Assembly: GCF_900249755.1 (NCBI RefSeq)
Contig: NZ_LT976854.1
Coordinates: 2,285,709-2,349,708, forward strand
Length of the DNA: 64,000 nt
Direction of reading: 5' to 3'
From: Cupriavidus taiwanensis
GTDB lineage: Bacteria; Pseudomonadota; Gammaproteobacteria; Burkholderiales; Burkholderiaceae
The stretch's first letter is position 1. The number at the start of each line of letters is the position of its first letter. Made by a program: the position numbers and the translations under genes. Below, piece after piece: positions 1 to 64,000 of the stretch. Below the pieces are notes generated by a model. It was not told where the DNA came from. It searched no databases and saw nothing but the letters and a program-made list of their open reading frames with translations.

Positions 1-1
1 C

Positions 2-298
2 GCGCGGCTGGGCGCGCGCCAGGTGGTGATGCTGATCGGAGAGCGGCCCGGGCTGAGTTCGCCGGACAGCCTCGGCATCTACCTGACCTATGCGCCGCGC
101 CCCGGCCGTACCGATGCCGAGCGCAACTGCATCTCCAACGTGCGCCCGGAAGGGCTGCCCTGTGCGCACGCCGCCGAGCGGCTGGTGTTTCTGCTGCGCG
201 GCGCCGCGGCGCTGGGGCGCTCCGGCGTGGACCTGAAGGACGACAGCGCGCCGGCGTTGCCCGAGGGCAGCGCCGAGCCGGCGCCGCAGGTCCGCTGA
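2..298 (+). CDS. eutC: Ethanolamine ammonia-lyase small subunit, C-terminal part (5' end outside window)
   Basis: EutC pairs with EutB to form the adenosylcobalamin-dependent enzyme that splits ethanolamine into acetaldehyde and ammonia. Only about the last 98 residues are present, because the reading frame is open to the left edge. The visible segment carries the stretch [20 protein letters not shown] followed by [10 protein letters not shown], which is highly characteristic of the EutC C-terminal half. The tail (about 20 residues, Ala/Pro-rich) is longer and less conserved than the core. EutB should lie just to the left. A strong hairpin follows the stop codon. Confidence 0.93.
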
Positions 299-299
299 A

Positions 300-344
300 A
301 ACGCAAAACGGCCACCACGCGGGCCGCAACCCGCGTGGTGGCCG
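300..344 (-). terminator. Terminator hairpin between eutC and the YbaK-like gene
   Basis: Perfect 15-bp inverted repeat (309-323 against 330-344) with a 6-base loop. On the minus strand the stem is followed by TTTTGCGTTTT, so it fits intrinsic termination of the leftward YbaK-like gene, whose stop lies 16 bases before it. It could also stop eutC transcription, but the plus-strand side has no T-tract. Confidence 0.75.
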
Positions 345-359
345 TTGCCGCCGCACCGC

Positions 360-833
360 TTACATCATGCGGCGCGAGAACTGCCCGTGTCCCGCATCCG
401 ACATCAGCTGCCTGAACTGGTCGCCGCTCATGTGCACCAGGTCCTGGTGGTCGCCGCCCTCGAAATACACTTCGGGCTGCTGCATCAGGCTGTCGTCCAC
501 ATAAGTCTGCATGCCGTATGCCATTGCCACCGGCGGAATCGCGCCGAGGTCGCAATCCTTGAATATCTCGCGGATCTCGTCCTCGTGCGCCAGCACCAGG
601 TTGCGCCCGGTCTGTTCGCAGATGGCGGCCATCTGCAGGTGATGGCTCGAAGGGATCACAGCGGCAACGTAGCCGCGTTCATCCTCCAGCAACAGCGTCT
701 TGGCCAGCCGGTCCCCGGGCACGTGCGCGGCCTCTGCCGTGGCCATGCTGCTCAGGGTGTAGGGGTGGCGGATGATGTCGTAGCGGGTGTTCTTGCTGCT
801 CAGGCAGTTTGCGAGCGTGCTGGCCAGGGCCAT
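360..833 (-). CDS. YbaK/ProX-type aminoacyl-tRNA deacylase family protein
   Basis: A 157-residue single-domain protein of the YbaK / prolyl-tRNA editing family, whose members hydrolyse mischarged aminoacyl-tRNA in trans in the cytoplasm. Supporting features are the family-sized length, the N-terminal segment TRYDIIRHPYTLSSMATAE, the LLEDERGYVAAVIP strand and the CDLGAIPPVAMAYGM block near residues 92-108, which matches the conserved G-x-x-P-P region. An AAGGAG Shine-Dalgarno sits 5 bases before the ATG, fixing the start. The actual mischarged substrate cannot be read from the sequence. It is a monocistronic gene with its own terminator. Confidence 0.82.
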   Translation of the reverse strand: MALASTLANCLSSKNTRYDIIRHPYTLSSMATAEAAHVPGDRLAKTLLLEDERGYVAAVIPSSHHLQMAAICEQTGRNLVLAHEDEIREIFKDCDLGAIPPVAMAYGMQTYVDDSLMQQPEVYFEGGDHQDLVHMSGDQFRQLMSDAGHGQFSRRMM

Positions 834-917
834 GGTTGCTCCTTGGTTACCGATGCGCCGACGGTTATCCTTGTGCTCCTACTATAGTGCGCCGGCACCC
901 GGCCTGAAGGGCCGCGG

Positions 918-1841
918 CTAACGGTGCAGCCGCGGCCACACCGCCTGCAGTTCGGTCTTCAGGAAATTCAGCAGGTAGCGCGTGGCCAGGGTCTGGTAGC
1001 GGTTGGGCAGGGTCAGCATGTAGAGCTTGCTGCCGAACACGCTGATGCGGTAGTCGGACAGCAGCGGCACCAGCGCCCCGCTTTCCAGTTCCGCGCCGAT
1101 CGCATAGATCGGGAAGATGCCGACACCCAGGCCGGCCAGCACCGCCTCCTTCAGGAAGGCGAAGTTCTCCGAGCTCAGCGTGGGCTCGAGCACCACCTGC
1201 TCGCGCACCTCGTCGCCGCTGCCGCCCTCGCGCGAACCCGATGCCTTGAGCTTTTGCCCCACCGGCGACGCGCACACGATCGCATGCGCCTGCAGCCCGG
1301 CCAGCGCCTGCGGCGCCGGGTGCCCGGCCAGGTACCCCGGCGACGCGCACACGATCCAGTCGACCGCGCCGATCTCGGTGGCCACCACCGAATCCGGCGG
1401 GGTGGAGATGATGCGCAGCGCCACCTCCACGTCTTCCGACACCAGGTTGTGCACGCGGTTGTCGAACACCACGTCGAGGGTGATGTCCGGGTAGCGCTGC
1501 TTGAACTGCACCAGCAGCGGCGACAGCAGCGAATGGCCAAGCCCGGTCGGCACCGACAGCCGCACATGGCCTTGCAGGCTCTTGCCCATATTGCTGATCA
1601 GCGCATTGGCCGCCGCGACCTCGCCCAGGATATTGCGGCCGTGCTCGTACAGCCCGGCGCCGACCGGGGTGGGCTCGACATGGCGCGTGGTCCGGCGCAG
1701 CAGCTGCACGCCCAGCTCTTCCTCCAGCGCCTTGAGCCGGTAGCTGACGTTGGCGCGCGTCATCTTGAGCTTGCGCGCGGCCGCGCTCAGGTTGCCGGCG
1801 TCGACGATGTCGACGAACAGGCGCAGGGCGTTCAGGTCCAT
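918..1841 (-). CDS. LysR family transcriptional regulator
   Basis: A 307-residue LysR regulator. The winged HTH occupies about residues 1-60 (MDLNALRLFVDIVDAGNLSA, then RANVSYRLKALEEELGVQLL), and the effector-binding domain spans about 90-300. The HTH has the less usual RANVSYRLKALE recognition segment in place of the common QPAVSxQIxxLE. It lies 78 bases downstream of, and in the same direction as, the MHS transporter gene, so the two may be co-transcribed and the regulator may control that transporter. No clear Shine-Dalgarno is seen before this ATG. The ligand is unknown. Confidence 0.9.
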   Translation of the reverse strand: MDLNALRLFVDIVDAGNLSAAARKLKMTRANVSYRLKALEEELGVQLLRRTTRHVEPTPVGAGLYEHGRNILGEVAAANALISNMGKSLQGHVRLSVPTGLGHSLLSPLLVQFKQRYPDITLDVVFDNRVHNLVSEDVEVALRIISTPPDSVVATEIGAVDWIVCASPGYLAGHPAPQALAGLQAHAIVCASPVGQKLKASGSREGGSGDEVREQVVLEPTLSSENFAFLKEAVLAGLGVGIFPIYAIGAELESGALVPLLSDYRISVFGSKLYMLTLPNRYQTLATRYLLNFLKTELQAVWPRLHR

Positions 1842-1919
1842 GGGGTGATCGAAGAAAGGCGGAGGCGGATGGGGGCATCAAAGCCCCCGTATATTGCCAT
1901 GCCGGCGAGACGCCGCGCC

Positions 1920-3233
1920 TCAGTGCTCGTGGTGCAGGTATTTGGCCTGGCGCGGCAGGCGCAGGCTGACGCAGAAGGCAATCGCCATCATCGCGCTCAC
2001 ATACCAGTAGAACGCGGTCTCATGGCCCAGCGTCTTCATGCCGAGCGCGACATACTCGGCCGAGCCGCCGAAGATCGCGTTGGCGATGGCGTAGGCCAGG
2101 CCCACGCCCAGCGCGCGCACCTCGGGCGGGAACATCTCGGCCTTCACGATGCCGCTGATCGAGGTGTAGAAGCTGACGATGGCCAGCGCCGCGGCGATCA
2201 GCACGAAGGCCATCCCCGGGCTGCTGACGGTGCGCAGCGCGGTCAGGATCGGCACCGTGCACAGCGCGCCCAGCGCGCCGAACCACAGCATGTTGCTGCG
2301 CCGGCCGATGCGGTCGGACAGCGCGCCGAACACTGGCTGCATGCACATGTACAGGAACAGGCAGCCCGTCATCACATAGCTGGCGGTCTTGATCGACATG
2401 CCGGCGGTGTTGACCAGGTACTTCTGCATGTACGTGGTGAAGGTGTAGAAGATCAGCGAGCCGCCCGCGGTATAGCCCAGCACCGTGAAGAACGCGGCCT
2501 TGTGGTGGCGCAACAGCGCGCCCACGCTGCCGGCCTCCTTGCTGCCGCGGGTGGCGGCCGACGAGGTCTCGTGCAGCGTGCGGCGCAGGAACAGCGCCAC
2601 CACCGCGGTGAGCGCGCCCACCACGAACGGGATGCGCCAGCCCCAGGCCTTCAGTTCGGCCTCGTCCAGCAGTTGCTGCAGGATCACCACCACCAGCACC
2701 GCCAGCAACTGCCCGCCGATCAGCGTCACGTACTGGAACGACGAGAAGAAGCCGCGCCGGCCGCGCAGCGCCACCTCGCTCATATAGGTGGCGGTGGTGC
2801 CGTATTCGCCGCCCACCGACAGGCCCTGGATCAGCCGCGCCAGCAGCAGCAGCGCCGGGGCCCAGTTGCCGATGCTGGCATAGGTGGGCAGGCACGCGAT
2901 CAGCAGCGAGCCGGCGCACATCATCACCACCGAGATCAGCATCGAATGCTTGCGGCCGTGGCGGTCGGCAATGGTGCCGAACAGCCAGCCGCCGATCGGG
3001 CGCATCAGGAAGCCGACGGCGAACACGCCGGCGGTGTTCAGCAGCTGCGCAGTGGGATCGGACTTGGGGAAGAACGACGGCGCGAAATAGATCGCGCAGA
3101 AGGCGTAGACGTAGAAGTCGAACCATTCGACCAGGTTGCCCGACGAAGCGGCGACGATGGCGTAGACGCGCTTGCGCACGTCCTCGCGGTCAGGCGTCGC
3201 CGTCCGGGCTGGGGTAGCGGTGAGATCGGTCAT
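1920..3233 (-). CDS. MFS transporter of the metabolite:H+ symporter (MHS) type
   Basis: A 437-residue inner-membrane permease with about 12 hydrophobic segments. The MHS hallmarks are visible: [13 protein letters not shown] in the first helix, [21 protein letters not shown] in the loop after helix 2, and a second loop [16 protein letters not shown] halfway. The family imports organic acids such as 2-oxoglutarate, citrate, shikimate or proline with protons; the substrate here is not determined. The frame stays open upstream of this ATG, but MTDLTA is chosen because it leaves a family-length protein and the upstream translation is low-complexity. A LysR gene follows in the same direction. Confidence 0.87.
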
Positions 3234-3682
3234 GATGTGGTCTTTGCAGTCAGGGCGGTGCAAGCCGCCGCGGTGGATCGCGCTGCGCAGTACGGGGCGG
3301 GGGATGCCGCGCACAGGATCGCCTGACGATAGGCGGTGGAGCGGCAAGGGGGAACACGGGGGCAGGCCGGGCGAAAAGCAGGAGCCCGTCGGACTGGGGC
3401 GTGATCTGGCGCGCACTGCGGCGCTATTGGCATCAGCGTAGCCGCTGCGGGCCTGGCTGCCCACCCCCCGAAGCGTGTTGCGGTGCAGCATGAATGACGG
3501 GGGCGACGGCGCCATCAGGCTTTGCGGCCGATTGTCCAATGCGCTGGACACTGAATTCGAATTGGCGCCGTCCGGCGCCGCGCCGCAATGCGCTGTTGCG
3601 CGCACCGCGGCTTGCACTGTGCGCCGGTCTGGGCAATGATTCGAGCCGGACCTTCAACTGGCCTTCTGCGCCCCCGTTTCCC
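3234..3682. other. Intergenic region upstream of the MHS transporter
   Basis: About 450 bases between the leftward transporter gene and the rightward small exported-protein gene. The only distinct element I see is the perfect inverted repeat at 3533-3550. Open frames here lack recognisable protein features or good ribosome binding sites. Confidence 0.5.
3533..3550. promoter_or_regulatory. Inverted repeat TGTCCA-N6-TGGACA (candidate operator)
   Basis: Perfect 6-bp arms with a 6-base centre, in an A/T-richer pocket that continues into CTGAATTCGAATTGG. It has the shape of a dimeric repressor site. It lies 300 bases upstream of the transporter start and 133 bases upstream of the exported-protein start, so either could be the target. 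The binding protein is unknown. Confidence 0.4.
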
Positions 3683-4024
3683 ATGCACCGCTCGTTGCGC
3701 CGCTGGCTGTGCCTGCCATTGTTCTTTGCCGGCGCCAGCGCTTCCGCCCAGGACCTGGTCGAATGCAAGCGGATCGAGCACGACCAGCTCATCATCGCCT
3801 CGCAGGAAACCCTGCTGTTCCTGCGCTGCCGCGCGCGCCAGGTCGCCTACGAGGCGCCGCGGCTGAAGGGCGTGTCGCAACGCGTCAAGGACGACCTGGT
3901 GTTCGCCTGCCTGGACCAGGCCGACGCGGTCGAGCACCAGCTGCGCGTGCGCCACGGCTACTCGCGCGAGGCGCTGGCGCGCCAGCGCTGCGAACTGTCC
4001 GGGGCGACTTCCCCCGGCGGCTGA
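3683..4024 (+). CDS. Small exported protein of unknown function
   Basis: A 113-residue protein with a clear Sec signal peptide: MHRSLRRWLCLPLFFAGASA followed by an A-S-A-Q cleavage region near residue 22. The mature part is about 90 residues, charged and probably helical, with three cysteines (in VECKR, RCRAR and QRCEL, plus FACLD) that could form disulfides in the periplasm. I do not recognise a family. A longer start upstream at 3494 is possible, but it would bury the signal peptide, so the internal ATG is preferred. It stands alone, ahead of the ferredoxin reductase gene. Confidence 0.6.
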   Translation: MHRSLRRWLCLPLFFAGASASAQDLVECKRIEHDQLIIASQETLLFLRCRARQVAYEAPRLKGVSQRVKDDLVFACLDQADAVEHQLRVRHGYSREALARQRCELSGATSPGG

Positions 4025-4205
4025 CGGCAGCTCTGCGGCGCGCCGCTCCATCCGCAGCGTGCCCGATACGCCTCATCCGCGCTTGGTCCGTGCAAAGCCC
4101 TTGCTGGCGTTGCAGGCTCCGCCTGCGCCGACCCGGGCCATGCGTTAAGATCGCTTCCTTCCCAGCCGTTTTGGCGCGCCGTTGCGCTGCATTCCGCGTC
4201 TTGCC

Positions 4206-4976
4206 ATGAGCAATCTGAACCAGCAATCGATCCTTTCCGTCCATCACTGGACCGACACCCTTTTCAGCTTTACCTGCACGCGCGACCCCGGTTTCCGCTT
4301 CGAAAACGGCCAGTTCGCCATGGTCGGGCTGGAAGTCAACGGCCGCCCGCTTCTGCGCGCCTACAGCATTGCCAGCGCCAACTATGAAGAGACGCTGGAA
4401 TTCTTCAGCATCAAGGTGCCCGACGGCCCGCTGACTTCGCGCCTGCAGCACCTGCGCGAAGGCGACCAGATCTATGTCGGCAAGAAGCCGACCGGCACGC
4501 TGCTGGTGGACAACCTGCTGCCCGGCAAGACCCTGTGGCTGCTGGCCACCGGCACCGGCCTGGCGCCGTTCCTGTCGATCATCCGCGACCCGGAAGTCTA
4601 CGAGCGCTACGACAAGGTCGTGCTGACCCACACCTGCCGCTTCGTCGAAGAGCTGGCCTACCGCGAGCTGATCCAGGAACACCTGCCGCAGCACGAGCAC
4701 CTCGGTGAACTGGTGCGCGAGAAGCTGGTGTACTTCCCCACCGTGACGCGCGAAGAGTTCGACAACCGCGGCCGCATCACCGACCTGATCGCCTCCGGCG
4801 AGCTGTTCGAGCGCCTGGACGTGGCACCGTTCTCGACCGAGAACGACCGCATCATGCTGTGCGGCAGCCCCGACATGCTCAAGGACGTGCGCGCCATCCT
4901 GGAAGCGCGCGGCTTTGCCGAAGGCAATATGAGCCACCCCGGCCATTTCGTGCTGGAAAAGGCCTTCGTCGGCTAA
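4206..4976 (+). CDS. fpr: Ferredoxin/flavodoxin-NADP+ reductase
   Basis: A 256-residue FAD protein, the usual length for the bacterial subclass I Fpr. It moves electrons between NADPH and ferredoxin or flavodoxin in the cytoplasm. The FAD-binding motif RAYSIASANYEE lies near residues 54-65, the NADP(H) motif ATGTGLAPFLSI near 113-124, and the CGSPDMLKDV motif near 219-228. The C-terminus ends VLEKAFVG, as in short-tailed Fprs. The start is the ATG giving MSNLNQQSILSVHHWTDTLF, which matches the normal N-terminus. It is convergent with fumC. Confidence 0.93.
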   Translation: MSNLNQQSILSVHHWTDTLFSFTCTRDPGFRFENGQFAMVGLEVNGRPLLRAYSIASANYEETLEFFSIKVPDGPLTSRLQHLREGDQIYVGKKPTGTLLVDNLLPGKTLWLLATGTGLAPFLSIIRDPEVYERYDKVVLTHTCRFVEELAYRELIQEHLPQHEHLGELVREKLVYFPTVTREEFDNRGRITDLIASGELFERLDVAPFSTENDRIMLCGSPDMLKDVRAILEARGFAEGNMSHPGHFVLEKAFVG

Positions 4977-4992
4977 GGCCGGCGCGCCCCGC

Positions 4993-5014
4993 CCCGGCGC
5001 GGTCCCGCGCCGGG
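4993..5014. terminator. GC hairpin between fpr and fumC
   Basis: 10-bp arms (4993-5002 and 5005-5014) with a 2-base loop in the 63-base gap between two convergent genes. There is no T-tract on either side, so it is a possible bidirectional stop structure but not a canonical intrinsic terminator. Confidence 0.4.
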
Positions 5015-5039
5015 CGCCTCTGTTGCATTCCCTCGGGCG

Positions 5040-6446
5040 CTATACCTCGCGCGTCATTCCCTTCAGGTCGATCCACTCGGCAAACTGCGCCTCGGTGACA
5101 TGCCCCGACGCGATCGCGGCCTCGCGCAGCGACAGGTTGCGCTTGACCGCCAGCTTGGCGATTTCCGCGGCGCGGTCGTAGCCGATATGCGGGTTGAGCG
5201 CGGTCACCGGCATCAGCGAGCGCTCCAGCAGTTCGGCGATGCGTTCGCGGTCGGCCTCGACCCCCTCGACCATATGCTCGGCAAAGCTCGACGCCGCGCC
5301 CGCCAGCAGGCTGACCGACTGCAGCAGGCTGTAAATGATCACCGGCTTGTACGCGTTCAGCTCCAGCGTGCCCAGCCCGTTCGCCAGCGTCACCGTGGTG
5401 TGGTTGCCGATCACGCGGCAGCACACCATCGCCAGCGCCTCGGCCTGGGTCGGGTTGACCTTGCCCGGCATGATCGACGAGCCCGGCTCGTTGGCCGGCA
5501 GCACCAGCTCGGCAAAGCCGGCGCGCGGACCGGAGCCCAGCAGCATGAAGTCGCGCGCGATCTTCAGGAATGACGACGCGGTGGTGTTGAGCGCGCCGGA
5601 CAAATCCGCCAGCGCGTCGTGCGCGGCCTGCAGCGCATAGCGGTTGGGCGCGGGCTCGAACGGCAGGCCGGTGTAGTCGGCCAGCGCCCGCGCAAAGGCC
5701 GTGGCAAAGCCGTGCGGCGCGTTCAGGCCGGTGCCCACCGCGGTGCCGCCCTGCGCCACCGGCATCGCGCGCAGCATGGCCTGCTGCAGGCGCGACTGCG
5801 CATCGGCGACCTGCGTCATGTAGCCGGAGAACTCCTGCCCCAGCGTCAGCGGCACCGCGTCCTGCAGGTGGGTGCGGCCCACCTTGACGATATCGGCAAA
5901 GGCGTCGACCTTGCGCGCGAAGGTCTGCTGCAGCTGCTCCAGCGCCGGCAGCAGTTCCTGCCGGATCGCGCGCGTGGCGGCGATGTGCATCGCGGTGGGG
6001 AAACTGTCGTTGGACGACTGGCTGGCGTTGACGTGGTCGTTGGGATGCACCGGGGTCTTGCTGCCGACCTCGCCGCCCAGCAACTGGATCGCGCGGTTGG
6101 CGATGACCTCGTTCAGGTTCATGTTGGTCTGCGTGCCGGAACCGGTCTGCCAGACCGACAGCGGGAATTCATCGGGCCAGCGGCCTTCGATGACCTCGGC
6201 GGCGGCCTGCTCGATGGCGTGCGCCAGCTCGGGCCGCAGCACGCCCAGTTCGCCGTTGGCGCGCGCCGCGCACAGCTTCAGAATGGCAAACGCCTCGATC
6301 AGCGCGGGCGGCATCTTCTCGGTGCCGATGCGGAAGTTCTGGCGCGAGCGTTCGGTCTGCGCGCCCCACAGGTGGTCGGCGGGCACGGGCACGTCGCCCA
6401 GGCTGTCTTTTTCGATGCGGGTGGCGGCGGTGGACGGGGCAGGCAT
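5040..6446 (-). CDS. fumC: Fumarate hydratase class II
   Basis: A 468-residue iron-independent fumarase converting fumarate to L-malate in the TCA cycle; length and sequence match the class II family. The signature loop GSSIMPGKVNPTQ is present near residues 320-332, together with TGSGTQTNMNLNEV near 100-113 and the HPNDHVN block. The start MPAPSTAATRIEKDSLGDVP is followed directly by the family N-terminus; the frame is open further upstream, but that part has no homologous character. It is divergent from the LysR gene at 6597, with 150 bases between. Class II enzymes typically serve under oxidative or iron-poor conditions. Confidence 0.96.
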   Translation of the reverse strand: MPAPSTAATRIEKDSLGDVPVPADHLWGAQTERSRQNFRIGTEKMPPALIEAFAILKLCAARANGELGVLRPELAHAIEQAAAEVIEGRWPDEFPLSVWQTGSGTQTNMNLNEVIANRAIQLLGGEVGSKTPVHPNDHVNASQSSNDSFPTAMHIAATRAIRQELLPALEQLQQTFARKVDAFADIVKVGRTHLQDAVPLTLGQEFSGYMTQVADAQSRLQQAMLRAMPVAQGGTAVGTGLNAPHGFATAFARALADYTGLPFEPAPNRYALQAAHDALADLSGALNTTASSFLKIARDFMLLGSGPRAGFAELVLPANEPGSSIMPGKVNPTQAEALAMVCCRVIGNHTTVTLANGLGTLELNAYKPVIIYSLLQSVSLLAGAASSFAEHMVEGVEADRERIAELLERSLMPVTALNPHIGYDRAAEIAKLAVKRNLSLREAAIASGHVTEAQFAEWIDLKGMTREV

Positions 6447-6596
6447 GGGCTGACTCCTTCTCAATGCGAGCGGGCGGCTGGGCCGGAGGATAGGGTGCGG
6501 TCCATTAGAATACCGCTTCGCCATGGCGGGCGCCGCGCCCCGCCGTCTTGCCGCGTTGCCGGCGTTCGCGGCCCGTTCCGGGGATATCCACCTCGC

Positions 6597-7469
6597 ATGC
6601 TCATCGCCCAGCTCAAATCCTTCTTCATGGTGGCCCGCATCGGCAGCGTCACGCAGGCGGCCAAGCGCCTGGGGCTGTCGCAGCCGACCATCACGGCGCA
6701 GATCCGCGCGCTGGAAGAGGCCTACGGCGTGGAACTGTTCCATCGCGGCGGGCGCCGGCTGGCGTTGTCCGACGCCGGGCTGGCATTGCTGCCGCGGGTC
6801 GAGGCACTGGTGCAGCAGGAAACCGAGATCGACTTCTTCCTGCGCCATTCCGGCGACCTGCGCACCGGCAGCCTGCGCGTGGGCGCGACCGCCCCTTACT
6901 ACGTGCTGGAACTGATCCGCCGCTTCAGCGACCGCTTCCCGGCCATCGACGTGAGCGTGGTCACCGGCAACTCGCAGGAGGTGCTGGAGGCGCTGCAGGA
7001 ATACCGCGTCGACCTCGCCACCTCGTCGCAGCGCGTTGACGATGCGCGGCTGTCGCGGATGCTGCTGGGGATCGATCCGCTGAGGCTGGTGGTGCATCGC
7101 AGCCATGCGCTGGCCGCGCGGACCGAGGTGCCGGTCAGCGCGCTGGCGGACTGCCGGCTGCTGATGCGCGAACTGGGATCGACCACGCGCATCGCCACCG
7201 AAGACATGCTGGCGCAGGCGCGCGTCAGCCCGATGGCGCAGATGGAAATCGGCAGCCGCGAATCGATCCGCGAAGCGGTGATCCGCAACCTGGGGGTATC
7301 GGTGATCGCCCGGCACGAGGTGCCGAGCCATCCTGACCTGCGCGTGCTGGGCTTCACCGATGCTGCGCCGTGCCTGCACGAATACCTGTATTGCCTGCGC
7401 GAGCGGCGCGGCGCGCGGCTGATCGATGCCTTCGTCGCGCTGGCGGACGCAGCGCCCGGCGGAGATTGA
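6597..7469 (+). CDS. LysR family regulator, aminoethylphosphonate-associated type
   Basis: A 290-residue LysR protein. The HTH spans about residues 1-60 (AQLKSFFMVARIGSVTQAAK, then SQPTITAQIRALEEAYGVEL). The effector domain starts with GSLRVGATAPYYVLELIRRF. Its wording resembles the LysR subgroup linked to 2-aminoethylphosphonate catabolism, but this is recognition from memory and no phosphonatase genes are adjacent. It is divergent from fumC, so it could equally control fumC. A phosphonate-type ABC solute-binding protein occurs 8.8 kb away at 15455, which makes the phosphonate link worth testing. Confidence 0.85.
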   Translation: MLIAQLKSFFMVARIGSVTQAAKRLGLSQPTITAQIRALEEAYGVELFHRGGRRLALSDAGLALLPRVEALVQQETEIDFFLRHSGDLRTGSLRVGATAPYYVLELIRRFSDRFPAIDVSVVTGNSQEVLEALQEYRVDLATSSQRVDDARLSRMLLGIDPLRLVVHRSHALAARTEVPVSALADCRLLMRELGSTTRIATEDMLAQARVSPMAQMEIGSRESIREAVIRNLGVSVIARHEVPSHPDLRVLGFTDAAPCLHEYLYCLRERRGARLIDAFVALADAAPGGD

Positions 7470-7508
7470 GCGCAGCTGAAGCAGGGCAGAAGCGGGGCGG
7501 CGCTTGCG

Positions 7509-7859
7509 CTACGCCGTCATTTTCAGGCACTGCTCCATGCAGGCGGCGCAGGCGCGCGCGCATTCCTGGCAATGCTCGGCGTCATGGCGCTCGCATTCCT
7601 CCTTGCACCACTTGCAGACTTCGGCGCAGTCCTCGCACACCAGCGGCGCGAACTCGCTGTTGCGCAGCATGTAGGACGCGGCCAGCTGGGCGATGCCGGC
7701 GCAATCCATGTCCAGCGCAATGCAGCGCGCCATCTTGCGCACGTCCTGTTCCTCCAGGCACGCGGCCGCGCACTTGAGAGCGGCCGCCGCCGCGGCATTG
7801 CAGGCGGCAATGCAGTCGGCGTAGCGGGCGGCGTTTTCCTGCACGTTGGGTCGCATCAT
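7509..7859 (-). CDS. Cys-rich four-helix-bundle copper-storage-like protein (Csp3/DUF326 type)
   Basis: A 116-residue helical protein with 16 cysteines, mostly in CxxxC or CxxC spacing (for example DCIAAC, KCAAAC, CEDCAEVCKWCKEEC and CQECARACAACMEQC). In the Csp family such cysteines line the core of a four-helix bundle and bind many Cu(I) ions. There is no signal peptide, so it would be the cytosolic (Csp3-like) form. The start is fixed by an excellent AAAGGAGG ribosome binding site 7 bases before the first of two consecutive ATGs; the longer upstream frame is rejected. No copper exporter or sensor gene is next to it. Confidence 0.85.
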   Translation of the reverse strand: MMRPNVQENAARYADCIAACNAAAAAALKCAAACLEEQDVRKMARCIALDMDCAGIAQLAASYMLRNSEFAPLVCEDCAEVCKWCKEECERHDAEHCQECARACAACMEQCLKMTA

Positions 7860-8196
7860 GGAACGTCCTCCTTTGGGGGTAGGTGGATGGCACCGGCATG
7901 CCCGCGGTGCGGCAAGCGACGCATGCGCGGCCGCACGGGGCATCGTTATCCACAATAGCAGGCGCTGCCGCTTCCTGTCGGCCCGGTATTTGCTGCGCCG
8001 TGCTGGTTACAATGCCGGGTAGGCGCGTCACCGGCGCAACGTGGCAGGTACCGGCACGCAGGCATTGCGGCCGTCACCTGCATCACGGTCCGGGCACCAC
8101 CGGCCCGCATTGCGCATCTAACAGGCACGGCACCGGCCAGACCGGCCGGCCGCTGCAAACACACACACACCGGCAGCACGGGGAAGGAAGGACATC
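7860..8196. other. Divergent intergenic region with a short AC repeat
   Basis: About 340 bases between the leftward Csp-like gene and the rightward zinc-ribbon gene. It must hold both promoters. A run of AC dinucleotides (about 8158-8171) lies close to the downstream gene. I see no convincing small gene or known RNA. Confidence 0.4.
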
Positions 8197-8571
8197 ATGG
8201 GCGAGGCGAAACGGCGGGGTACCCCCGAAGAGCGTGCGGCACAGGCACGCGCAAAGATCGAGGCCTTGCGCCCGGCCCAGCTGGTCTGCGGCCACTGCAA
8301 GACCGCGTTCGCGCAGTTCGACGCGCTCGACGTGCCGGGCCTGCCCGGCATCGACGCGGTGTTCGGCGGCGAATGCCCCGGCTGCGGCAACGACGTGGTG
8401 GTGTTCAAGGGCGCGCCCGAGGCCGTCGCCCAGGCCATGATCGCCTGGGAAAAAATGCTCGGCGCCGACGCCCAGCTTGGCTACCAGTCCAGCGACGGCC
8501 GCCACGTGCCGTTCGAGCCCGACGGCGCGGCCGGCGCGGTGCCGGACAAGCCCGCCGGCACGCTTCACTGA
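8197..8571 (+). CDS. Small zinc-ribbon-like protein with MGEAKRR N-terminus
   Basis: A 124-residue soluble protein. It begins MGEAKRRGTPEER, an N-terminus shared by several uncharacterised proteobacterial proteins. Two cysteine pairs, CGHC near residue 32 and CPGC near 65, look like one zinc ribbon. The C-terminal half (QAMIAWEKMLGADAQLGYQS) is helical and without a known motif. GGAAGGAAGG lies just before the ATG and acts as the ribosome binding site. Its last 7 bases overlap the end of the convergent diguanylate cyclase gene. Function unknown. Confidence 0.7.
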   Translation: MGEAKRRGTPEERAAQARAKIEALRPAQLVCGHCKTAFAQFDALDVPGLPGIDAVFGGECPGCGNDVVVFKGAPEAVAQAMIAWEKMLGADAQLGYQSSDGRHVPFEPDGAAGAVPDKPAGTLH

Positions 8572-10580
8572 GCCGCGGGCGGCCCCGCGTGCTGCGGGGC
8601 CGGCTGGTCCGCCAGTTCCGGCGGGCCGATCTCGTAGCGGCCGCGGCCCGCGCCCTTGGCGCGGTATAGCAGCACGTCGGCGAGCCGCATCAGTTCGTGG
8701 TCCTGCGCCGCGCCGCCGCAGTACAGCGCCACGCCGATGCTGACATCGACGTCGGCCTGCACGCCTTCGAAGCTGAACGGCACGTCCATCGCCTGCAGGA
8801 TCGCCTGCGCGACCCGGCGCGCCGCGCCGGGCTGCGGCAGGTCTTCCAGCACCACGGCGAACTCGTCGCCGCCCAGCCTGGCCACGGTATCGCCCTCGCG
8901 CACGCACTGGCGCACGCGCTGCGCAAAGTCCTGCAGCAGCAGGTCGCCGGCGGCGTGGCCGTGGATATCGTTGACCGCCTTGAAGCGGTCCATGTCGAGA
9001 TACAGCAGCGCCATCAGCGTGCCGTGCTCGCGGCTGCGCGCCATGGCCGCGTGCAGCTGGCCCTCGAAGGCGCTGCGGTTGAGCAGCTGCGTCAGGTGGT
9101 CGGTGCGCGACATGCGCGCCAGGCGCTGCGTTTCCAGCTTGCGCTGGGTGATGTCCTGCACGTGCACATGCACGCCCACCACTTCGCTGCCGTCGGCGCT
9201 CCATTCCGGACGCAGGCTGGTTTCCATGCAGTGGTATTCGGGGCCATCGTCCTCGGTCTCGAAGGTCACCGCGCTGCCGGCCAGCGCGCGTTCCAGGAAC
9301 GGCCGCACGCGCGCGAAGCGGGCCTCGCCCAGCACCTCGCGCATCGGCCTGCCGCGCAGCTCTTCGGGCTTCAGGCCGAACACGCGCTCGTAGGCAAGGT
9401 TGTTGAACACATAGCGCGCTTCGGTATCGACGAAGGCCAGCAGCGACGGCAGCGTGTCGGTCACGGCGCGCAGCCGCCGTTCGCTGCGGTCCAGCGCCTG
9501 GCGGCGCTCGCGCACGTCGCGCATCAGCTTGATGAAGGCGCGGGTCAGGTCGCCGATCTCGTCGCGCTGCTGGCGCGTGGGCAGGCGCTCGAACGCGGAC
9601 AGGTCGTTGGCGCTGGCCAGCACCACGCGGTGCAGGCGCGACAGCGGCGCCAGCTGGCGCCGCACCGCCAGCCAGATCAGCAGCGCCACCCCGGCCATCG
9701 CCACCCCCGCCATGCCGAGAAAGCGCTGCTGCATCTGGCGCAGCGGGGCATAGGCCTCGCGCGCCGGCAGCAACGCCACCAGTTCCCAGCCGGTGCTCGA
9801 CATCAGGTAGCGCGCAATCACCGGCCGCGCCGGCGTCAGGAATTCGAGCAGCGCGGGGCTGTCGTCCTCGCCGCAGGTATCGGCCAACGGCCGTGCCGGC
9901 TGGCGCGCCTGGGCGGGATCGGGATGGCGCACGTAGACCGGCTCGCGCCCGGCCGATACCAGGCAGTAGTAGCCGGTGGTGCCGAGCCGGTTGTGCAGGA
10001 TGTCGACCAGGAAGTTGGCGCTGGACAGGTCCAGCCATCCGCCCACCAGGCCCACGAAGCTGCGCTGCGGCGACAGCACCGGCACCGCCACCAGCACGCC
10101 CATCTGGCCGGTGGTGCGCGAGCGGATCGGCGGCGATACCACCGGCGCCAGCGTGCGCGCCGCCTCGCGGAAGTAGGCGCGGTCGCGCACCTCGGCACCG
10201 GCGCCCTGGTTGCTGAGGACGTAGCCGTGCTGGTCGACGACCAGCAGCGCGTTGAACGCCGCCGGCACCGGGATCGCGGCGGACAGTGTCTGCAGCGCCC
10301 GCTGCCGCACCGCGGTGGCCTGCGCGCCGTGCGCCTGCGCCATCAGCCCGCCGAGCTGGCCGGCCTGGTGCGACAGCAGCTGGATACGGTCGTTCATGGC
10401 CGTGTCGAGCTGGTTGGCGGTCAGCTTGACCACGGAATCCTGCTGGCCCTCGAGCGCATCGTGCAGATCGCTGTGCGCGTCATACAGGGCGATCAGGACG
10501 ATGCCGGTGCCGAACACTGCGGCCAGCACGGTGGTGATGATCGCGATGCGCGCTTTCAGCGTGGGCGTGTAGACGTGCAT
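8565..10580 (-). CDS. Membrane-bound diguanylate cyclase (dCache-HAMP-PAS-GGDEF)
   Basis: A 671-residue c-di-GMP synthase. One hydrophobic helix near residues 12-32 is followed by a periplasmic double-Cache sensor (about 35-285), a second helix (AGVAMAGVALLIWLAV, about 290-305), HAMP, a PAS domain (about 375-490) and a GGDEF domain (about 500-665). The catalytic motif RLGGDEFAVVL is intact, and REGD five residues before it forms the inhibitory RxxD I-site. It should therefore make c-di-GMP with product feedback. The start MHVYTPTLKARIAIIT is chosen because the first helix follows it directly. The ligand is unknown. Confidence 0.9.
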   Translation of the reverse strand: MHVYTPTLKARIAIITTVLAAVFGTGIVLIALYDAHSDLHDALEGQQDSVVKLTANQLDTAMNDRIQLLSHQAGQLGGLMAQAHGAQATAVRQRALQTLSAAIPVPAAFNALLVVDQHGYVLSNQGAGAEVRDRAYFREAARTLAPVVSPPIRSRTTGQMGVLVAVPVLSPQRSFVGLVGGWLDLSSANFLVDILHNRLGTTGYYCLVSAGREPVYVRHPDPAQARQPARPLADTCGEDDSPALLEFLTPARPVIARYLMSSTGWELVALLPAREAYAPLRQMQQRFLGMAGVAMAGVALLIWLAVRRQLAPLSRLHRVVLASANDLSAFERLPTRQQRDEIGDLTRAFIKLMRDVRERRQALDRSERRLRAVTDTLPSLLAFVDTEARYVFNNLAYERVFGLKPEELRGRPMREVLGEARFARVRPFLERALAGSAVTFETEDDGPEYHCMETSLRPEWSADGSEVVGVHVHVQDITQRKLETQRLARMSRTDHLTQLLNRSAFEGQLHAAMARSREHGTLMALLYLDMDRFKAVNDIHGHAAGDLLLQDFAQRVRQCVREGDTVARLGGDEFAVVLEDLPQPGAARRVAQAILQAMDVPFSFEGVQADVDVSIGVALYCGGAAQDHELMRLADVLLYRAKGAGRGRYEIGPPELADQPAPQHAGPPAAQ

Positions 10581-10842
10581 GTCGGGTGCAGTGGGGGCGC
10601 AAGGCAAGCGAGGAACATTGCAGGCTTGGTCGCAAACTGCAGGTCGAGTCTCGGGTACAACCCTACCATACCCCTGCCTTGGCGGGGCATCGGGCATTTC
10701 CCCGCGCCTGTGGCCATGCCGCGGCGGGGCTGTGCGCGCCGCCTGCGCCACGGTATAGTCCCCCGCTAAGGCGAGGGCTGGCCGCATGGCGGCATGCCTG
10801 CGCAGGGCGCGTGCTCCTGCCGCATGCCGGAACCGACCGACC

Positions 10843-13800
10843 ATGAGACCGACTTCGCTTTCTCCCGCCCTGTTGTCATTGCTGGTCGCGGCCGGCGGCG
10901 TGCTGCTGACGGCGGGGGCATGGCTGCACGCCGACCGGCTCGAGCGCCGCGCCGCCCAGCAGCATTTCGACGCGCTGCTGGCGCAAGCCGGCAGCGCGCT
11001 GCGCGAGCGCATGCTCGACAACGAACGGCTGCTGCGCGGCGTCGCCGCGGTGATGACGGCCAACCCCGGCACCTCGCGCGCGCAATGGCGCAACTATCTC
11101 TATACCGCGCAGCGCGACGACCTGCCCGCCGGCACCCAGGCCATCGGCTACGCGCCGCTCGCCACGCCGCAGCAGGTACCCCAGCTGGAGCAGGCCGCGC
11201 GCGCCGACGGCCTCGCCGATTACCGCATCCACCCCGCCGGCGCGCGCGCGCTGTACGCGCCCATCCTCTACATCGATCCGCTCGACGGGCGCAGCATGCG
11301 CGTCGCGGGTTTCGACATGCTGTCCGAGCCCGCCCGCCGGGCCGCGCTCGAAGCCGCCCGCGACAGCGGCGAGCCGCGCCTGAGCGCCGGCCTGGACCCG
11401 CTCGGCGAGACCGGGGCCGCGCCGCGCCAGCGCGGCGCGGTGCTGTTCCTGCCGGTCTATGGCGGCGCCGCGGTCAGCACCGTGGCGCAGCGGCGCGAAG
11501 CCGTGCTGGGCTACGTCTACCTGTCGCTGCGGCTGGGCGACCTGATGCGCGCGGTCGGGGCCTCGGCCGCGAACGAACTCGAACTGTCGCTGCACGAGGG
11601 CGGCCCCGCCGCGGCCGGGGTGCTGCTGTCGGGCGGCCCCACCGAAGGCGAGCGGCGCGAAGACGGCAGCGCGCCGCTGCTGCGCGGCGAGCGCCAGTTC
11701 CAGTACGGCGGCCGTACCTGGACGCTGCGCGCCGCCACGCGTCCCGCCTTTGAAGCCGCGCACGGCCCGCGGCCCGCTTACCTGGTGCCGGCCATCGGTG
11801 CGCTGGCGACGCTGCTGCTGGCATGGCTGACCCATGCGCTGGCGCGCCAGGGCCGCGCCGCGCGCCAGCGCGAGGCGCAGGCGGTGCACGCCTGGGAAGA
11901 CGACAGCGCCATGCTGCAGGCCTGCCTGGCGCAGTCCGCCGATGGCTTCCTCGTCACCGATGCGCACGGCGTGGTGGTGCGCGCCAGCGAGCGCGCCGGG
12001 CAATTGTTCGGCACCGAGGCCGCGCGCCTGGCCGGCCGCAGCCTGGACGCGCTGGTTCCCGGCGCCACCGGCGTGGTCCCCGCCGACGCCGCGGCGGGTT
12101 CCGCGATCCACCGCGAACTGGCCGGCGTGCGCGCCAACGGCGACCGCTTTGCGCTGCGCGTCGGCGCCGCGCGCCTGCCCGCCGGCGACAGCGCCACGTG
12201 CCACTGGCTGTGGGCGGTGACCGACCTCGCGCCCGAGCGGCACGCGCAGGCCGACGCCGCGATGCAGGCCGCGCGCTATGCCGGGCTGCTCGAGCACGCC
12301 GCCTTCTGCGTCATCACCTTCGACGAGCACGGTTTGATCACCGGCATCAACCCCGCGGGCGAGCGCATGCTGTGGTACAGCAGCGCCGAACTGGTCGGCC
12401 GCATGCCCATGACCGGCCTGCATGTCGCCGCCGAACTGGCCGATCACGCACGCGCGCTGAGCGCCGAGCTGGGTGCGCCGGTGCCGCCCGGGCTGCCCGC
12501 ACTGCTGGCCAAGCCGCGGCTTGGGCTGACCGATGAGCGCGAATGGACCTGGGTGCGCAAGGGCGGCTCGCGCATGCCGGTGCGTCTGGCGGTGTCCGCG
12601 TTGCCCGCGCCGTCGCCCGCCGGGGTGTCCGCCGGGATGACTGCCGACAATGCCGCGCCTGGCTACCAGGCGATCGGCTATGACCTGACCGAGCGCCTGC
12701 GCGTGGACGAGTACATCCGCCACCTGGCGCTGCACGATCCGCTGACCGGCCTGCCCAACCGCGCCGAACTGAGCGAGCGCGCCCAGGCCTTGCTGCTGCA
12801 GGCGCGCACCCGCGGCGAGCGCGTGGCGCTGCTGCTGCTCGACCTGGACCACTTCAAGCGCATCAACGATTCGCTCGGTCACCCGGTCGGCGACGACGTG
12901 CTGCGCACCATGGCCGACCGCCTCAAGGGCACGGTGCGCCAGGGCGACCTGGTGGCGCGCATGGGCGGCGACGAGTTCGGCGTGGTGCTGGGCGGCCTGC
13001 GCCACGACAGCGAAGCCGAACTGATCGCCGCCAAGATCCAGACGCGCGTCAATGAAGAACTGCTGGCCGGCGGCCAGCGCCTGCGCGTGACGCCGTCGAT
13101 CGGCATGGCGGTGTTTCCCGACGACGGCGACACGCTGACCGAGCTGCTCAAGGCCGCCGACTCGGCGGTCTACGCCGCCAAGCAGAGCGGGCGCGCGCAG
13201 CTGTGCCGCTTTGCCAGCGCCATGGCCGAGGCCTCGCTGGCGCGCTTCACCATCGAAGGCCTGCTGCGGCGCGCGCTGGCCGGCAACGAGTTCCGGCTGC
13301 GCTACCAGCCGATCGTCGATGCCGCCACGCTGACCATTCCCGGCGTCGAGGCGCTGATCACCTGGGAGACCGCGGAGCGCGGCGTCATGCATCCGGCCGA
13401 GTTCATCCCCATTGCCGAGCAGAGCGGCCTGGTGGTGCCGCTGGGCGAATGGACGCTGGCCACCGCCTGCCGCGAGATCCAGGCGCTGCGCACGGAACTG
13501 GGCCGCGAGCTCGAGGTCGCGGTCAATATCTCGCCGCTGCAGCTGCGCCAGGCCAACTTTCCCGACACCGTGGCGCGCTGCCTGCAGCAGGCCGGACTGC
13601 CGCCGCAGGGGCTGGTGATCGAAGTCACCGAGGGCATCCTGGTCGACGGCGGCGAGACCACCATCGAGACCTTCCGCCGGCTGCGCGAACTGGGCGTGGG
13701 GCTGTCGATCGACGATTTCGGCACCGGCTACTCGGGGCTCAACTACCTGACCCGGCTGCCGATCAGCCGGCTCAAGATCGACAAGTCCTTCATCGACGGC

Positions 13801-14061
13801 GTGGCCACGCCCGGCCACGACCAGGCCGTCGCCGCGGCCATCATCGCGCTCGGCCACCAGCTGCACCTGAAGGTGATCGCCGAAGGGGTCGAGACCGCGG
13901 CGCAGTATGCCTTCCTGCGCGCGCAGGGGTGCGACGGGCTGCAGGGCTTCCTGTTCAGCCAGGGCGTGCCGCAGCAGGCGCTGCGTGAGGTGCTAAGCAA
14001 GCCGCTGGCGGTGCCAGAGATCCCGCGCGTCCCGGCGCCGTCCGCCGCGCAACAGGCCTGA
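10843..14061 (+). CDS. CHASE-PAS-GGDEF-EAL dual c-di-GMP enzyme
   Basis: A 1072-residue membrane protein. An N-terminal helix (residues 8-28) is followed by a CHASE-type periplasmic sensor (about 30-310), a second helix near 315-335, two PAS regions (about 355-465 and 475-620), a GGDEF domain (about 630-795) and an EAL domain (about 805-1055). GGDEF is intact (RMGGDEFGVVL) with an RQGD I-site. The EAL domain keeps EALITW, NISPLQLRQ, EVTEG, DDFGTGYSGLNYL, LKIDKSFI and AEGVET, so hydrolysis of c-di-GMP is also expected. It lies 262 bases from, and divergent to, the other cyclase gene. The start is the ATG leading into the first helix. Confidence 0.92.
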   Translation: MRPTSLSPALLSLLVAAGGVLLTAGAWLHADRLERRAAQQHFDALLAQAGSALRERMLDNERLLRGVAAVMTANPGTSRAQWRNYLYTAQRDDLPAGTQAIGYAPLATPQQVPQLEQAARADGLADYRIHPAGARALYAPILYIDPLDGRSMRVAGFDMLSEPARRAALEAARDSGEPRLSAGLDPLGETGAAPRQRGAVLFLPVYGGAAVSTVAQRREAVLGYVYLSLRLGDLMRAVGASAANELELSLHEGGPAAAGVLLSGGPTEGERREDGSAPLLRGERQFQYGGRTWTLRAATRPAFEAAHGPRPAYLVPAIGALATLLLAWLTHALARQGRAARQREAQAVHAWEDDSAMLQACLAQSADGFLVTDAHGVVVRASERAGQLFGTEAARLAGRSLDALVPGATGVVPADAAAGSAIHRELAGVRANGDRFALRVGAARLPAGDSATCHWLWAVTDLAPERHAQADAAMQAARYAGLLEHAAFCVITFDEHGLITGINPAGERMLWYSSAELVGRMPMTGLHVAAELADHARALSAELGAPVPPGLPALLAKPRLGLTDEREWTWVRKGGSRMPVRLAVSALPAPSPAGVSAGMTADNAAPGYQAIGYDLTERLRVDEYIRHLALHDPLTGLPNRAELSERAQALLLQARTRGERVALLLLDLDHFKRINDSLGHPVGDDVLRTMADRLKGTVRQGDLVARMGGDEFGVVLGGLRHDSEAELIAAKIQTRVNEELLAGGQRLRVTPSIGMAVFPDDGDTLTELLKAADSAVYAAKQSGRAQLCRFASAMAEASLARFTIEGLLRRALAGNEFRLRYQPIVDAATLTIPGVEALITWETAERGVMHPAEFIPIAEQSGLVVPLGEWTLATACREIQALRTELGRELEVAVNISPLQLRQANFPDTVARCLQQAGLPPQGLVIEVTEGILVDGGETTIETFRRLRELGVGLSIDDFGTGYSGLNYLTRLPISRLKIDKSFIDGVATPGHDQAVAAAIIALGHQLHLKVIAEGVETAAQYAFLRAQGCDGLQGFLFSQGVPQQALREVLSKPLAVPEIPRVPAPSAAQQA

Positions 14062-14215
14062 TCGCCGCGGCCCGCTGGAGCGCGTGCCGAAGCGCCCGCC
14101 GCATCCCAAATCCCCCGATACCTCCATCGAAAACCTTTGCCGATCTGCCATATGGCTGGCATCTGCGCTGCCTATGCTGGCGGCTGGTTCGATCGAGAGG
14201 CAGGGAGATTCGGCG

Positions 14216-15337
14216 ATGCAGGCAGGCAAGCCAACGCAGGGCAGGGCGTTCCTGGCCGTGGAGCAGGTCAGCAAGCGCTTCGGCGGCTCGGGCGGCTCGG
14301 GCGGCTCGGGCGGCTTTGTTGCGCTGGACGGCGTGTCGCTGTCGGTCGGGCAGGGCGAGCTGCTGTGCCTGCTGGGCCCGTCCGGCTGCGGCAAGACCAC
14401 GCTGCTGCGCATCATCGCCGGCCTCGAGCGCGAGGACGCCGGCCGCATCCACGCCGGCGCGCGCGAGCTGACCGGGCTGCCGCCGCAGGCGCGCGACTAC
14501 GGCATCCTGTTCCAGTCCTATGCGCTGTTTCCCAACCTGACCGTGGCGCAGAACGTCGCCTACGGCCTGCACGGGCGCGGCATGGGGCGCACGCACCGCG
14601 ATGCGCGCGTGGCCGAGATGCTCGACCTGGTCGGCCTGGCCGGCAGCGAACGCAAGTACCCGGGGCAACTCTCCGGCGGCCAGCAGCAGCGCGTGGCGAT
14701 GGCCCGCGCGCTGGCGCCGGCGCCGTCGCTGCTGTTGCTGGATGAGCCGATGTCGGCGCTCGACGCGCGCGTGCGCGAGCACCTGCGCGCGGAGCTGCGC
14801 CAGCTGCAGCGCCGCCTGAACATCACCACGGTGATGGTCACGCACGACCAGGAAGAGGCCATGACCATGGCCGACCGCATCGCCGTGATGGACGGCGGGC
14901 GCATCGTGCAGGCCGGCACGCCCGCCGAGATCTACGAGCAGCCGGCGTCGGCCTTTGTCGCCGGCTTTGTCGGGCAGGCCAACTGGCTGCCCGGGCACAG
15001 CGCGACGGCCGGGCACTTCACGGTGGGAGAGGGCAGCCAGGCGCTCGAGCTGCTGGTCGACGTGCCGCAGCCGGTGGCCGGCGCCGGCAGGCTGTGCTGC
15101 CGCCCGGAAGCCGTGCGGCTGGACCCGGACCCCGTCGAGCCCAACCGGCTGCTGGCGCGCATGGTCGACCAGACCTACCTCGGCAACCGCTACCGGCTGG
15201 CGCTGGAAGCCGACCGCCTGCCCGGCCTGACCCTGTTTGCCGACGTCGCGCGCGAGGCGCGGCACCGGCTGCCGGAGGCGGGCGGCCACAAGTTCTGGAT
15301 TGCACTGCCCGCGCCGGCGCTGCGGGTGTTCGCATGA
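14216..15337 (+). CDS. ABC transporter ATP-binding protein, phosphonate/iron/spermidine class
   Basis: A 373-residue ATPase of the PotA/FbpC/PhnT class with a C-terminal TOBE-like domain (about 250-370). Walker A is GPSGCGKTT near residue 58, the Q-loop FQSYALFPN, the signature LSGGQQQRVAMARAL, and Walker B LLLLDEPMSALD. The N-terminus has an unusual insert, GGSGGSGGSGG, encoded by a 9-bp tandem repeat just before the FVALDGVSL strand. A solute-binding protein gene follows 117 bases downstream, but no permease gene is present on either side. AGGGAGA precedes the ATG. Confidence 0.88.
   Translation: MQAGKPTQGRAFLAVEQVSKRFGGSGGSGGSGGFVALDGVSLSVGQGELLCLLGPSGCGKTTLLRIIAGLEREDAGRIHAGARELTGLPPQARDYGILFQSYALFPNLTVAQNVAYGLHGRGMGRTHRDARVAEMLDLVGLAGSERKYPGQLSGGQQQRVAMARALAPAPSLLLLDEPMSALDARVREHLRAELRQLQRRLNITTVMVTHDQEEAMTMADRIAVMDGGRIVQAGTPAEIYEQPASAFVAGFVGQANWLPGHSATAGHFTVGEGSQALELLVDVPQPVAGAGRLCCRPEAVRLDPDPVEPNRLLARMVDQTYLGNRYRLALEADRLPGLTLFADVAREARHRLPEAGGHKFWIALPAPALRVFA
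14282..14314 (+). repeat. 9-bp tandem repeat (GGCGGCTCG) inside the ABC ATPase gene
   Basis: Three exact copies plus a partial fourth, in frame, encoding Gly-Gly-Ser units. Family members normally run straight from the RFGG segment into the next strand, so this looks like a slippage expansion in a surface turn before Walker A. Confidence 0.85.
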
Positions 15338-15454
15338 TGCCCGCCACCACCGCCGCGCAGCGCTGGCGCGCCGGCTGAGCCTGTCCCACTGAGCCCGTCC
15401 CATGCTTGCCGTTCCGCTGCTTTCGCAACCCTGACCGATTCCAAAGGAGAACCC

Positions 15455-16492
15455 ATGTCCCGCATCCGCATCACCGGCATTTCCGCGGCAATGGCCGCGG
15501 TGGCCGCCACGCTGCCGCTGCTCGCCGGCCACGCCGCCGCCGCCACTGTGCTGACGGTCTACACCGCGCTCGAGGCCGACCAGATCGCCGCCTACAAGGC
15601 CGCGTTCGAAAAGGCGCATCCCGAGATCGGGATCAAGTGGGTGCGCGACTCCACCGGCATCGTCACCGCCAAGCTGCTGGCGGAAAAGGCCGCGCCGCGC
15701 GCCGACGCGGTGTGGGGCCTGGCCGGCTCCAGCCTGGCGATCCTCGACAAGGAAGGCATGCTGGAACCGTATGCGCCGAAGAACCTGGCCGCGATCGATG
15801 CGAAGTACCGCAGCCAGGCCAACCCGCCGGCCTGGGTCGGCATGGACGTGTGGGGCGCGGCGATCTGCTTCAACACCGTGGAGGCACAGAAGCAGGGCCT
15901 GCCCAGGCCCACCTCGTGGGCCGACCTGACCAAGCCGGTCTATGCCGGCAAGGTGGTGATGCCGCATCCGGCCTCGTCCGGCACGGGCTTCCTCGACGTC
16001 AGCGCCTGGCTGCAGATGATGGGCGAGCAGAAGGGCTGGCAGTACATGGACGCGCTGCACAAGAACATCGGCCTGTACACGCACTCGGGCTCCAAGCCGT
16101 GCAAGATGGCGGCGCAGGGCGAGTTCCCGATCGGCATCGCGTTCGAGTACCGCGCCCTGAAGTCGAAGAAGGAAGGGGCGCCGATCGATATCGTGCTGCC
16201 CAGCGAGGGCCTGGGCTGGGACATCGAGGCCACCGCCATCGTCAAGGGCACGAAGCAACTCGACGCGGCGCGCAAGCTGGCCGACTTCTCGGCGTCGCGC
16301 GAGGCGATGGCGCTGTATGAGAAGAACTTCGCGGTGCTGGCCGTGCCCGGCATCGCCAAACCCGACGCGCTGCTGCCGGCGGACTACGAAAAGCGCCTGA
16401 TCAGGAACGATTTCCGCTGGGCCAGCGACAACCGCGACCGCATCCTGGCCGAATGGAGCAAGCGCTACGAAGGGAAGGCGGAGAAGAAGTAA
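15455..16492 (+). CDS. ABC transporter periplasmic solute-binding protein, 2-aminoethylphosphonate/iron class
   Basis: A 345-residue exported protein with a signal peptide (residues 1-28, cleavage near AAA-TVLTVY). The mature part has the class II binding-protein pattern TVLTVYTALEADQIAAYKAAFEK and later EFPIGIAFEYRAL. This matches the PhnS/FbpA-like group that binds phosphonates, Fe3+ or similar anions. It resembles the putative aminoethylphosphonate type, but the ligand is an inference. AAAGGAGA lies just before the ATG. The ATPase gene is upstream, and the membrane component is missing from the locus. Confidence 0.83.
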   Translation: MSRIRITGISAAMAAVAATLPLLAGHAAAATVLTVYTALEADQIAAYKAAFEKAHPEIGIKWVRDSTGIVTAKLLAEKAAPRADAVWGLAGSSLAILDKEGMLEPYAPKNLAAIDAKYRSQANPPAWVGMDVWGAAICFNTVEAQKQGLPRPTSWADLTKPVYAGKVVMPHPASSGTGFLDVSAWLQMMGEQKGWQYMDALHKNIGLYTHSGSKPCKMAAQGEFPIGIAFEYRALKSKKEGAPIDIVLPSEGLGWDIEATAIVKGTKQLDAARKLADFSASREAMALYEKNFAVLAVPGIAKPDALLPADYEKRLIRNDFRWASDNRDRILAEWSKRYEGKAEKK

Positions 16493-16578
16493 GGCGGTTG
16501 GGCCGGGCGCCGCGGTGATCCTGGCAGCCCGCAGAAACGGGTACGCTGGCGGCGCCGCGGCAGCGGTGCCGGGCCTGC

Positions 16579-16902
16579 TCAGGCCGAGCGTTGCGCGTCG
16601 TCGGTCGCGGGAAGGCCCGCGTGCAGGCGGCGGTAGAGTTCGTCGATGCGCTGGCGGCTGGCCTGCAGCTCTTCGCGGCCGCGTTCGGTCAGCAGGTAGA
16701 CCCGGCCGATGCCGTCGCGCAGCACGCTTTCCAGGTAGCCTTCCATTTGCAGCGCGCGCAGCAGCGGGCGCACCGAGCCGATATCGACCTGGAAGCCGTA
16801 TTCCAGCAGCATGTCGGCCAGCATGGCCACCGTGGCGGGGACTTCCAGCGCGAATTGCAGGACGTAGACGCGGGCCAGCAGGCCCAAAAACTGTCGTTTC
16901 AT
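16579..16902 (-). CDS. PadR-like winged-helix regulator
   Basis: A 107-residue protein with a PadR-type winged helix. MKRQFLGLLARVYVLQFALE leads into a helix-turn-helix around residues 20-60, then the wing (YLESVLRDGIGRVYLLTERG) and a C-terminal helix for dimerisation. The spacing and the LTERGREEL motif are typical. The frame runs further upstream, but that part is Ala/Pro-rich, so the internal ATG is used; no strong ribosome binding site is evident. A possible promoter and terminator-bearing leader lie 130-240 bases upstream. The target genes are unknown; the ABC genes end 86 bases away, facing it. Confidence 0.72.
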   Translation of the reverse strand: MKRQFLGLLARVYVLQFALEVPATVAMLADMLLEYGFQVDIGSVRPLLRALQMEGYLESVLRDGIGRVYLLTERGREELQASRQRIDELYRRLHAGLPATDDAQRSA

Positions 16903-17036
16903 GTGAGTTGGCAACGCGGCCGGCGCCGCGCCGGTTGACGCGCGATGCTGGCGGTGTGACGCCGGCGGCGCCGCAGCACCGCCTATCAAGGGACCTTCGC
17001 CCGCCGGTGCGCGGGCAGCACGCATTTTACCGGAGC

Positions 17037-17107
17037 AAAAAAAGAAGCCGCCAGGAGGCCTGGCGGCTTGTCGGGAATGCGTCGGAGGGGTCAATTAACT
17101 CTGGCGC
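17037..17107 (-). ncRNA. Candidate small RNA (about 70 nt) or attenuator leader with intrinsic terminator
   Basis: The 3' end is a textbook intrinsic terminator: an 11-bp perfect stem (45-55 against 59-69 of the 17000 block), a 3-base loop, then CTTTTTTT on the minus strand. No minus-strand gene precedes it for 1.5 kb. A promoter at 17115-17144 would start transcription about 17107, giving about 71 nt. The unpaired part contains GACCCCUCC, complementary to a Shine-Dalgarno. It may be a trans-acting small RNA, or a leader that terminates before the PadR-like gene 134 bases further on. Not matched to any known family. Confidence 0.5.
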
Positions 17108-17114
17108 AGACCAG

Positions 17115-17144
17115 ATTTTAATTTAATCGAATGCGGATTGTCAC
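17115..17144 (-). promoter_or_regulatory. Sigma-70-like promoter for the candidate small RNA
   Basis: On the minus strand, GTGACA (17139-17144) is followed after 18 bases by TAAAAT (17115-17120): five of six matches in each box. It sits in the most A/T-rich patch of the region. Confidence 0.5.
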
Positions 17145-17403
17145 GCGCCGGGCGCGCGTCCCCTCCTGCGGGGGGTGATGATGAAAGGCCATGGAAAGGA
17201 AGTGATGTTTTTTTGGGACATTGTGGCCTAAACGGCCCCCAACTCTCAGGTAGATCTGTCAACAGAGCGGAATCGCCATTGGCCTTCTCGCGTCGGCAAG
17301 CGTCGGAACGGGGGCACAGGTCCGAATCCGGCTTGCGGTCCGCGCCGCACCGGCGTCCAATGCGGCATTGCTCACCTTGCCGGCGGGGCCCCCCGCCTGT
17401 CCG

Positions 17404-18333
17404 ATGAAACCCCTCGACCTGTTCCGCTTGCTGGCCCTCGCCGCCCTGTGGGGCGCCAGCTTCCTGTTCATCCGCATCGGCGCGCCGGTGCTGGGGCCGA
17501 TGCCGACGGCCTTCGTGCGCGTGCTGGTCGGCGCGCTGACGCTGGCGGCGTGCCTGCCGCTGCTGGGGCTGCGCTGGGACATGCAAGGCAAATGGCCGGC
17601 GGTGCTGGCGCTGGGCGTGGTCAACTCCGGCGTGCCGTTCGTGATGTATGCCGTGGCGGCGCTGTGGCTGCCGGCCGGTTACTCGGCGGTGTTCAATGCC
17701 ATGACGCCGCTGATGGGGGTGGTGATCGGCGCGATCGCCTTTGCGGAGCCGCTGACCCGCGCAAAAGCACTGGGGGTGTTGCTCGGCGTGGCGGGCGCCG
17801 CGGTGCTGACCCGCACCGGGCCGGTGGTGTTTTCCACGGAGGTCCTGCTGGGCGCGCTGGCTTGCCTGTTCGCCACGGCGTGCTACGGCCTGTCGGGTTT
17901 TCTGGCGCGGCGCTGGATCACGCAGCGCGGCGGGCTGGACAGCCGGCTGGTGGCGGCCGGCAGCCTGGTCGGCGCGGCCGCGTTCCTGCTGCCTTTCTGC
18001 ATCGCCGCGCTGTGGCGCCACAACACGCTGCCCGACGCAGGGGCCGGCGTCTGGGCGGCCATGCTGGGGCTGGGCACGCTGTGCACGGCGCTGGCCTACA
18101 TCCTGTACTACCGTCTGATCGCCGACCTGGGCCCGGTGCGCTCGCTGACGGTGACGTTCCTGATCCCGCCGTTCGGCATTGCCTGGGGCGCGCTGTTCCT
18201 GGGCGAGGCCCTGTCGTGGGCGCATGCCGCCGGCGGCGCGCTGATCGGGATGGCGGTCTGGCTGGTGCTGCGGCCGGGGGCTGCAAGGGAAACCGGAAGC
18301 AGACAGACTGCCGGCGCTGCCGTCGACCGTTGA
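17404..18333 (+). CDS. DMT-superfamily (EamA) permease
   Basis: A 309-residue inner-membrane protein with ten hydrophobic segments in two EamA repeats, the family's usual size. Visible signatures are ALWGASFLFIRIGAPVLGPM at the N-terminus, the first-repeat end AKALGVLLGVAGAAVL, and TVTFLIPPFGIAWGALFLGE in the second repeat. Such carriers export amino acids, purines or other metabolites, and the substrate cannot be predicted. The ATG giving MKPLDLFRLL is preferred over a start 12 codons upstream because the first helix follows immediately. Confidence 0.85.
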   Translation: MKPLDLFRLLALAALWGASFLFIRIGAPVLGPMPTAFVRVLVGALTLAACLPLLGLRWDMQGKWPAVLALGVVNSGVPFVMYAVAALWLPAGYSAVFNAMTPLMGVVIGAIAFAEPLTRAKALGVLLGVAGAAVLTRTGPVVFSTEVLLGALACLFATACYGLSGFLARRWITQRGGLDSRLVAAGSLVGAAAFLLPFCIAALWRHNTLPDAGAGVWAAMLGLGTLCTALAYILYYRLIADLGPVRSLTVTFLIPPFGIAWGALFLGEALSWAHAAGGALIGMAVWLVLRPGAARETGSRQTAGAAVDR

Positions 18334-18390
18334 TTCGGGCCAGTTAACATCCAGACCATCGTCGGCGCGGACGGCAAGCCGGCCTTTGTC

Positions 18391-18660
18391 GTGATCCCCT
18401 ACGGCGATTACCTCACGCAATTTGCGCAAGCCGGAAACTTGATCCCGCATGCCGTGGTCCGGCGCGTGCTGGCCGACGATGTGCCCCCGCTGCGCGCCTG
18501 GCGCGAACATCTTGGCCTGACCCAGGCGGAAGTTGCCGCGCGGCTCGGCATTTCGCAGCCCGCCTACGCGCAGCAGGAAAACAGTGAGCGGCTGCGCAAG
18601 ACCTCGCGTGAGCGGATTGCCGCGGCGCTCGGCATCACGGCAGCACAGCTCGATATCTGA
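18391..18660 (+). CDS. XRE-type HTH protein, antitoxin-like, with doubtful start
   Basis: An 89-residue protein if it starts at this GTG. The HTH is clear: GLTQAEVAARLGISQPAYAQQE near residues 42-63. The N-terminal part resembles the short leader found in some antitoxins that begins M-x-I-x-x-I. In frame, the homologous-looking VNIQTIVGADGKPAFV lies upstream of the GTG (from 18343), but that frame has no ATG, GTG or TTG before the stop at 18331, which is also the stop of the permease gene. So either a shortened protein is made from the GTG or the original start has been lost. No toxin gene is adjacent. Confidence 0.6.
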   Translation: MIPYGDYLTQFAQAGNLIPHAVVRRVLADDVPPLRAWREHLGLTQAEVAARLGISQPAYAQQENSERLRKTSRERIAAALGITAAQLDI

Positions 18661-18674
18661 CCGCCGCGGCCGGC

Positions 18675-18932
18675 TCAGGCCTGCGCCGCGGTGCCCACGT
18701 TGTACTGCTCACGCACCAGCATCACCACCCGGCGCGCCTGGCGCCAGTGACGCACGGCGTCGGCTTCGCTGCGTTCGGGGAAATCGACTTCGGCGCTCCA
18801 GTTGCAGCCGGTGTGGTCGGGACGGTGCACGCACACCGCGCGCAGCTGGCAGTCCTGGCAGCCGGGCTCCTGGCGCAGGCACAGGTTGATCAGGTGCTTC
18901 AGTTCGGATAGCGGTTTGGTCAGGCGCTCCAT
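18675..18932 (-). CDS. Small cysteine-containing protein downstream of fur
   Basis: An 85-residue protein beginning MERLTKPLSELKHLINLCLR. Five cysteines lie in the first half (LCLRQEPGCQDCQLRAVC and TGCNW), which could bind a metal or an Fe-S cluster. The second half is helical and ends in REQYNVGTAAQA. I do not recognise a family. It lies 61 bases downstream of the Fur-family gene in the same direction and is probably co-transcribed, which suggests a role tied to metal status, but that is inference from position. Confidence 0.6.
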   Translation of the reverse strand: MERLTKPLSELKHLINLCLRQEPGCQDCQLRAVCVHRPDHTGCNWSAEVDFPERSEADAVRHWRQARRVVMLVREQYNVGTAAQA

Positions 18933-18993
18933 GGATGGCTCCGTCAGGCGCGCAGGATGCGGCGGGGGACGGCAGGGACGGCGGGGGCAGCGC

Positions 18994-19482
18994 TCAGGCG
19001 CTGGCCGGCAGTTCCGGCACGCGTTCCGCGTCGGCGGCGTCGGCACGGCATTGCGGGCACACGCCATACAACACCAGCATATGCTCGCGCAGCACGAAGG
19101 CGTTGTCGGCGGCGACCTGGCGCTGGCGCTGCTCGATGCTCTCGTCGCGGAATTCCTCCACGCGGCCGCATGCCACGCAGATCAGGTGGTCGTGGTGACC
19201 GCCTTCGTTCAGTTCAAATACGGCGTGGTCGGACTCGAAGCTGTGCCGCAGCAGGATATCGGCCTGCACCAGCTGGTTCAGCACGCGGTACACCGTCGAC
19301 AGCCCCGCATCCTCGTCCTGGGTCAGCAGGATGCGGTAGACGTCTTCCGCGCTCAGGTGCCGCCTGGCGCTGGTTCGGAACACTTCGAGGATGCGCATCC
19401 GCGGCGAGGTGGCCTTCAGGCCGGCGCGCTTGAGATGGATCGGGTTGGTGCTCTCGGATGACATGGCGGATGGCATAGGCAT
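18994..19482 (-). CDS. fur: Fur family ferric uptake regulator (paralogue)
   Basis: A 162-residue Fur protein. The winged-helix domain (about 15-90) has [14 protein letters not shown] and [16 protein letters not shown]. The metal site follows with [11 protein letters not shown], and a second CxxC (CPQC) lies near residue 146, forming the structural zinc site together with CVAC. An iron-loaded dimer would repress iron-uptake genes. It may start at 19482 or at the internal ATGs at 19476 or 19464. The second half ([29 protein letters not shown]) is typical. The 430 bases upstream hold a Fur-box-like promoter and hairpins. Confidence 0.9.
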
Positions 19483-19665
19483 GCTGCGGCTGGCGCCCCG
19501 CAGTCAGGGCGGCGCCCGGCCTGGCGCCGCACGGGGCACGGCGTCAGTGGCTTGGCGGAATTTCAGGCGGGAAGCGCCAGGGCCGGCCGGGCGCTGGCGC
19601 CCTCGTCCCTGGCGGCGCGACGTGCCTGCACGGCGCGCGGAATAAAAAGATGGCCTGGCTTGCCG

Positions 19666-19717
19666 CCGGAAGACGCGATCGGGAAAGCGGGGTCTGGTTG
19701 CTTTCCCGATCTTCCGG
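19666..19717 (-). ncRNA. Strong stem-loop in the leader upstream of fur
   Basis: Arms of 12 bp (19677-19688 and 19700-19711) are extended by a further 6 bp (19666-19671 and 19712-19717) across a 5-base bulge, with an 11-base loop. Such a stable element inside a noncoding stretch suggests a structured RNA, transcribed leftward from the promoter at 19918-19946. Whether it belongs to a separate small RNA or to the 5' leader of fur is open. Confidence 0.45.
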
Positions 19718-19735
19718 AGACTGGCTACTACCAAA

Positions 19736-19754
19736 CGCTCCGCGTGACGGAGCG
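19736..19754 (-). ncRNA. Second stem-loop in the same leader
   Basis: Perfect 7-bp arms (19736-19742 and 19748-19754) with a 5-base loop, 19 bases from the larger hairpin. Both lie downstream of the same minus-strand promoter. Confidence 0.4.
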
Positions 19755-19917
19755 GTCCCCACAAAAGTCGGTGTCGAAGGCCGCGGGGGCGGCATCCGGA
19801 AATCTGTCTTGCCTGCCAGCGCTGGTCGCCGTCGCGTGCCGCGAGGTGCCAGCCTGGCCGGTCTGCCTGCGCCGTCCGGTGCTTGGTTCGATGCGCCGTG
19901 CGTCAGGCAGTGATCGA

Positions 19918-19946
19918 ATAGTAAATGGGAATCGATCTCATTACAA
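19918..19946 (-). promoter_or_regulatory. Promoter with Fur-box-like spacer
   Basis: On the minus strand, TTGTAA (19941-19946), exactly 17 bases, then TACTAT (19918-19923). The spacer contains TGAGATCGATTCCCA, close to the Fur operator core TGAGAATnATTCTCA (12 of 15 on the opposite strand). Fur-Fe2+ bound there would block polymerase. Transcription would start near 19911, 430 bases before the Fur start codon. Confidence 0.6.
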
Positions 19947-19990
19947 GAAAAATTTTCGGGGGTGGCAGGATTTCCGGGTTGCGCGCGTCC

Positions 19991-21610
19991 TCAGGCAACC
20001 TCCGTCTCCAGGGCCACCCCGTCCCGCCCGGGATCCGCCCCGCCATCGAGTTCCCCGTTCACCAACCGGATCGCATGCACCCAGGCGATCGTGTAGTTAT
20101 ACGGATTGCGAATCACCTCATAGCCTTGCGCTTCCAGCTGCGCGGTGAGGTAGCGCGGAATCCGGTTGCACACGTCGATGGCATTGCTGGTCGACGAAAA
20201 GCGCGGTGCGGACACGGCCGGCTGCATCGCCATGCCGAAATCCACCACGTTCAGGATCGTCTGCAGCACTCCCATGGCAATCTGGGTGCCGCCCGGCGCG
20301 CCTAGCACGATCTCCGGCTTGCCGTCGCGGAACACGATGGAAGGGCAGGACGAAGTGAAGCGCCGCTTGCCCGGCGCGATGCTTCCGGCGCGGCCTGGGC
20401 GCGGATCGAAGACGCCCATGCAGCCGTTGTGCAGGAAGCCAAGCCCCGGCGTCATCACGCCCGAAGGCATTGCCAGCGAATGGGTCAGCGCAATGCAGTT
20501 GCCCTCGCCATCGACTACCGACAGGTGCGTGGTATCGCGCGGTACCACATGGCCGGGATTGACGCGGGCAACGTCGACCTTGTCGCCGGCGACGATGCGC
20601 GCGGCCAGTTCGCCGGCATAGCCCTTGTCGAGCAGGCGCGCCAGCGGCACGTCGACAAAGGCCGGATCGCCGACGTGCAGGTCCTTGTCGCGCGTGGCTG
20701 CCTTCATCGCCTCGCAGACGATGCGCAGGTATTCCGGCGTGTTGTGGCCGATCTGCGCCAGGTCGAATCGCTCGAGGATGTTTAGCATCTCGATCAGCAT
20801 CACGCCGCCGCCCGGCGGCTGGTTGGTGGTGATGGTGCGGTTGCGATAGGTGCCGGTCAACGGCGCGGTGCGCTCGACCCGGTAGTCCCCCAGGTCCGTG
20901 CGCGACAGCAGGCCGCCATTGGCCTCCATGTCGGCGACGATGCGCCCGGCGATATCATGCAGATAGAAAGCATCCGCGCCCTCGCGTGCGATCTGCTCGA
21001 GGGTGTCCGCAAAGTCGGGATTGCGCAGCGGCGTGCCGATGGTCTTGGGTGATCCGTCTTCGCGGCAATACAGGCGCCGGCCATCGGCGCTGTACGCGAG
21101 CCGTTCCAGGTTGCTGGCGCGGCCCAGCGTGGCCGCATCGGTCCAGAACGCATACATCCCCGGTCGCACGAAATAGCCGTCGCGCGCCCAGCGGATCGCC
21201 GGCGCGATGACTTCCTGCCAGGGCAGCCTGCCGTAGCTGCGGTGAATCGCCTCCAGCCCACGCAGCGTGCCCGGCGTGGCGATCGATTGGTAGCCGATGT
21301 CGTTGAGCCGGTCCTTCACGAAGAAGCCGAAGCCGTCGCGCGCCTCGCCTTCGAGCTTGTCGGCCCACATGTCCGGCGTGGCGCGCGCCGGTGCGGTGGC
21401 GTGGAAATCGATGTACTCATGCGCCTGGTGCGACGGCATATACACCGCGGCGGTGCCGAACCCGGCGATGCCGCACATCAGCGGATCGACCACGGTCTGG
21501 GCAAACGCGCAGGCGACCGCGGCGTCCGCCGCGTTGCCGCCGGCCCGCAGGATTTCGATGCCTGCTTCCGCCGCTTCGGGCTGCGGGCAGACCACCATGC
21601 CTTTTTTCAT
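19991..21610 (-). CDS. Gamma-glutamyltransferase family protein (no signal peptide)
   Basis: A 539-residue Ntn-hydrolase of the gamma-glutamyltranspeptidase family. The autocleavage and nucleophile motif is DTTHLSVVDGEGN near residues 352-364, so the precursor would split into large and small subunits before the second Thr. Other marks are GGNAADAAVA near 24, NQPPGGGVML near 265, the small-subunit PGKRRFTSSCPS and GAPGGTQI. There is no signal peptide, so it is cytoplasmic, unlike classic periplasmic Ggt; substrates may be amidated or gamma-glutamyl compounds imported by the linked transporter. The gene lies 29 bases after the Bug protein gene, in one operon. Confidence 0.88.
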   Translation of the reverse strand: MKKGMVVCPQPEAAEAGIEILRAGGNAADAAVACAFAQTVVDPLMCGIAGFGTAAVYMPSHQAHEYIDFHATAPARATPDMWADKLEGEARDGFGFFVKDRLNDIGYQSIATPGTLRGLEAIHRSYGRLPWQEVIAPAIRWARDGYFVRPGMYAFWTDAATLGRASNLERLAYSADGRRLYCREDGSPKTIGTPLRNPDFADTLEQIAREGADAFYLHDIAGRIVADMEANGGLLSRTDLGDYRVERTAPLTGTYRNRTITTNQPPGGGVMLIEMLNILERFDLAQIGHNTPEYLRIVCEAMKAATRDKDLHVGDPAFVDVPLARLLDKGYAGELAARIVAGDKVDVARVNPGHVVPRDTTHLSVVDGEGNCIALTHSLAMPSGVMTPGLGFLHNGCMGVFDPRPGRAGSIAPGKRRFTSSCPSIVFRDGKPEIVLGAPGGTQIAMGVLQTILNVVDFGMAMQPAVSAPRFSSTSNAIDVCNRIPRYLTAQLEAQGYEVIRNPYNYTIAWVHAIRLVNGELDGGADPGRDGVALETEVA

Positions 21611-21639
21611 TGTTGCCTCGGGATCAAGGGTTGTGGGCT

Positions 21640-22623
21640 TCAGTTGGCGCGAAGGTTCAGGTCGCCAATGGCGTCCTTCCACTTGGCCGTGTCGCGTACC
21701 GTCAGCTCGGCCAGCTTGCCGACCGGGCCCGGCATCGGCGTGACCTGCATCGCGCGCAGCTTGTCGACGACCACGGGATCCGACAGGAATTTCTGCGTGG
21801 CCGCGTGCATGCGCTGGATCGACGCGGACGGCGTGCCGGCCCTGGCGGCGATGCCCGACCAGCCGATGTCCTCGAAACCCTTCAGGCCGATCTCGGGCGC
21901 TGCCGGTACGTCAGGCAGGTCCGGCACGCGCTTCGCGGCGAACACCACCAGCGGCACCAGCTTGCCGGCGCGGATCTGCGGCAACGCGGTGCTGAGCACC
22001 GGCGCCATCACCTGGGTTTCGCCCGAGACGGTGGCAATGACGCCGTCAGGTTCACCCTTGTAGGGGACGTGGGTCATGCGAAGGCCGCGCTGCTTGAGCA
22101 GCATCTCGACCACCAGGTGGGTCGAATTGCCGAGCCCGGACGAGGCAAAGTTGATCGCGCCGGGTTTGGCGCGCGCCGCTTCGGCCAGGCTGTCCAGCGT
22201 GCGCAAACCGGTCTGCGGGTTGGCCACCAGCACGAACGGCACGTTGGTCAGCGTCGCGACCGGCGTGAAATCCTTCTCGGGCGAATAGGCCAGTGGGGCG
22301 TAGGCGAACTTGTTCAGCACCATCTGCGACACGCCGGCCAGGAACAGTGTGCAGCCGTCCGCGGGTTGCGCCAGCACCGACTTGGCGGCGATGACGCCGC
22401 CGGCGCCGGGTTTGTTCTCCACCACCACGGTGGTGCCGAGCGCCTTTCCGGCATGCTCGGCCCACATGCGGGCGATGGTGTCGGTGCTGCCGCCGGCTTG
22501 CTGGGATACCACCAGGCGGATCGGCCGGGTCGATCCCGCTTCGCCGCAACTCCAGGCGGGCAGGGCCAGGCCCAGGCCGGCCGCAGCCACGGCCAGGTAC
22601 GAAACAACTGAGAGTTTCTTCAT
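21640..22623 (-). CDS. Bug-family (TctC-type) periplasmic solute-binding protein
   Basis: A 327-residue exported protein of the tripartite tricarboxylate transporter binding-protein family, which is greatly expanded in beta-proteobacteria. The signal peptide (MKKLSVVSYLAVAAAGLGLA) ends near residue 22. The family hallmarks are RPIRLVVSQQAGGSTDTIAR, VVVENKPGAGGVIAAKSV and MTHVPYKGEPDGV. The start chosen is the ATG before the lysines of the signal peptide. It is the first gene of an operon with the gamma-glutamyltransferase and is divergent from a LysR gene, suggesting a gamma-glutamyl or amide ligand under LysR control. No TctA/TctB membrane genes are nearby. Confidence 0.88.
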   Translation of the reverse strand: MKKLSVVSYLAVAAAGLGLALPAWSCGEAGSTRPIRLVVSQQAGGSTDTIARMWAEHAGKALGTTVVVENKPGAGGVIAAKSVLAQPADGCTLFLAGVSQMVLNKFAYAPLAYSPEKDFTPVATLTNVPFVLVANPQTGLRTLDSLAEAARAKPGAINFASSGLGNSTHLVVEMLLKQRGLRMTHVPYKGEPDGVIATVSGETQVMAPVLSTALPQIRAGKLVPLVVFAAKRVPDLPDVPAAPEIGLKGFEDIGWSGIAARAGTPSASIQRMHAATQKFLSDPVVVDKLRAMQVTPMPGPVGKLAELTVRDTAKWKDAIGDLNLRAN

Positions 22624-22744
22624 AGGTGGAAAGCCTGAGAACAATGTGAGGAAGTCGAGAAAGCCCGGGAACTCCTGCGCATTATTGAATTGGCTTACCA
22701 TGAGCGCCAGTGAATTGTTCCGATAGATGTATTAGTAAACACTC

Positions 22745-23710
22745 ATGGCAGAACCTTCAGACCGCGTGGCCTGGGCGCGCCGGTTGCGCATGCGGCATCT
22801 CGAATCCTTCCTGATCCTGCTCGATGCCGGGACGCTGTCCGCTGCCGCGCAACGGCTGCATATGACGCAGTCGGCGATGTCGCATTGGCTGGGCGAGATG
22901 GAAGCGCTGGCAGGCGCGCGGCTGCTGGTGCGCGGGCGCCGGCTGCAGCTCACGCCGGCTGGCGACGCGGTGCGCAAGCTGGCGGTGCGCGTGCTGGGCG
23001 AGGTGTCGCGCGCGCATGAAGAGCTGGGCTCGATTGCCAAGGGCGCGGTGGCACGGCTGCATGTGGGCACTGTCTTTGCCGGCGTGGCTCACCTAGTCCC
23101 GCGCGCCATCGTCAGCTTCCAGCAGGCGCAGCCCAACGTGCAGATCGAGGTCACGGAAGGCGTCTTCAATACCTTGCTGGAGCGGCTCGAGCGACGCGAC
23201 TACGACGTCATCGTCGGCTCCATCGACGCACGCGCTTATGGCCCCCACCTGGCGCACGAGGTGCTGTTCGAGGATGGTATCGGCGTGGTGGTGGGACGGC
23301 ATCATCCGCTGGCCGGACGCCAGCGCATCGCCTGGCGTGACCTGTTCGCTTTCCCGTGGGTCATGCCGCCGCGCGAGACGCTGATGCGGACCCGGCTCGA
23401 CACGGTGCTGCTCGAGCGGGGCGCGGCCGGGCTGCAGCCGCGCGTGGAAACCGGTTCCGTGCTGACGCTGGAAGCGGTGTTGCGCGGCACCGATTACATC
23501 GGTGTCTGTTCCGGCGCCATGGCGCGCCACCTGGAAGCGCTGGGCCTGCTGCGCGTGCTGCCCGTGGCCGACGCCGAATCGTTCGGGCCGGTGGGCGCGG
23601 TATGGCGCCAGGGCGGGGCCGGCGAGGTCGTGCACGCGTTCGTGCGCAGCCTGCGTGACGAGGCAGTGCGCCTGGGGCTGGGCGAAGGCCAGGGCGCGGT
23701 GGCAGGCTAG
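22745..23710 (+). CDS. LysR family regulator divergent from the Bug/gamma-glutamyltransferase operon
   Basis: A 321-residue LysR protein. The HTH follows a charged 15-residue extension (MRHLESFLILLDAGTLSAAA, then TQSAMSHWLGEMEALAGARL), and the effector domain starts near residue 95 with ARLHVGTVFAGVAHLVPRAI. The 121-base divergent gap to the Bug gene is the expected arrangement for a LysR activator of that operon. An alternative start at the internal MRHLESF is possible. The ligand is unknown. Confidence 0.9.
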   Translation: MAEPSDRVAWARRLRMRHLESFLILLDAGTLSAAAQRLHMTQSAMSHWLGEMEALAGARLLVRGRRLQLTPAGDAVRKLAVRVLGEVSRAHEELGSIAKGAVARLHVGTVFAGVAHLVPRAIVSFQQAQPNVQIEVTEGVFNTLLERLERRDYDVIVGSIDARAYGPHLAHEVLFEDGIGVVVGRHHPLAGRQRIAWRDLFAFPWVMPPRETLMRTRLDTVLLERGAAGLQPRVETGSVLTLEAVLRGTDYIGVCSGAMARHLEALGLLRVLPVADAESFGPVGAVWRQGGAGEVVHAFVRSLRDEAVRLGLGEGQGAVAG

Positions 23711-23918
23711 CCAGCTCGACGGCCTGCGGGCTGCCTTCGACTTTGTACTGCCTTGTATCCCGCCCCACGTCCGACACGGCGGCTGACAAAGGCGGCCCGC
23801 ATCGGCTACATGGCCGATACACCGGTCTCCTTAAATACGTTCCGTGGCCGCGGCGTCGGATACCCGAAAGCGAAAGCCGGCCCGCTCAACCCTCAACGTG
23901 AACTTAAGGAAACCGATC

Positions 23919-24269
23919 ATGACCACCCAGATCGCCCGCCGCTTTGTCTTCGCCATCGCTCTCGCTGCCGCCGCTGCCGGCGCCCAGGCCGCCAGCCTCT
24001 CTGCCGCAGGCGCACGAGACCCGTTCACCGATGGCGCTCGCGCCGTGGTCGATGCCCGCGACCCGTACAGCGAAGGCGCGCGCTCGGTCCAGGCGCCGCG
24101 CAGCCCGTACAGCGACGGCGCCCGCAGCGTCGATCCGTTCAGCGACGGTGCGCGCAGCGTCGCCCCCTACACCGACGGCGCCCGTTCCGTGGCCGGGCTC
24201 GACCGCAGCGGCGTCTCGGCGGATCCGGCGCGCAGCGTCGATCCGTATCTCGACGGCGCCTATGCGTAA
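23919..24269 (+). CDS. Exported repeat protein with DPYxDGARSV repeats
   Basis: A 116-residue secreted protein. The signal peptide (MTTQIARRFVFAIALAAAAA) is cleaved near AQA-ASLSA. The mature part is almost wholly repeats of about 10 residues: DPFTDGARAV, DPYSEGARSV, SPYSDGARSV, DPFSDGARSV, APYTDGARSV and a final DPYLDGAYA. The repeats are Asp/Arg/Gly-rich with regularly spaced aromatic residues and no cysteine. TTAAGGA before the ATG sets the start. It lies alone, followed by a hairpin. Function unknown; similar short repeat proteins occur in related bacteria, as I recall, without an assigned role. Confidence 0.85.
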   Translation: MTTQIARRFVFAIALAAAAAGAQAASLSAAGARDPFTDGARAVVDARDPYSEGARSVQAPRSPYSDGARSVDPFSDGARSVAPYTDGARSVAGLDRSGVSADPARSVDPYLDGAYA

Positions 24270-24277
24270 GCCGTGCA

Positions 24278-24306
24278 GCGGGCTGTCTCATGGTGAGACA
24301 GCCCGC
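24278..24306. terminator. 13-bp hairpin between convergent small genes
   Basis: Perfect arms 24278-24290 and 24294-24306 with a 3-base loop, placed 9 bases after the repeat-protein stop. The T-tract is poor on both strands. It probably serves both the repeat-protein gene and the convergent leftward operon. Confidence 0.6.
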
Positions 24307-24337
24307 TTGATCTTGCTGCCGGCGGCACGCCCGGCGC

Positions 24338-24448
24338 TCAGCCAAGCGTCTGTGCGACGATGGCCGCGGCGGCCAGGCTGGAGGTGCCGACGGCGAGCCA
24401 GCATGCGAGCAGCAGCGCGCCATGGGCGAGGCTTCGGCTTGGGTTCAT
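24338..24448 (-). CDS. 36-residue membrane peptide, unannotated-size gene
   Basis: The protein is MNPSRSLAHGALLLACWLAV followed by GTSSLAAAAIVAQTLG. It has one hydrophobic segment (about residues 10-32) after a short positively charged start, so it is a single-pass membrane peptide or a short secreted one. An AGGAGA ribosome binding site lies 7 bases before the ATG. The gene starts 34 bases after the isochorismatase-family gene, in the same direction, so it is probably co-transcribed. No family recognised. Confidence 0.6.
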   Translation of the reverse strand: MNPSRSLAHGALLLACWLAVGTSSLAAAAIVAQTLG

Positions 24449-24482
24449 GGTGGGATCTCCTGTCAGATGCCGGCCGCGCGGA

Positions 24483-25181
24483 TCAGCGCTCGATCACCGG
24501 CGCGTGGACCGGGGCGATCGACTCGTGCGGCGTCGCGGTGCGTTGCGCCGCCTTGTGCACCATGGTGTAGGCGTAGTCGATGCCCATGCCGTAGGCGCCC
24601 GAGTGTTCCCTGGCGATGTCGATCACGGCGTCATAGGTGTCGCGGTTCTTCCAGTCGCGCTGCCACTCCAGCAAGACCTGCTGCCACGTCACCGGCACCA
24701 CGCCGGCCTGGACCATGCGCTGCATGGCGTAGTCGTGCGCTTCCTTGCTGGTGCCGCCCGAGGCGTCGGCCACCATGTAGATCTCGTAGTCGCCTTCCAG
24801 CATCGCGCTCAGCGCGAAGGTGGTGTTGCAGACTTCGGTCCACAGCCCGGCGACCACCACTTTCCTGCGCCCCGCGGCCTGCAGGGCATCGCGCACCTTC
24901 TGGTCGTCCCAGGAATTCATCGAAGTGCGCTCCAGCGTCTGCTTGCCGGGAAACACATCCAGCAATTCCGGGTAGGTGTAGCCCGAGAACGAATCGCTCT
25001 CGACCGTGGTGATGATGGTCGGCACGTCGAACACGCTGGCTGCCTTGGCCAGTCCGATCACGTTGTTCTTCATGAGCTGGCGGTCCATCGACTGGACGCC
25101 GAAGGCCATCTGCGGCTGGTGGTCGATGAAGATCAGCTGGCTGTTGCGCGGGGTCAGTACTTCAAGCTTGGCGTTCGACAT
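24483..25181 (-). CDS. Isochorismatase-like (YcaC-type) cysteine hydrolase
   Basis: A 232-residue soluble hydrolase. The isochorismatase-fold catalytic triad is visible: Asp in LIFIDHQPQMAF near residue 20, Lys in RRKVVVAGLW near 106, and Cys in WTEVCNTTFALSA near 118. The length and the C-terminal extension (WQRDWKNRDTYDAVIDIA) resemble the YcaC subgroup, which hydrolyses small amides. AGGAGAAAATC precedes the ATG. The next gene downstream is a 36-residue membrane peptide. The A/T-rich upstream region is shared with the divergent iron operon. Confidence 0.88.
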   Translation of the reverse strand: MSNAKLEVLTPRNSQLIFIDHQPQMAFGVQSMDRQLMKNNVIGLAKAASVFDVPTIITTVESDSFSGYTYPELLDVFPGKQTLERTSMNSWDDQKVRDALQAAGRRKVVVAGLWTEVCNTTFALSAMLEGDYEIYMVADASGGTSKEAHDYAMQRMVQAGVVPVTWQQVLLEWQRDWKNRDTYDAVIDIAREHSGAYGMGIDYAYTMVHKAAQRTATPHESIAPVHAPVIER

Positions 25182-25519
25182 GATTTTCTCCTGGGCGATT
25201 CAAAATAGTTGATTGTTTGCGGCCAGCGCTGTTTGGCGTGTTGCGCTGCATGTGCAGAACTATAGCGAGCGCCCGGCGTCTTTCAGGCGACATGCATTGT
25301 CATTGTTATTCAAAAATATTGATGATCTAATCGGGGGCGGGTCGGCGCCAGCCAGCGATTACCTTGAGATCGATAATGCGAATTGTTATCATTCGTGACG
25401 ATTCCCAGCCTGCATCGCCCCATGTCCGCCGTCCTCGTCCTGCCTCGCCGCCCTTGTTTCGTCGCCCACGCCGCTGGCGCCGGTGATGCCGCCGGGCGCG
25501 CGGCGCCGCGGGTGCCGGC
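25182..25519. other. Divergent promoter region between hydrolase and iron operon
   Basis: 338 bases, clearly A/T-richer than the rest around 25290-25400. It contains the Fur-box promoter for the rightward operon. A second, weaker Fur-like stretch (about 25293-25315, CATTGTCATTGTTATTC) lies on the hydrolase side. No coding frame is convincing. Confidence 0.55.
25364..25392 (+). promoter_or_regulatory. Fur-box-overlapped promoter of the DUF3649-PepSY operon
   Basis: TTGAGA (25364-25369), 17 bases, then TATCAT (25387-25392). The spacer and -10 contain GATAATGCGAATTGTTATC (25372-25390), close to the Fur consensus GATAATGATAATCATTATC. Iron-replete repression of the operon is expected. Confidence 0.75.
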
Positions 25520-25816
25520 ATGAGCAAGGCGTCCGCGGCGAGCGGGTGGCGCTATCGCGCGGGCGTGGGCGCGCGCGCCGTCGCCGCCATTGCCGGCGGC
25601 TATGCGCTGGCGGCGCTGGCCACCGCGGTGCTCGCGCTCTATCTGCCGATGGCGCGGCACGATGCCGTGACCACGGCGACGCTGCTGTCGTTCGCCATCT
25701 ATGCCGGCGCGGCGGTCTGGGTGTTTGCGGTGCGTAGCGCCTGGCGCGCGTGCGCTGGCCTGGCGCTGCCGGCCGCGCTGCTGGCGGCCATGCTGGCGCT
25801 CGGGCGGGGGGCGTGA
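25520..25816 (+). CDS. DUF3649-type small membrane protein of iron-uptake operon
   Basis: A 98-residue protein with three hydrophobic segments (about 18-42, 52-70 and 75-95). The sequence AGGYALAALATAVLALYLPM is typical of the DUF3649 proteins that accompany PepSY ferric-siderophore reductases. The stop codon overlaps the next start (TGATG), so the genes are translationally coupled. The Fur box about 130 bases upstream supports an iron-acquisition role. Its exact function is not known. Confidence 0.8.
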   Translation: MSKASAASGWRYRAGVGARAVAAIAGGYALAALATAVLALYLPMARHDAVTTATLLSFAIYAGAAVWVFAVRSAWRACAGLALPAALLAAMLALGRGA

Positions 25817-27456
25817 TGCGCGCGGGATTCAGGCAGTCGATGGCATGGCTCCACACCTGGAGCGGCCTGCTGGTGTGCTGGGTGTTGTTCCTGATGTTCT
25901 GCGGCGGCACCGCCAGCTACTACAAGGAAGAGATCTCGCTGTGGATGCGGCCGGAGCTGCATCGCACCGCGCCGGCCGATGCCGCGCAGGTGCCGCCGGC
26001 GCAGATGGCACGGAACGCGTTGCGCTATCTGCAGCATGAAGCCCCGGATGCCGCGCGCTGGTTCATCACGCTGCCGGATGCGCGGCGCGACACGGTCAAC
26101 GTGCTGTGGACCTACAAGCCGGGCCAGGCGCCGCGCGATGCCGACGGCAAGCCGCGCCGCTTCGACACGCGCCTGCTCGATCCGGCCACCGGCGCGCCGC
26201 TGGCAGCCGCGCGCGAGACCCGCGGCGGCGAATTCCTCTACCGGCTGCACTTCGACCTGCATTACATGCCGGCCAAGTGGGCGCGCTGGATCGCCGGGTT
26301 CTGCGCCATGTTCATGCTGGTGGCGATCGTCAGCGGCGTGATCACCCATCGCCGCATCTTTGCCGATTTCTTCACGTTCCGGCGCGGCAAGGGCCAGCGT
26401 TCCTGGCTCGATGCGCACAACGCGCTGGCGGTGCTGCCGCTGCCGTTCCACCTGATGATCACCTACACCGGGCTGGTGACGCTGCTGTTCATGTATATGC
26501 CGTGGGGCGTCGAGGCGGCATACGGGGGCGACCAGCGCGCGTTCCAGGCGCAGACCGGGCTGCGCCCGCTGCCGCCTAAGGCCGCGGGCACGGCCGCGCC
26601 GCTGGCGAGCGTGCCGGAGATGATGGCGCAGGCCGTGCGCGCATGGCAGGGCGGGCAGGTGCGCCGCATCGTGGTGAGCCTGCCGGGCGATGCCAACGCG
26701 ACCGTGACGATCACCCGCGCCGAGCCGGATACGCTCGCGCACGATCCGCCCGCGCTGGAATTCGCCGGTGCCAGCGGCGCCCTGCTTGGCGCGTACGCCG
26801 AGGACAAGTCCGCCGCCGAACTGACGCGCAGCGTGATGACTGGCCTGCATATCGCCGGCTTTGCGGCACCGGGCTTGCGCGCGCTGTTCTTCCTGTGCGG
26901 GCTGGCCGGCACCGCCATGGTCGCCACCGGCGCCATCCTGTGGGCGGTGCGCACGCGCCAGCAGCAGGCCAGGGCGATCGCTGCGCGCGGGCGGCCGGGG
27001 TTTGGCCTGCGCCTGGTCGAGGCGCTCAACCTCGGCGCGATCGCGGGCCTGCCGGTGGCCTTTGCCAGCTACTTCTGGGCTAACCGCCTGCTGCCGGTGG
27101 CAATGGCGCAGCGGCCCGAGGCCGAGATCCGTTGCTTCTTCATGGCCTGGGCCGCGTGCGCGCTGCTGGCGCTGTGCCGGCCCACGCGCGGCATGTGGCG
27201 CGCGCAGTTGTGGGCGGGCGCGGTGTTGTTCGGCAGCATCCCGCTGCTCAATGCGCTGACCACCGCGTCGCATCTGGGCGTGACCCTGCTGCAGGGACGC
27301 GGGCCGGCAGCCGTGGCCGGCTTCGACCTGGTGTCGCTGGCGCTTGGCGTGGCGCTGGGCGTCGCGGCGTGGATCACAGGCCGTCGGCAACCGGCGGCCG
27401 CACGCCTGCCATCGCGCCCGCGCAACGTTGCCGCCGGCACGCAGGAGGCCGCATGA
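25816..27456 (+). CDS. PepSY-domain membrane protein (ferric-siderophore reductase type)
   Basis: A 546-residue inner-membrane protein of the PiuB/FsrB-like PepSY_TM family. It has an N-terminal helix (WLHTWSGLLVCWVLFLMFCG), a periplasmic PepSY region (about 60-150), the pair LHYMPAKWARWIAGFCAMFM and GVITHRRIFADFFTFR, a second region with WLDAHNALAVLPLPFHLMI, and three or four C-terminal helices. The conserved histidines (LHTW, LHFDLHY, THRR, DAHN and PFH) could ligate heme. Such proteins reduce Fe(III)-siderophores at the inner membrane. It is coupled to both neighbours by 1- to 4-base overlaps. Confidence 0.87.
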   Translation: MRAGFRQSMAWLHTWSGLLVCWVLFLMFCGGTASYYKEEISLWMRPELHRTAPADAAQVPPAQMARNALRYLQHEAPDAARWFITLPDARRDTVNVLWTYKPGQAPRDADGKPRRFDTRLLDPATGAPLAAARETRGGEFLYRLHFDLHYMPAKWARWIAGFCAMFMLVAIVSGVITHRRIFADFFTFRRGKGQRSWLDAHNALAVLPLPFHLMITYTGLVTLLFMYMPWGVEAAYGGDQRAFQAQTGLRPLPPKAAGTAAPLASVPEMMAQAVRAWQGGQVRRIVVSLPGDANATVTITRAEPDTLAHDPPALEFAGASGALLGAYAEDKSAAELTRSVMTGLHIAGFAAPGLRALFFLCGLAGTAMVATGAILWAVRTRQQQARAIAARGRPGFGLRLVEALNLGAIAGLPVAFASYFWANRLLPVAMAQRPEAEIRCFFMAWAACALLALCRPTRGMWRAQLWAGAVLFGSIPLLNALTTASHLGVTLLQGRGPAAVAGFDLVSLALGVALGVAAWITGRRQPAAARLPSRPRNVAAGTQEAA

Positions 27457-27800
27457 ACGCGCTCGCTGCGTTCGCGCTGTCGCTGGCCGGGTTTGCCGCG
27501 CTGGCGCTGTCGCTCGAGCGGCACCATGCCGACATCCATGGCCGCGGCAGCATGCCGTCGCGCGGCGCGGTGGCGCGCATGCGCCTGGCCGGCGCGTTGG
27601 CGCTGGCGCTGGCGTGGGGACTGCATATCGCCGCGCAGGGTGGGCCGCTGGGCACGGTGTCGTGGCTGGGCATGATGACGGCCAGTGCCATCGCGGTGGC
27701 GCTGGGCCTGTCCTACGCGCCGCGCGCGGTGCAGCGCCTGCTGCCCGGCGTGGCGCTGATCGGACTGGCCGGCGCGTGCGGCTGGTTGCTTGGCGGCTGA
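27453..27800 (+). CDS. DUF3325-type small membrane protein
   Basis: A 115-residue protein with three or four hydrophobic segments and the motif SLERHHADIHGRGSMPSRGA between the first two, which is typical of DUF3325. The start overlaps the PepSY stop (ATGA). It is the third gene of the Fur-box operon DUF3649-PepSY-DUF3325. No TonB receptor lies next to it in this window. Confidence 0.82.
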   Translation: MNALAAFALSLAGFAALALSLERHHADIHGRGSMPSRGAVARMRLAGALALALAWGLHIAAQGGPLGTVSWLGMMTASAIAVALGLSYAPRAVQRLLPGVALIGLAGACGWLLGG

Positions 27801-27849
27801 ACGGTTGAAGGGCTGAGCGGCTGAACCGACCGCCAGCGCCGCGGCGCGC

Positions 27850-30800
27850 TCAGCTTGCGGTCTGCCGTCGGGCGGGCGCTTCGGCCTGCTGCCGGACCTC
27901 GCCAACGACCTCGCCCACGACATCGCGCAGCACCTCGAGCAGCCGCTGCGGCGGATACGGCTTGCGCAGCACCGCGACCGCGCCGAGCGCGTCGCGCTGC
28001 GCCGGGGTCAGGTCCAGTTCGTAGCCGGTGGCGAAGACCACGGCCAGCGCCGGATGGCGCATGCGCGCGGCCAGCGCCAGTTCCACTCCGGAATCGCCGG
28101 CCAGTGCCACGTCGGTCACCAGCACGTCGACCGCGTTGCCGGCCAGCAAGGCGAGTGCCCCGGCCTCGCTGTCCGCTTCCAGCGCGTGAACGCCGTAGGC
28201 GCGCAGCACTTCCGCGGTGCCCGCGCGTACCAGCGCGTCGTCGTCGACACATAGCACGCGCAGACGCGGGGCACCTGGCGCGTGGCCCGTTGGCGCGGCG
28301 TGCGCGGCGCGCCGGGCGCGCTGGGCGCGGTTCGCCAGCACGTGGCGCACCTTGCGCGCCAGCGCCTCGTGCGTATAGGGCTTGCTCAGCAGTTCGATGC
28401 CGGCGTCGAGCCGCCCGTCGTGCACGATAACGCTGTCGGCGTAGCCCGAGGTGAACAGCACGCCCACGTCCGGCAGCCGTTCCCGCAGCTTGCGCGCCAG
28501 CTCGGTGCTGCGCAGCGGGCCGGGCATCACCACATCGCTGAACAGCAGGTCTACCGGCACGCCACGCTCGACGATCGACAGCGCGGCGTGCGCGTCGCGC
28601 GCGCGCAGCACGTGATAGCCCAGGCTCGCCAGCATCTCGACCACCGTGGCGCGCACGTCCTCGTCGTCTTCCACCACCAGCACGGTCTCGCTGCCGCCGT
28701 GCGCGGCGCCCGCATCCAGTTCGATATCCGGGTCTTCATCGCGTTGCACGCGCGGCAGGAACAGCGTGACCGTGGTCCCGCGCCCGGGCGCGCTGACGAT
28801 CTTCACGTGGCCGTCGGACTGGCGGATGAAGCCATACACCATGCTCAGGCCCAGCCCGGTGCCCTGGCCCTCGGGCTTGGTCGTGAAGAAGGGCTCGAAC
28901 ACGCGCTCCTGCACCTCGGGCGGCATGCCGACGCCGGTGTCGGTGACCGACAGCAGCACATACTGCATGGAGGCAGCAGCCGCTTCCTCGCTGGCTTCGC
29001 CGGGCCGGGCGTTGCGCGCCGCGATGGTAAGGCGCCCGTGCCCGTGCATGGCGTCGCGCGCGTTGATCGCCAGGTTCAGCAGCGCATTCTCGACCTGGAA
29101 CGGATCGACCAGGGTGTTCCACAGGTTGGGCGCCACCACCGTTTCGATCTCGATGCCATCGCCCAGCGCGCGGCGCAGCATGTCGTCCAGCCTGCGCACC
29201 AGCCGGCCCAGGTTGACGACCTTGGGCGCCAGCGGCTGGCGCCGCCCGAACGCCAGCAGCTGCGACGCCAGCTTGGCGCCGCGCGCGACGCCGGCCAGCG
29301 CGTTGCGCAGGCGCGGCTCGGCGCGCGCATCGCCGGCCAGGTCGCGCGCCAGCAACTGCAGGTTGCCGCCGATCACCTGCAGCAGGTTGTTGAAGTCATG
29401 GGCGACGCCGCCGGTCAGGTTGCCGATCGCCTCCATCTTCTGCGCGGTGCGCAGCGCCTCGTCGGCGTGGCGCAGCGCGGCCTGGGCTTCGCGGTCGCCG
29501 GTGACGTCGCGGCCCACGCCGTGGATATGGCCGTTGGCCGGATCGACCGACAGCGTCCACGCCAGCCAGCGCAGCGCGCCGTCGGCGCGCAGCAGGCGGC
29601 ATTCGAAGCGCACCGGCACGCCGTCGTGGCGCAACGCGTCCAGCTGCGCGCTGGCGCCGGCCTGGTCGTCGGCGTAGATGAATGACAGGTACGCGCGCCC
29701 CAGCACCTGCTGCGGCGCGTGGCCGAGCGTGCGGGTCCACGCCGGGCTGACCCGCTGCAGGCAGCCATCGAAGCGCGCGACGATGAGCAGGTCTTCGCTC
29801 AGCTCCCACAGCCGGTCATGGTCGGCCACGGCCTGCGCGACGCGGCGCTCGAGCGTGGCGTTGAGTTCCTGCAGGCGGCGCTCGGTGGCCCGGCGCAGTT
29901 CGGAGAGGCGCAGATTGCTGGCCACGCGCGCGAGCAGTTCGCGCGCAGAGAAGGGCTTGACCAGGTAGTCGTCGGCGCCGCTGTCCAGGCCGCTGACGCG
30001 TGCCTCCTCGCCGGCGCGGGCGGACAGCAGCAGCACCGGCGTGTCGCGCAGCGCGGCGTCGGCGCGCAGCGCGCGCACCAGGCCAAAGCCGTCCAGGCGC
30101 GGCATCATCACGTCCGACACCACCAGTGCCGGCGCGTGCGCGCGCGCCAGCGCCAGCGCCGCCTCGCCGTCGGCGGCCACGGCGACGCGATGGCCGGCGG
30201 CGCCCAGCAGGCGGCGCATGTAGTCGCGCAGGTCGTCGTTGTCGTCCACCACCAGCACCAGGGCGCCTGCCTGCGCCGTATCGCCGGCTGCGGCCTGCGC
30301 GGCGGGCAAGGGAAGGTCTTCCGCTGCCGCGGTCGTTGCCGGCAGCACCTGCGCTTGCGGCCAGCGCAGCGCGCTTTCGACATAGGCGCGCGCCTGCACG
30401 CTGCTGGACGGGGGCGCGGCGTCAGCCTCGGCGGCCTCGCCAGTGACCGCAGCCATGGCCGCTTCGGCGCCGGCCGGCAGGCGCACGGTGAAGCAGGTGC
30501 CCTCGCCCGGCACGCTCTGCACGTCGATCGTGCCGCCGTGCAGCCGCACCAGCTCCTGCACCAGCGCCAGGCCGATGCCGCTGCCTTCGATGGTACGACC
30601 CTGTGCGCCTTCGACACGATGGAAGCGCTCGAAGATGCGCGGCAGTTCCGCCGCCGGGATGCCGATGCCGGTGTCGCGCACGGTGAACGCCACGGTGTCG
30701 TCGCCTTGCGCCGCCACGGCCACGGTGATGGTGCCGGCGAAGGTGAACTTGAAAGCGTTGGAGACCAGGTTCAGCACGATGGTCTCCCACATGTCGCGGT

Positions 30801-32250
30801 CCACCGCCACCGCGCGCGCCAGCGGCGGGCACAGCGGCGGGCAGTCGATGCGCAGCGTGATGCCGGCCGCTTCCACGCTGGCGCGGAACAGCGAGGCCAG
30901 GTCCGCCGTCAGCGCGGCCACGTCGGTGGGCTGGCGGCGCATGGTCACGCGGCCGGACTCGATCCGCGAAAAATCCAGCAGCGCATTGACCAGCTTGAGC
31001 AGCCGCAGCCCGTTGCGATGCGTCATCTCCAGCAGGGCGCGGTCTTCGCCGGGGCCGGTGCGGCGCACCAGTTCTTCCAGCGGTCCCAGCATCAGCGTCA
31101 GCGGCGTGCGGAATTCATGGCTGATATTGGAGAAGAACGCGGTCTTGGCGCGGTCGATCTCGGCCAGCGCCTCGGCGCGCTTGCGCTCGGCCTCGTAGGC
31201 CAGCGCCGAGTGCATGGCGGCGCCGATCTGCCCCGCCGCCAGCGTCAGGAAGCTGCGGTAGCGCGCATCGAACAGCCGGAACGGGTTCAGCCCCACCACC
31301 AGCACGCCGCGATGCGAGGCGCTGCCCGATGGCGCGACCTCGATCACCGCCGCGGACGAAGGCGGCACGCCCCACGCGCCGCCCGGCAGCGGCATCGCGA
31401 AGCGCGAAGCCAGGTCGCTGACCAGGCCGGGCTGCTGGCGTGCCAGCACGTCGGCCACCGGCCATGGCCATTGCGCGTCCAGCGCGATCTGCGCGGGGGC
31501 GCCCGGGTGGCCGGCATCGATGCCGATGGCGCCGGTGCGCTGCAGCGTGCGGGCGCCGGGCTCGGCGATGTACAGCAGCGCGAACACGATGTCGCGCGGG
31601 TCCGACGACAGCGCCGCCATGGCGCGCTCGCACGCGTCGCGCCAGGCGCGCGCCTCGCTGGCCGAAGCCGCCACGTCGCGCAGCACGTTCAGCTGGCGCT
31701 CGGCCAGCACGCGCTCGGTGTCGTCGCTGTTGGCGCAGATGATGCCGCCGGTGCCGCCGTGGTCATTGGGAACCGGGCTGTAGGAGAAGGTGTAGTAGGT
31801 CTCCTCCGGGTAGCCGTTGCGCTCCATGATCAGCAGCTTCTGTTCGACGAAGGTGCCTTCGGTGCCGGTCATCGCGGTGGCCAGCAGCGGGCCGATCTCG
31901 GGCCAGATTTCGCGCCAGACCACGGACGTGGGCTGGCCCAGCGCGCCGGGGTGCTTGCCGCCGATGATCGATTGGTAGGCGTCGTTGTAGAAGAAGTGCA
32001 GGGCCTCGCCCCAGCCGATCCAGATGGGCTGGCGCGAGGTCAGCATGATGCGGATCGCGGTCTTGAGGCTGTGCGGCCAGCCTTGCGGCGGCCCGAGCGG
32101 GGTCGCGGCCCAGTCGAAGGCGCGCATCAGCGCGCCCATTTCGCCGCCGCCGGCGAGAAAGCCCGGCGCGTCGGCGCGCGCGACGGGCGCTGCGCGGGCG
32201 CTTGCGGCGGCGGATTCAGACGGCGTCGGCGGAGATGGCGAGGGCGTCAT
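27850..32250 (-). CDS. Giant soluble hybrid histidine kinase with two kinase cores and three receiver domains
   Basis: A 1466-residue cytoplasmic signalling protein without membrane helices. Order: PAS-like (about 30-185), GAF-like (about 195-360), kinase core 1 (H-box FFSNISHEFRTPLTL, N-box LVSNAFKF, DTGIGIP, GSGIGLALV; about 385-620), receiver 1 (SDVMMPRLDG), PAS (about 820-940), kinase core 2 (GGVAHDFNNLLQVI; catalytic DTGVGMPPE and GTGLGLSMV), receiver 2 (SDVVMPG) and receiver 3 (VTDVALAG). Core 2 is of the HWE/NtrB-like HDFNN type. The start MTPSPS is the first ATG before a Pro/Ser-rich leader. No response-regulator gene with an output domain is adjacent; the nearest is at 37185. Confidence 0.9.
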   Translation of the reverse strand: MTPSPSPPTPSESAAASARAAPVARADAPGFLAGGGEMGALMRAFDWAATPLGPPQGWPHSLKTAIRIMLTSRQPIWIGWGEALHFFYNDAYQSIIGGKHPGALGQPTSVVWREIWPEIGPLLATAMTGTEGTFVEQKLLIMERNGYPEETYYTFSYSPVPNDHGGTGGIICANSDDTERVLAERQLNVLRDVAASASEARAWRDACERAMAALSSDPRDIVFALLYIAEPGARTLQRTGAIGIDAGHPGAPAQIALDAQWPWPVADVLARQQPGLVSDLASRFAMPLPGGAWGVPPSSAAVIEVAPSGSASHRGVLVVGLNPFRLFDARYRSFLTLAAGQIGAAMHSALAYEAERKRAEALAEIDRAKTAFFSNISHEFRTPLTLMLGPLEELVRRTGPGEDRALLEMTHRNGLRLLKLVNALLDFSRIESGRVTMRRQPTDVAALTADLASLFRASVEAAGITLRIDCPPLCPPLARAVAVDRDMWETIVLNLVSNAFKFTFAGTITVAVAAQGDDTVAFTVRDTGIGIPAAELPRIFERFHRVEGAQGRTIEGSGIGLALVQELVRLHGGTIDVQSVPGEGTCFTVRLPAGAEAAMAAVTGEAAEADAAPPSSSVQARAYVESALRWPQAQVLPATTAAAEDLPLPAAQAAAGDTAQAGALVLVVDDNDDLRDYMRRLLGAAGHRVAVAADGEAALALARAHAPALVVSDVMMPRLDGFGLVRALRADAALRDTPVLLLSARAGEEARVSGLDSGADDYLVKPFSARELLARVASNLRLSELRRATERRLQELNATLERRVAQAVADHDRLWELSEDLLIVARFDGCLQRVSPAWTRTLGHAPQQVLGRAYLSFIYADDQAGASAQLDALRHDGVPVRFECRLLRADGALRWLAWTLSVDPANGHIHGVGRDVTGDREAQAALRHADEALRTAQKMEAIGNLTGGVAHDFNNLLQVIGGNLQLLARDLAGDARAEPRLRNALAGVARGAKLASQLLAFGRRQPLAPKVVNLGRLVRRLDDMLRRALGDGIEIETVVAPNLWNTLVDPFQVENALLNLAINARDAMHGHGRLTIAARNARPGEASEEAAAASMQYVLLSVTDTGVGMPPEVQERVFEPFFTTKPEGQGTGLGLSMVYGFIRQSDGHVKIVSAPGRGTTVTLFLPRVQRDEDPDIELDAGAAHGGSETVLVVEDDEDVRATVVEMLASLGYHVLRARDAHAALSIVERGVPVDLLFSDVVMPGPLRSTELARKLRERLPDVGVLFTSGYADSVIVHDGRLDAGIELLSKPYTHEALARKVRHVLANRAQRARRAAHAAPTGHAPGAPRLRVLCVDDDALVRAGTAEVLRAYGVHALEADSEAGALALLAGNAVDVLVTDVALAGDSGVELALAARMRHPALAVVFATGYELDLTPAQRDALGAVAVLRKPYPPQRLLEVLRDVVGEVVGEVRQQAEAPARRQTAS

Positions 32251-32407
32251 GCTGGCGGCGGTGTCCTTATGGTCTTCTCTCTCGGGGCACGCCGGCCCCC
32301 GGCGTGCGGCCCGCGCGTCTTGGCAGACTTTGCCTAGCCTTGCCGTGCAATGCAAGCAGGCCGCGAGGCGCCTGTGCGGCGCGTCGCGGCCTTGTTCGGG
32401 GCGAGAT

Positions 32408-32451
32408 AGCGGCCCTATAGCGGCCCTATTGCGGTTCTATCGCGGCCCTGT
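32408..32451. repeat. Four tandem 11-bp repeats upstream of the hybrid kinase
   Basis: Units AGCGGCCCTAT, AGCGGCCCTAT, TGCGGTTCTAT and CGCGGCCCTGT follow one another without gaps, close to one helical turn each. They lie 158 bases upstream of the kinase start and 24 bases past the end of the PRC-barrel gene. They may be an iteron-like binding site or a simple tandem expansion. Confidence 0.7.
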
Positions 32452-32474
32452 TCGCGCAGCGTGTTGCCAGCGAA

Positions 32475-32900
32475 TTACAGCGGCGGAGAGACCCAGTACG
32501 GGTCGCGCCCGTAGTATTCGTGCAGCGACTTGCCCCATTGCGGGTCGGCCATGCTTGGCCAGCTGTCCTTGTTGAAGCCCGGGGCGGACTTGATCCGGTC
32601 CGCCGTGACGGCGATCCGGAAGCACTTTTCGTCGGTATCCATGACCAGCGCATTCCACGGGATGGCGTGCAGCGTGTCGCCCATGCCGAGGAAGCCGCCG
32701 GTGGTCAGCACCGCGTAGGCAATGCGGCCGTGCGGCACGTCCAGCATGATCTCGGAGATCTTGCCGACATGCTCGCCGTCGGACGAATACGCCTTGGTGC
32801 CATCCAGGCTGGAAGCTGCCATCACTTCCGGGCCCGGGCCTTCGCCCACGCCGGAACCGACGATGGCTGCGCCTTGACTGCTGGGAGGTTGGGTTTGCAT
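32475..32900 (-). CDS. PRC-barrel domain protein
   Basis: A 141-residue soluble protein. The PRC-barrel lies at about residues 25-95: KAYSSDGEHVGKISEIMLDV, then RIAYAVLTTGGFLGMGDTLH and IPWNALVMDTDEKCFRI. The C-terminus (GFNKDSWPSMADPQWGKSLH) is the conserved tail of the stress-linked PRC group found in proteobacteria. AAGGAGCAACAGC precedes the ATG. It lies between the porin gene and the hybrid kinase, all leftward. The role is unknown. Confidence 0.82.
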   Translation of the reverse strand: MQTQPPSSQGAAIVGSGVGEGPGPEVMAASSLDGTKAYSSDGEHVGKISEIMLDVPHGRIAYAVLTTGGFLGMGDTLHAIPWNALVMDTDEKCFRIAVTADRIKSAPGFNKDSWPSMADPQWGKSLHEYYGRDPYWVSPPL

Positions 32901-33093
32901 GCTGTTGCTCCTTGTCGCGAGACGGTGGAATGCTTGGCGCGCGCAATGACCATGCCTGCACCGCGATGGCGTGGCGAGCGCGTGGTTTCCGCGTCGAGCG
33001 CCAGGCAGCGGCACTCCCGGCCGCCCCGGCGAAGGTAATTCTTTCGCGAGGCTTGCAAAAACAACGCATCCCGCAGGCAATTCCGCAGCGGCT

Positions 33094-34215
33094 TCAGAAG
33101 TGGTGCCGCATGCCAAGCATCGCGCCCACGCGCGTGCTGCGCGCCACGCCGGCGGCGGGCGTGCCGGCCCAGTATTCGGTCTCGCGGCCGACCGCGCCGC
33201 CGCGCGCGCGCACCACGTCGGCCTCCAGGTACAGGCTGGTGCGCCGCGACAAGGCGTAGTCGGCCACCAGCGCGACGCTGTCGGCATTGCCGCCGCCCAG
33301 CAGCACCGGCACCTGCTGGAACTGAGTGGTCACGTTGCCGCGTTGCCAGTAGCGGTAATAGGCGCCGGACAGATGCAGCGCGGGCGTGAGCTGGTAGCCC
33401 AGCCCGGCGAAGGCGATGTCGAAGCGCGCGCCGTCCGCGGTTTGTTGCCGCGCCGATTCGCGCCGGCCCATGTGGCCCAGGTAGAAGGTCGCCTTGCCGG
33501 ATGCATACGAGCCGCCCACGGCGTAGTTGCGTACCGTGCCGCCGCCGTCGACGCTGCGGCGCTGGTCGTAGGCCGCGCCCAGCGCCAGCGCGCCTTGCTG
33601 CAGCATCAGGCCGCCACCCAGCGTGGCGCCGCGCGCGAGGCTGCCGGCCTGCCCGCCGGCGCCGTAGTCCAGTTGCAGCGTCAGCGGGCCGGCGGTTTTC
33701 TTGTAGACCACGCTGTGGTTGATGCGGTAGTCCTGGAAGAAGATGTCGCCGCCAAGGTAGAGCGGATCGGACCAGAAGTTGCCCCAGCCCTGGTCGAGCG
33801 GATTGAAGGCCCAGCCGATATTGTTCAGCGCGTTGTACTGGCGGCCGAAGGTCAGGCTGCCCCAGTCGCCGGCCAGCCCGGCATAGGCCTGGCGGCCGAA
33901 CAGCGCCTGGTAGCTGGCGCGGCCGTCGTCGCTGCCGATGCCGGCCTCGAGCTGGAAGATGGCGTGCTGGCCGCCGCCCAGGTCTTCATCGCCCTTCAGG
34001 CCGAAACGGCTGCCGACCATGCCGCCGGAGACCAGCGCCGCCTGGTCGTGGTGATGGCCGTCCAGGTTCGAGGTATAGCGCACGGCCGTGCTGACGATGC
34101 CATACACGGTGATGCCGGGCTCGGCGTGGGCACGCGCGGCGGTGAGCGCCGCGGTGACGGCAGCGACGGGCAACAGCCCGGCCGCCAGCAGCCAGTGGCT
34201 GGCTGTCTTCTGCAT
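33094..34215 (-). CDS. Gram-negative porin (Burkholderia-type)
   Basis: A 373-residue outer-membrane general porin, expected to form 16-stranded trimers. The signal peptide (MQKTASHWLLAAGLLPVAAV) is cleaved after AHA-EPGITVYG. Hallmarks are ITVYGIVSTAVRY, GSRFGLKGDEDLGGGQHAIF, FGRQAYAGLAGDWGSLTFGR and the terminal GMLGMRHHF, whose final Phe is the assembly signal. The gene starts with a GGAGG ribosome binding site. It is paralogous to the porin at 47872. Confidence 0.92.
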   Translation of the reverse strand: MQKTASHWLLAAGLLPVAAVTAALTAARAHAEPGITVYGIVSTAVRYTSNLDGHHHDQAALVSGGMVGSRFGLKGDEDLGGGQHAIFQLEAGIGSDDGRASYQALFGRQAYAGLAGDWGSLTFGRQYNALNNIGWAFNPLDQGWGNFWSDPLYLGGDIFFQDYRINHSVVYKKTAGPLTLQLDYGAGGQAGSLARGATLGGGLMLQQGALALGAAYDQRRSVDGGGTVRNYAVGGSYASGKATFYLGHMGRRESARQQTADGARFDIAFAGLGYQLTPALHLSGAYYRYWQRGNVTTQFQQVPVLLGGGNADSVALVADYALSRRTSLYLEADVVRARGGAVGRETEYWAGTPAAGVARSTRVGAMLGMRHHF

Positions 34216-34770
34216 GGAGGGTCCTCCGGAGGGCGGATCCGGCCGGCGCGGTGGCGTGCCGCAGCGGATCCGTCAGGCCGATGGCCTGCGGGTTCCAGTC
34301 CCGCGCGGGGGCGCGGGTCGTCATCGGGCCATGCGCAATGGGTGCGCGCGGCCCGGGCGAGGGTCGAAGCGGGCGGCGATGCCAGGGTGGGCGGCGAATG
34401 CCGGCAGTGTTGCCGGGCAAGCCTTGCGCAGCGCCGCTTGCCGGCGCCACGGGAGCGGCCCGAAGGCCATGGAACGGGTTCGCCGGCGCCCGCTTCGGCA
34501 AGCGTTTTTCGGCAGCGGCCGATCGGGCTTGGAAGGCGCGTGCCGGGTGGTGCCCGGCGCGGCGAACAGGGCGTAGTTTACCCGTACCGGGTCAGCGCCC
34601 TCGAAAAGTGCTTCGTCGAGCGCTGGTCGAGGGCCTGTCATAGACTGCTTGCAGGCCCCTTATATTCCGCTTGTTTTCTCCCCTCTCCCGCGTGCGGGAG
34701 AGGGGCGGGGGGTGAGGGCCGGCGCGCCAACGAAGTCCCCGCGCGACAAACCGCCCGGGGACGGAAACCC
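34216..34770. other. Intergenic region with a REP palindrome
   Basis: 555 bases between the porin gene start and the EF-G gene end. Besides the REP element at 34679-34704, a nested inverted repeat lies around 34567-34599 (ACCCG-TAC-CGGGT inside GGGCG/CGCCC). The porin promoter should be near 34230-34330. No coding frame is credible. Confidence 0.5.
34679..34704. repeat. REP-like palindrome CCCCTCTCCCGC / GCGGGAGAGGGG
   Basis: Perfect 12-bp arms with a 2-base centre, followed by CGGGGGGTGAGGGC. The same palindrome and flank occur at 42.5-42.9 kb and 49.2 kb in this window, always between genes. Confidence 0.85.
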
Positions 34771-36879
<2,109 letters not shown>

Positions 36880-37184
36880 AGTGTTCTCCATGGATGAAAC
36901 ACGCCCGAATAGAGTAGCACCACTGGCCGCACCCCGTTGTCCCTGCCGCGCGCAGGGACACGCGCCCCGGCACGGCCCCGGGGCGATGCCGCGCAACGCG
37001 CCGCGCGTCTGAGGCCGGCCTAGGATTTTCGCTGCAACTGAAGCGGATTCCTCCCATCCTGCGCGCGCTTGCGGCTCCCTATACTGGCGTGGCATCGCGT
37101 ACCGGCGTGCGCCGTTCCTGCCATCCCCTTGCTGCTTCGGGATGCGGCTTCAGCCGATGCCTGCCTCGAACCTCGGACCCGCGC

Positions 37185-37814
37185 ATGACAACCATCCTGA
37201 TCGTTGACGACCATCCGGCGATGCGGCTGGTGCTTCGGCACCATCTGTCGCAGCTGCTTGGCGTCGACGAGGTGATCGAGGCGGACAATGGGCAATGCGC
37301 CATCGAAATGGTGCGCGCACGCATGCCGGACCTGGTGCTGCTGGACCTGGACATCCCGCGCTCGAGCGGGCTCGACGTGGCGCCGCGGCTTCGCGCGATC
37401 CATCCGCAGGTGCGCATCCTGGTGGTGACGGCGCTGGACCCGGCGGTGTTCGTCAGCCGTTCCTGGCAGGCGGGTGCGCAGGGCTTCGTCAGCAAGACGC
37501 AGGACATCAAGGAAATCCTGCGCGCGGTCGAGGCGGTGCTGGCCGGCTATACCGTGTTTCCGGTGCTGGGCCGCGGCGGCGCGCCGCGCCAGTCGATGTC
37601 GGCCGACGACGAGATGCTGCGGCGGCTGTCCGACAAGGAACTGGTGGTGCTGCAGATGCTGGCGCGCGGCATGTCATACAAGGCCATCAGCGAGAGCCTC
37701 TTTATCAGCAACAAGACCGTCAGCAGCTACAAGGCCCGCATCATGAACAAGCTGCAGGTGTCGTCTCTGGTCGAACTGGTCGACTTTGCGCGCCGGTGCC
37801 GGCTGACCCCTTAG
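37185..37814 (+). CDS. NarL/LuxR-type response regulator
   Basis: A 209-residue two-component regulator. The receiver domain (about 1-120) has IVDDHPAMR, the phosphoacceptor Asp in VLLDLDIPRSSGLD near residue 52, and the Lys in FVSKTQDIKE near 103. The LuxR HTH (about 145-205) reads LSDKELVVLQMLARGMSYKA and NKTVSSYKARIMNKL. It resembles the BvgA/EvgA subgroup. No histidine kinase gene adjoins it; the hybrid kinase at 27850 is the only one in the window. The target genes are unknown. Confidence 0.9.
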   Translation: MTTILIVDDHPAMRLVLRHHLSQLLGVDEVIEADNGQCAIEMVRARMPDLVLLDLDIPRSSGLDVAPRLRAIHPQVRILVVTALDPAVFVSRSWQAGAQGFVSKTQDIKEILRAVEAVLAGYTVFPVLGRGGAPRQSMSADDEMLRRLSDKELVVLQMLARGMSYKAISESLFISNKTVSSYKARIMNKLQVSSLVELVDFARRCRLTP

Positions 37815-37845
37815 CGGGCGGGCGCCTGCATCACCATTCATTAGA

Positions 37846-37856
37846 CATCGTATGAC
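37846..37856. promoter_or_regulatory. Glucarate-regulon palindrome copy at a gene 3' end
   Basis: CATCGTATGAC, the reverse complement of the first 11 bases of the gudD operator (GTCATACGATG). It lies in the 77-base gap between the convergent response-regulator and GntR genes, where no promoter is expected. Confidence 0.55.
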
Positions 37857-37891
37857 TTGCCGGCGCATGCCCGCCGCATGCGCGTCCCGCG

Positions 37892-38671
37892 TCAGCCTTG
37901 CGGGCTGGCGGAGCCGGACGCCTTGCGCAGGCGCTCGCGGCTGTTGGTCAGGTGCATGCGCATGGCGGCCTTGGCGGCGTCGGGGTCGCGGCGCTCGATC
38001 GCGTCGTAGATGTTCTCGTGCTCGATGCTGACGCGCTCCAGGTACTGCACGCGCTCGGGGGTGCTGACCTGCAGGCGGCTGCGCGGGATCACCATGGTGC
38101 CCAGGTGGCCCATGATGTCGGTGAAATAGCGGTTGCCGGTGGCGCGTGCGATCGCCAGGTGGAAGGCGAAGTCGCTTTCCACGGCGTCATTGCCGGCGCC
38201 GGCCCCATGCTTCAGTTCATCCAGCGCCTGGCGCATCGCCGCCAGTTGCGCATCGGTGCGGCGCGCGGCCGCCAGGCCGGCCGCCTCGGCTTCCACGCTG
38301 ACGCGGAATTCCAGCATCGCCATCACATCCATCGCCGTGCCCAGCGCGTCCGGCCCGATCCGGAACGGCGACGGCGCCTCGGCCGCGCGCTCCAGCACGA
38401 AGGTGCCGATGCCGTGGCGCGTCTCCACCATGCCGCTGGCCTGCAGCCGCGACAGCGCTTCGCGCACCACGGTGCGGCTGACGCCCAGGGTGGCCATGAT
38501 CTCGGATTCGGTAGGGAGCTTGTCGCCGGGCTTGAGCTGGCCCTGGCGGATTTCTTCGCCCAGGGCTTGCACGACTTCCTCGGCAAGCGTGCGGCCGCGG
38601 CGGCGCAACGGGGTGGGGCCGGAGGTTGGGCCGGAGGAGGGAGGCGGCGCGAGGGGCTGGGCGTTCGGCAT
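37892..38671 (-). CDS. GntR/FadR-family regulator of the glucarate locus
   Basis: A 259-residue repressor. After a Pro-rich leader, the winged HTH lies at about residues 25-95 (LAEEVVQALGEEIRQGQLKP, LPTESEIMATLGVSRTVVRE, MVETRHGIGTFV). The all-helical FCD ligand domain follows (about 110-245), with the metal-binding histidines in FAFHLAIA, IEHENIYDAI and MRMHLTNSRERL. FCD regulators bind sugar acids, and divergence from gudD makes glucarate or a pathway intermediate the likely effector. The palindrome GTCATACGATGAC at the gudD promoter is its probable operator. Confidence 0.9.
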   Translation of the reverse strand: MPNAQPLAPPPSSGPTSGPTPLRRRGRTLAEEVVQALGEEIRQGQLKPGDKLPTESEIMATLGVSRTVVREALSRLQASGMVETRHGIGTFVLERAAEAPSPFRIGPDALGTAMDVMAMLEFRVSVEAEAAGLAAARRTDAQLAAMRQALDELKHGAGAGNDAVESDFAFHLAIARATGNRYFTDIMGHLGTMVIPRSRLQVSTPERVQYLERVSIEHENIYDAIERRDPDAAKAAMRMHLTNSRERLRKASGSASPQG

Positions 38672-38709
38672 GGCGGCTAGGGACGGATAACGGGCGGGGT
38701 TTCCCGGAC

Positions 38710-38739
38710 TTGACCGGTCTGAGATTGCCTCATTATACT
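38710..38739 (+). promoter_or_regulatory. gudD promoter
   Basis: TTGACC (38710-38715), 18 bases, then TATACT (38734-38739): five of six matches in each box. The start point would be about 38746, directly in front of the operator at 38749-38761. Confidence 0.75.
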
Positions 38740-38748
38740 GGGTTATAA

Positions 38749-38761
38749 GTCATACGATGAC
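38749..38761. promoter_or_regulatory. Operator GTCATACGATGAC at the gudD transcription start
   Basis: A 13-base near-palindrome placed over +3 to +15 of the predicted transcript, a classical repression position. Its variants recur at 37846-37856 and 45585-45597. Dimeric FadR-type repressors bind sites of this size. Confidence 0.7.
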
Positions 38762-38834
38762 AGATAACATACGCAACACGGAAGCCCGGGTGGACAATCG
38801 TACGCCCGGGGTTGATGCCGGAGACAGTCCTGAG

Positions 38835-40190
38835 ATGACCTTTACCGCCGCCCCCATGGCGTCCGCCCACACCCCGGTCGTGACCGAACTGACCCTGGTG
38901 CCCGTCGCCGGGCATGACAGCATGCTGATGAACCTGTCCGGCGCCCATGGCCCGTACTTCACGCGCAATATCGTGATCCTTCGCGACAGCGCCGGCCACA
39001 CCGGCGTGGGCGAAGTGCCGGGCGGCGAAGGCATCCGCCAGACCCTGGAAGACGCGCGCCCGCTGCTGGTGGGCCAGCCCATCGGCCAGTACCAGGCCCT
39101 GCTGAACCGCGTGCGCGCGGCGTTCGCCGGGCGCGATGCCGGCGGCCGCGGCCTGCAGACCTTCGACCTGCGCATCACCATCCACGCCGTCACGGCGCTG
39201 GAGGCGGCGCTGCTCGACCTGCTCGGCCAGCACCTGGAGGTGCCGGTGGCCGCGCTGCTGGGCGAGGGCCAGCAGCGCGACGCCGTGGAGATGCTGGGCT
39301 ACCTGTTCTATATCGGCGAGCGCCAGCGCACCACGCTGGACTACCGCACCGAGCCCGACGCAGACAACGCGTGGTTCCGCCTGCGCAATGAAGCGGCGAT
39401 GACGCCCGAGGCCGTGGTGCGCCTGGCCGAAGCGGCCTATGAGCGCTACGGCTTCAATGACTTCAAGCTCAAGGGCGGCGTGCTGCGCGGCGACGAAGAG
39501 ATGGAAGCGATCCTGGCGCTGGCCGAGCGCTTCCCCAAGGCGCGCATCACGCTCGACCCCAACGGCGCCTGGTCGCTGGCGGAAGCCGTGCGCCTGTGCC
39601 GCGACAAGCGCGGCGTGCTGGCCTATGCCGAAGACCCGTGCGGCGCCGAGGACGGCTACTCGGGCCGCGAGATCATGGCCGAATTCCGCACCGCCACCGG
39701 CCTGCCCACCGCCACCAACATGATCGCCACCGACTGGCGCCAGATGGGGCATGCGGTGCGGCTGCAGTCGGTCGACATCCCGCTGGCCGACCCGCATTTC
39801 TGGACCATGCAGGGCTCGGTGCGGGTGGCGCAGATGTGTGCCGAATGGGGCCTGACCTGGGGCTCGCACTCGAACAACCACTTCGATATCTCGCTGGCGA
39901 TGTTCACCCACGTGGCCGCGGCCGCGCCGGGCCGCGTCACCGCCATCGACACGCACTGGATCTGGCAGGACGGCGAACACCTGACCCGCAACCCGCTGAA
40001 GATCGAAGGCGGGCTGGTGCAGGTGCCCAAGACCCCGGGGCTGGGCGTCGAGCTCGACCCGGATGCGCTGGCGCGCGCGCACGAGCTGTACCAGCGCAAG
40101 GGCCTGGGCGCGCGCGACGATGCCGCGGCGATGCAGTTCCTGATTCCCGGCTGGCAGTTCGACAACAAGGCGCCGTGCATGGTGCGCTGA
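38835..40190 (+). CDS. gudD: D-glucarate dehydratase
   Basis: An enolase-superfamily enzyme converting D-glucarate to 5-dehydro-4-deoxy-D-glucarate; 451 residues from this start. Active-site parts seen: the Lys pair in [18 protein letters not shown], the metal ligands in LDPNGAW, YAEDPCG and ATNMIATDW, and the catalytic His in [12 protein letters not shown]. The frame also opens at an ATG at 38757, but that ATG lies inside the operator, 11 bases from the predicted transcription start and without a ribosome binding site. The ATG at 38835 has GGAGA upstream and gives the family's normal length. Confidence 0.93.
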
Positions 40191-40273
40191 CTGGGCACCG
40201 GCGACGACGCCAACGGCCCTTGCCCATCACAGGACGGCAGGCCTCTCTTATCAAAACACTGCAGGAGACAACG

Positions 40274-41296
40274 ATGTACACCTTCCAACGCCAGGGCGCG
40301 CCGCGCCTGCAAAACTGGCTGCGCGCCTTTGCGCTCGGCTCGGTCGCCGCGGTCGCGGCGCTGACCTTCAGCACCCCGGCCAGTGCCGCCGCGCAGGACT
40401 GGCCGCAACGTCCGGTATCGGTGGTGGTGCCGTTCCCGCCGGGCGGCTCCAGCGACGCCATCGCGCGCATGCTGACGGTGCCGCTCAACGAGAAGCTGGG
40501 CCAGCCGTTCGTGATCGACAACCGCCCCGGCGCGACCGGCGCCATCGGCGCCACCTACGTCAAGCGCGCGCCGGCCGACGGCTACACCATGATGGTGGCG
40601 TCGATCGGCGTGTACGCGGTGAATCCGTTCCTGCAGAAGAACCTGGGCTATGACCCGGCCAAAGATTTCGACCTGCTGACGGTGGCGGTGCGCGCGCCCA
40701 ACGTGCTCGTCGCCAACCCGCAGTTCCCCGCCAACACGCTGGCGGAACTGGTGGCCTACATGAAGAAGAACCCGGGCAAGGTCAGCTTTGCCTCGTCCGG
40801 CGCGGGCTCGTCCGACCACCTGACCGCGGCGCTGTTCTGGCAGAAGAGCGCCACCGACGGCCTGCACGTGCCGTACAAGGGCGGTGGCCCGGCGATCTCC
40901 GACCTGCTGGCCGGGCAGGTCGACGTGTCGTTCCAGAACGTCAACGCGGTGCTGCAGCATATCCGCACCGGCAAGCTCAAGGCGATGGCGGTGACTTCCG
41001 ACAAGCGCTCGCCGGTGCTGCCCAACGTGCCCACCATGGCCGAGGCCGGCATCAAGGATGTCGAGGTCTATTCATGGCAGGGCGTGGCCGCGCCGCGCGG
41101 CCTGCCGCCGGAGATCAAGAGCCGCCTGCACGGTGCGCTGGTGTCGTCGCTGAACGACCCCAAGATGCGCCAGAAGCTGTCCGAGAGCGGCTTCGAGGTG
41201 GTGGCCAACACCCCCGAGCAGTTCAACCAGTTCGAGGCGCAAGAGCTGCAGCGCTGGAAGACCGTGATCGAGAAGGGCAAGATCGCGCTGGACTGA
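40274..41296 (+). CDS. Bug-family periplasmic solute-binding protein (glucarate locus, first)
   Basis: A 340-residue TctC-like binding protein. A long signal region (residues 1-38, cleavage near SAA-AQDWP) is followed by the signatures WPQRPVSVVVPFPPGGSSDA, FVIDNRPGATGAIGATYV and LHVPYKGGGPAISDLLAGQV. Its place 83 bases after gudD, with GCAGGAGACAACG before the ATG, indicates co-transcription and suggests a sugar-acid ligand such as glucarate or galactarate. TctA/TctB membrane subunits are not in the window. Confidence 0.9.
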   Translation: MYTFQRQGAPRLQNWLRAFALGSVAAVAALTFSTPASAAAQDWPQRPVSVVVPFPPGGSSDAIARMLTVPLNEKLGQPFVIDNRPGATGAIGATYVKRAPADGYTMMVASIGVYAVNPFLQKNLGYDPAKDFDLLTVAVRAPNVLVANPQFPANTLAELVAYMKKNPGKVSFASSGAGSSDHLTAALFWQKSATDGLHVPYKGGGPAISDLLAGQVDVSFQNVNAVLQHIRTGKLKAMAVTSDKRSPVLPNVPTMAEAGIKDVEVYSWQGVAAPRGLPPEIKSRLHGALVSSLNDPKMRQKLSESGFEVVANTPEQFNQFEAQELQRWKTVIEKGKIALD

Positions 41297-41394
41297 CCCC
41301 GCCGCACCCAATCCCATACCCAAGCACCGATCGCGCCGGCCCCGCACGCCCATCGTGCCGCGCCGGCGCGCGCCCCTCGACAGGAGACCACAGC

Positions 41395-42393
41395 ATGACC
41401 CACGGACGCCGCAACTTCCTCAAGCAATCCTCCGCACTGGCCGCCGGCCTCGCCGCGGGCCCGCTCGCCGGCCTGTCTTCGGCCGCGCACGCCGCGCCGG
41501 ACTGGCCGAACCGCCCGATCCGCCTGGTGGTGCCGTACACCGCCGGCGGCTCGTCGGACATCATCGCGCGCCTGATCAGCAAGCAGCTGGGCGAGGCGCT
41601 GGGCCAGTCGGTGGTGGTGGACAACCGCCCCGGCGCCAACGGCAACGTCGGCGCGGCACTGGTCGCGCAGGCCACCGACAACCACACGCTGCTGCTGTGC
41701 GATATCGGCGCGCTGGCCATCAGCCCGTCGGTCTATACCAAGCTGACGTTCAATATCGCCAAGGACCTGAAGCCGGTATCGATGCTGGCGTATTCGCCGC
41801 ACCTGCTGGTGGTGCATCCGTCGGTGCAGGTGGCGAGCGTGAAGGAACTGGTGGCGCTGTCGCAGCGCAGCCAGCTCAACTTCGCCGTGACCGCGATCGG
41901 CAGCGCGCCGCACCTGGCCGGCGTGGCGGTGGAGCAGGCCACCGGCGCCAAGTGGCAGTACGTGCCCTACAAGGGCGGTTCGCAGGCGATTGCCGACACC
42001 GTCGGCGGCAGCGCCCAGGTGCTGATGAACGGCATGCTCGCCACGCTGCCGCATGTGCAGTCGGGCAAGCTCAAGCTGATCGCGCAGTCCAAGCGCACGC
42101 GCATGCCGCTGCTGCAGAACGTGCCGACCATCGCCGAGCAAGGCGTGCCGAATTTTGAGTCGGGCACCTGGCAGGGCGTGATGGCCCCTGCCAGCATGCC
42201 CGACGCGATGGTGGCGCGCATCAGCGGCGAACTGATCCGCATCATCCGCGCACCGGACCTGCGCGCGCAACTGGTGGCGCAGGGCGCAGAGGTGGTGACG
42301 ATGACCCCGGGCGAAACCGGCAAGTTCTTCGTTGCCGAGCAGACGCGATGGGCGGGGGTGGTGAAACAGGCGGGGATCAAGCTGGAGGCTTGA
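41395..42393 (+). CDS. Bug-family periplasmic solute-binding protein (glucarate locus, second)
   Basis: A 332-residue TctC-like protein. The N-terminus MTHGRRNFLKQSSALAAGLA carries a twin-arginine (RRNFLK) motif, so export may use the Tat route, unlike its neighbour. Family motifs are WPNRPIRLVVPYTAGGSSDI, VVVDNRPGANGNVGAALV and WQYVPYKGGSQAIAD. It lies 98 bases after the first Bug gene, with CAGGAGACC before the ATG. Two different binding proteins in one operon suggest two related ligands. It is followed by the REP-rich region. Confidence 0.9.
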   Translation: MTHGRRNFLKQSSALAAGLAAGPLAGLSSAAHAAPDWPNRPIRLVVPYTAGGSSDIIARLISKQLGEALGQSVVVDNRPGANGNVGAALVAQATDNHTLLLCDIGALAISPSVYTKLTFNIAKDLKPVSMLAYSPHLLVVHPSVQVASVKELVALSQRSQLNFAVTAIGSAPHLAGVAVEQATGAKWQYVPYKGGSQAIADTVGGSAQVLMNGMLATLPHVQSGKLKLIAQSKRTRMPLLQNVPTIAEQGVPNFESGTWQGVMAPASMPDAMVARISGELIRIIRAPDLRAQLVAQGAEVVTMTPGETGKFFVAEQTRWAGVVKQAGIKLEA

Positions 42394-42471
42394 TCGGTTT
42401 TGCCGAAGGCACAACGGCTCGCATGGTGAATGCGGGCCGTTTTGCATTGAGCGTGAAGCTTGCGATGGTTT

Positions 42472-42880
42472 GCTCCCCTCTCCCGCCAGCGGGAGAGGGA
42501 GTACCCAAGCGGAATTTGAAAAGCCTGTGGCGTTCGCCATGCCGCTGGTTTGCTCCCCCTCTCCCGCTTGCGGGAGAGGGGCCGGGGGAGAGGGCCGGCG
42601 TGTGGCAAGCACGAGGCGGTCGAACTTCGTTGAAGCTCTGGCCCTCACCCCAGCCCTCTCCCGCAAGCGGGAGAGGGAGTACCCAAGCGGAATTTGAAAA
42701 GCCTGTGGCGTTCGCCATGCCGCTGGTTTGCTCCCCTCTCCCGCTTGCGGGAGAGGGGCCGGGGGTGAGGGCGGGGCGTGTGGCAAGCACGAGGCGGTCG
42801 AACTTCGTTGAAGCTCTGGCCCTCTCCCCAACCCTCTCCCGCAAGCGGGAGAGGGAGCACCCAATCGGGTTTGAGAAAGT
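42472..42880. repeat. 178-bp tandem duplication with five REP palindromes (BIME-like)
   Basis: Palindromes at 42476-42499, 42556-42581, 42654-42677, 42733-42758 and 42832-42855. Positions 1, 3 and 5 are exactly 178 bases apart and share the flank GAGTACCCAAGCGGAATTTG (diverged in copy 5). Positions 2 and 4 share the flank GGCCGGGGG(A/T)GAGGGC. Spacer sequences are nearly identical between the two full units, so the duplication is recent. Confidence 0.92.
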
Positions 42881-42925
42881 CCGCGGTATTTTGCTGAGCC
42901 CGTAGTTTTGCACCGCGTCCAGAAG

Positions 42926-42950
42926 CAAAAAGCCCCGCACCAGGCGGGGC
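42926..42950 (-). terminator. Intrinsic terminator of the kdgD-dehydrogenase operon
   Basis: Minus-strand GCCCCGC / GCGGGGC stem (42944-42950 and 42932-42938) followed by TTTTTG. It lies 20 bases after the dehydrogenase stop codon. Confidence 0.85.
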
Positions 42951-42969
42951 CGCATCGCATCGTCTATCG

Positions 42970-44496
42970 CTATTTCCGCAGCGCTTCCGGCAACAACGCC
43001 TGCGGCAGGTTCTGATAACAGACCGGCCGCAAGAACCGGTCGATCGCCGTCGCCCCCACCGAAGTCGAACGCGCATCCGAAGTTGCCGGGAACGGCCCGC
43101 CATGCACCATCGCATAGGCAACCTCGACCCCGGTCGGATAGCCATTGCACAGCACCCGTCCAGCCTTGCGTTCCAGCACCGGCAGCAGGCGCTGCGCGGC
43201 CTCGTGGTCGGCGTCGTCGAGCTGCATCGTCGCCGTCAGCTGGCCCTCGAGCTGGCGCGCCACCGTCAGCATCTCTTCGAAATCGCGGCACACCACCAGC
43301 ACCGTCGACGGCCCGAACACCTCGGCCTGCATCCGGTGATCCGCCAGGAACTGCGCCGCGGTGGTCTCGAACATCGCCGGACGCGCCTGGTTGGCCCCGC
43401 TGCCGTCGACGCCATTGCCAATGCGCTGCAGCCCGTCGAGCGACGACAGCTGGGCCACGCCCTGCTGATACGCAGCATGAATGCCGGGCGTCAGCATGGT
43501 CGCTGCCGGCTTGCCTTGCAGCGCAGCCAGCGCCGATGCGCGGAACTTGTCGAGCGCGGGCCCTTCGATGCCGATCACCAGTCCAGGATTGGTACAGAAC
43601 TGGCCGACGCCCAACACCAGCGAATCGACCAGCTGCCGGCCGATTTCCTCGCCGCGCGCATCGAGCGCCGCGGGCAGCAGGAACACCGGGTTGATGCTGC
43701 TCATCTCCGCATACACCGGGATCGGCTGCGGGCGGCGCTGGGCGGCCTGCATCAGCGCCAGGCCGCCGGCGCGCGAGCCGGTGAAGCCCACTGCCTGGAT
43801 CGCCGGATGCGACACCAGCGCCGTGCCGATGGCGTTGCCCGCCCCGGCCAGCAGCGAAAACACGCCCTCGGGCAAGCCCGCGTCGCGCACCGCCTGCTGG
43901 ATCACGCGCCCGACCAGCTCCGACGTGCCCAGGTGCGCCGGATGCGCCTTGACCACGACCGGGCAGCCCGCGGCCAGCGCCGCGGCGGTGTCGCCGCCGG
44001 CGACGGAGAAGGCCAGCGGGAAGTTGCTGGCGCCGAACACGGCCACCGGGCCGATGGCGATGCGCTGCATGCGCAGGTCCGGGCGCGGCGGGGTGCGCTC
44101 GGGCAGCGCGGGGTCGAAGGTGGCTTGCTGCCAGCGGCCCTCGCGCAGCACGGTGGCGAACAGGCGCAACTGGCCGGCGGTGCGGCCGCGCTCGCCCTGC
44201 AGGCGCGCGATGGGCAGCGCGCTTTCCAGGTGGGCGCGCTCGATCAGCGCGTCACCCAGCGCCTCGATGCCCGCGGCGATGGCCTCGAGGAAGCTCGCGC
44301 GCTGTTCGGGACTGGTGTTGCGGAACGTGTCGAAGGCGGCTTCGGCCAGCGCGCACGCGCGCTCGACCTCGGCCTCGCCGCCGCCGTGGAAGTCAGGGCC
44401 GATGGGGGCGCCGGTGGCGGGATTGATCGCCTGCAGCGTCGCTTCGGTGCCGCGCACGGCTTGCGCGCCGATCAGCATGTCGCCGGTGATTTGCAT
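42970..44496 (-). CDS. Alpha-ketoglutarate semialdehyde (2,5-dioxopentanoate) dehydrogenase
   Basis: A 508-residue NAD(P)+-dependent aldehyde dehydrogenase completing glucarate breakdown: 2,5-dioxopentanoate to 2-oxoglutarate. Seen are the oxyanion Asn in GASNFPLAF, the cofactor Lys in VVVKAHPAH, the FTGSRAGG turn, the general base Glu in YAEMSSINP and the nucleophile Cys in GQFCTNPG near residue 291. The long helical form and wording match the type III KGSADH group. It follows kdgD by 95 bases in the same direction and is the last gene before the terminator. Confidence 0.92.
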
Positions 44497-44591
44497 GGAA
44501 GGATTCCTTGTCAGCGTCTGGAACGGGGAAACCGGCCGGAGGGCATGCGCCCCGCGGCCGGCTGTCGAAAGGCAATGCGAGGACGACTGGA

Positions 44592-45506
44592 TTACTGCGG
44601 GCCGAGCTTGTTGATCAGCGCGCCCAGCATCTCCATTTCCTCGCCGGTCAGGTCGGTCAGCGGTGCGCGCACGGGACCGCCGTCGCGGCCGACCAGGCGC
44701 GCGCCGGCCTTGACGATGCTGACCGCATAGCCGGCCTTGCGGTTGCGGATGGCCAGGTAGGGCAGGAAGAAGTCGTCGATCAGGCGGCCCACGGTGTCGT
44801 GGTCGTTCGCGGCGATGGCGCGGTAGAAATCCATCGCCGTCTTCGGGATGAAGTTGAACACTGCCGACGAATACACCGGCACGCCCAGCGCCTTGTAGGC
44901 CGCGGCATAGACTTCGGCGGTGGGCAGGCCGCCCAGGTAGGAGAAGCGGTCGCCCAGCTTGCGGCGGATGCTGACCATGGCCTCGATGTCGCCGACGCCG
45001 TCCTTGAAGCCGATCAGGTTGGCGCAGCGCTCGGCCAGGCGCGCCAGCTGGTCGGCGTTGAGCTTCGAGTTGGCGCGGTTGTAGACGATCACGCCGATAT
45101 CGACCGCCTTGCAGACTTCTTCCACATGGGCGGCAATGCCGTCCTGGCTGGCTTCGGTCAGGTAGTGCGGCAGCAGCAGCACGCCGGCGGCGCCCAGGCG
45201 CTGGGCTTCCTGCGCGTAGGCGATAGCGGTGCGGGTCGGGCCGCCGGCGCCGGCCAGGATCGGCACCTTGCCGGCGCAGGTGCGCACGGCGGTGTCGACC
45301 ACGGCGGTGTAGTCCTGCGGCGTCAGCGAGAAGAACTCGCCGGTGCCGCCGGCCGCGAACAGCGCGGTGGCGCCGTAGGGAGCCAGCCACTCCAGTCGGG
45401 CGGCGTAGGGCTTCGGCGCAAAGTCGCCCCGGGCGTCGAAGTCGGTGATGGGGAAGGACAGCAGGCCTTCCGAGACGATTTGCTTGAGTTCGTTGGGTGC
45501 GAGCAT
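44592..45506 (-). CDS. kdgD: 5-dehydro-4-deoxyglucarate dehydratase
   Basis: A 304-residue DapA-superfamily (beta/alpha)8 lyase that dehydrates and decarboxylates 5-dehydro-4-deoxyglucarate to 2,5-dioxopentanoate. The Schiff-base Lys is in [11 protein letters not shown] near residue 186, and the catalytic Tyr in [11 protein letters not shown] near 147. [14 protein letters not shown] near 52 is the conserved loop. The start [20 protein letters not shown] has the family N-terminus. A copy of the gudD operator lies 79 bases upstream, tying this leftward operon to the same regulator. Confidence 0.95.
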
Positions 45507-45865
45507 TGCGGCAATCCAGGGCGGGCCGATGGCCCGGGGTGGCAGAGGCGGCTGACTGCAGCGGGGCAGCCAGTCGAGTTATCAGTCATCGTACGACATT
45601 GCTTTGACGAAGGCAATAGGGTGCGGCCGTACAGCGGGTTAACCGGTAGCCACATGCCTCGTGCGTCCGGATCCCGCTTCGGCAGGCCAAAAAGGCAGAC
45701 GAGAACACTGTACGGAGGTCCATGCCGGGGTGCTGGTTGTAGGACAACGTAAGTGGCGTAGCGGGCCGTCCACTCAGCGAATTTGAACCGACCATGCAAA
45801 GCTGCCGCGCCACTGGCATCCCGCCGCTGGCACACTGGCGTCCTGAACCAACGGGGGAGAGCGCG
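45507..45865. other. Divergent intergenic region upstream of kdgD
   Basis: 359 bases, less G+C-rich than the genes. It holds the regulon palindrome (45585-45597). A leftward frame through it is open but lacks a ribosome binding site and recognisable domains. Beyond the operator I see nothing definite. Confidence 0.5.
45585..45597. promoter_or_regulatory. Operator GTCATCGTACGAC upstream of kdgD
   Basis: Its reverse complement, GTCGTACGATGAC, matches the gudD operator at 12 of 13 positions. It is 79 bases before the kdgD start codon, so the same GntR-type repressor probably controls both operons. Confidence 0.7.
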
Positions 45866-46846
45866 GTGGGAGAGTTACAGGCCTTGCTGGAAAACCACGG
45901 GCTGTTGCTGGTGTTCCTGAACGTACTGGTCGAGCAGGCCGGCCTGCCGGTGCCGGCCTATCCGATGCTGTTCGTCGCCGGCGCGCTGGGCGTGCAGGAG
46001 ACCGGGCCGTCGATCGGCGCGGTGCTGGCGGCGGTCATCGTGGCCTGCCTGATTGCCGACACCGGCTGGTACTTTGCCGGGCGCAGGCTGGGCCAGCCGA
46101 TGCTGCGCACCATCTGCAAGGTGTCGATCTCGCCCGACTCCTGCATCCGCCAGACCCAGTCGCTGTACCTGCGCGTGGGGCCGCGCTCGCTGGTGGTCGC
46201 CAAGCTGCTGCCGGGCGCCGGCGCGCTGTCGACCGCGATGGCCGGCATGACCGGCACGCCGCTGCCGGTGTTCCTGTTCTACGACGCGATCGGCGCGCTG
46301 GTGTGGGCCGGCAGCGGCTTGCTGATCGGCGTGGTGTTCAGCGACTTTATCGATGCCATCCTGGCGGGCTTCAGCACCTACGGCCACCTGGCGCTGGCGG
46401 CGGTGGTGGGGGCGTTCCTGGTGTTCCTGGCGTGGCGCTCGTGGCGGCGCTTCCGGCTGCTGCGCATCACCCGGCGCGTGCCGCGCATGAGCGTGGATGA
46501 ACTGGAATCGCGCCGGCTGGCCGGCACGCTGCCGGTGGTGATCGACGTGCGCGCCCATGGCGACCTGCCGATGGAGCGCATCCCCGGTTCGATGGTGCTC
46601 GACATGCAGGGCGCGCTCGACAGCCTCGACGCGCTGGGCGTGCCGCCCGCCGAGGCCGACATCGTGGTCTATTGCGCCTGCCCGAACGAGTTGTCGGCGG
46701 CGCTGCTGGCCGAACGCCTGCGCGTGGCCGGCTATCCCAAGACCTGGGCGCTGGCCGGCGGCTTCGACGAATGGAAGCGGCGGCACGGCGCCACCGTGCC
46801 GCCGGCCGCCACCCCTCCCGAGCCGGGCCAGGCGACGGCACGCTGA
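45866..46846 (+). CDS. DedA-family membrane protein fused to a rhodanese-like domain
   Basis: A 326-residue protein. The DedA/SNARE-associated domain (about 1-190) has EQAGLPVPAYPMLFVAGALG, DTGWYFAGRRLG and GPRSLVVAKLLPGAGALSTA, with four to five membrane segments. DedA proteins flip phospholipids or support membrane energetics. The C-terminal rhodanese-like domain (about 205-310) carries VVIDVRAHGDLPMERIPGS and an active-site-like VVYCACPNELSAALLAERL whose Cys may carry sulfur. The start is a GTG with GGGGGAGA upstream; a frame from 45794 has no such site. It ends 10 bases from the convergent DUF1177 gene. Confidence 0.88.
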   Translation: MGELQALLENHGLLLVFLNVLVEQAGLPVPAYPMLFVAGALGVQETGPSIGAVLAAVIVACLIADTGWYFAGRRLGQPMLRTICKVSISPDSCIRQTQSLYLRVGPRSLVVAKLLPGAGALSTAMAGMTGTPLPVFLFYDAIGALVWAGSGLLIGVVFSDFIDAILAGFSTYGHLALAAVVGAFLVFLAWRSWRRFRLLRITRRVPRMSVDELESRRLAGTLPVVIDVRAHGDLPMERIPGSMVLDMQGALDSLDALGVPPAEADIVVYCACPNELSAALLAERLRVAGYPKTWALAGGFDEWKRRHGATVPPAATPPEPGQATAR

Positions 46847-46856
46847 GCCGCGCGCG

Positions 46857-47813
46857 TCAGCGCTTGCCGGCGGTCTGGAACACCGACAGGTCAGGGTAGA
46901 TCGCGCGGATCTTCTCCCACTCGGCGGCGTTGAAGAACTGGCACTTGCCGGCGCCGAAGCGCTTGGACACTTCCACGCAGAAGCGAACCGCCTCGGCGAT
47001 GTCGACCTCATGGTTGGCCGAGGTCGCGCTGCCCGACACCACCGACTGCGCCGTCACCGCCACGCCCACCACCGGGGCCTGCGTGGCCACGTGCGGCTGC
47101 ATGATGCTGTTGAAGTGGTACAGGCCGTTGTGGTACGGCGTGATGTCCTGCAGCGAGATCGGGAAGGTCACCGCCGGGCAGCCGGTGGTCGACTCCATGG
47201 TCGCGACCAGGTCAGGCGCCACGCGCAGGATATAGCCCTGCAGCGCGGTCGGCGAGATCGCAAAGCCTCGGTGCTTGACGATGCTGTTGCCCTTGGACGC
47301 ATCGATCGACAGGATCGCGTCCATTTCCGGCAGCACCTGGTAATCGTTCATGGTGTCGGAAGACACCGGCATGCCCATGAACGGCACCGGGTCGTGCGGC
47401 ACCATCGAGACATTGGTCGACAGGTGCGTGGTCACGATCACGTCGCCCGCCACGTGGTCGCCGCGCGCCTTCATCTGCGCCAGCTTGAGCGCCACCGCCA
47501 GGCAGCCGATCGGGCCATCGGCATCGGACACCAGCCCCACCAGCTCCGGACGCGCGCCGATGGCGCCGTTGCGGCCGATCACGCCCAGCGTCGGCGCCTT
47601 GCCGCCGCCGCGCTTGCCGGCGCTGCCGGGGATCACGATGCTGATGAAGTCGGTGGTATTGGCCGTGTTCTCGGGCGGCGCGTTGCTGACCGTGGTGACT
47701 TGCACCGACACGCCGGCGTCGGCGTACGGCGCGAACAGTTCGCTGACGACCGCGCCGTTGGCGTGCGGGCTGTCCAGGGCTTCGTGAATGACCAGCGTCT
47801 GCTGCAGGGCCAT
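46857..47813 (-). CDS. DUF1177 family protein
   Basis: A 318-residue soluble protein that I place in DUF1177, known mainly from proteobacterial gene clusters and without an assigned reaction. The sequence is strongly conserved-looking: DGPIGCLAVALKLAQMKARG, DVIVTTHLSTNVSMVPHDPV, MDAILSIDASKGNSIVKHRG and ESTTGCPAVTFPISLQDITP. Several His, Asp and Cys residues could form a metal site, as in peptidases or amidases. The ATG giving MALQQT is chosen because TTTGGAGAAAGCC precedes it. It is the last gene of the IclR-OPT-PLP-PepE-porin cluster, 58 bases after the porin. Confidence 0.75.
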   Translation of the reverse strand: MALQQTLVIHEALDSPHANGAVVSELFAPYADAGVSVQVTTVSNAPPENTANTTDFISIVIPGSAGKRGGGKAPTLGVIGRNGAIGARPELVGLVSDADGPIGCLAVALKLAQMKARGDHVAGDVIVTTHLSTNVSMVPHDPVPFMGMPVSSDTMNDYQVLPEMDAILSIDASKGNSIVKHRGFAISPTALQGYILRVAPDLVATMESTTGCPAVTFPISLQDITPYHNGLYHFNSIMQPHVATQAPVVGVAVTAQSVVSGSATSANHEVDIAEAVRFCVEVSKRFGAGKCQFFNAAEWEKIRAIYPDLSVFQTAGKR

Positions 47814-47871
47814 GGCTTTCTCCAAAGGTTGGCCCCGCCCGCGCGGCGCGGGCAGGGCGTTCTACAAAAGG

Positions 47872-49032
47872 TCAGAACTGGTGGCGCAGGCCGACCATCA
47901 CCGTGGTCTGCGTGTCGCGCCCGTCCAGCGGCGTGCCGCTGCCGCCGGTCCAGCTGGTGGTGTTGTTGCCGAACAGCCCGGACCAGTCGCCGTGGACGCG
48001 GTCATAGGCCAGCGCCAGGTAGGCGTCGGTGCGCTTGCTGAAGGCGTAGCCGGCCACCGCATACGCGGTGGTGCGGTTGCCGCTGAAGCTGTCGGCGCGG
48101 GTGCGGTTGTGCATCACGCTGCCGGTCAGGGTGACGTTGCCGGTGACGGCGTAGCTGGCGCCCAGCGTGAAGAAATCATCGTGGCGGCTGCCGCCGAACA
48201 CCGAGCTGATCGCCGCGCGGTTGGTCGGCGTGGCCGCGGTCGACATGCTGGTGATGGTGGCCGTGTCGGTGCCGCCCTTGGACGAGTCGAAGCCCGCGTC
48301 GCGGTCGCTGTGGATGTAGTTGGCGAACAGGCTGGCGCGGCCGACCGCGGCCTTCAGGCCGGCCAGGTAGATGTTGGCGTTGCGGCTCTGGCTGTCGCGG
48401 GTCTGCTGGAAATCGCCGACGGCGGTGAACGGGCCGGCCGCGTACTTGACGCCGAACGACATCGACGACATCGCGCGGGTGTTGCCCGCGGTCTCGCCCA
48501 GCGCGTATTCGGCGATCACCGAGACCGGGCCGAAATTGCCGGTGTAGCTGACGCCGTTGTCGTAGCGCTGGCCGGTCAGGTAGACCATCCACGCATTCGA
48601 CGGCGCCGCGCCCACGCCGAGCGGATCAACGTAGTACAGCATGGTGTTGGCGGTGGTGTACTGCCGGCCCAGCGCCAGCTCGCCCCACCGGTTGCCGATC
48701 TTCACATACGCTTGCCGGCCGAACAGCTGGCCCTGCTGGTCGAGCCTGCCGGTATCGGCCAGCAGCCCGTTCTCCAGCACGAAGCCGGCCTTCACGCCGC
48801 CGCCCAGGTCCTCGACCCCCTTCAAACCAAAGCGGCTGCCGGACAGGAAGCCTTCGCCGCCCTGCTGCAGGCCGATTTGCGCGTCGCCGGCGGGATTCGA
48901 GTGGGTCTGGTAGGTCAGCGCGGTATCGATCACGCCGTACAGCGTGACGCCGGATTGGGCCATGGCGGTGGCGGGCAGGGCCAGCAGCGCGGGAAATGCC
49001 AGCGGCATGGCGCGGCGAAGGGTTGGGCTCAT
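47872..49032 (-). CDS. Gram-negative porin within the peptide-uptake cluster
   Basis: A 386-residue outer-membrane porin. The signal peptide (MSPTLRRAMPLAFPALLALP) is cleaved after AMA-QSGVTLYG. Features: VTLYGVIDTALTYQT, GSRFGLKGVEDLGGGVKAGF, FGRQAYVKIGNRWGELALGR and the terminal VMVGLRHQF. The start is fixed by TCTGGAGGAGAAAACAAC before the ATG. Embedded between peptidase E and DUF1177, it may serve entry of the same substrates across the outer membrane. A REP element in the 178-base gap upstream may mark a partial transcript boundary. Confidence 0.92.
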   Translation of the reverse strand: MSPTLRRAMPLAFPALLALPATAMAQSGVTLYGVIDTALTYQTHSNPAGDAQIGLQQGGEGFLSGSRFGLKGVEDLGGGVKAGFVLENGLLADTGRLDQQGQLFGRQAYVKIGNRWGELALGRQYTTANTMLYYVDPLGVGAAPSNAWMVYLTGQRYDNGVSYTGNFGPVSVIAEYALGETAGNTRAMSSMSFGVKYAAGPFTAVGDFQQTRDSQSRNANIYLAGLKAAVGRASLFANYIHSDRDAGFDSSKGGTDTATITSMSTAATPTNRAAISSVFGGSRHDDFFTLGASYAVTGNVTLTGSVMHNRTRADSFSGNRTTAYAVAGYAFSKRTDAYLALAYDRVHGDWSGLFGNNTTSWTGGSGTPLDGRDTQTTVMVGLRHQF

Positions 49033-49175
49033 GTTGTTTTCTCCTCCAGAAGGCAAAAAGGGGGCCGCGCGGGCGGCGCTGGGCGGCCCGCGGGCGGATT
49101 CTTGTTGGGTTGCTATGGACCTGGTGGCCCGAGGTGGCTCGCTTGCCGATCAACGATCCATCCCGAGTGTGTGCT

Positions 49176-49201
49176 CCCCTCTCCCGCTCGCGGGAGAGGG
49201 G
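49176..49201. repeat. REP-like palindrome between peptidase E and porin genes
   Basis: CCCCTCTCCCGC, TC, then GCGGGAGAGGGG: perfect 12-bp arms, the same element as at 34679-34704 and in the 42.5-kb cluster. It starts 10 bases after the peptidase E stop codon on the leftward transcript. Confidence 0.85.
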
Positions 49202-49210
49202 AGACAACAC

Positions 49211-49966
49211 TCAGGCTTCAAAGCCCGGCCACCCCTCCATCCCCGCCGGCCCCGTGATCTGCGACAGCGCGAACGGCTCCCCTTCGCGAATCGTCTCGAC
49301 CTTGCCTTGCGCCGGGAACCACAGCGCGTTGCGCTCGCCCAGCACCAGCCCGGTGGTCCCGTCCGCATACAGCGCCGAGCCTTCCGGCAGCGCGAACACC
49401 TGCTCCGGCGCGTTGATGTGCAGGAACTCGGCGAGCCGCTCTTCGCGGCTTTCGCCGTTGTGCCCGGCGGGCTTGCCGCTGATGAAGTGCGGGTTGATCT
49501 GGAACGGCACCAGCCCCAGCGCGCGCAGCGACGGCGGCTGCACGATCGGCATGTCGTTGGTGGTGCGGATGGTCGGGCAGGCAACGTTGCTGCCCGCGCT
49601 CCAGCCCACATACGGCGTGCCGGCGCGCACTTTCGCGCGGATCGCCTCGACGATGCCGGCGTCGTACAGGCGCTTGAGCAGCGCGAAGGTGTTGCCGCCG
49701 CCGACCGCGATGGCGTCGGCGTCCTGCACCGCGCGCAGCGGATCGGCGCTGTGGTGGATCGATTCGAGCGCGTAGCCGAGCTTCTCGAACACCGGCTTGA
49801 CCATGCCTTCGTAGGTGTCGAAGCTGAAGGTCACGCCGGCGAACGGCACGAACAGCACCTTGCGCGGCTCATGCTTGAGCAGCGTGTGGATCTGCTCGCC
49901 GGCGTGCTCCAGGTAGCCGAGGTTGTCCTTGCGCGAGCTGCTCATCAGGAGGATGCGTTGGGTCAT
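49211..49966 (-). CDS. pepE: Peptidase E (alpha-aspartyl dipeptidase)
   Basis: A 251-residue S51 serine peptidase cutting Asp-X dipeptides in the cytoplasm. The nucleophile Ser is in YVGWSAGSNVACPTIRTTND near residue 120, preceded by AIAVGGGNTFALLKRL near 90, and the His in PHFISGKPAGHNGES near 157-164. The length exceeds the E. coli enzyme by about 20 residues, mainly at the C-terminus. It follows the PLP enzyme gene by 30 bases, so they are co-transcribed. In this cluster it would process peptides brought in by the OPT transporter. Confidence 0.9.
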   Translation of the reverse strand: MTQRILLMSSSRKDNLGYLEHAGEQIHTLLKHEPRKVLFVPFAGVTFSFDTYEGMVKPVFEKLGYALESIHHSADPLRAVQDADAIAVGGGNTFALLKRLYDAGIVEAIRAKVRAGTPYVGWSAGSNVACPTIRTTNDMPIVQPPSLRALGLVPFQINPHFISGKPAGHNGESREERLAEFLHINAPEQVFALPEGSALYADGTTGLVLGERNALWFPAQGKVETIREGEPFALSQITGPAGMEGWPGFEA

Positions 49967-49996
49967 GTCTTGCTTTCCGTCGGTTCAGGTGTGGGG

Positions 49997-51181
49997 TCAG
50001 GCGATCGCCGCGCGCACCAGCGCGGCGACGCGGTCGATCTCGTCATGCGTGTTGAAGTAGTGCAGCGACACGCGCGCCATGGTCGAGACGCCGTAGCGCG
50101 CCAGGATGGCGTCGGCCATGAAGTTGCCGGCTTCGATGATGCATTGCTGCGCTTCCAGCGCGGCGACGATGCGGGCCGGGTCGACGCCGCGCACGTTGAA
50201 CGGCACGATGCCGATGCGGTGGGCTACGTCGGCCGGGCCGTACAGCTCGAAGCCGGGGATTGACGACAGCTTCGCCACCGCATACTCGGTCAGGTCGCGC
50301 ACGCGCGCCTCGATCGCGTCGATGCCGATCGCGGCGGCGTAGTCGATCGCGGTGCCCAGGCCCAGGATGGCCGGCACGATCGGGCAGCCCGCCTCGAAGC
50401 GCTTCGCGCCGGGCACCAGCGACAGCGCGCCGGTGGCGCGGTCATAGGCGCCGTTCCACCAGCCCACCAGCATCGGTTCGATCCGCGCGATCAGTTCGCG
50501 GCGCACGTACAGGAAGCCCGAGCCCTCGGTCGCGCGCAGCGCCTTGCGGCCGCAGCCGGCGAGAAAATCGCAGCCGAGTTCGGCCACGTCCGAGCGCAGC
50601 ATGCCCACGCTCTGCGCGCCGTTGACCAGCGACAGCACGCCATGCCGGCGCGCGACCGCGCAGATCTGCGCCGCCGGCTGCACCGCGCCGGTGGAATTGG
50701 GCAGGTGCGAGAAGGTCAGCAGGCGCGTGCGCGGCGTGATCGCCGCGGCGAAGGCCTCGGGCGACAGCAGCCCTTCGGCATTGGCCGCCACCATCTTCAC
50801 CACGATGCCGTGCGATTGCTCCAGCCGGCGCCACGGCAGCAGGTTGCTCAGCATCTCGGTGTCGGCCACCAGCACTTCATCGCCGGCCTGCCAGGCGATG
50901 CCGCGCGCGGCGATCGAGATGCTCTCGGTGGCGTTCTTGGTGAAGGCGAGCTCGTCGGCGCCGCAGTTCAGCCAGCCGGCCAGCGTGGCGCGCACGGTTT
51001 CGACGCGCGCATAGGTCGCTTTGCGGAACGCCGGCAGGTAGATGCCGACATGGCCGGTGTCGAGCAGGTAGCTGCGCACGGTGTCGAGCACGGCGTCGGG
51101 CGGGATCGAGGCCGCGGCGGTGTCGAGATAGATGGTCGATGCCGTCAGCGGAGTGTCGGCGCGGATTGCCTGGATATCCAT
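49997..51181 (-). CDS. Class V PLP-dependent enzyme with Asn at the PLP-ring Asp position
   Basis: A 394-residue fold-type I protein of the aminotransferase class V/IscS/isopenicillin-epimerase group. It has IYLDTAAASIPPDAV at the N-terminus, FTKNATESISIAA near 85, and FLAGCGRKALRATEGSGFLY near 208, where the Lys should hold PLP. The usual V-D-G-A-Q strand, whose Asp pairs with the pyridine nitrogen, reads LSLVNGAQSVG here: Asn instead of Asp (codon AAC). This would alter the chemistry or signal a non-transaminase role. No cysteine-desulfurase Cys loop is apparent. It lies between the OPT and pepE genes. Confidence 0.85.
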   Translation of the reverse strand: MDIQAIRADTPLTASTIYLDTAAASIPPDAVLDTVRSYLLDTGHVGIYLPAFRKATYARVETVRATLAGWLNCGADELAFTKNATESISIAARGIAWQAGDEVLVADTEMLSNLLPWRRLEQSHGIVVKMVAANAEGLLSPEAFAAAITPRTRLLTFSHLPNSTGAVQPAAQICAVARRHGVLSLVNGAQSVGMLRSDVAELGCDFLAGCGRKALRATEGSGFLYVRRELIARIEPMLVGWWNGAYDRATGALSLVPGAKRFEAGCPIVPAILGLGTAIDYAAAIGIDAIEARVRDLTEYAVAKLSSIPGFELYGPADVAHRIGIVPFNVRGVDPARIVAALEAQQCIIEAGNFMADAILARYGVSTMARVSLHYFNTHDEIDRVAALVRAAIA

Positions 51182-51235
51182 GGAACGTCTCGGGAAATGA
51201 CAGAGGGGCGCAGCGCATGCGCCCGCAGGGATGAC

Positions 51236-52855
51236 TTATTTCTTCAGCTTGGTGACCGAGCCGAAGAAGCTGAACAGGGCGTCGCCCGCGATCACGCCGC
51301 CGGCGAAGGCGCTCATCTCGGCGATATGCCTGTCGCCGCGCAGGCGCTGCAGCACGAAGCGGATCGCCAGGCCCGCCAGCACCGCCCAGCCGGCCAGCGG
51401 CGAGGCGATCAGCATGCCGGTCGACAGCAGGATGCCCAACTGGCGCTTGGAGCCGCCGAGCCACTGCAGCAGCGCGCCGGGAACCGCCCAGATCATCAGG
51501 TTGCGCGCGATCTCGGCCGACGAGCCGGCCTTGATCGACGCCGCGTAGACGCGGTCCACCGGCGGGATCAGGCCCTGCGCGAAGAAGCTGCCGTGGAACA
51601 CCAGCACCACCACCGCGGCCACCGCAAAGCCGATCATCGCGGCCAGGAACTGCTGCTTGCGCCCGGCCAGCTCGGCCTCCATGTCGCGGCCTTCGCCGCG
51701 CAGCAGGTAGCCGGTCTTGAGGTCGTAGCCCATGTCGGCAAAGGCCGGGCCGGTGGCGGCGGAAAAGCCCACCAGCACTGCCAGCGCGGTCGGCGGGAAG
51801 CCGATCAGGATGCCGATGGTCAGCGTGATCAGCGCCACCGCGAAGGCCGGGAACCAGCCCGAGTGCATCGCCGCGATGCCGACGATCAGCTCGTGCACAT
51901 AGGCGGCAAAGGCGGCGTACAGCACGAACAGCACCAGCATGCCCAGCGACATGTCCGACACGTGCCCGGCCAGCAGCGAGATCAGCAGCGCGATCGCCAG
52001 GTAGATCACGAAGCCGCCCGACAGGATGCGGCTGGCGCGCGCGGCCGGGACTTCAATGGTGCCCGCGATGGTGCGCGCGTCGGCCGTGGGGGAATGGCGC
52101 GCGCGGCGGATTTCCATGGCCACCTGGAACAGCGCGACGATGCCCGCGCCGATCATCAGCCCGTGCGGGATATAGGCCTTGGCGATGTCGATGCCGGTCA
52201 GCGCCACCGAATAGCCGCGCACCAGCAGGCCGATGCCGAACATGGTCAGCGCCGCCAGGTTGCCCAGGAACGCGGCGCCGAACGCCGACATCGGCACGCC
52301 CAGCCACGCGCCGCCCACGCCCACGGCAACGCCCAGCCCCAGGAATGCTGCCTTGCGCCCGCCGCGGTCGCCGGCCCAGATGGCCTCGGCGGTGGCGATG
52401 CCGGCCGGCCAGGTGCCGGTGGCCGGGAAGATCTTGCTGCCGAACAGGAAGTACAGCATGGCGCCGTCGACGAACATGGCGATCACCGCGCCGATCAGCA
52501 TCGGCGTGGCCAGCTCGGGCATGCCCATCGCGTACGGCACGCCGATCGGGATCATCAGCGAGTTGGCGGCGCCGAAGGTGGCCGACGAGATCGCCGTCTG
52601 CACCAGGTTCTGCCGCTCCAGCACGCGGAAGCGGCGCGTGATCTCGAGCGGGATGCGCGAGAACACGATCGCGATCAGCGCGCCGATGATCGAGGTGTTG
52701 GCCGAGATTCCCAGCGACACGATCAGCTGCATGCCAATCATGGCGCCGAATACCGACAGCCCCACCGAGACCAGCAGCAGCAAGGGCTCCATGAAGCGCG
52801 TCCGTGTCGCAGGCTGCGCCGCCACCGGCGCGTTCAGTTGTGTTGGCATGGTCAT
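51236..52855 (-). CDS. OPT-family oligopeptide transporter
   Basis: A 539-residue inner-membrane protein with about 14-16 hydrophobic segments. It fits the bacterial OPT (oligopeptide/YSL) family: LLLLVSVGLSVFGAMIGMQL in the first helix, PIGVPYAMGMPELATPMLIG, the GTWPAGIATAEAIWAG motif typical of the family, and the C-terminal SAFAGGVIAGDALFSFFGSV. OPT carriers import peptides or metal-peptide complexes by proton symport. The start MTMPTQ is used. It is the second gene of the cluster, 64 bases after IclR and 54 before the PLP enzyme gene. Confidence 0.88.
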   Translation of the reverse strand: MTMPTQLNAPVAAQPATRTRFMEPLLLLVSVGLSVFGAMIGMQLIVSLGISANTSIIGALIAIVFSRIPLEITRRFRVLERQNLVQTAISSATFGAANSLMIPIGVPYAMGMPELATPMLIGAVIAMFVDGAMLYFLFGSKIFPATGTWPAGIATAEAIWAGDRGGRKAAFLGLGVAVGVGGAWLGVPMSAFGAAFLGNLAALTMFGIGLLVRGYSVALTGIDIAKAYIPHGLMIGAGIVALFQVAMEIRRARHSPTADARTIAGTIEVPAARASRILSGGFVIYLAIALLISLLAGHVSDMSLGMLVLFVLYAAFAAYVHELIVGIAAMHSGWFPAFAVALITLTIGILIGFPPTALAVLVGFSAATGPAFADMGYDLKTGYLLRGEGRDMEAELAGRKQQFLAAMIGFAVAAVVVLVFHGSFFAQGLIPPVDRVYAASIKAGSSAEIARNLMIWAVPGALLQWLGGSKRQLGILLSTGMLIASPLAGWAVLAGLAIRFVLQRLRGDRHIAEMSAFAGGVIAGDALFSFFGSVTKLKK

Positions 52856-52919
52856 GTCGTCCACCGCTCCCCGTAGTGTTGTCTGGTTTTGTCTGTTGTG
52901 TGTGATGCCTGGCGCGCGC

Positions 52920-53633
52920 TCAGCGCAGGAAACCCGCCACCGGGCCGATGGTGCTGCGCGCGGTGCGCAGCGCCTGCAGCCAGCGCGGCGCCGCGTCCGG
53001 CGTGAGCCGCTGCAGCGGGCCGGCGATGGCCAGCGACCCCACCACCGCCTGGCTGTCGCGCTGGAACAGCGGCAGCGCCAGGCCGGCCACCGTGGCGGCG
53101 GATTCCTCGCAGGTGTAGGCCCAGCCGTCGGCGCGGATCTGCGCCAGCCGCGCTTCCAGCCCGGGCGCGTCGCCGCCCAGCCGGCGCCGCAGCGCTTCCG
53201 GCTGGAACGCCAGGATGGCCTTGGCATGCGCGCCCGCGTCGAGCGCGAAGCGCTGGCCCACCTCGATCGAAAAGCGCAGCTGATGCTGGCTGTGCGCGAT
53301 GTCCGTGCACAGGCCGTGGTCACCGTCCAGCCACGACAGGAACACGGTCTCGCCGCATTCCCGCGCCAGCGCCTCGAGCGCGGGCTGTACTACCTCGGCC
53401 GGTGAAAACGTCTTGCGCGTGACCTGTCCCAGTTCGAACCAGCGCAGCCCCAGCGCGTAGCGTCCCAGCGCGTCCTGCACCAGGAAGCCGTTGGCGGCAA
53501 ACGTCGCCAGCACGCGGTGCACGACGGCGTGATGCACGCCGCTTTCACGCGCCAGTTCGCGCACGCCCCAGCTGGGCTGGCGCACTGTGAAGTGGGTGAG
53601 CAGCGCCAGGGCGCCGTCCAGGGTCTTGAGCAT
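52920..53633 (-). CDS. IclR family regulator of the peptide cluster (copy 1)
   Basis: A 237-residue IclR protein. The winged HTH spans residues 1-65 (LDGALALLTHFTVRQPSWGV, VHHAVVHRVLATFAANGFLV), and the effector domain about 75-235 (GETVFLSWLDGDHGL, QRFALDAGAHAKAILAF). The HTH is nearly identical to that of the second IclR at 56613. It heads the leftward cluster with OPT, the PLP enzyme, pepE, porin and DUF1177. Two inverted repeats 15-50 bases upstream of its start are likely its own operators. The effector may be a peptide or amino acid. Confidence 0.92.
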   Translation of the reverse strand: MLKTLDGALALLTHFTVRQPSWGVRELARESGVHHAVVHRVLATFAANGFLVQDALGRYALGLRWFELGQVTRKTFSPAEVVQPALEALARECGETVFLSWLDGDHGLCTDIAHSQHQLRFSIEVGQRFALDAGAHAKAILAFQPEALRRRLGGDAPGLEARLAQIRADGWAYTCEESAATVAGLALPLFQRDSQAVVGSLAIAGPLQRLTPDAAPRWLQALRTARSTIGPVAGFLR

Positions 53634-53646
53634 CGGTGGTTGTTTG

Positions 53647-53683
53647 TGTCTCTATCTAAGAGACAACGTCTCTGATACAGAGA
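53647..53683. promoter_or_regulatory. Two inverted repeats upstream of iclR copy 1 (candidate operators)
   Basis: TGTCTCT-ATCTA-AGAGACA (53647-53665) and TCTCT-GATAC-AGAGA (53669-53683). Both are perfect palindromic arms around a 5-base centre, with centres 20 bases apart, so two dimers would sit on the same DNA face. IclR regulators commonly bind such paired sites. Confidence 0.7.
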
Positions 53684-53810
53684 AATGCTAGGCCTCGCGC
53701 TCCCCTGCAACAATCAGGGTTAACACGCAGTCGCGCTTCGAAGCCGGCGAATATCGACCATGCGCCGTTGCCTATACTTGGCGCAGGCCGACTGGTACTG
53801 GGAGGCGCCC

Positions 53811-56585
53811 ATGGCTGCGGAAGACCTCGATTTCGGCGACGAAGCGGCCCGCATCGCGCACCGGCGCCGCCAGCTCGGCATCGCGCCGCGCAGGCACGAA
53901 GGCCAGCGCAACTGGGCGCTGGCGCTGTCTGGCGGCGGCATTCGCAGCGCCACGTTCTGCCTGGGCGTGATGCAGGCGATGGCCGGCACCGACATGCCGG
54001 CCGACACCACGGCGGCCACGCCGGACAGCGGCGCGCCCAAGGCTGCCGCGGCGAGCACGGCCGCCTCGGCGCAGACCGTGCCCGGCCTGGCCTCGCTGCT
54101 GGCCCAGTTCGACTACCTGTCCACCGTCAGCGGCGGCGGTTATCTCGGCGCGTTCTTCGTCAGCCTGTTCGTGCCGGGGCGGCTGCGCCGCGGCACCGGC
54201 CCGGTCCACGCCGCGGCCGATGCCTACCGCACGCTGCAATGCGAGCCGCCCGGGCGCATCCACACCTCGGTCTCCTATGCCGCCGATCCCGGCCGCGGCG
54301 CGGTCGCGTGGCTGCGCGAGAACGGGCGCTACCTGTCGCCCACGGGCGCCGGCGACAACCTCTATGCCGCCGCGCTGGTGGCGCGCAACTGGCTGGCCAT
54401 GCACTACGTGATCGGCAGCGCGCTGCTGGTGGTGCTGTCGCTGCTGGCGCTGCTGCTGCATGGCGCCGCGGGTGCGTGGTACGGCTTCGGACGCTACGAG
54501 ATGGACCTGCTGCACGACGCGCGCCAGGCTTTCAACCAGGGCGAGTGCGCGATCTGGTGGAGCCCATTGCTGTGGCTGCCGCTGGCCACGGCGGTGACCG
54601 GCGCGGTGCCGCCCGGGCTGGCGTACTGGCTGGTCTATCCGCGCGCCAGCGACCCGCAGGCGCCGGGCCGCTTCTTCAGCCCCGCGCCGATGCTGGCCAC
54701 GCTGCTGGGGCTGCTGTTGCTCGGCGCCGCTGGCTGGCTGGAATGGAGGGGGGCGCAGCCGGTGCCGGCGCAATTGTTTGCCGCGCTGGGCGTGCTGACA
54801 TGGCTTGGCGTGCTGGCCTGCCTGGTGATGCTGCAGGGCGAGCCGCGCACCGTCTCCGGCTATCGCGTGCGCGCCACGCGTGCGCTGCGCACCGCGGTCA
54901 CGCTGACGCTGTGGCTGGCGGCCCTGGGCGTGGCCGATACCGCGGCGCGCACCACCTACCTGTATGCGCACGCCGCGGGCCATCCGTGGGGCGTGGCGCT
55001 GCCCGCGGGCGCGCTGGGCGTGCTGGTCTGGCTGGTGCGCTACGGCGCGCGCTGGCTCGACCCAGGCGGCAAGGGCGGCGCGGCGACCGCCTGGGGCGCG
55101 TTGTGGGCACGCCTGCCGGTCTCGCTGCTGGCCGGCGCGGCGGCGGCGGTGCTGGCGCTGCTGCTGTTCGTGCTGTGGTCGTGGCTGGTGCTGTGGGTGC
55201 GCTGGCAGGGCCGCGAGCCGGTCGACTGGCTGGTCTACGGCACGGCCTACACTGGGCCGGCGCTGGCCACGCTGGCGGTGGTGGCGCTGGTGCTGGCGCT
55301 GGTCGCCGGGCGCTTTACCGGCTTCCTGAACCTGTCCACGCTGCAGCCGTTCTACGCGGCGCGGCTTACGCGCGCCTACCTGGGCGCGTCCAACGGCGAG
55401 CGCTTTGCCGCGCCCGATCCGGATCCGGTGGCGGACCGGCGCCGGCGCGCGCGCTTCAGCGTGGCCGAGCCGGTGCCCGGCGACCAGCTCAGCCTCAACG
55501 CCTACTACGACCCGCACGTGCTGGCGCCGCTGCACCTGATCAACGTGACGCTGAACCTGACCATGGATCCGGCCGAGCAACTGGTGCAGCGCGACCGCAA
55601 GGGCAAGCCGCTGTGCCTGGCCCCCGGCGCCGGCCTGCCGCTGCCGGGCGCCGCGCTCGCGCCGGACGCCTATGCGCGCTTCACCGTCGACGGCTGGCAG
55701 TGCTGCCCGGATACGTCATGGCCGTCATCGGGCAAGCTGGCGCAATCGCTCACGGTGGGCGACTGGATGGCCATCTCGGGCGCCGCGGTGTCCACCGGGC
55801 TGGGCCGTGCCACCACGCTCGGCACCTCGCTGCTGCTGGGGTTGGCCAACCTGCGGCTGGGCACGTGGTGGCCGTCGTTCCCGGCCCGGTACGCGCGCAG
55901 GGGCGGACGCGAGGGCGAACGATGGCGCTATCCCGAACGCGCCACGCATCCGTGGCTGGCCGCCGGCATCTTCCGCACGCAGTACTACCTGGGCTGCGAG
56001 CTGAGCGCCCGCTTCCATGGCACGCGGCGCGGCTGGCAGTACCTGTCGGACGGCGGCCATTTCGACAACACCGGGGTCTATGAGCTGCTGCGCCCGGGCC
56101 GGGATGTCGCGCTGATCGTGCTGTGCGACTGCGGCGCCGATCCCGGCTATCGCTTCGGCGACCTCGCCAACCTGATCCGCCTGGCGCGCATCGACCACGG
56201 CCTGGAGATCGTGGTCGATACCGAGGCTGCCACGCACCCGGTGCTGAGCCGCGTCTTCGGCGTGCCAGACGATTTCCTGCCGGGGCAAGGGGCCAGCGGT
56301 GGTGCCGCCGACAAATGCGCCGTGCTGCTCGACGTCTACCGCACCGACCCGGCCTGCGCGGCGCCGCGTACGCGCGTCTGCCGCATCGTGCTGATCAAGC
56401 CGCGGCTGGTGTCATGGGCGCCGGCCGACGTGCGCCACTACGGCGCCACGCATCCTGCGTTTCCGCAGGAAGGCACCGGCGACCAGTTCTTCGACGAGGC
56501 GCAATGGGAAAGCTATCGGGCGCTGGGGCATGCCATCGGCAAGCGCGTGCTGGGCGGCGAGGTGGTCAAGGCGCTGCTGGCGTGA
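53811..56585 (+). CDS. Large membrane protein with a patatin-like phospholipase domain
   Basis: A 924-residue protein. The patatin-like parts sit at both ends: the oxyanion loop ALSGGGIRSATFCLGVMQAM near residue 43, the nucleophile Ser in DYLSTVSGGGYLGAFFV near 105, and the Asp of SDGGHFDNTGVYELL near 750. Between them about eight hydrophobic segments (about 200-510) anchor it in the membrane, so the catalytic domain is split by a transmembrane insert. The usual GxSxG is TVSGG here. GGGAGGCGCCC precedes the ATG; a frame from 53760 is less likely. It lies alone between two IclR genes. Confidence 0.85.
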   Translation: MAAEDLDFGDEAARIAHRRRQLGIAPRRHEGQRNWALALSGGGIRSATFCLGVMQAMAGTDMPADTTAATPDSGAPKAAAASTAASAQTVPGLASLLAQFDYLSTVSGGGYLGAFFVSLFVPGRLRRGTGPVHAAADAYRTLQCEPPGRIHTSVSYAADPGRGAVAWLRENGRYLSPTGAGDNLYAAALVARNWLAMHYVIGSALLVVLSLLALLLHGAAGAWYGFGRYEMDLLHDARQAFNQGECAIWWSPLLWLPLATAVTGAVPPGLAYWLVYPRASDPQAPGRFFSPAPMLATLLGLLLLGAAGWLEWRGAQPVPAQLFAALGVLTWLGVLACLVMLQGEPRTVSGYRVRATRALRTAVTLTLWLAALGVADTAARTTYLYAHAAGHPWGVALPAGALGVLVWLVRYGARWLDPGGKGGAATAWGALWARLPVSLLAGAAAAVLALLLFVLWSWLVLWVRWQGREPVDWLVYGTAYTGPALATLAVVALVLALVAGRFTGFLNLSTLQPFYAARLTRAYLGASNGERFAAPDPDPVADRRRRARFSVAEPVPGDQLSLNAYYDPHVLAPLHLINVTLNLTMDPAEQLVQRDRKGKPLCLAPGAGLPLPGAALAPDAYARFTVDGWQCCPDTSWPSSGKLAQSLTVGDWMAISGAAVSTGLGRATTLGTSLLLGLANLRLGTWWPSFPARYARRGGREGERWRYPERATHPWLAAGIFRTQYYLGCELSARFHGTRRGWQYLSDGGHFDNTGVYELLRPGRDVALIVLCDCGADPGYRFGDLANLIRLARIDHGLEIVVDTEAATHPVLSRVFGVPDDFLPGQGASGGAADKCAVLLDVYRTDPACAAPRTRVCRIVLIKPRLVSWAPADVRHYGATHPAFPQEGTGDQFFDEAQWESYRALGHAIGKRVLGGEVVKALLA

Positions 56586-56612
56586 TCGCGCACTGAAGCC
56601 GCTTCAGCGGCT

Positions 56613-57368
56613 TCAGCGCACGAAGCCGATCACGTCTTCCAGCCGGCCGCTGGCGTCGCGCAGCGCCTCCAGCAGCCGCGGCACCGCGGCCTCGTCCAGC
56701 CGCTGCTGCGGCCCGGCGATGGCGACCGAGCCCACCACCGCGCTGCGGTCGCGCGACCACAGCGGCAAGGCCAGCCCGGCGACGCTGGCGGCGGCTTCCT
56801 CGCGCGTATGCGCCCAGCCGCGTTCGCGCACTTCGGCCAGCTGCTGCTCGATGCGCTCGCGTTCCAGCGTGGTATGCGGACCCATGCGCGCTACGCCCTG
56901 GCGGTAGACCTCGTCGCGGAAGGCCTCGTCCTGGAACGCCAGCATGGCCTTGGCATGCGCGCCGGCGTACAGCGGAAAGCGCTCGCCCAGCTCGATCGAG
57001 AAGCGCAGCTGGTGCTGGCTGTGCACCAGCCCCACGCACAGGCCTTCATGGCCGTCGAGCCACGACAGGAACACGGTCTCGCCGCTTTGCGCGGCCAGTG
57101 TCTCCAGCACCGGGCGCACGATCTCGTCGGGCGAGAAGCTCTTGCGCACCACCTGCCCCAGCTCGAACAGCCGCAGCCCCAGCGAATACTTGCCGGTGGC
57201 CGCGTCCTGCACCAGGAAGCCGTTGGCGGCGAAGGTGGCCAGCACGCGGTGCACCACGGCGTAATGCACGCCGCTGTGCTTGGCCAGCTCGCGCACGCCC
57301 CAGGTCGGCTGGCGCACGGTAAAGTGAGTCAGCAGGGCCAGCGCGCCGTCCAGTGTCTTGAGAGTCAT
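56613..57368 (-). CDS. IclR family regulator (copy 2)
   Basis: A 251-residue IclR protein. Residues 1-65 are almost the same as in copy 1 (LDGALALLTHFTVRQPTWGV and VHYAVVHRVLATFAANGFLV), including the recognition helix, while the effector domain is more diverged (GLVHSQHQLRFSIELGERFP, RQGVARMGPHTTLERERIEQ). It also has a 14-residue longer middle part. It is convergent with the patatin gene and does not head an operon. Because both copies should read the same DNA sequence, it may act at the operators at 53647-53683. The ligand is unknown. Confidence 0.92.
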   Translation of the reverse strand: MTLKTLDGALALLTHFTVRQPTWGVRELAKHSGVHYAVVHRVLATFAANGFLVQDAATGKYSLGLRLFELGQVVRKSFSPDEIVRPVLETLAAQSGETVFLSWLDGHEGLCVGLVHSQHQLRFSIELGERFPLYAGAHAKAMLAFQDEAFRDEVYRQGVARMGPHTTLERERIEQQLAEVRERGWAHTREEAAASVAGLALPLWSRDRSAVVGSVAIAGPQQRLDEAAVPRLLEALRDASGRLEDVIGFVR

Positions 57369-57427
57369 CGATCGTTCCTTCGCATCGGGCTGAATGGTAA
57401 GGGCAAGCGGCGCGCGGCTCAATCTTT

Positions 57428-57442
57428 GCGTCCGGCGGACGC
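57428..57442. promoter_or_regulatory. Inverted repeat GCGTCC-GGC-GGACGC upstream of iclR copy 2
   Basis: Perfect 6-bp arms with a 3-base centre, 60 bases before the IclR start and within the 208-base divergent gap to the monooxygenase gene. It could be an operator; it does not resemble the TCTCT/AGAGA sites of copy 1. Confidence 0.35.
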
Positions 57443-57576
57443 GTTGCCATAACCACGCCGCCCGCAGGGCCGCAAGGCCGCCGCCAGCACGATCCGCGCA
57501 GGCTCACTAACATAGCGAACCATCCGCATTGCAGCGGGCGGCGCACGCGTGGCTTGCGCCGCCCGCCCCCCACGAC

Positions 57577-58617
57577 ATGAATCGCGACTCTCTCCCCACT
57601 GGCAACGGCATCGCCTACTCGGTGCTCGACCTGGCCCCCATCCCGCAAGGCAGCGACGCCGGCCAGGCCATGCGCAACTCGCTCGACCTGGCGCGCCACG
57701 CCGAGCAGCTGGGCTACCACCGCTACTGGCTGGCCGAACACCACAACATGCCCGGCATCGCCAGCGCCGCCACCGCGGTGCTGATCGGCTATGTGGCCGG
57801 CGGCACGCAGCGCATCCGCGTCGGCTCGGGCGGCGTGATGCTGCCCAACCATGCGCCGCTGGTGATCGCCGAGCAGTTCGGCACGCTGGCCTCGCTCTAC
57901 CCGGGCCGCATCGACCTGGGCCTGGGCCGCGCGCCCGGCACCGACCAGGCCACGGCGCGCGCGCTGCGCCGCCATCTCACCAGCGACAGCGCCGATACCT
58001 TCCCGCAGGACGTGGAAGAGCTGCAGGCGTATTTCGACGACGTGCGCCCGGGCCAGCGGCTGCGCGCGGTCCCCGGGGCCGGCCTGAAAGTGCCGATCTG
58101 GCTGCTGGGGTCGAGCCTGTTCAGTGCGCAGCTGGCCGCGGCGATGGGGCTGCCGTTCGCCTTTGCCTCGCACTTTGCGCCGGGCTTCATGCGCCAGGCG
58201 CTGGACCTGTACCGGCGCACCTTCCGCCCGTCCGAAACGCTGGACCGGCCGTACGTGATGCTCGGCCTCAATGTGTTCGCGGCCGATACCGGCGATGAGG
58301 CGCGCCGGCTGTTCAGCTCGCTGCAGCAGCAGTTCCTGGCGCTGGTGCGCGGCACGCCGGGGCAGTTGCGCCCGCCGGTGGACGATATCGAAGCGCTCTG
58401 GAACGAGAGCGAGGCCGACCATATCCGGCGCTCGCTGTCGTGCTCGGTGGTGGGTGACCCGGATGCCGTGCGCGCCGGCATGCAGCGCTTTGTCGATGAC
58501 CTGCAGCCGGACGAGCTGATGATTACCGGCCAGATCTTCGACCACCAGGCGCGGCTGCGCTCGTTCGAGATCGCCGCCGGCGCCGCGCGCAGTCTCCAGG
58601 CCAACGTCGCCCTCTGA
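57577..58617 (+). CDS. Luciferase-like flavin monooxygenase (LLM family)
   Basis: A 346-residue soluble FMN- or F420-type TIM-barrel oxidoreductase of the bacterial-luciferase superfamily, in the group with [10 protein letters not shown] at the N-terminus and [20 protein letters not shown] near residue 50. Further marks are [20 protein letters not shown] near 90, [14 protein letters not shown] near 122 and [12 protein letters not shown] near 178. The substrate is unknown. The start [10 protein letters not shown] gives the usual family length. It is followed, 211 bases on, by an enhancer-binding regulator in the same direction. Confidence 0.9.
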
Positions 58618-58828
58618 CGGTTCCGGTATGGCGCACGCCGCACTTGCGGCGTGCGCTTGCCGGCGTCTCCTGATTCCCGTTTGCGCGCAGCGGATGCGCT
58701 CGGATACATTAGAAGGCCAAGACCCGACAGAGGCGCGGCCAGGTCCGGCACGCGCCCGCACAGTCCGCCCGACCCACCGCCCCCTCAGCAGGGTCCGGGG
58801 CCGAGGGCAGCGACGACAGGAGACAGCG

Positions 58829-60844
58829 ATGGACCTGCGGCAACGCGAGCACATCGAGACGGTGGTCCAGGCCACCGCCTATCTATCCCCGCCAGCCCTG
58901 CTCGCGGAGCGCATCGCGCATGACGCGATCATCCAGAACTCATGGCGGCGCTGCGTGCACCAGTACGGGCTCGACCCGTCGCGCATGCAGGAGGCGCGCA
59001 TCCTGCCGCAGACGCGCCTGCGCGAACACCAGGAACGCATCGACGACTTCGCCCGCATCGCTCGCCACGGGCTGCAGAGCCTGCATGCCCAGGTGGCGGC
59101 GCTGGGCTACGTGGTGCTGCTGACCGATGCGCAGGGCGTCACGGTCGACTATATCGGCGACGCCCATTGCGATGCCGCGCTGCGCCACGCCGGCCTCTAC
59201 CTCGGCGCGGAATGGAGCGAGAGCGGCGCGGGCACCTGCGCGGTCGGCACCGCGCTGGTCACCGGGCAGGCGCTGACCGTGCACCAGGCCGACCATTTCG
59301 ACGCCACCCACATCCCGCTGACCTGCACCGCGGCGCCGCTGTTCGACACCCATGGCAAGCTGCACGCCATCCTCGACATCTCGGCGCTGGTGTCGCCGCA
59401 GGCCAAGGACAGCCAGGGCCTGGCGCTGCAGATGGTGCGCATCTACGCCGCGCATATCGAGAACGCCAACTTCCTGCGCGCGCACCGGCGCGACTGGATC
59501 CTGAAGCTGAACGTCGCGCCCGAGTTTGTCGACGTCAATCCGGAATACCTGCTGGCGCTGGACGATGCCGGCCGCATCGTCGGCCACAACCATCGCGCGC
59601 GCCTGATGCTGGAGACCGAGCTGGACGGCAGCCCGGGCGCCACCGTGCTCGGGCAGCCGTTCGAGGTGCTGTTCGATGCCCGGCTGGAAGACCTGGGCCG
59701 CTATGTCTATTCGCGCCCCAGCGAGCAGCGCCTGGTCGCGCTCAACCGCAGCGGCGGCCTGCTGTACCTGAGCGTGATGCCGCCCGCGCTGGGCTGGCAG
59801 GCACCGGCGGCGCCGGCACAGGTGGCGATGCCGGCGCCGCTGGCGGCGCTCAGCGGCGGCGACGCCGCGCTGGCGCAGCAGCTGGAGCGCGCCGCGCGCC
59901 TGGTCGATTCGCCGATCCACCTGCTGATCCATGGCGAGACCGGCAGCGGCAAGGAGTTTTTCGCCAAGGCGCTGCACCAGGCCAGCGCGCGCCGCACAGG
60001 GCCCTTTGTCGCGGTGAACTGCGCGGCGATCCCTGAAACGCTGATCGAGAGCGAGCTGTTCGGCCACCTGCCCAACAGCTTCTCCGGCGCCGGCTCGCGC
60101 GGCAAGCGCGGCCTGATCCAGGAGGCCGACGGCGGCACGCTGTTCCTGGACGAGATCGGCGACATGCCGCGCGAGCTGCAGTCGCGGCTGCTGCGCGTGC
60201 TGGCCGAGGGCGAGGTGCTGCCGGTGGGCGCCGCGCGCCCGGTGCCGGTGCGCCTGCGCGTGATCTCGGCCACGCACCACAGCCTGGAGCAGCTGGTCGC
60301 CGAAGGCCGCTTCCGCGAGGACCTGTACTACCGCCTGAACGGCGCGCGCTTCGAACTGCCGCCGCTGCGGGCGCGCACCGACCTGGACTGGCTGGTGCGC
60401 AAGCTGCTGCAGGAAGGCGCGGGTGAACCGGTGACGCTGTCGCCCGCCGCCAGCGAGCGGCTGCGCCGCCATCGCTGGCCGGGCAACCTGCGCGAACTGC
60501 GCAACGTGCTGGAGTACGCGCGCGCGGTCTGCAGCGGCGGCTATATCGACGTGCACGACCTGCCCGATACGGTGGCCGGCGCCGCCATCCCGGCTGCGGC
60601 GGCGCTCGAACCGGCACCCGCCACACCGGTCGATGGCGCTACAGAGCACGACGCCGCCGCGCCGTTCGACCCGCACCAGCTGCCCCCCGAGGGCATGCTG
60701 TTGATGCAGTACCTGCGTGCCGCGGGCTGGAACCTGAGCGCGGTGGCGCGCCAGATCGGCATCAGCCGCATGACGCTGTACCGGCGCATGGAGCGCTACG
60801 GCATCCAGTCGCCTAACCGCCGCGACGGCGGGGCGCAGTCTTAG
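58829..60844 (+). CDS. AcoR-type enhancer-binding regulator with altered GAFTGA loop
   Basis: A 671-residue regulator. A GAF sensor (about 75-200), a PAS-like region (about 225-320), an AAA+ domain (about 340-565) and a Fis-type HTH (about 630-660, LSAVARQIGISRMTLYRR) follow in order. Walker A is HGETGSGKEFFAK, Walker B GGTLFLDEIGDMP. The sigma-54 contact loop, normally GAFTGA, reads NSFSGA (ELFGHLPNSFSGAGSRGKRG). AcoR relatives activate acetoin or alcohol genes; the loss of the canonical loop makes sigma-54 activation doubtful. ACAGGAGACAGCG precedes the ATG. The last 32 bases overlap the convergent LysR gene. Confidence 0.9.
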   Translation: MDLRQREHIETVVQATAYLSPPALLAERIAHDAIIQNSWRRCVHQYGLDPSRMQEARILPQTRLREHQERIDDFARIARHGLQSLHAQVAALGYVVLLTDAQGVTVDYIGDAHCDAALRHAGLYLGAEWSESGAGTCAVGTALVTGQALTVHQADHFDATHIPLTCTAAPLFDTHGKLHAILDISALVSPQAKDSQGLALQMVRIYAAHIENANFLRAHRRDWILKLNVAPEFVDVNPEYLLALDDAGRIVGHNHRARLMLETELDGSPGATVLGQPFEVLFDARLEDLGRYVYSRPSEQRLVALNRSGGLLYLSVMPPALGWQAPAAPAQVAMPAPLAALSGGDAALAQQLERAARLVDSPIHLLIHGETGSGKEFFAKALHQASARRTGPFVAVNCAAIPETLIESELFGHLPNSFSGAGSRGKRGLIQEADGGTLFLDEIGDMPRELQSRLLRVLAEGEVLPVGAARPVPVRLRVISATHHSLEQLVAEGRFREDLYYRLNGARFELPPLRARTDLDWLVRKLLQEGAGEPVTLSPAASERLRRHRWPGNLRELRNVLEYARAVCSGGYIDVHDLPDTVAGAAIPAAAALEPAPATPVDGATEHDAAAPFDPHQLPPEGMLLMQYLRAAGWNLSAVARQIGISRMTLYRRMERYGIQSPNRRDGGAQS

Positions 60845-61802
60845 CGCCGGGCTGGCCGCCTGCGCACGCCGCGCGCAGCGCATCGGCCAGCAGCCGCATG
60901 CCCGGCGTGGCGGCGCGGCGCTTGCGCGTGACCAGGCCATAGGGCACCAGGCGGCCGCGCATCGGCACCGGCAGGATCGCCAGCGCGCCCAGCGCGGCAA
61001 AGTAGCGGGCGATCGCGGCAGGCACCACCGCCACGCGCTCGCTGCCGGCCAGCAGGGGCAGCGTGGCCATGATCGACGAGGTCTCGATGACATCCGCCGG
61101 CGGCGGCACGCGCGCGTCGCGGAAGGCCTGGTCGATGACCTGCCGCATCGGGCTGGCGGCCGGCTGGATGATCCAGGGGTAGCGCGCCAGCGCCGCCAGC
61201 CGCACGGTGCGCTTGCCGGCCTGCGGGTGCGCCATGCCGGCGACGACCGACAAGGTCTCCTCGCCCAGCGGCTCGAACGCCAGGTCTTGCGCCAGCGCAT
61301 CCGCCGGGATGCGGCCCACTACCAGGTCGAGGCCATCCTGGCGCAGCGCCTGCACCAGCACGTCGCTGGTATCCACCTGCAGCGAGAGATGCAGGTGCGG
61401 GTAGCGCGCCTTCAGGCCATTGATGGCGCCGGTGAGCAGATCGGGCACCGGAGCGAGGATGGCGCCGATCCGCACCTTGCCGACCTCGCCCACGGCGATC
61501 GCGGCAAACTCGTCGCGCAGCGCGTCGAGGTCGGACAGCACCACGCGCGCGTAGCGGATCAGCGCTTCGCCGAACAGCGTCGGCGCGATGCCGCGGGCGT
61601 GGCGCGTGAACAGCAGCGCGCCCACGGTGTCTTCCAGTTCCTGCAGCGCCTTGGTTGCCGCGGGCTGGGTCAGCGCCATCTCGGCGGCGGCGCCGCGCAG
61701 CGTGCCGTGCCCGGCCAGCGCAAGCACCAGGCGCAGGTGGCGCATCTGCAGGCGCTTGCGCAGCGTGGCGGCGCTGGACAACAGGGTCAGTGGAGCGGGC
61801 AT
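60813..61802 (-). CDS. LysR family regulator
   Basis: A 329-residue LysR protein with a 20-residue leader before the HTH (LQMRHLRLVLALAGHGTLRG, then TQPAATKALQELEDTVGALL). The effector domain starts near residue 105 (GKVRIGAILAPVPDLLTGAI). It resembles the GbpR/CbbR-like group of sugar and aromatic acid regulators. It lies 57 bases downstream of the amidohydrolase and MFS transporter genes in the same direction, so it may be their regulator. The C-terminal tail overlaps the end of the AcoR-type gene by 32 bases. Confidence 0.9.
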   Translation of the reverse strand: MPAPLTLLSSAATLRKRLQMRHLRLVLALAGHGTLRGAAAEMALTQPAATKALQELEDTVGALLFTRHARGIAPTLFGEALIRYARVVLSDLDALRDEFAAIAVGEVGKVRIGAILAPVPDLLTGAINGLKARYPHLHLSLQVDTSDVLVQALRQDGLDLVVGRIPADALAQDLAFEPLGEETLSVVAGMAHPQAGKRTVRLAALARYPWIIQPAASPMRQVIDQAFRDARVPPPADVIETSSIMATLPLLAGSERVAVVPAAIARYFAALGALAILPVPMRGRLVPYGLVTRKRRAATPGMRLLADALRAACAGGQPGAKTAPRRRGG

Positions 61803-61859
61803 GGCGGTGGGCGAGGCGTCACGCCTTATAGCATGCACGCGCCCGGCGCGGCCGCTGCG

Positions 61860-62828
61860 TCAGCAGAATCTGAAGCGGCCTACCGGTTGCGGCGCCATGT
61901 CCGCATCGGCGATGCGGTAGAAGCGTGCGGCGTTCCCCGCCAGCACGCGCGCCCGTGCCGCGGGGTCGGGCAGGGCCTCGCACACCAGGCCCAGCACCGT
62001 GCCGAAGCTGGCGCTCAGCGAGGCCACCGGCAGGTTGCTGCCAAACATCGCGCGCTCAGGCCCGAAGATCGCCAGCGCCTCGCGCACGATGCGGCGATTG
62101 CCCGGCGCATCCCAGCGCCCGCCGGGCAGCCCGAACTCGGACAGCTTGACCATCACGTTGGGGCAGGCGGCCAGCGCTTCCATGCCGTGGCGCCACTGCG
62201 CCAGGCCGGTATCGGAGCGGTCCAGCGGCAGGCCGGTGTGGTTCAGCGCAATCCGCAGATCCGGCAGGGCCGCGGCCACCTGCGCCGCCTCGCGCAAGTG
62301 CCAGAACGGCACGCGCAAGTCCCAGGACAGCCCGTGGCGCGGCAGGCGCGCCAGGTCATCCAGCCAGGCCTGGTCCTGCATCGAGCCGGCCTGGCCGGCG
62401 ACCGAGCCGCCCGGTCCGACGGCGCACAGCGGCTTGCAGCGGATGCCGCGCACGCGCGCAAAGCCCGCCTGGCGCGCCAGCAGCGCGGCGCAGCCGGGCG
62501 TGCCGAACGGGGCGTAGGCCACCACCGCGGCGGCGATGCCTTGGGGCCAGCCGGGCCCGTGCAGCCAGGCGGTTTCGGCGACGGCTTCGGCGCGGTCGCG
62601 CTCGGCTTCGACATGGACCGTGGCCAGCACCGCGACGCGGCCTGCGCCGTCGGCTTGCGTATCGCGCCGGTACTGCGCCGGCAGGTAGTCGTGCCGCAGC
62701 GCCCGGTAGTCGCCAAGGAAAAACGCGGCCGGCTGGTAGGCGTCCTGCAGCCAGGGATAGTGGCCGCGGTCGAGTTGCCACAGGTGGTGATGGGCATCGA
62801 CGATCGCCAGCGGCGCGCCGCCCTTCAC
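61860..62828 (-). CDS. Amidohydrolase family 2 (fuconolactonase/PDC-hydrolase-like)
   Basis: A 322-residue TIM-barrel hydrolase. The N-terminal metal motif is IVDAHHHLWQLDRGHYPWLQ near residue 10, the middle part has GIRCKPLCAV, and the C-terminal part RIALNHTGLP and MVKLSEFGLPG with AMFGSNLPVASL, where Asn replaces the usual Asp of the F-G-S-D-W-P motif. Members open lactones of sugar or aromatic acids. The start is a GTG that overlaps the stop of the upstream MFS gene (GTGA), so translation is coupled. The substrate is probably the compound carried by that transporter. Confidence 0.87.
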   Translation of the reverse strand: MKGGAPLAIVDAHHHLWQLDRGHYPWLQDAYQPAAFFLGDYRALRHDYLPAQYRRDTQADGAGRVAVLATVHVEAERDRAEAVAETAWLHGPGWPQGIAAAVVAYAPFGTPGCAALLARQAGFARVRGIRCKPLCAVGPGGSVAGQAGSMQDQAWLDDLARLPRHGLSWDLRVPFWHLREAAQVAAALPDLRIALNHTGLPLDRSDTGLAQWRHGMEALAACPNVMVKLSEFGLPGGRWDAPGNRRIVREALAIFGPERAMFGSNLPVASLSASFGTVLGLVCEALPDPAARARVLAGNAARFYRIADADMAPQPVGRFRFC

Positions 62829-64000
62829 CGGCAGCGCTCCGGCAACGTTGCCGCCAGCGCCGCCGCCAGCATCAGCGCGCCCGCCAGCAGGTAGACCCCG
62901 GCACCGGCATCGACATGCTGGATCAGCAGCCCCACCGCATACGGCCCGCAGAATCCGCCGAGGTTGCCGAGCGCGTTGATCAGTCCCCGCGCCACGCCGG
63001 CGTCGTCCGCCGCCAGCAGCCGTGGCGGCAAGGTCCAGAACACGCCCGCGGCCGCCTGCAGGCAGACCCCGCAGCCGACCAGCAGCCCATAGGACAGCCA
63101 GGTGCTGGCATGGAACCAGACCGAGCCGGCCAGGCACGCGGCAAAGGCCAGCAGCGGCCACGCCACGAAGGCGCGGCGGCGCCCGCTGCGGTCCGACCAG
63201 GCCGACACCAGCAGGATGCCGGCCATGGAGCCCACATATGGCACGATGGCCAGCAAGCCGACTTGCCCCATGCCGCCGTGGGTCAGGTTCCTGAGGATGG
63301 TGGGCAGCCACAGGGTGTAGCCGTAGATGCCCATCTGGTAGAGGAAATTCAATGCGATCAGGCGCCAGATCACGGCATCGCCGAGCAGCCGCGCCAGCAC
63401 TGCGCGCAGGTTTGGCTGGCCCGCGGGCGCGGCGGCGCGCTGTTGTTCCGCCTGCAACTGCGCCAGCAGGTAGCCGCGTTCGGCCGCGCTGAGCCAGCGC
63501 GCCTCTTGCGGGCGGTCGCACGCCAGCAGCCACCAGGCGCCCAGGCACAGCGCCGAGATCAGGCCTTCGATGATAAACAGCCAGCGCCAGTCGAGCGCCG
63601 CGATCACCAGCCCCGACAGCGGCGCGGTGATCATGCCCGCGATCGGCACGAACAGGATCACCAGCGCATTGGCGCGGCCGCGCTCATGGTCGGGAAACCA
63701 GTTGCCGACCATGGTCAGCACCACCGGCAGCATGCCGCCCTCGGCCACGCCCAGCGCAAAGCGCAGGAGCAGCAGTTCGGTCTCGTTGCGCACCAGCCCG
63801 GTCAGCACCGACAGCACCGCCCACGCCAGCATCGACCAGGCGATAAAGCGGCGGCCGCTGCCGCGCACCGCCAGCTTGCCGCCGGGTACCTGCAGGAACA
63901 GGTAGCCGGCAAAGAAAATGCCGCCGGCCAGGCCCGCCATGCCGGCGCCGATGCCGAGCGCCTCGCTCATGCCACCGGGCATGGCGAAGGCGATATTGAC
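62825..64000 (-). CDS. MFS transporter, anion:cation symporter type, N-terminus outside window
   Basis: The last 391 or so residues of an inner-membrane permease; the frame runs on to the right edge (a start at 63982 is not the real one, because the first helix and part of the second are missing). Visible are GIFFAGYLFLQVPGGKLAVR, LLLRFALGVAEGGMLPVVLT, NWFPDHERGRANALVI and the second-half PYVGSMAGILLVSAWSDRSG. These are typical of the ACS family, which imports tartrate, glucarate, phthalate and similar acids. It is translationally coupled to the amidohydrolase. Confidence 0.9.
   Translation of the reverse strand, partial: VNIAFAMPGGMSEALGIGAGMAGLAGGIFFAGYLFLQVPGGKLAVRGSGRRFIAWSMLAWAVLSVLTGLVRNETELLLLRFALGVAEGGMLPVVLTMVGNWFPDHERGRANALVILFVPIAGMITAPLSGLVIAALDWRWLFIIEGLISALCLGAWWLLACDRPQEARWLSAAERGYLLAQLQAEQQRAAAPAGQPNLRAVLARLLGDAVIWRLIALNFLYQMGIYGYTLWLPTILRNLTHGGMGQVGLLAIVPYVGSMAGILLVSAWSDRSGRRRAFVAWPLLAFAACLAGSVWFHASTWLSYGLLVGCGVCLQAAAGVFWTLPPRLLAADDAGVARGLINALGNLGGFCGPYAVGLLIQHVDAGAGVYLLAGALMLAAALAATLPERCR

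Follow-up and report, generated by a model that had tools for sequence, protein, structure and literature searches.

Organization of the locus

The window (the whole stretch of 64,000 nucleotides of Cupriavidus taiwanensis DNA that was analysed) carries a promoter with a predicted Fur box in its spacer, a leader of variable length, a conserved RNA element, a second fur gene (furB) and a small open reading frame (ORF). All of these lie on the minus strand and are listed here in the 5′ to 3′ direction.

19918–19946 (−): promoter TTGTAA-N17-TACTAT, with the Fur box within its spacer; read directly, conserved pattern
19924–19942 (−): 19-bp predicted Fur box AATGAGATCGATTCCCATT; from sequence, near-invariant in a 41-locus alignment
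19768–19910 (−): 5′ leader of the primary transcript, variable in length and sequence among orthologues and presumably removed by cleavage after CCGA
19642–19767 (−): BrrF-family sRNA core of 126 nt (‘BrrF2’); RF02692, covariance model R1, alignment and covariation
19754–19767 (−): 5′ seed CUUUUGUGGGGACC, all 14 columns invariant in a 26-sequence alignment of both copy types
19736–19754 (−): hairpin 1, CGCUCCG...CGGAGCG; 7 pairs, 5 double-changed
19666–19717 (−): long bulged hairpin, loop with CCAGACCCC; 9 modelled pairs, 8 double-changed, 89.7% of cells paired
19644–19648 (−): U-run, putative 3′ end; TTTTTAT in 17 of 17 rows of this locus type
18994–19482 (−): second fur gene (furB), possibly co-transcribed; PF01475, 3.2e-41; NF006999, 169.8 bits
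18675–18932 (−): small Cys-containing ORF after furB, a synteny marker where furB is absent

The promoter consists of TTGTAA (19946–19941), a 17-nt spacer TGAGATCGATTCCCATT (19940–19924) and TACTAT (19923–19918), and its position would place the transcription start at about 19911–19910. The first-pass annotation had described this promoter, with a Fur core in the spacer, as facing no nearby gene. Direct reading confirms its coordinates, as well as the distance of about 430 nt to the first ATG of the fur-type ORF at 19482, but the absence of a nearby gene does not hold, as this ORF is a second fur gene downstream on the same strand.

Taken alone, the match to the Fur consensus is weak and hardly above chance: the box differs from TGAGAATNATTCTCA at three positions, two such sites occur in the window where 0.37 are expected, and at least two are found in 5 of 100 shuffles. 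A strict sigma-70 promoter and terminator scan of 19400–20000 found nothing. The case is not built on the motif, and the promoter and Fur box are judged real because they are conserved across loci. The pattern TTGWAATG-N12-ATTTA lies 88–180 nt upstream of the RNA core in all 46 loci examined, which comprise 41 genus loci (the window's own included, drawn from the 58 genus genomes with a match), four Ralstonia-type loci and C. metallidurans CH34; lack of such conservation had been named beforehand as a finding that would refute the first-pass interpretation. In the 41-locus alignment hardly any change is seen in the promoter and the element, whereas leader and flanks differ in length and sequence. 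The promoter layout is shared with the hemP promoter of the same genome, CTTGTAATGATAACAATTCTCATTTAATAT (locus L055). In every locus the Fur box sits directly in what is predicted to be the RNA's own promoter, and Fur control is predicted from this arrangement.

The conserved element is a member of the BrrF family

The Rfam family RF02692 (BTH_s39) aligns to the window element over positions 1–130 of its 130 (61.6 bits, E 4e-14). This match was obtained with a permissive scan of 601 bases (19400–20000, E up to 10), which otherwise returned two plus-strand families (E 2 and 3.6). The score lies below the RF02692 gathering score of 77, and a scan of the window at gathering threshold gave no match. 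The family was matched over its full length in 19 of 19 loci tested (L056 being the window copy again), six above and 13 below the gathering score; the six above all belong to other genera and have hemP upstream. As the 12 of 18 other loci that miss the gathering score include copies directly behind hemP, we read it as too strict for distant members. The 77-bit cut-off leaves out the Cupriavidus and Ralstonia-type loci tested, in which Rfam would miss the family, and also hemP-linked loci L096, L100, L101 and L102, all of which match the full model.

BTH_s39 of Burkholderia thailandensis has been named as a homologue of BrrF (ncS63), an RNA of Burkholderia cenocepacia that rises more than 50-fold on iron depletion and has targets of the RyhB/PrrF type (PMC7377471). 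BrrF is 126 nt long, is cut from the hemP mRNA before GUAUU, with CGA|NUN as a tentative cut rule, and ends at a run of U with no preceding stem-loop (PMC7377471). The RF02692 match in the window starts at 19767, just after CCGA, and CGA|CUU at 19768/19767 fits this rule by sequence; the rule is poorly tested at this site because several orthologues have CCGT or CAGA at the putative cut. The predicted processed RNA of about 126 nt would start with CUUUUGUGG. An RNA from about 19911, as first proposed, agrees with the conserved promoter and its predicted start, whereas the conserved RNA itself begins about 143 nt further downstream. Its seed contains G8G9, both in invariant columns of the 26-sequence alignment; these are the positions mutated in the BrrF experiments, where they are functional guanosines (PMC7377471). 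At the U-run the hemP-linked rows of the alignment are more variable than the rows of the window locus type. A GC-rich inverted repeat, GCGCGCCGTGC...GCACG.CGCGC (19612–19638, minus strand), directly follows the U-run and recurs in many orthologues, with no T-run behind it.

The window copy thus resembles BrrF and BTH_s39 in its full-length model match, its 126-nt length, the G8G9 seed, the CGA|NUN-type boundary, the U-run and the hairpins. Its genetic setting is different. In PMC7377471, as far as its available text goes, brrF is ‘always’ downstream of hemP and has no Fur box directly upstream. In the window, no hemP lies between the promoter and the RNA, the sole hemP found in the genome being on another contig; the copy has its own Fur-box promoter, would not be released from a hemP mRNA, and lies upstream of furB on another replicon. 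Its seed also starts with CUUUU rather than GUAUU, and its score falls short of the family cut-off. By homology, the element is a BrrF/BTH_s39 relative, filed as a hemP-free paralogue because it is not downstream of hemP. An unrelated novel sRNA was considered against this homology and rejected.

The first-pass annotation had suggested a functional counterpart of RyhB or PrrF. This may hold for the targets, since the homologue BrrF is reported to regulate targets of the RyhB/PrrF type, but judged from sequence the counterpart by descent is BrrF and not RyhB or PrrF. As for RyhB of E. coli and PrrF of Pseudomonas aeruginosa, a Fur-box promoter is followed by no protein gene before the RNA, and the predicted targets are iron-sparing. 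PrrF1 and PrrF2 are two copies in one genome, as are the BrrF copies here. Unlike the RyhB and PrrF loci, the window locus has a leader before the RNA and its two copies are on different contigs; neither family was matched by Rfam in 19400–20000 at E up to 10. According to the available text of PMC7377471, BrrF resembles none of the known Fur-regulated sRNAs in sequence.

Conservation of the element follows base pairing

Alignment A1 comprises 26 selected sequences, 17 of the window locus type and nine hemP-linked, which are a subset of those fetched. In its RNAalifold structure 95.1% of cells pair, and both partners have changed in 13 of 23 pairs. None of 500 shuffles reached this double-change count, although the shuffles do not allow for relatedness, and ‘further pair types’, one of five covariation measures, was reached by 11 of 500. 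When the partners are slid by 1–3 columns, pairing falls to 37–49%. It is hairpin 1 and the long bulged hairpin that carry the covariation; neither the outer closing stem nor the small intervening hairpin has a pair with double changes, which leaves both unproven. The 7-bp hairpin (19754–19736), the long bulged hairpin (19717–19666) and the five-T run (19648–19644) of the first-pass annotation are all present, and the compensatory changes that it proposed to look for were found in both hairpins.

These observations bear on a coding interpretation. Open frames of 86 and 83 amino acids overlap the region, so that the conserved stretch might encode a short leader peptide or protein. Core lengths of 130–134 nt and leader distances of 88–180 nt among orthologues break these frames, conservation follows base pairing, and the portions of the alignment inspected contain no conserved start codon. 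With the frames broken and conservation tracking the pairing, this explanation was rejected, its probability being close to negligible.

Two copies in the genome and a possibly displaced hemP-linked copy

The exact core motif occurs at exactly two places in the 5.95-Mb genome, and model R1, a covariance model built from 26 genus-only sequences, also finds two. The window copy is on contig C2, upstream of FurB; the second is on contig C1, about 100 bp behind the sole hemP found.

L055:1500–1614: hemP-linked brrF copy, about 100 nt after hemP; 55.3 bits to RF02692

The two copies have an identical 14-nt seed, the same hairpin plan and the same promoter layout. They differ in that the hemP-linked copy carries a terminator-like hairpin and T-run behind it and scores lower against RF02692 than the window copy.

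A 511-base region around the element was matched in 58 of the 60 genus genomes. Across the family, model R1 has matches in 307 of 398 genomes and 13 of 25 genera. Among the 57 genus genomes of at least 90% completeness (out of 60), R1 finds the copy at the window locus in 56 and the hemP-linked copy in 33: two copies are present in 33 genomes, the window-locus copy only in 23, and neither in one (G023). Looser filters, applied to 21 of the 23 single-copy genomes and to G023, gave the same outcome. The second copy adjoins hemP in all 33 two-copy genomes; in nine genomes the paralogous match immediately follows an ORF with a HemP-like end. The HemP family PF10636 was found in 58 of 60 genus genomes. 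A hemP end was recovered in 25 of 29 loci; in 10 of these the core lies within the next 110 nt, and in 15 it does not. The hemP loci without a core (L108–L115, L117, L120–L122, L126, L131 and L135) have a Fur-type promoter upstream in 14 of 15 cases. G023 (L113) keeps hemP with neither BrrF copy and no FurB-type match, and is the sole such genome of the 57.

Outside the genus and the Ralstonia type, the core follows a HemP end in all 10 loci read (recognized by pattern in eight and by eye in L096 and L102), and seven of these contain GUAUUGUGGGGACC, in agreement with the published BrrF 5′ end GUAUU. All six Ralstonia-type genomes have one strong copy (102.8–110.3 bits) and one weak (32.1–57.0 bits). 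In the four of these six whose contexts were read, the strong copy has a Fur-type promoter and precedes a Fur gene, and the weak copy follows hemP. An exact-pattern scan of named genomes returned 48 places, all in Cupriavidus, Ralstonia or entries named Burkholderiaceae bacterium, and the Ralstonia-type core, compared with plasmid records, matched in Cupriavidus alone. The chromid of C. metallidurans CH34 carries the element.

Taken together, we consider it very probable that the iron-sparing sRNA BrrF has a second gene here, with its own Fur-box promoter and no hemP and probably derived from a hemP–brrF locus. As to its origin, the four Ralstonia-type leaders read share TCCATCGAC with the leader of hemP in this genome, and the new locus may accordingly have originated as a copy of the hemP–brrF locus that lost hemP.

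Among the matches listed from the open-access literature (main text), there was no report of a second BrrF locus; nor did they name an iron-responsive sRNA in Cupriavidus or Ralstonia, except for a partial hemP-linked sequence noted for Cupriavidus in PMC7377471. In the parts of the main text available, neither a 2024 review nor the BTH_s39 paper mentions Cupriavidus or Ralstonia. A transcription-start study of CH34 under copper, not iron starvation, did not detect the B. cenocepacia sRNAs, as stated in its available text (PMC7563307). What those matches do not describe is the arrangement read here from the DNA, a hemP-free copy of a known iron-sparing sRNA family, with its own promoter and near furB.

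Relationship to the downstream furB gene

The element is separated from furB by 159 nt of 81% GC. A single Fur-like place was found on the CH34 chromid, and the window furB matches it; furB of C. metallidurans is Rmet_5746, located on the chromid (PMC13192273), and the two are probably the same gene. FurB lies downstream of the element in 42 of the 46 loci. In the four remaining loci (L048, L050, L052 and L054) a homologue of the small ORF comes directly after the sRNA. This ORF encodes 85 amino acids with conserved Cys/His residues (CxDCxLRxVCVHRPDHTGCNWSAEVDFP), and a search of Pfam and NCBIfam with a longer, 130-residue version gave no match; its product may bind metal or an Fe-S cluster and be linked to the locus.

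The frequent presence of FurB, with no terminator found by the strict scan between the element and furB, might indicate that the conserved region is mainly a cis-acting regulatory leader of furB, functioning by attenuation or in a riboswitch-like manner, from which no sRNA is released. In C. metallidurans AE104, moreover, FurB but not FurA is among the iron-uptake genes that are up with EDTA compared with zinc (PMC5069749). The distribution of the element argues otherwise. A Fur-family search found seven genomes without a FurB-type match, namely the four whose loci were read and G031, G033 and G042 (two of them with a completeness of 91 and 94%); in the seven the best Fur match scores about 158 bits and the next at most 77.8, against 136.8–141.6 for FurB in four FurB-carrying genomes. 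The RNA element is retained in all seven, and the Fur-box promoter in the four read, so that the element is not merely a fur leader. The same RNA is also found after hemP, away from fur, and its homologue is an experimentally studied trans-acting sRNA (PMC7377471). A pure riboswitch-type fur leader was rejected, as the element and, in the four loci read, its promoter are kept without FurB, and a predominantly cis-acting role at this locus is improbable. Of the two possibilities raised at the outset, an sRNA or a long fur leader, both have support in silico; the sRNA is favoured by its homology and its retention without FurB, and a leader may exist as well in most genomes.

The second BrrF gene that we propose is indeed compatible with a dual output, in which a single Fur-repressed transcript would yield both the BrrF2 sRNA and the furB mRNA. 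Both lie on the same strand in the same order with no intervening terminator found in the strict scan, and the rise of FurB with EDTA is what read-through from the Fur-box promoter into furB would produce. On the other hand, a terminator or a second promoter might lie in the GC-rich stretch ahead of furB, and the scheme is inapplicable to genomes without FurB. We give dual output an even chance. If true, iron starvation would deliver an iron-sparing RNA and a second regulator together, and this could explain why furB and not furA is up with EDTA in C. metallidurans.

A wider scenario can be put forward tentatively, with somewhat less than even confidence. In Cupriavidus and Ralstonia an sRNA born from the hemP mRNA may have been copied, have lost hemP and gained a Fur-box promoter, and then have displaced the original, which is without a model match in 23 of the 56 Cupriavidus genomes with the new copy and has degenerated in those Ralstonia-type genomes that were read. 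The RNA would now be born in the furB leader in most genomes, one Fur-repressed transcript giving rise to an sRNA and a second Fur. The possible intermediates are found in living genomes: both copies, the new copy only, and the new copy without a fur neighbour. If true, the family would clearly illustrate how an sRNA that starts out as the 3′ end of a coding mRNA can become a gene of its own.

Candidate targets and proposed mode of action

An unrestricted, accessibility-weighted target scan did not separate the known BrrF targets from background: of 305 background entries, 49 were as good as or better than sodB, 120 than sdhC, 195 than acnA, 237 than fumA and 242 than sdhA. A test with the 5′ seed, a choice taken from the BrrF paper, was run after the accessibility scan had failed. 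Against a background of 303 that includes some target genes, 18 equalled or surpassed fumA, 41 sodB, 62 acnA, 221 sdhA and 291 sdhC. The background ORFs were called by a codon-GC score in GC-rich DNA, and their start sites are approximate. Scans with a loop seed and a 3′-end seed gave no clear signal. The absence of signal for sdhC and sdhA with the 5′ seed is as reported in Burkholderia, where this seed of BrrF matters for the tested targets except these two (PMC7377471).

A perfect seed complement of at least 8 nt within −20 to +15 is present in only two of the 303 own-genome ORFs, one of which is fumA. Its 10-nt complement, CCCCACAAAAUG, extends over the start-codon region (CCCCACAAAATG). 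The acnA gene, outside the 303 ORFs, has an 8-nt seed complement at its start codon. For a survey of fumA elsewhere 20 further loci were fetched, and two without a fumA match were omitted. A seed site of at least 10 nt is found in 15 of the 18 remaining genes, with differing surrounding bases. All 15 come from the 16 genus loci; the sixteenth, from a single-copy genome (L261), has 7 nt. The Burkholderia-type fumA has an 8-nt site at −28, and the Ralstonia-type gene, cut near the locus end, was scored 5 by the script, with GGTCCCCAC visible just before the ATG. The site is kept in four of five single-copy genomes examined (L253, L254, L255 and L259; not L261). Since the seed is common to both copies, the fumA site cannot tell which of them acts.

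The second BrrF gene could then operate as follows. With enough iron, Fur-Fe would block the promoter. When iron is short, transcription would start near 19910, and cleavage of the leader near 19768 would leave an RNA of about 126 nt ending in the U-run. Its single-stranded 5′ seed may pair with mRNAs of iron-using enzymes, of which fumA is the best supported (over the start codon) and acnA the next. Such pairing would block translation or trigger decay, and iron would be saved. In genomes with FurB downstream, read-through would raise FurB too. Should this prove true, a group of metal-resistant and biotechnologically used bacteria would have a dedicated, testable iron-sparing RNA.

The own-genome fumA (L228:7393–8916) starts about 7.5 kb from the hemP start, and in 18 of 20 other genomes a fumA gene was found upstream of hemP at a distance of no more than about 12 kb.
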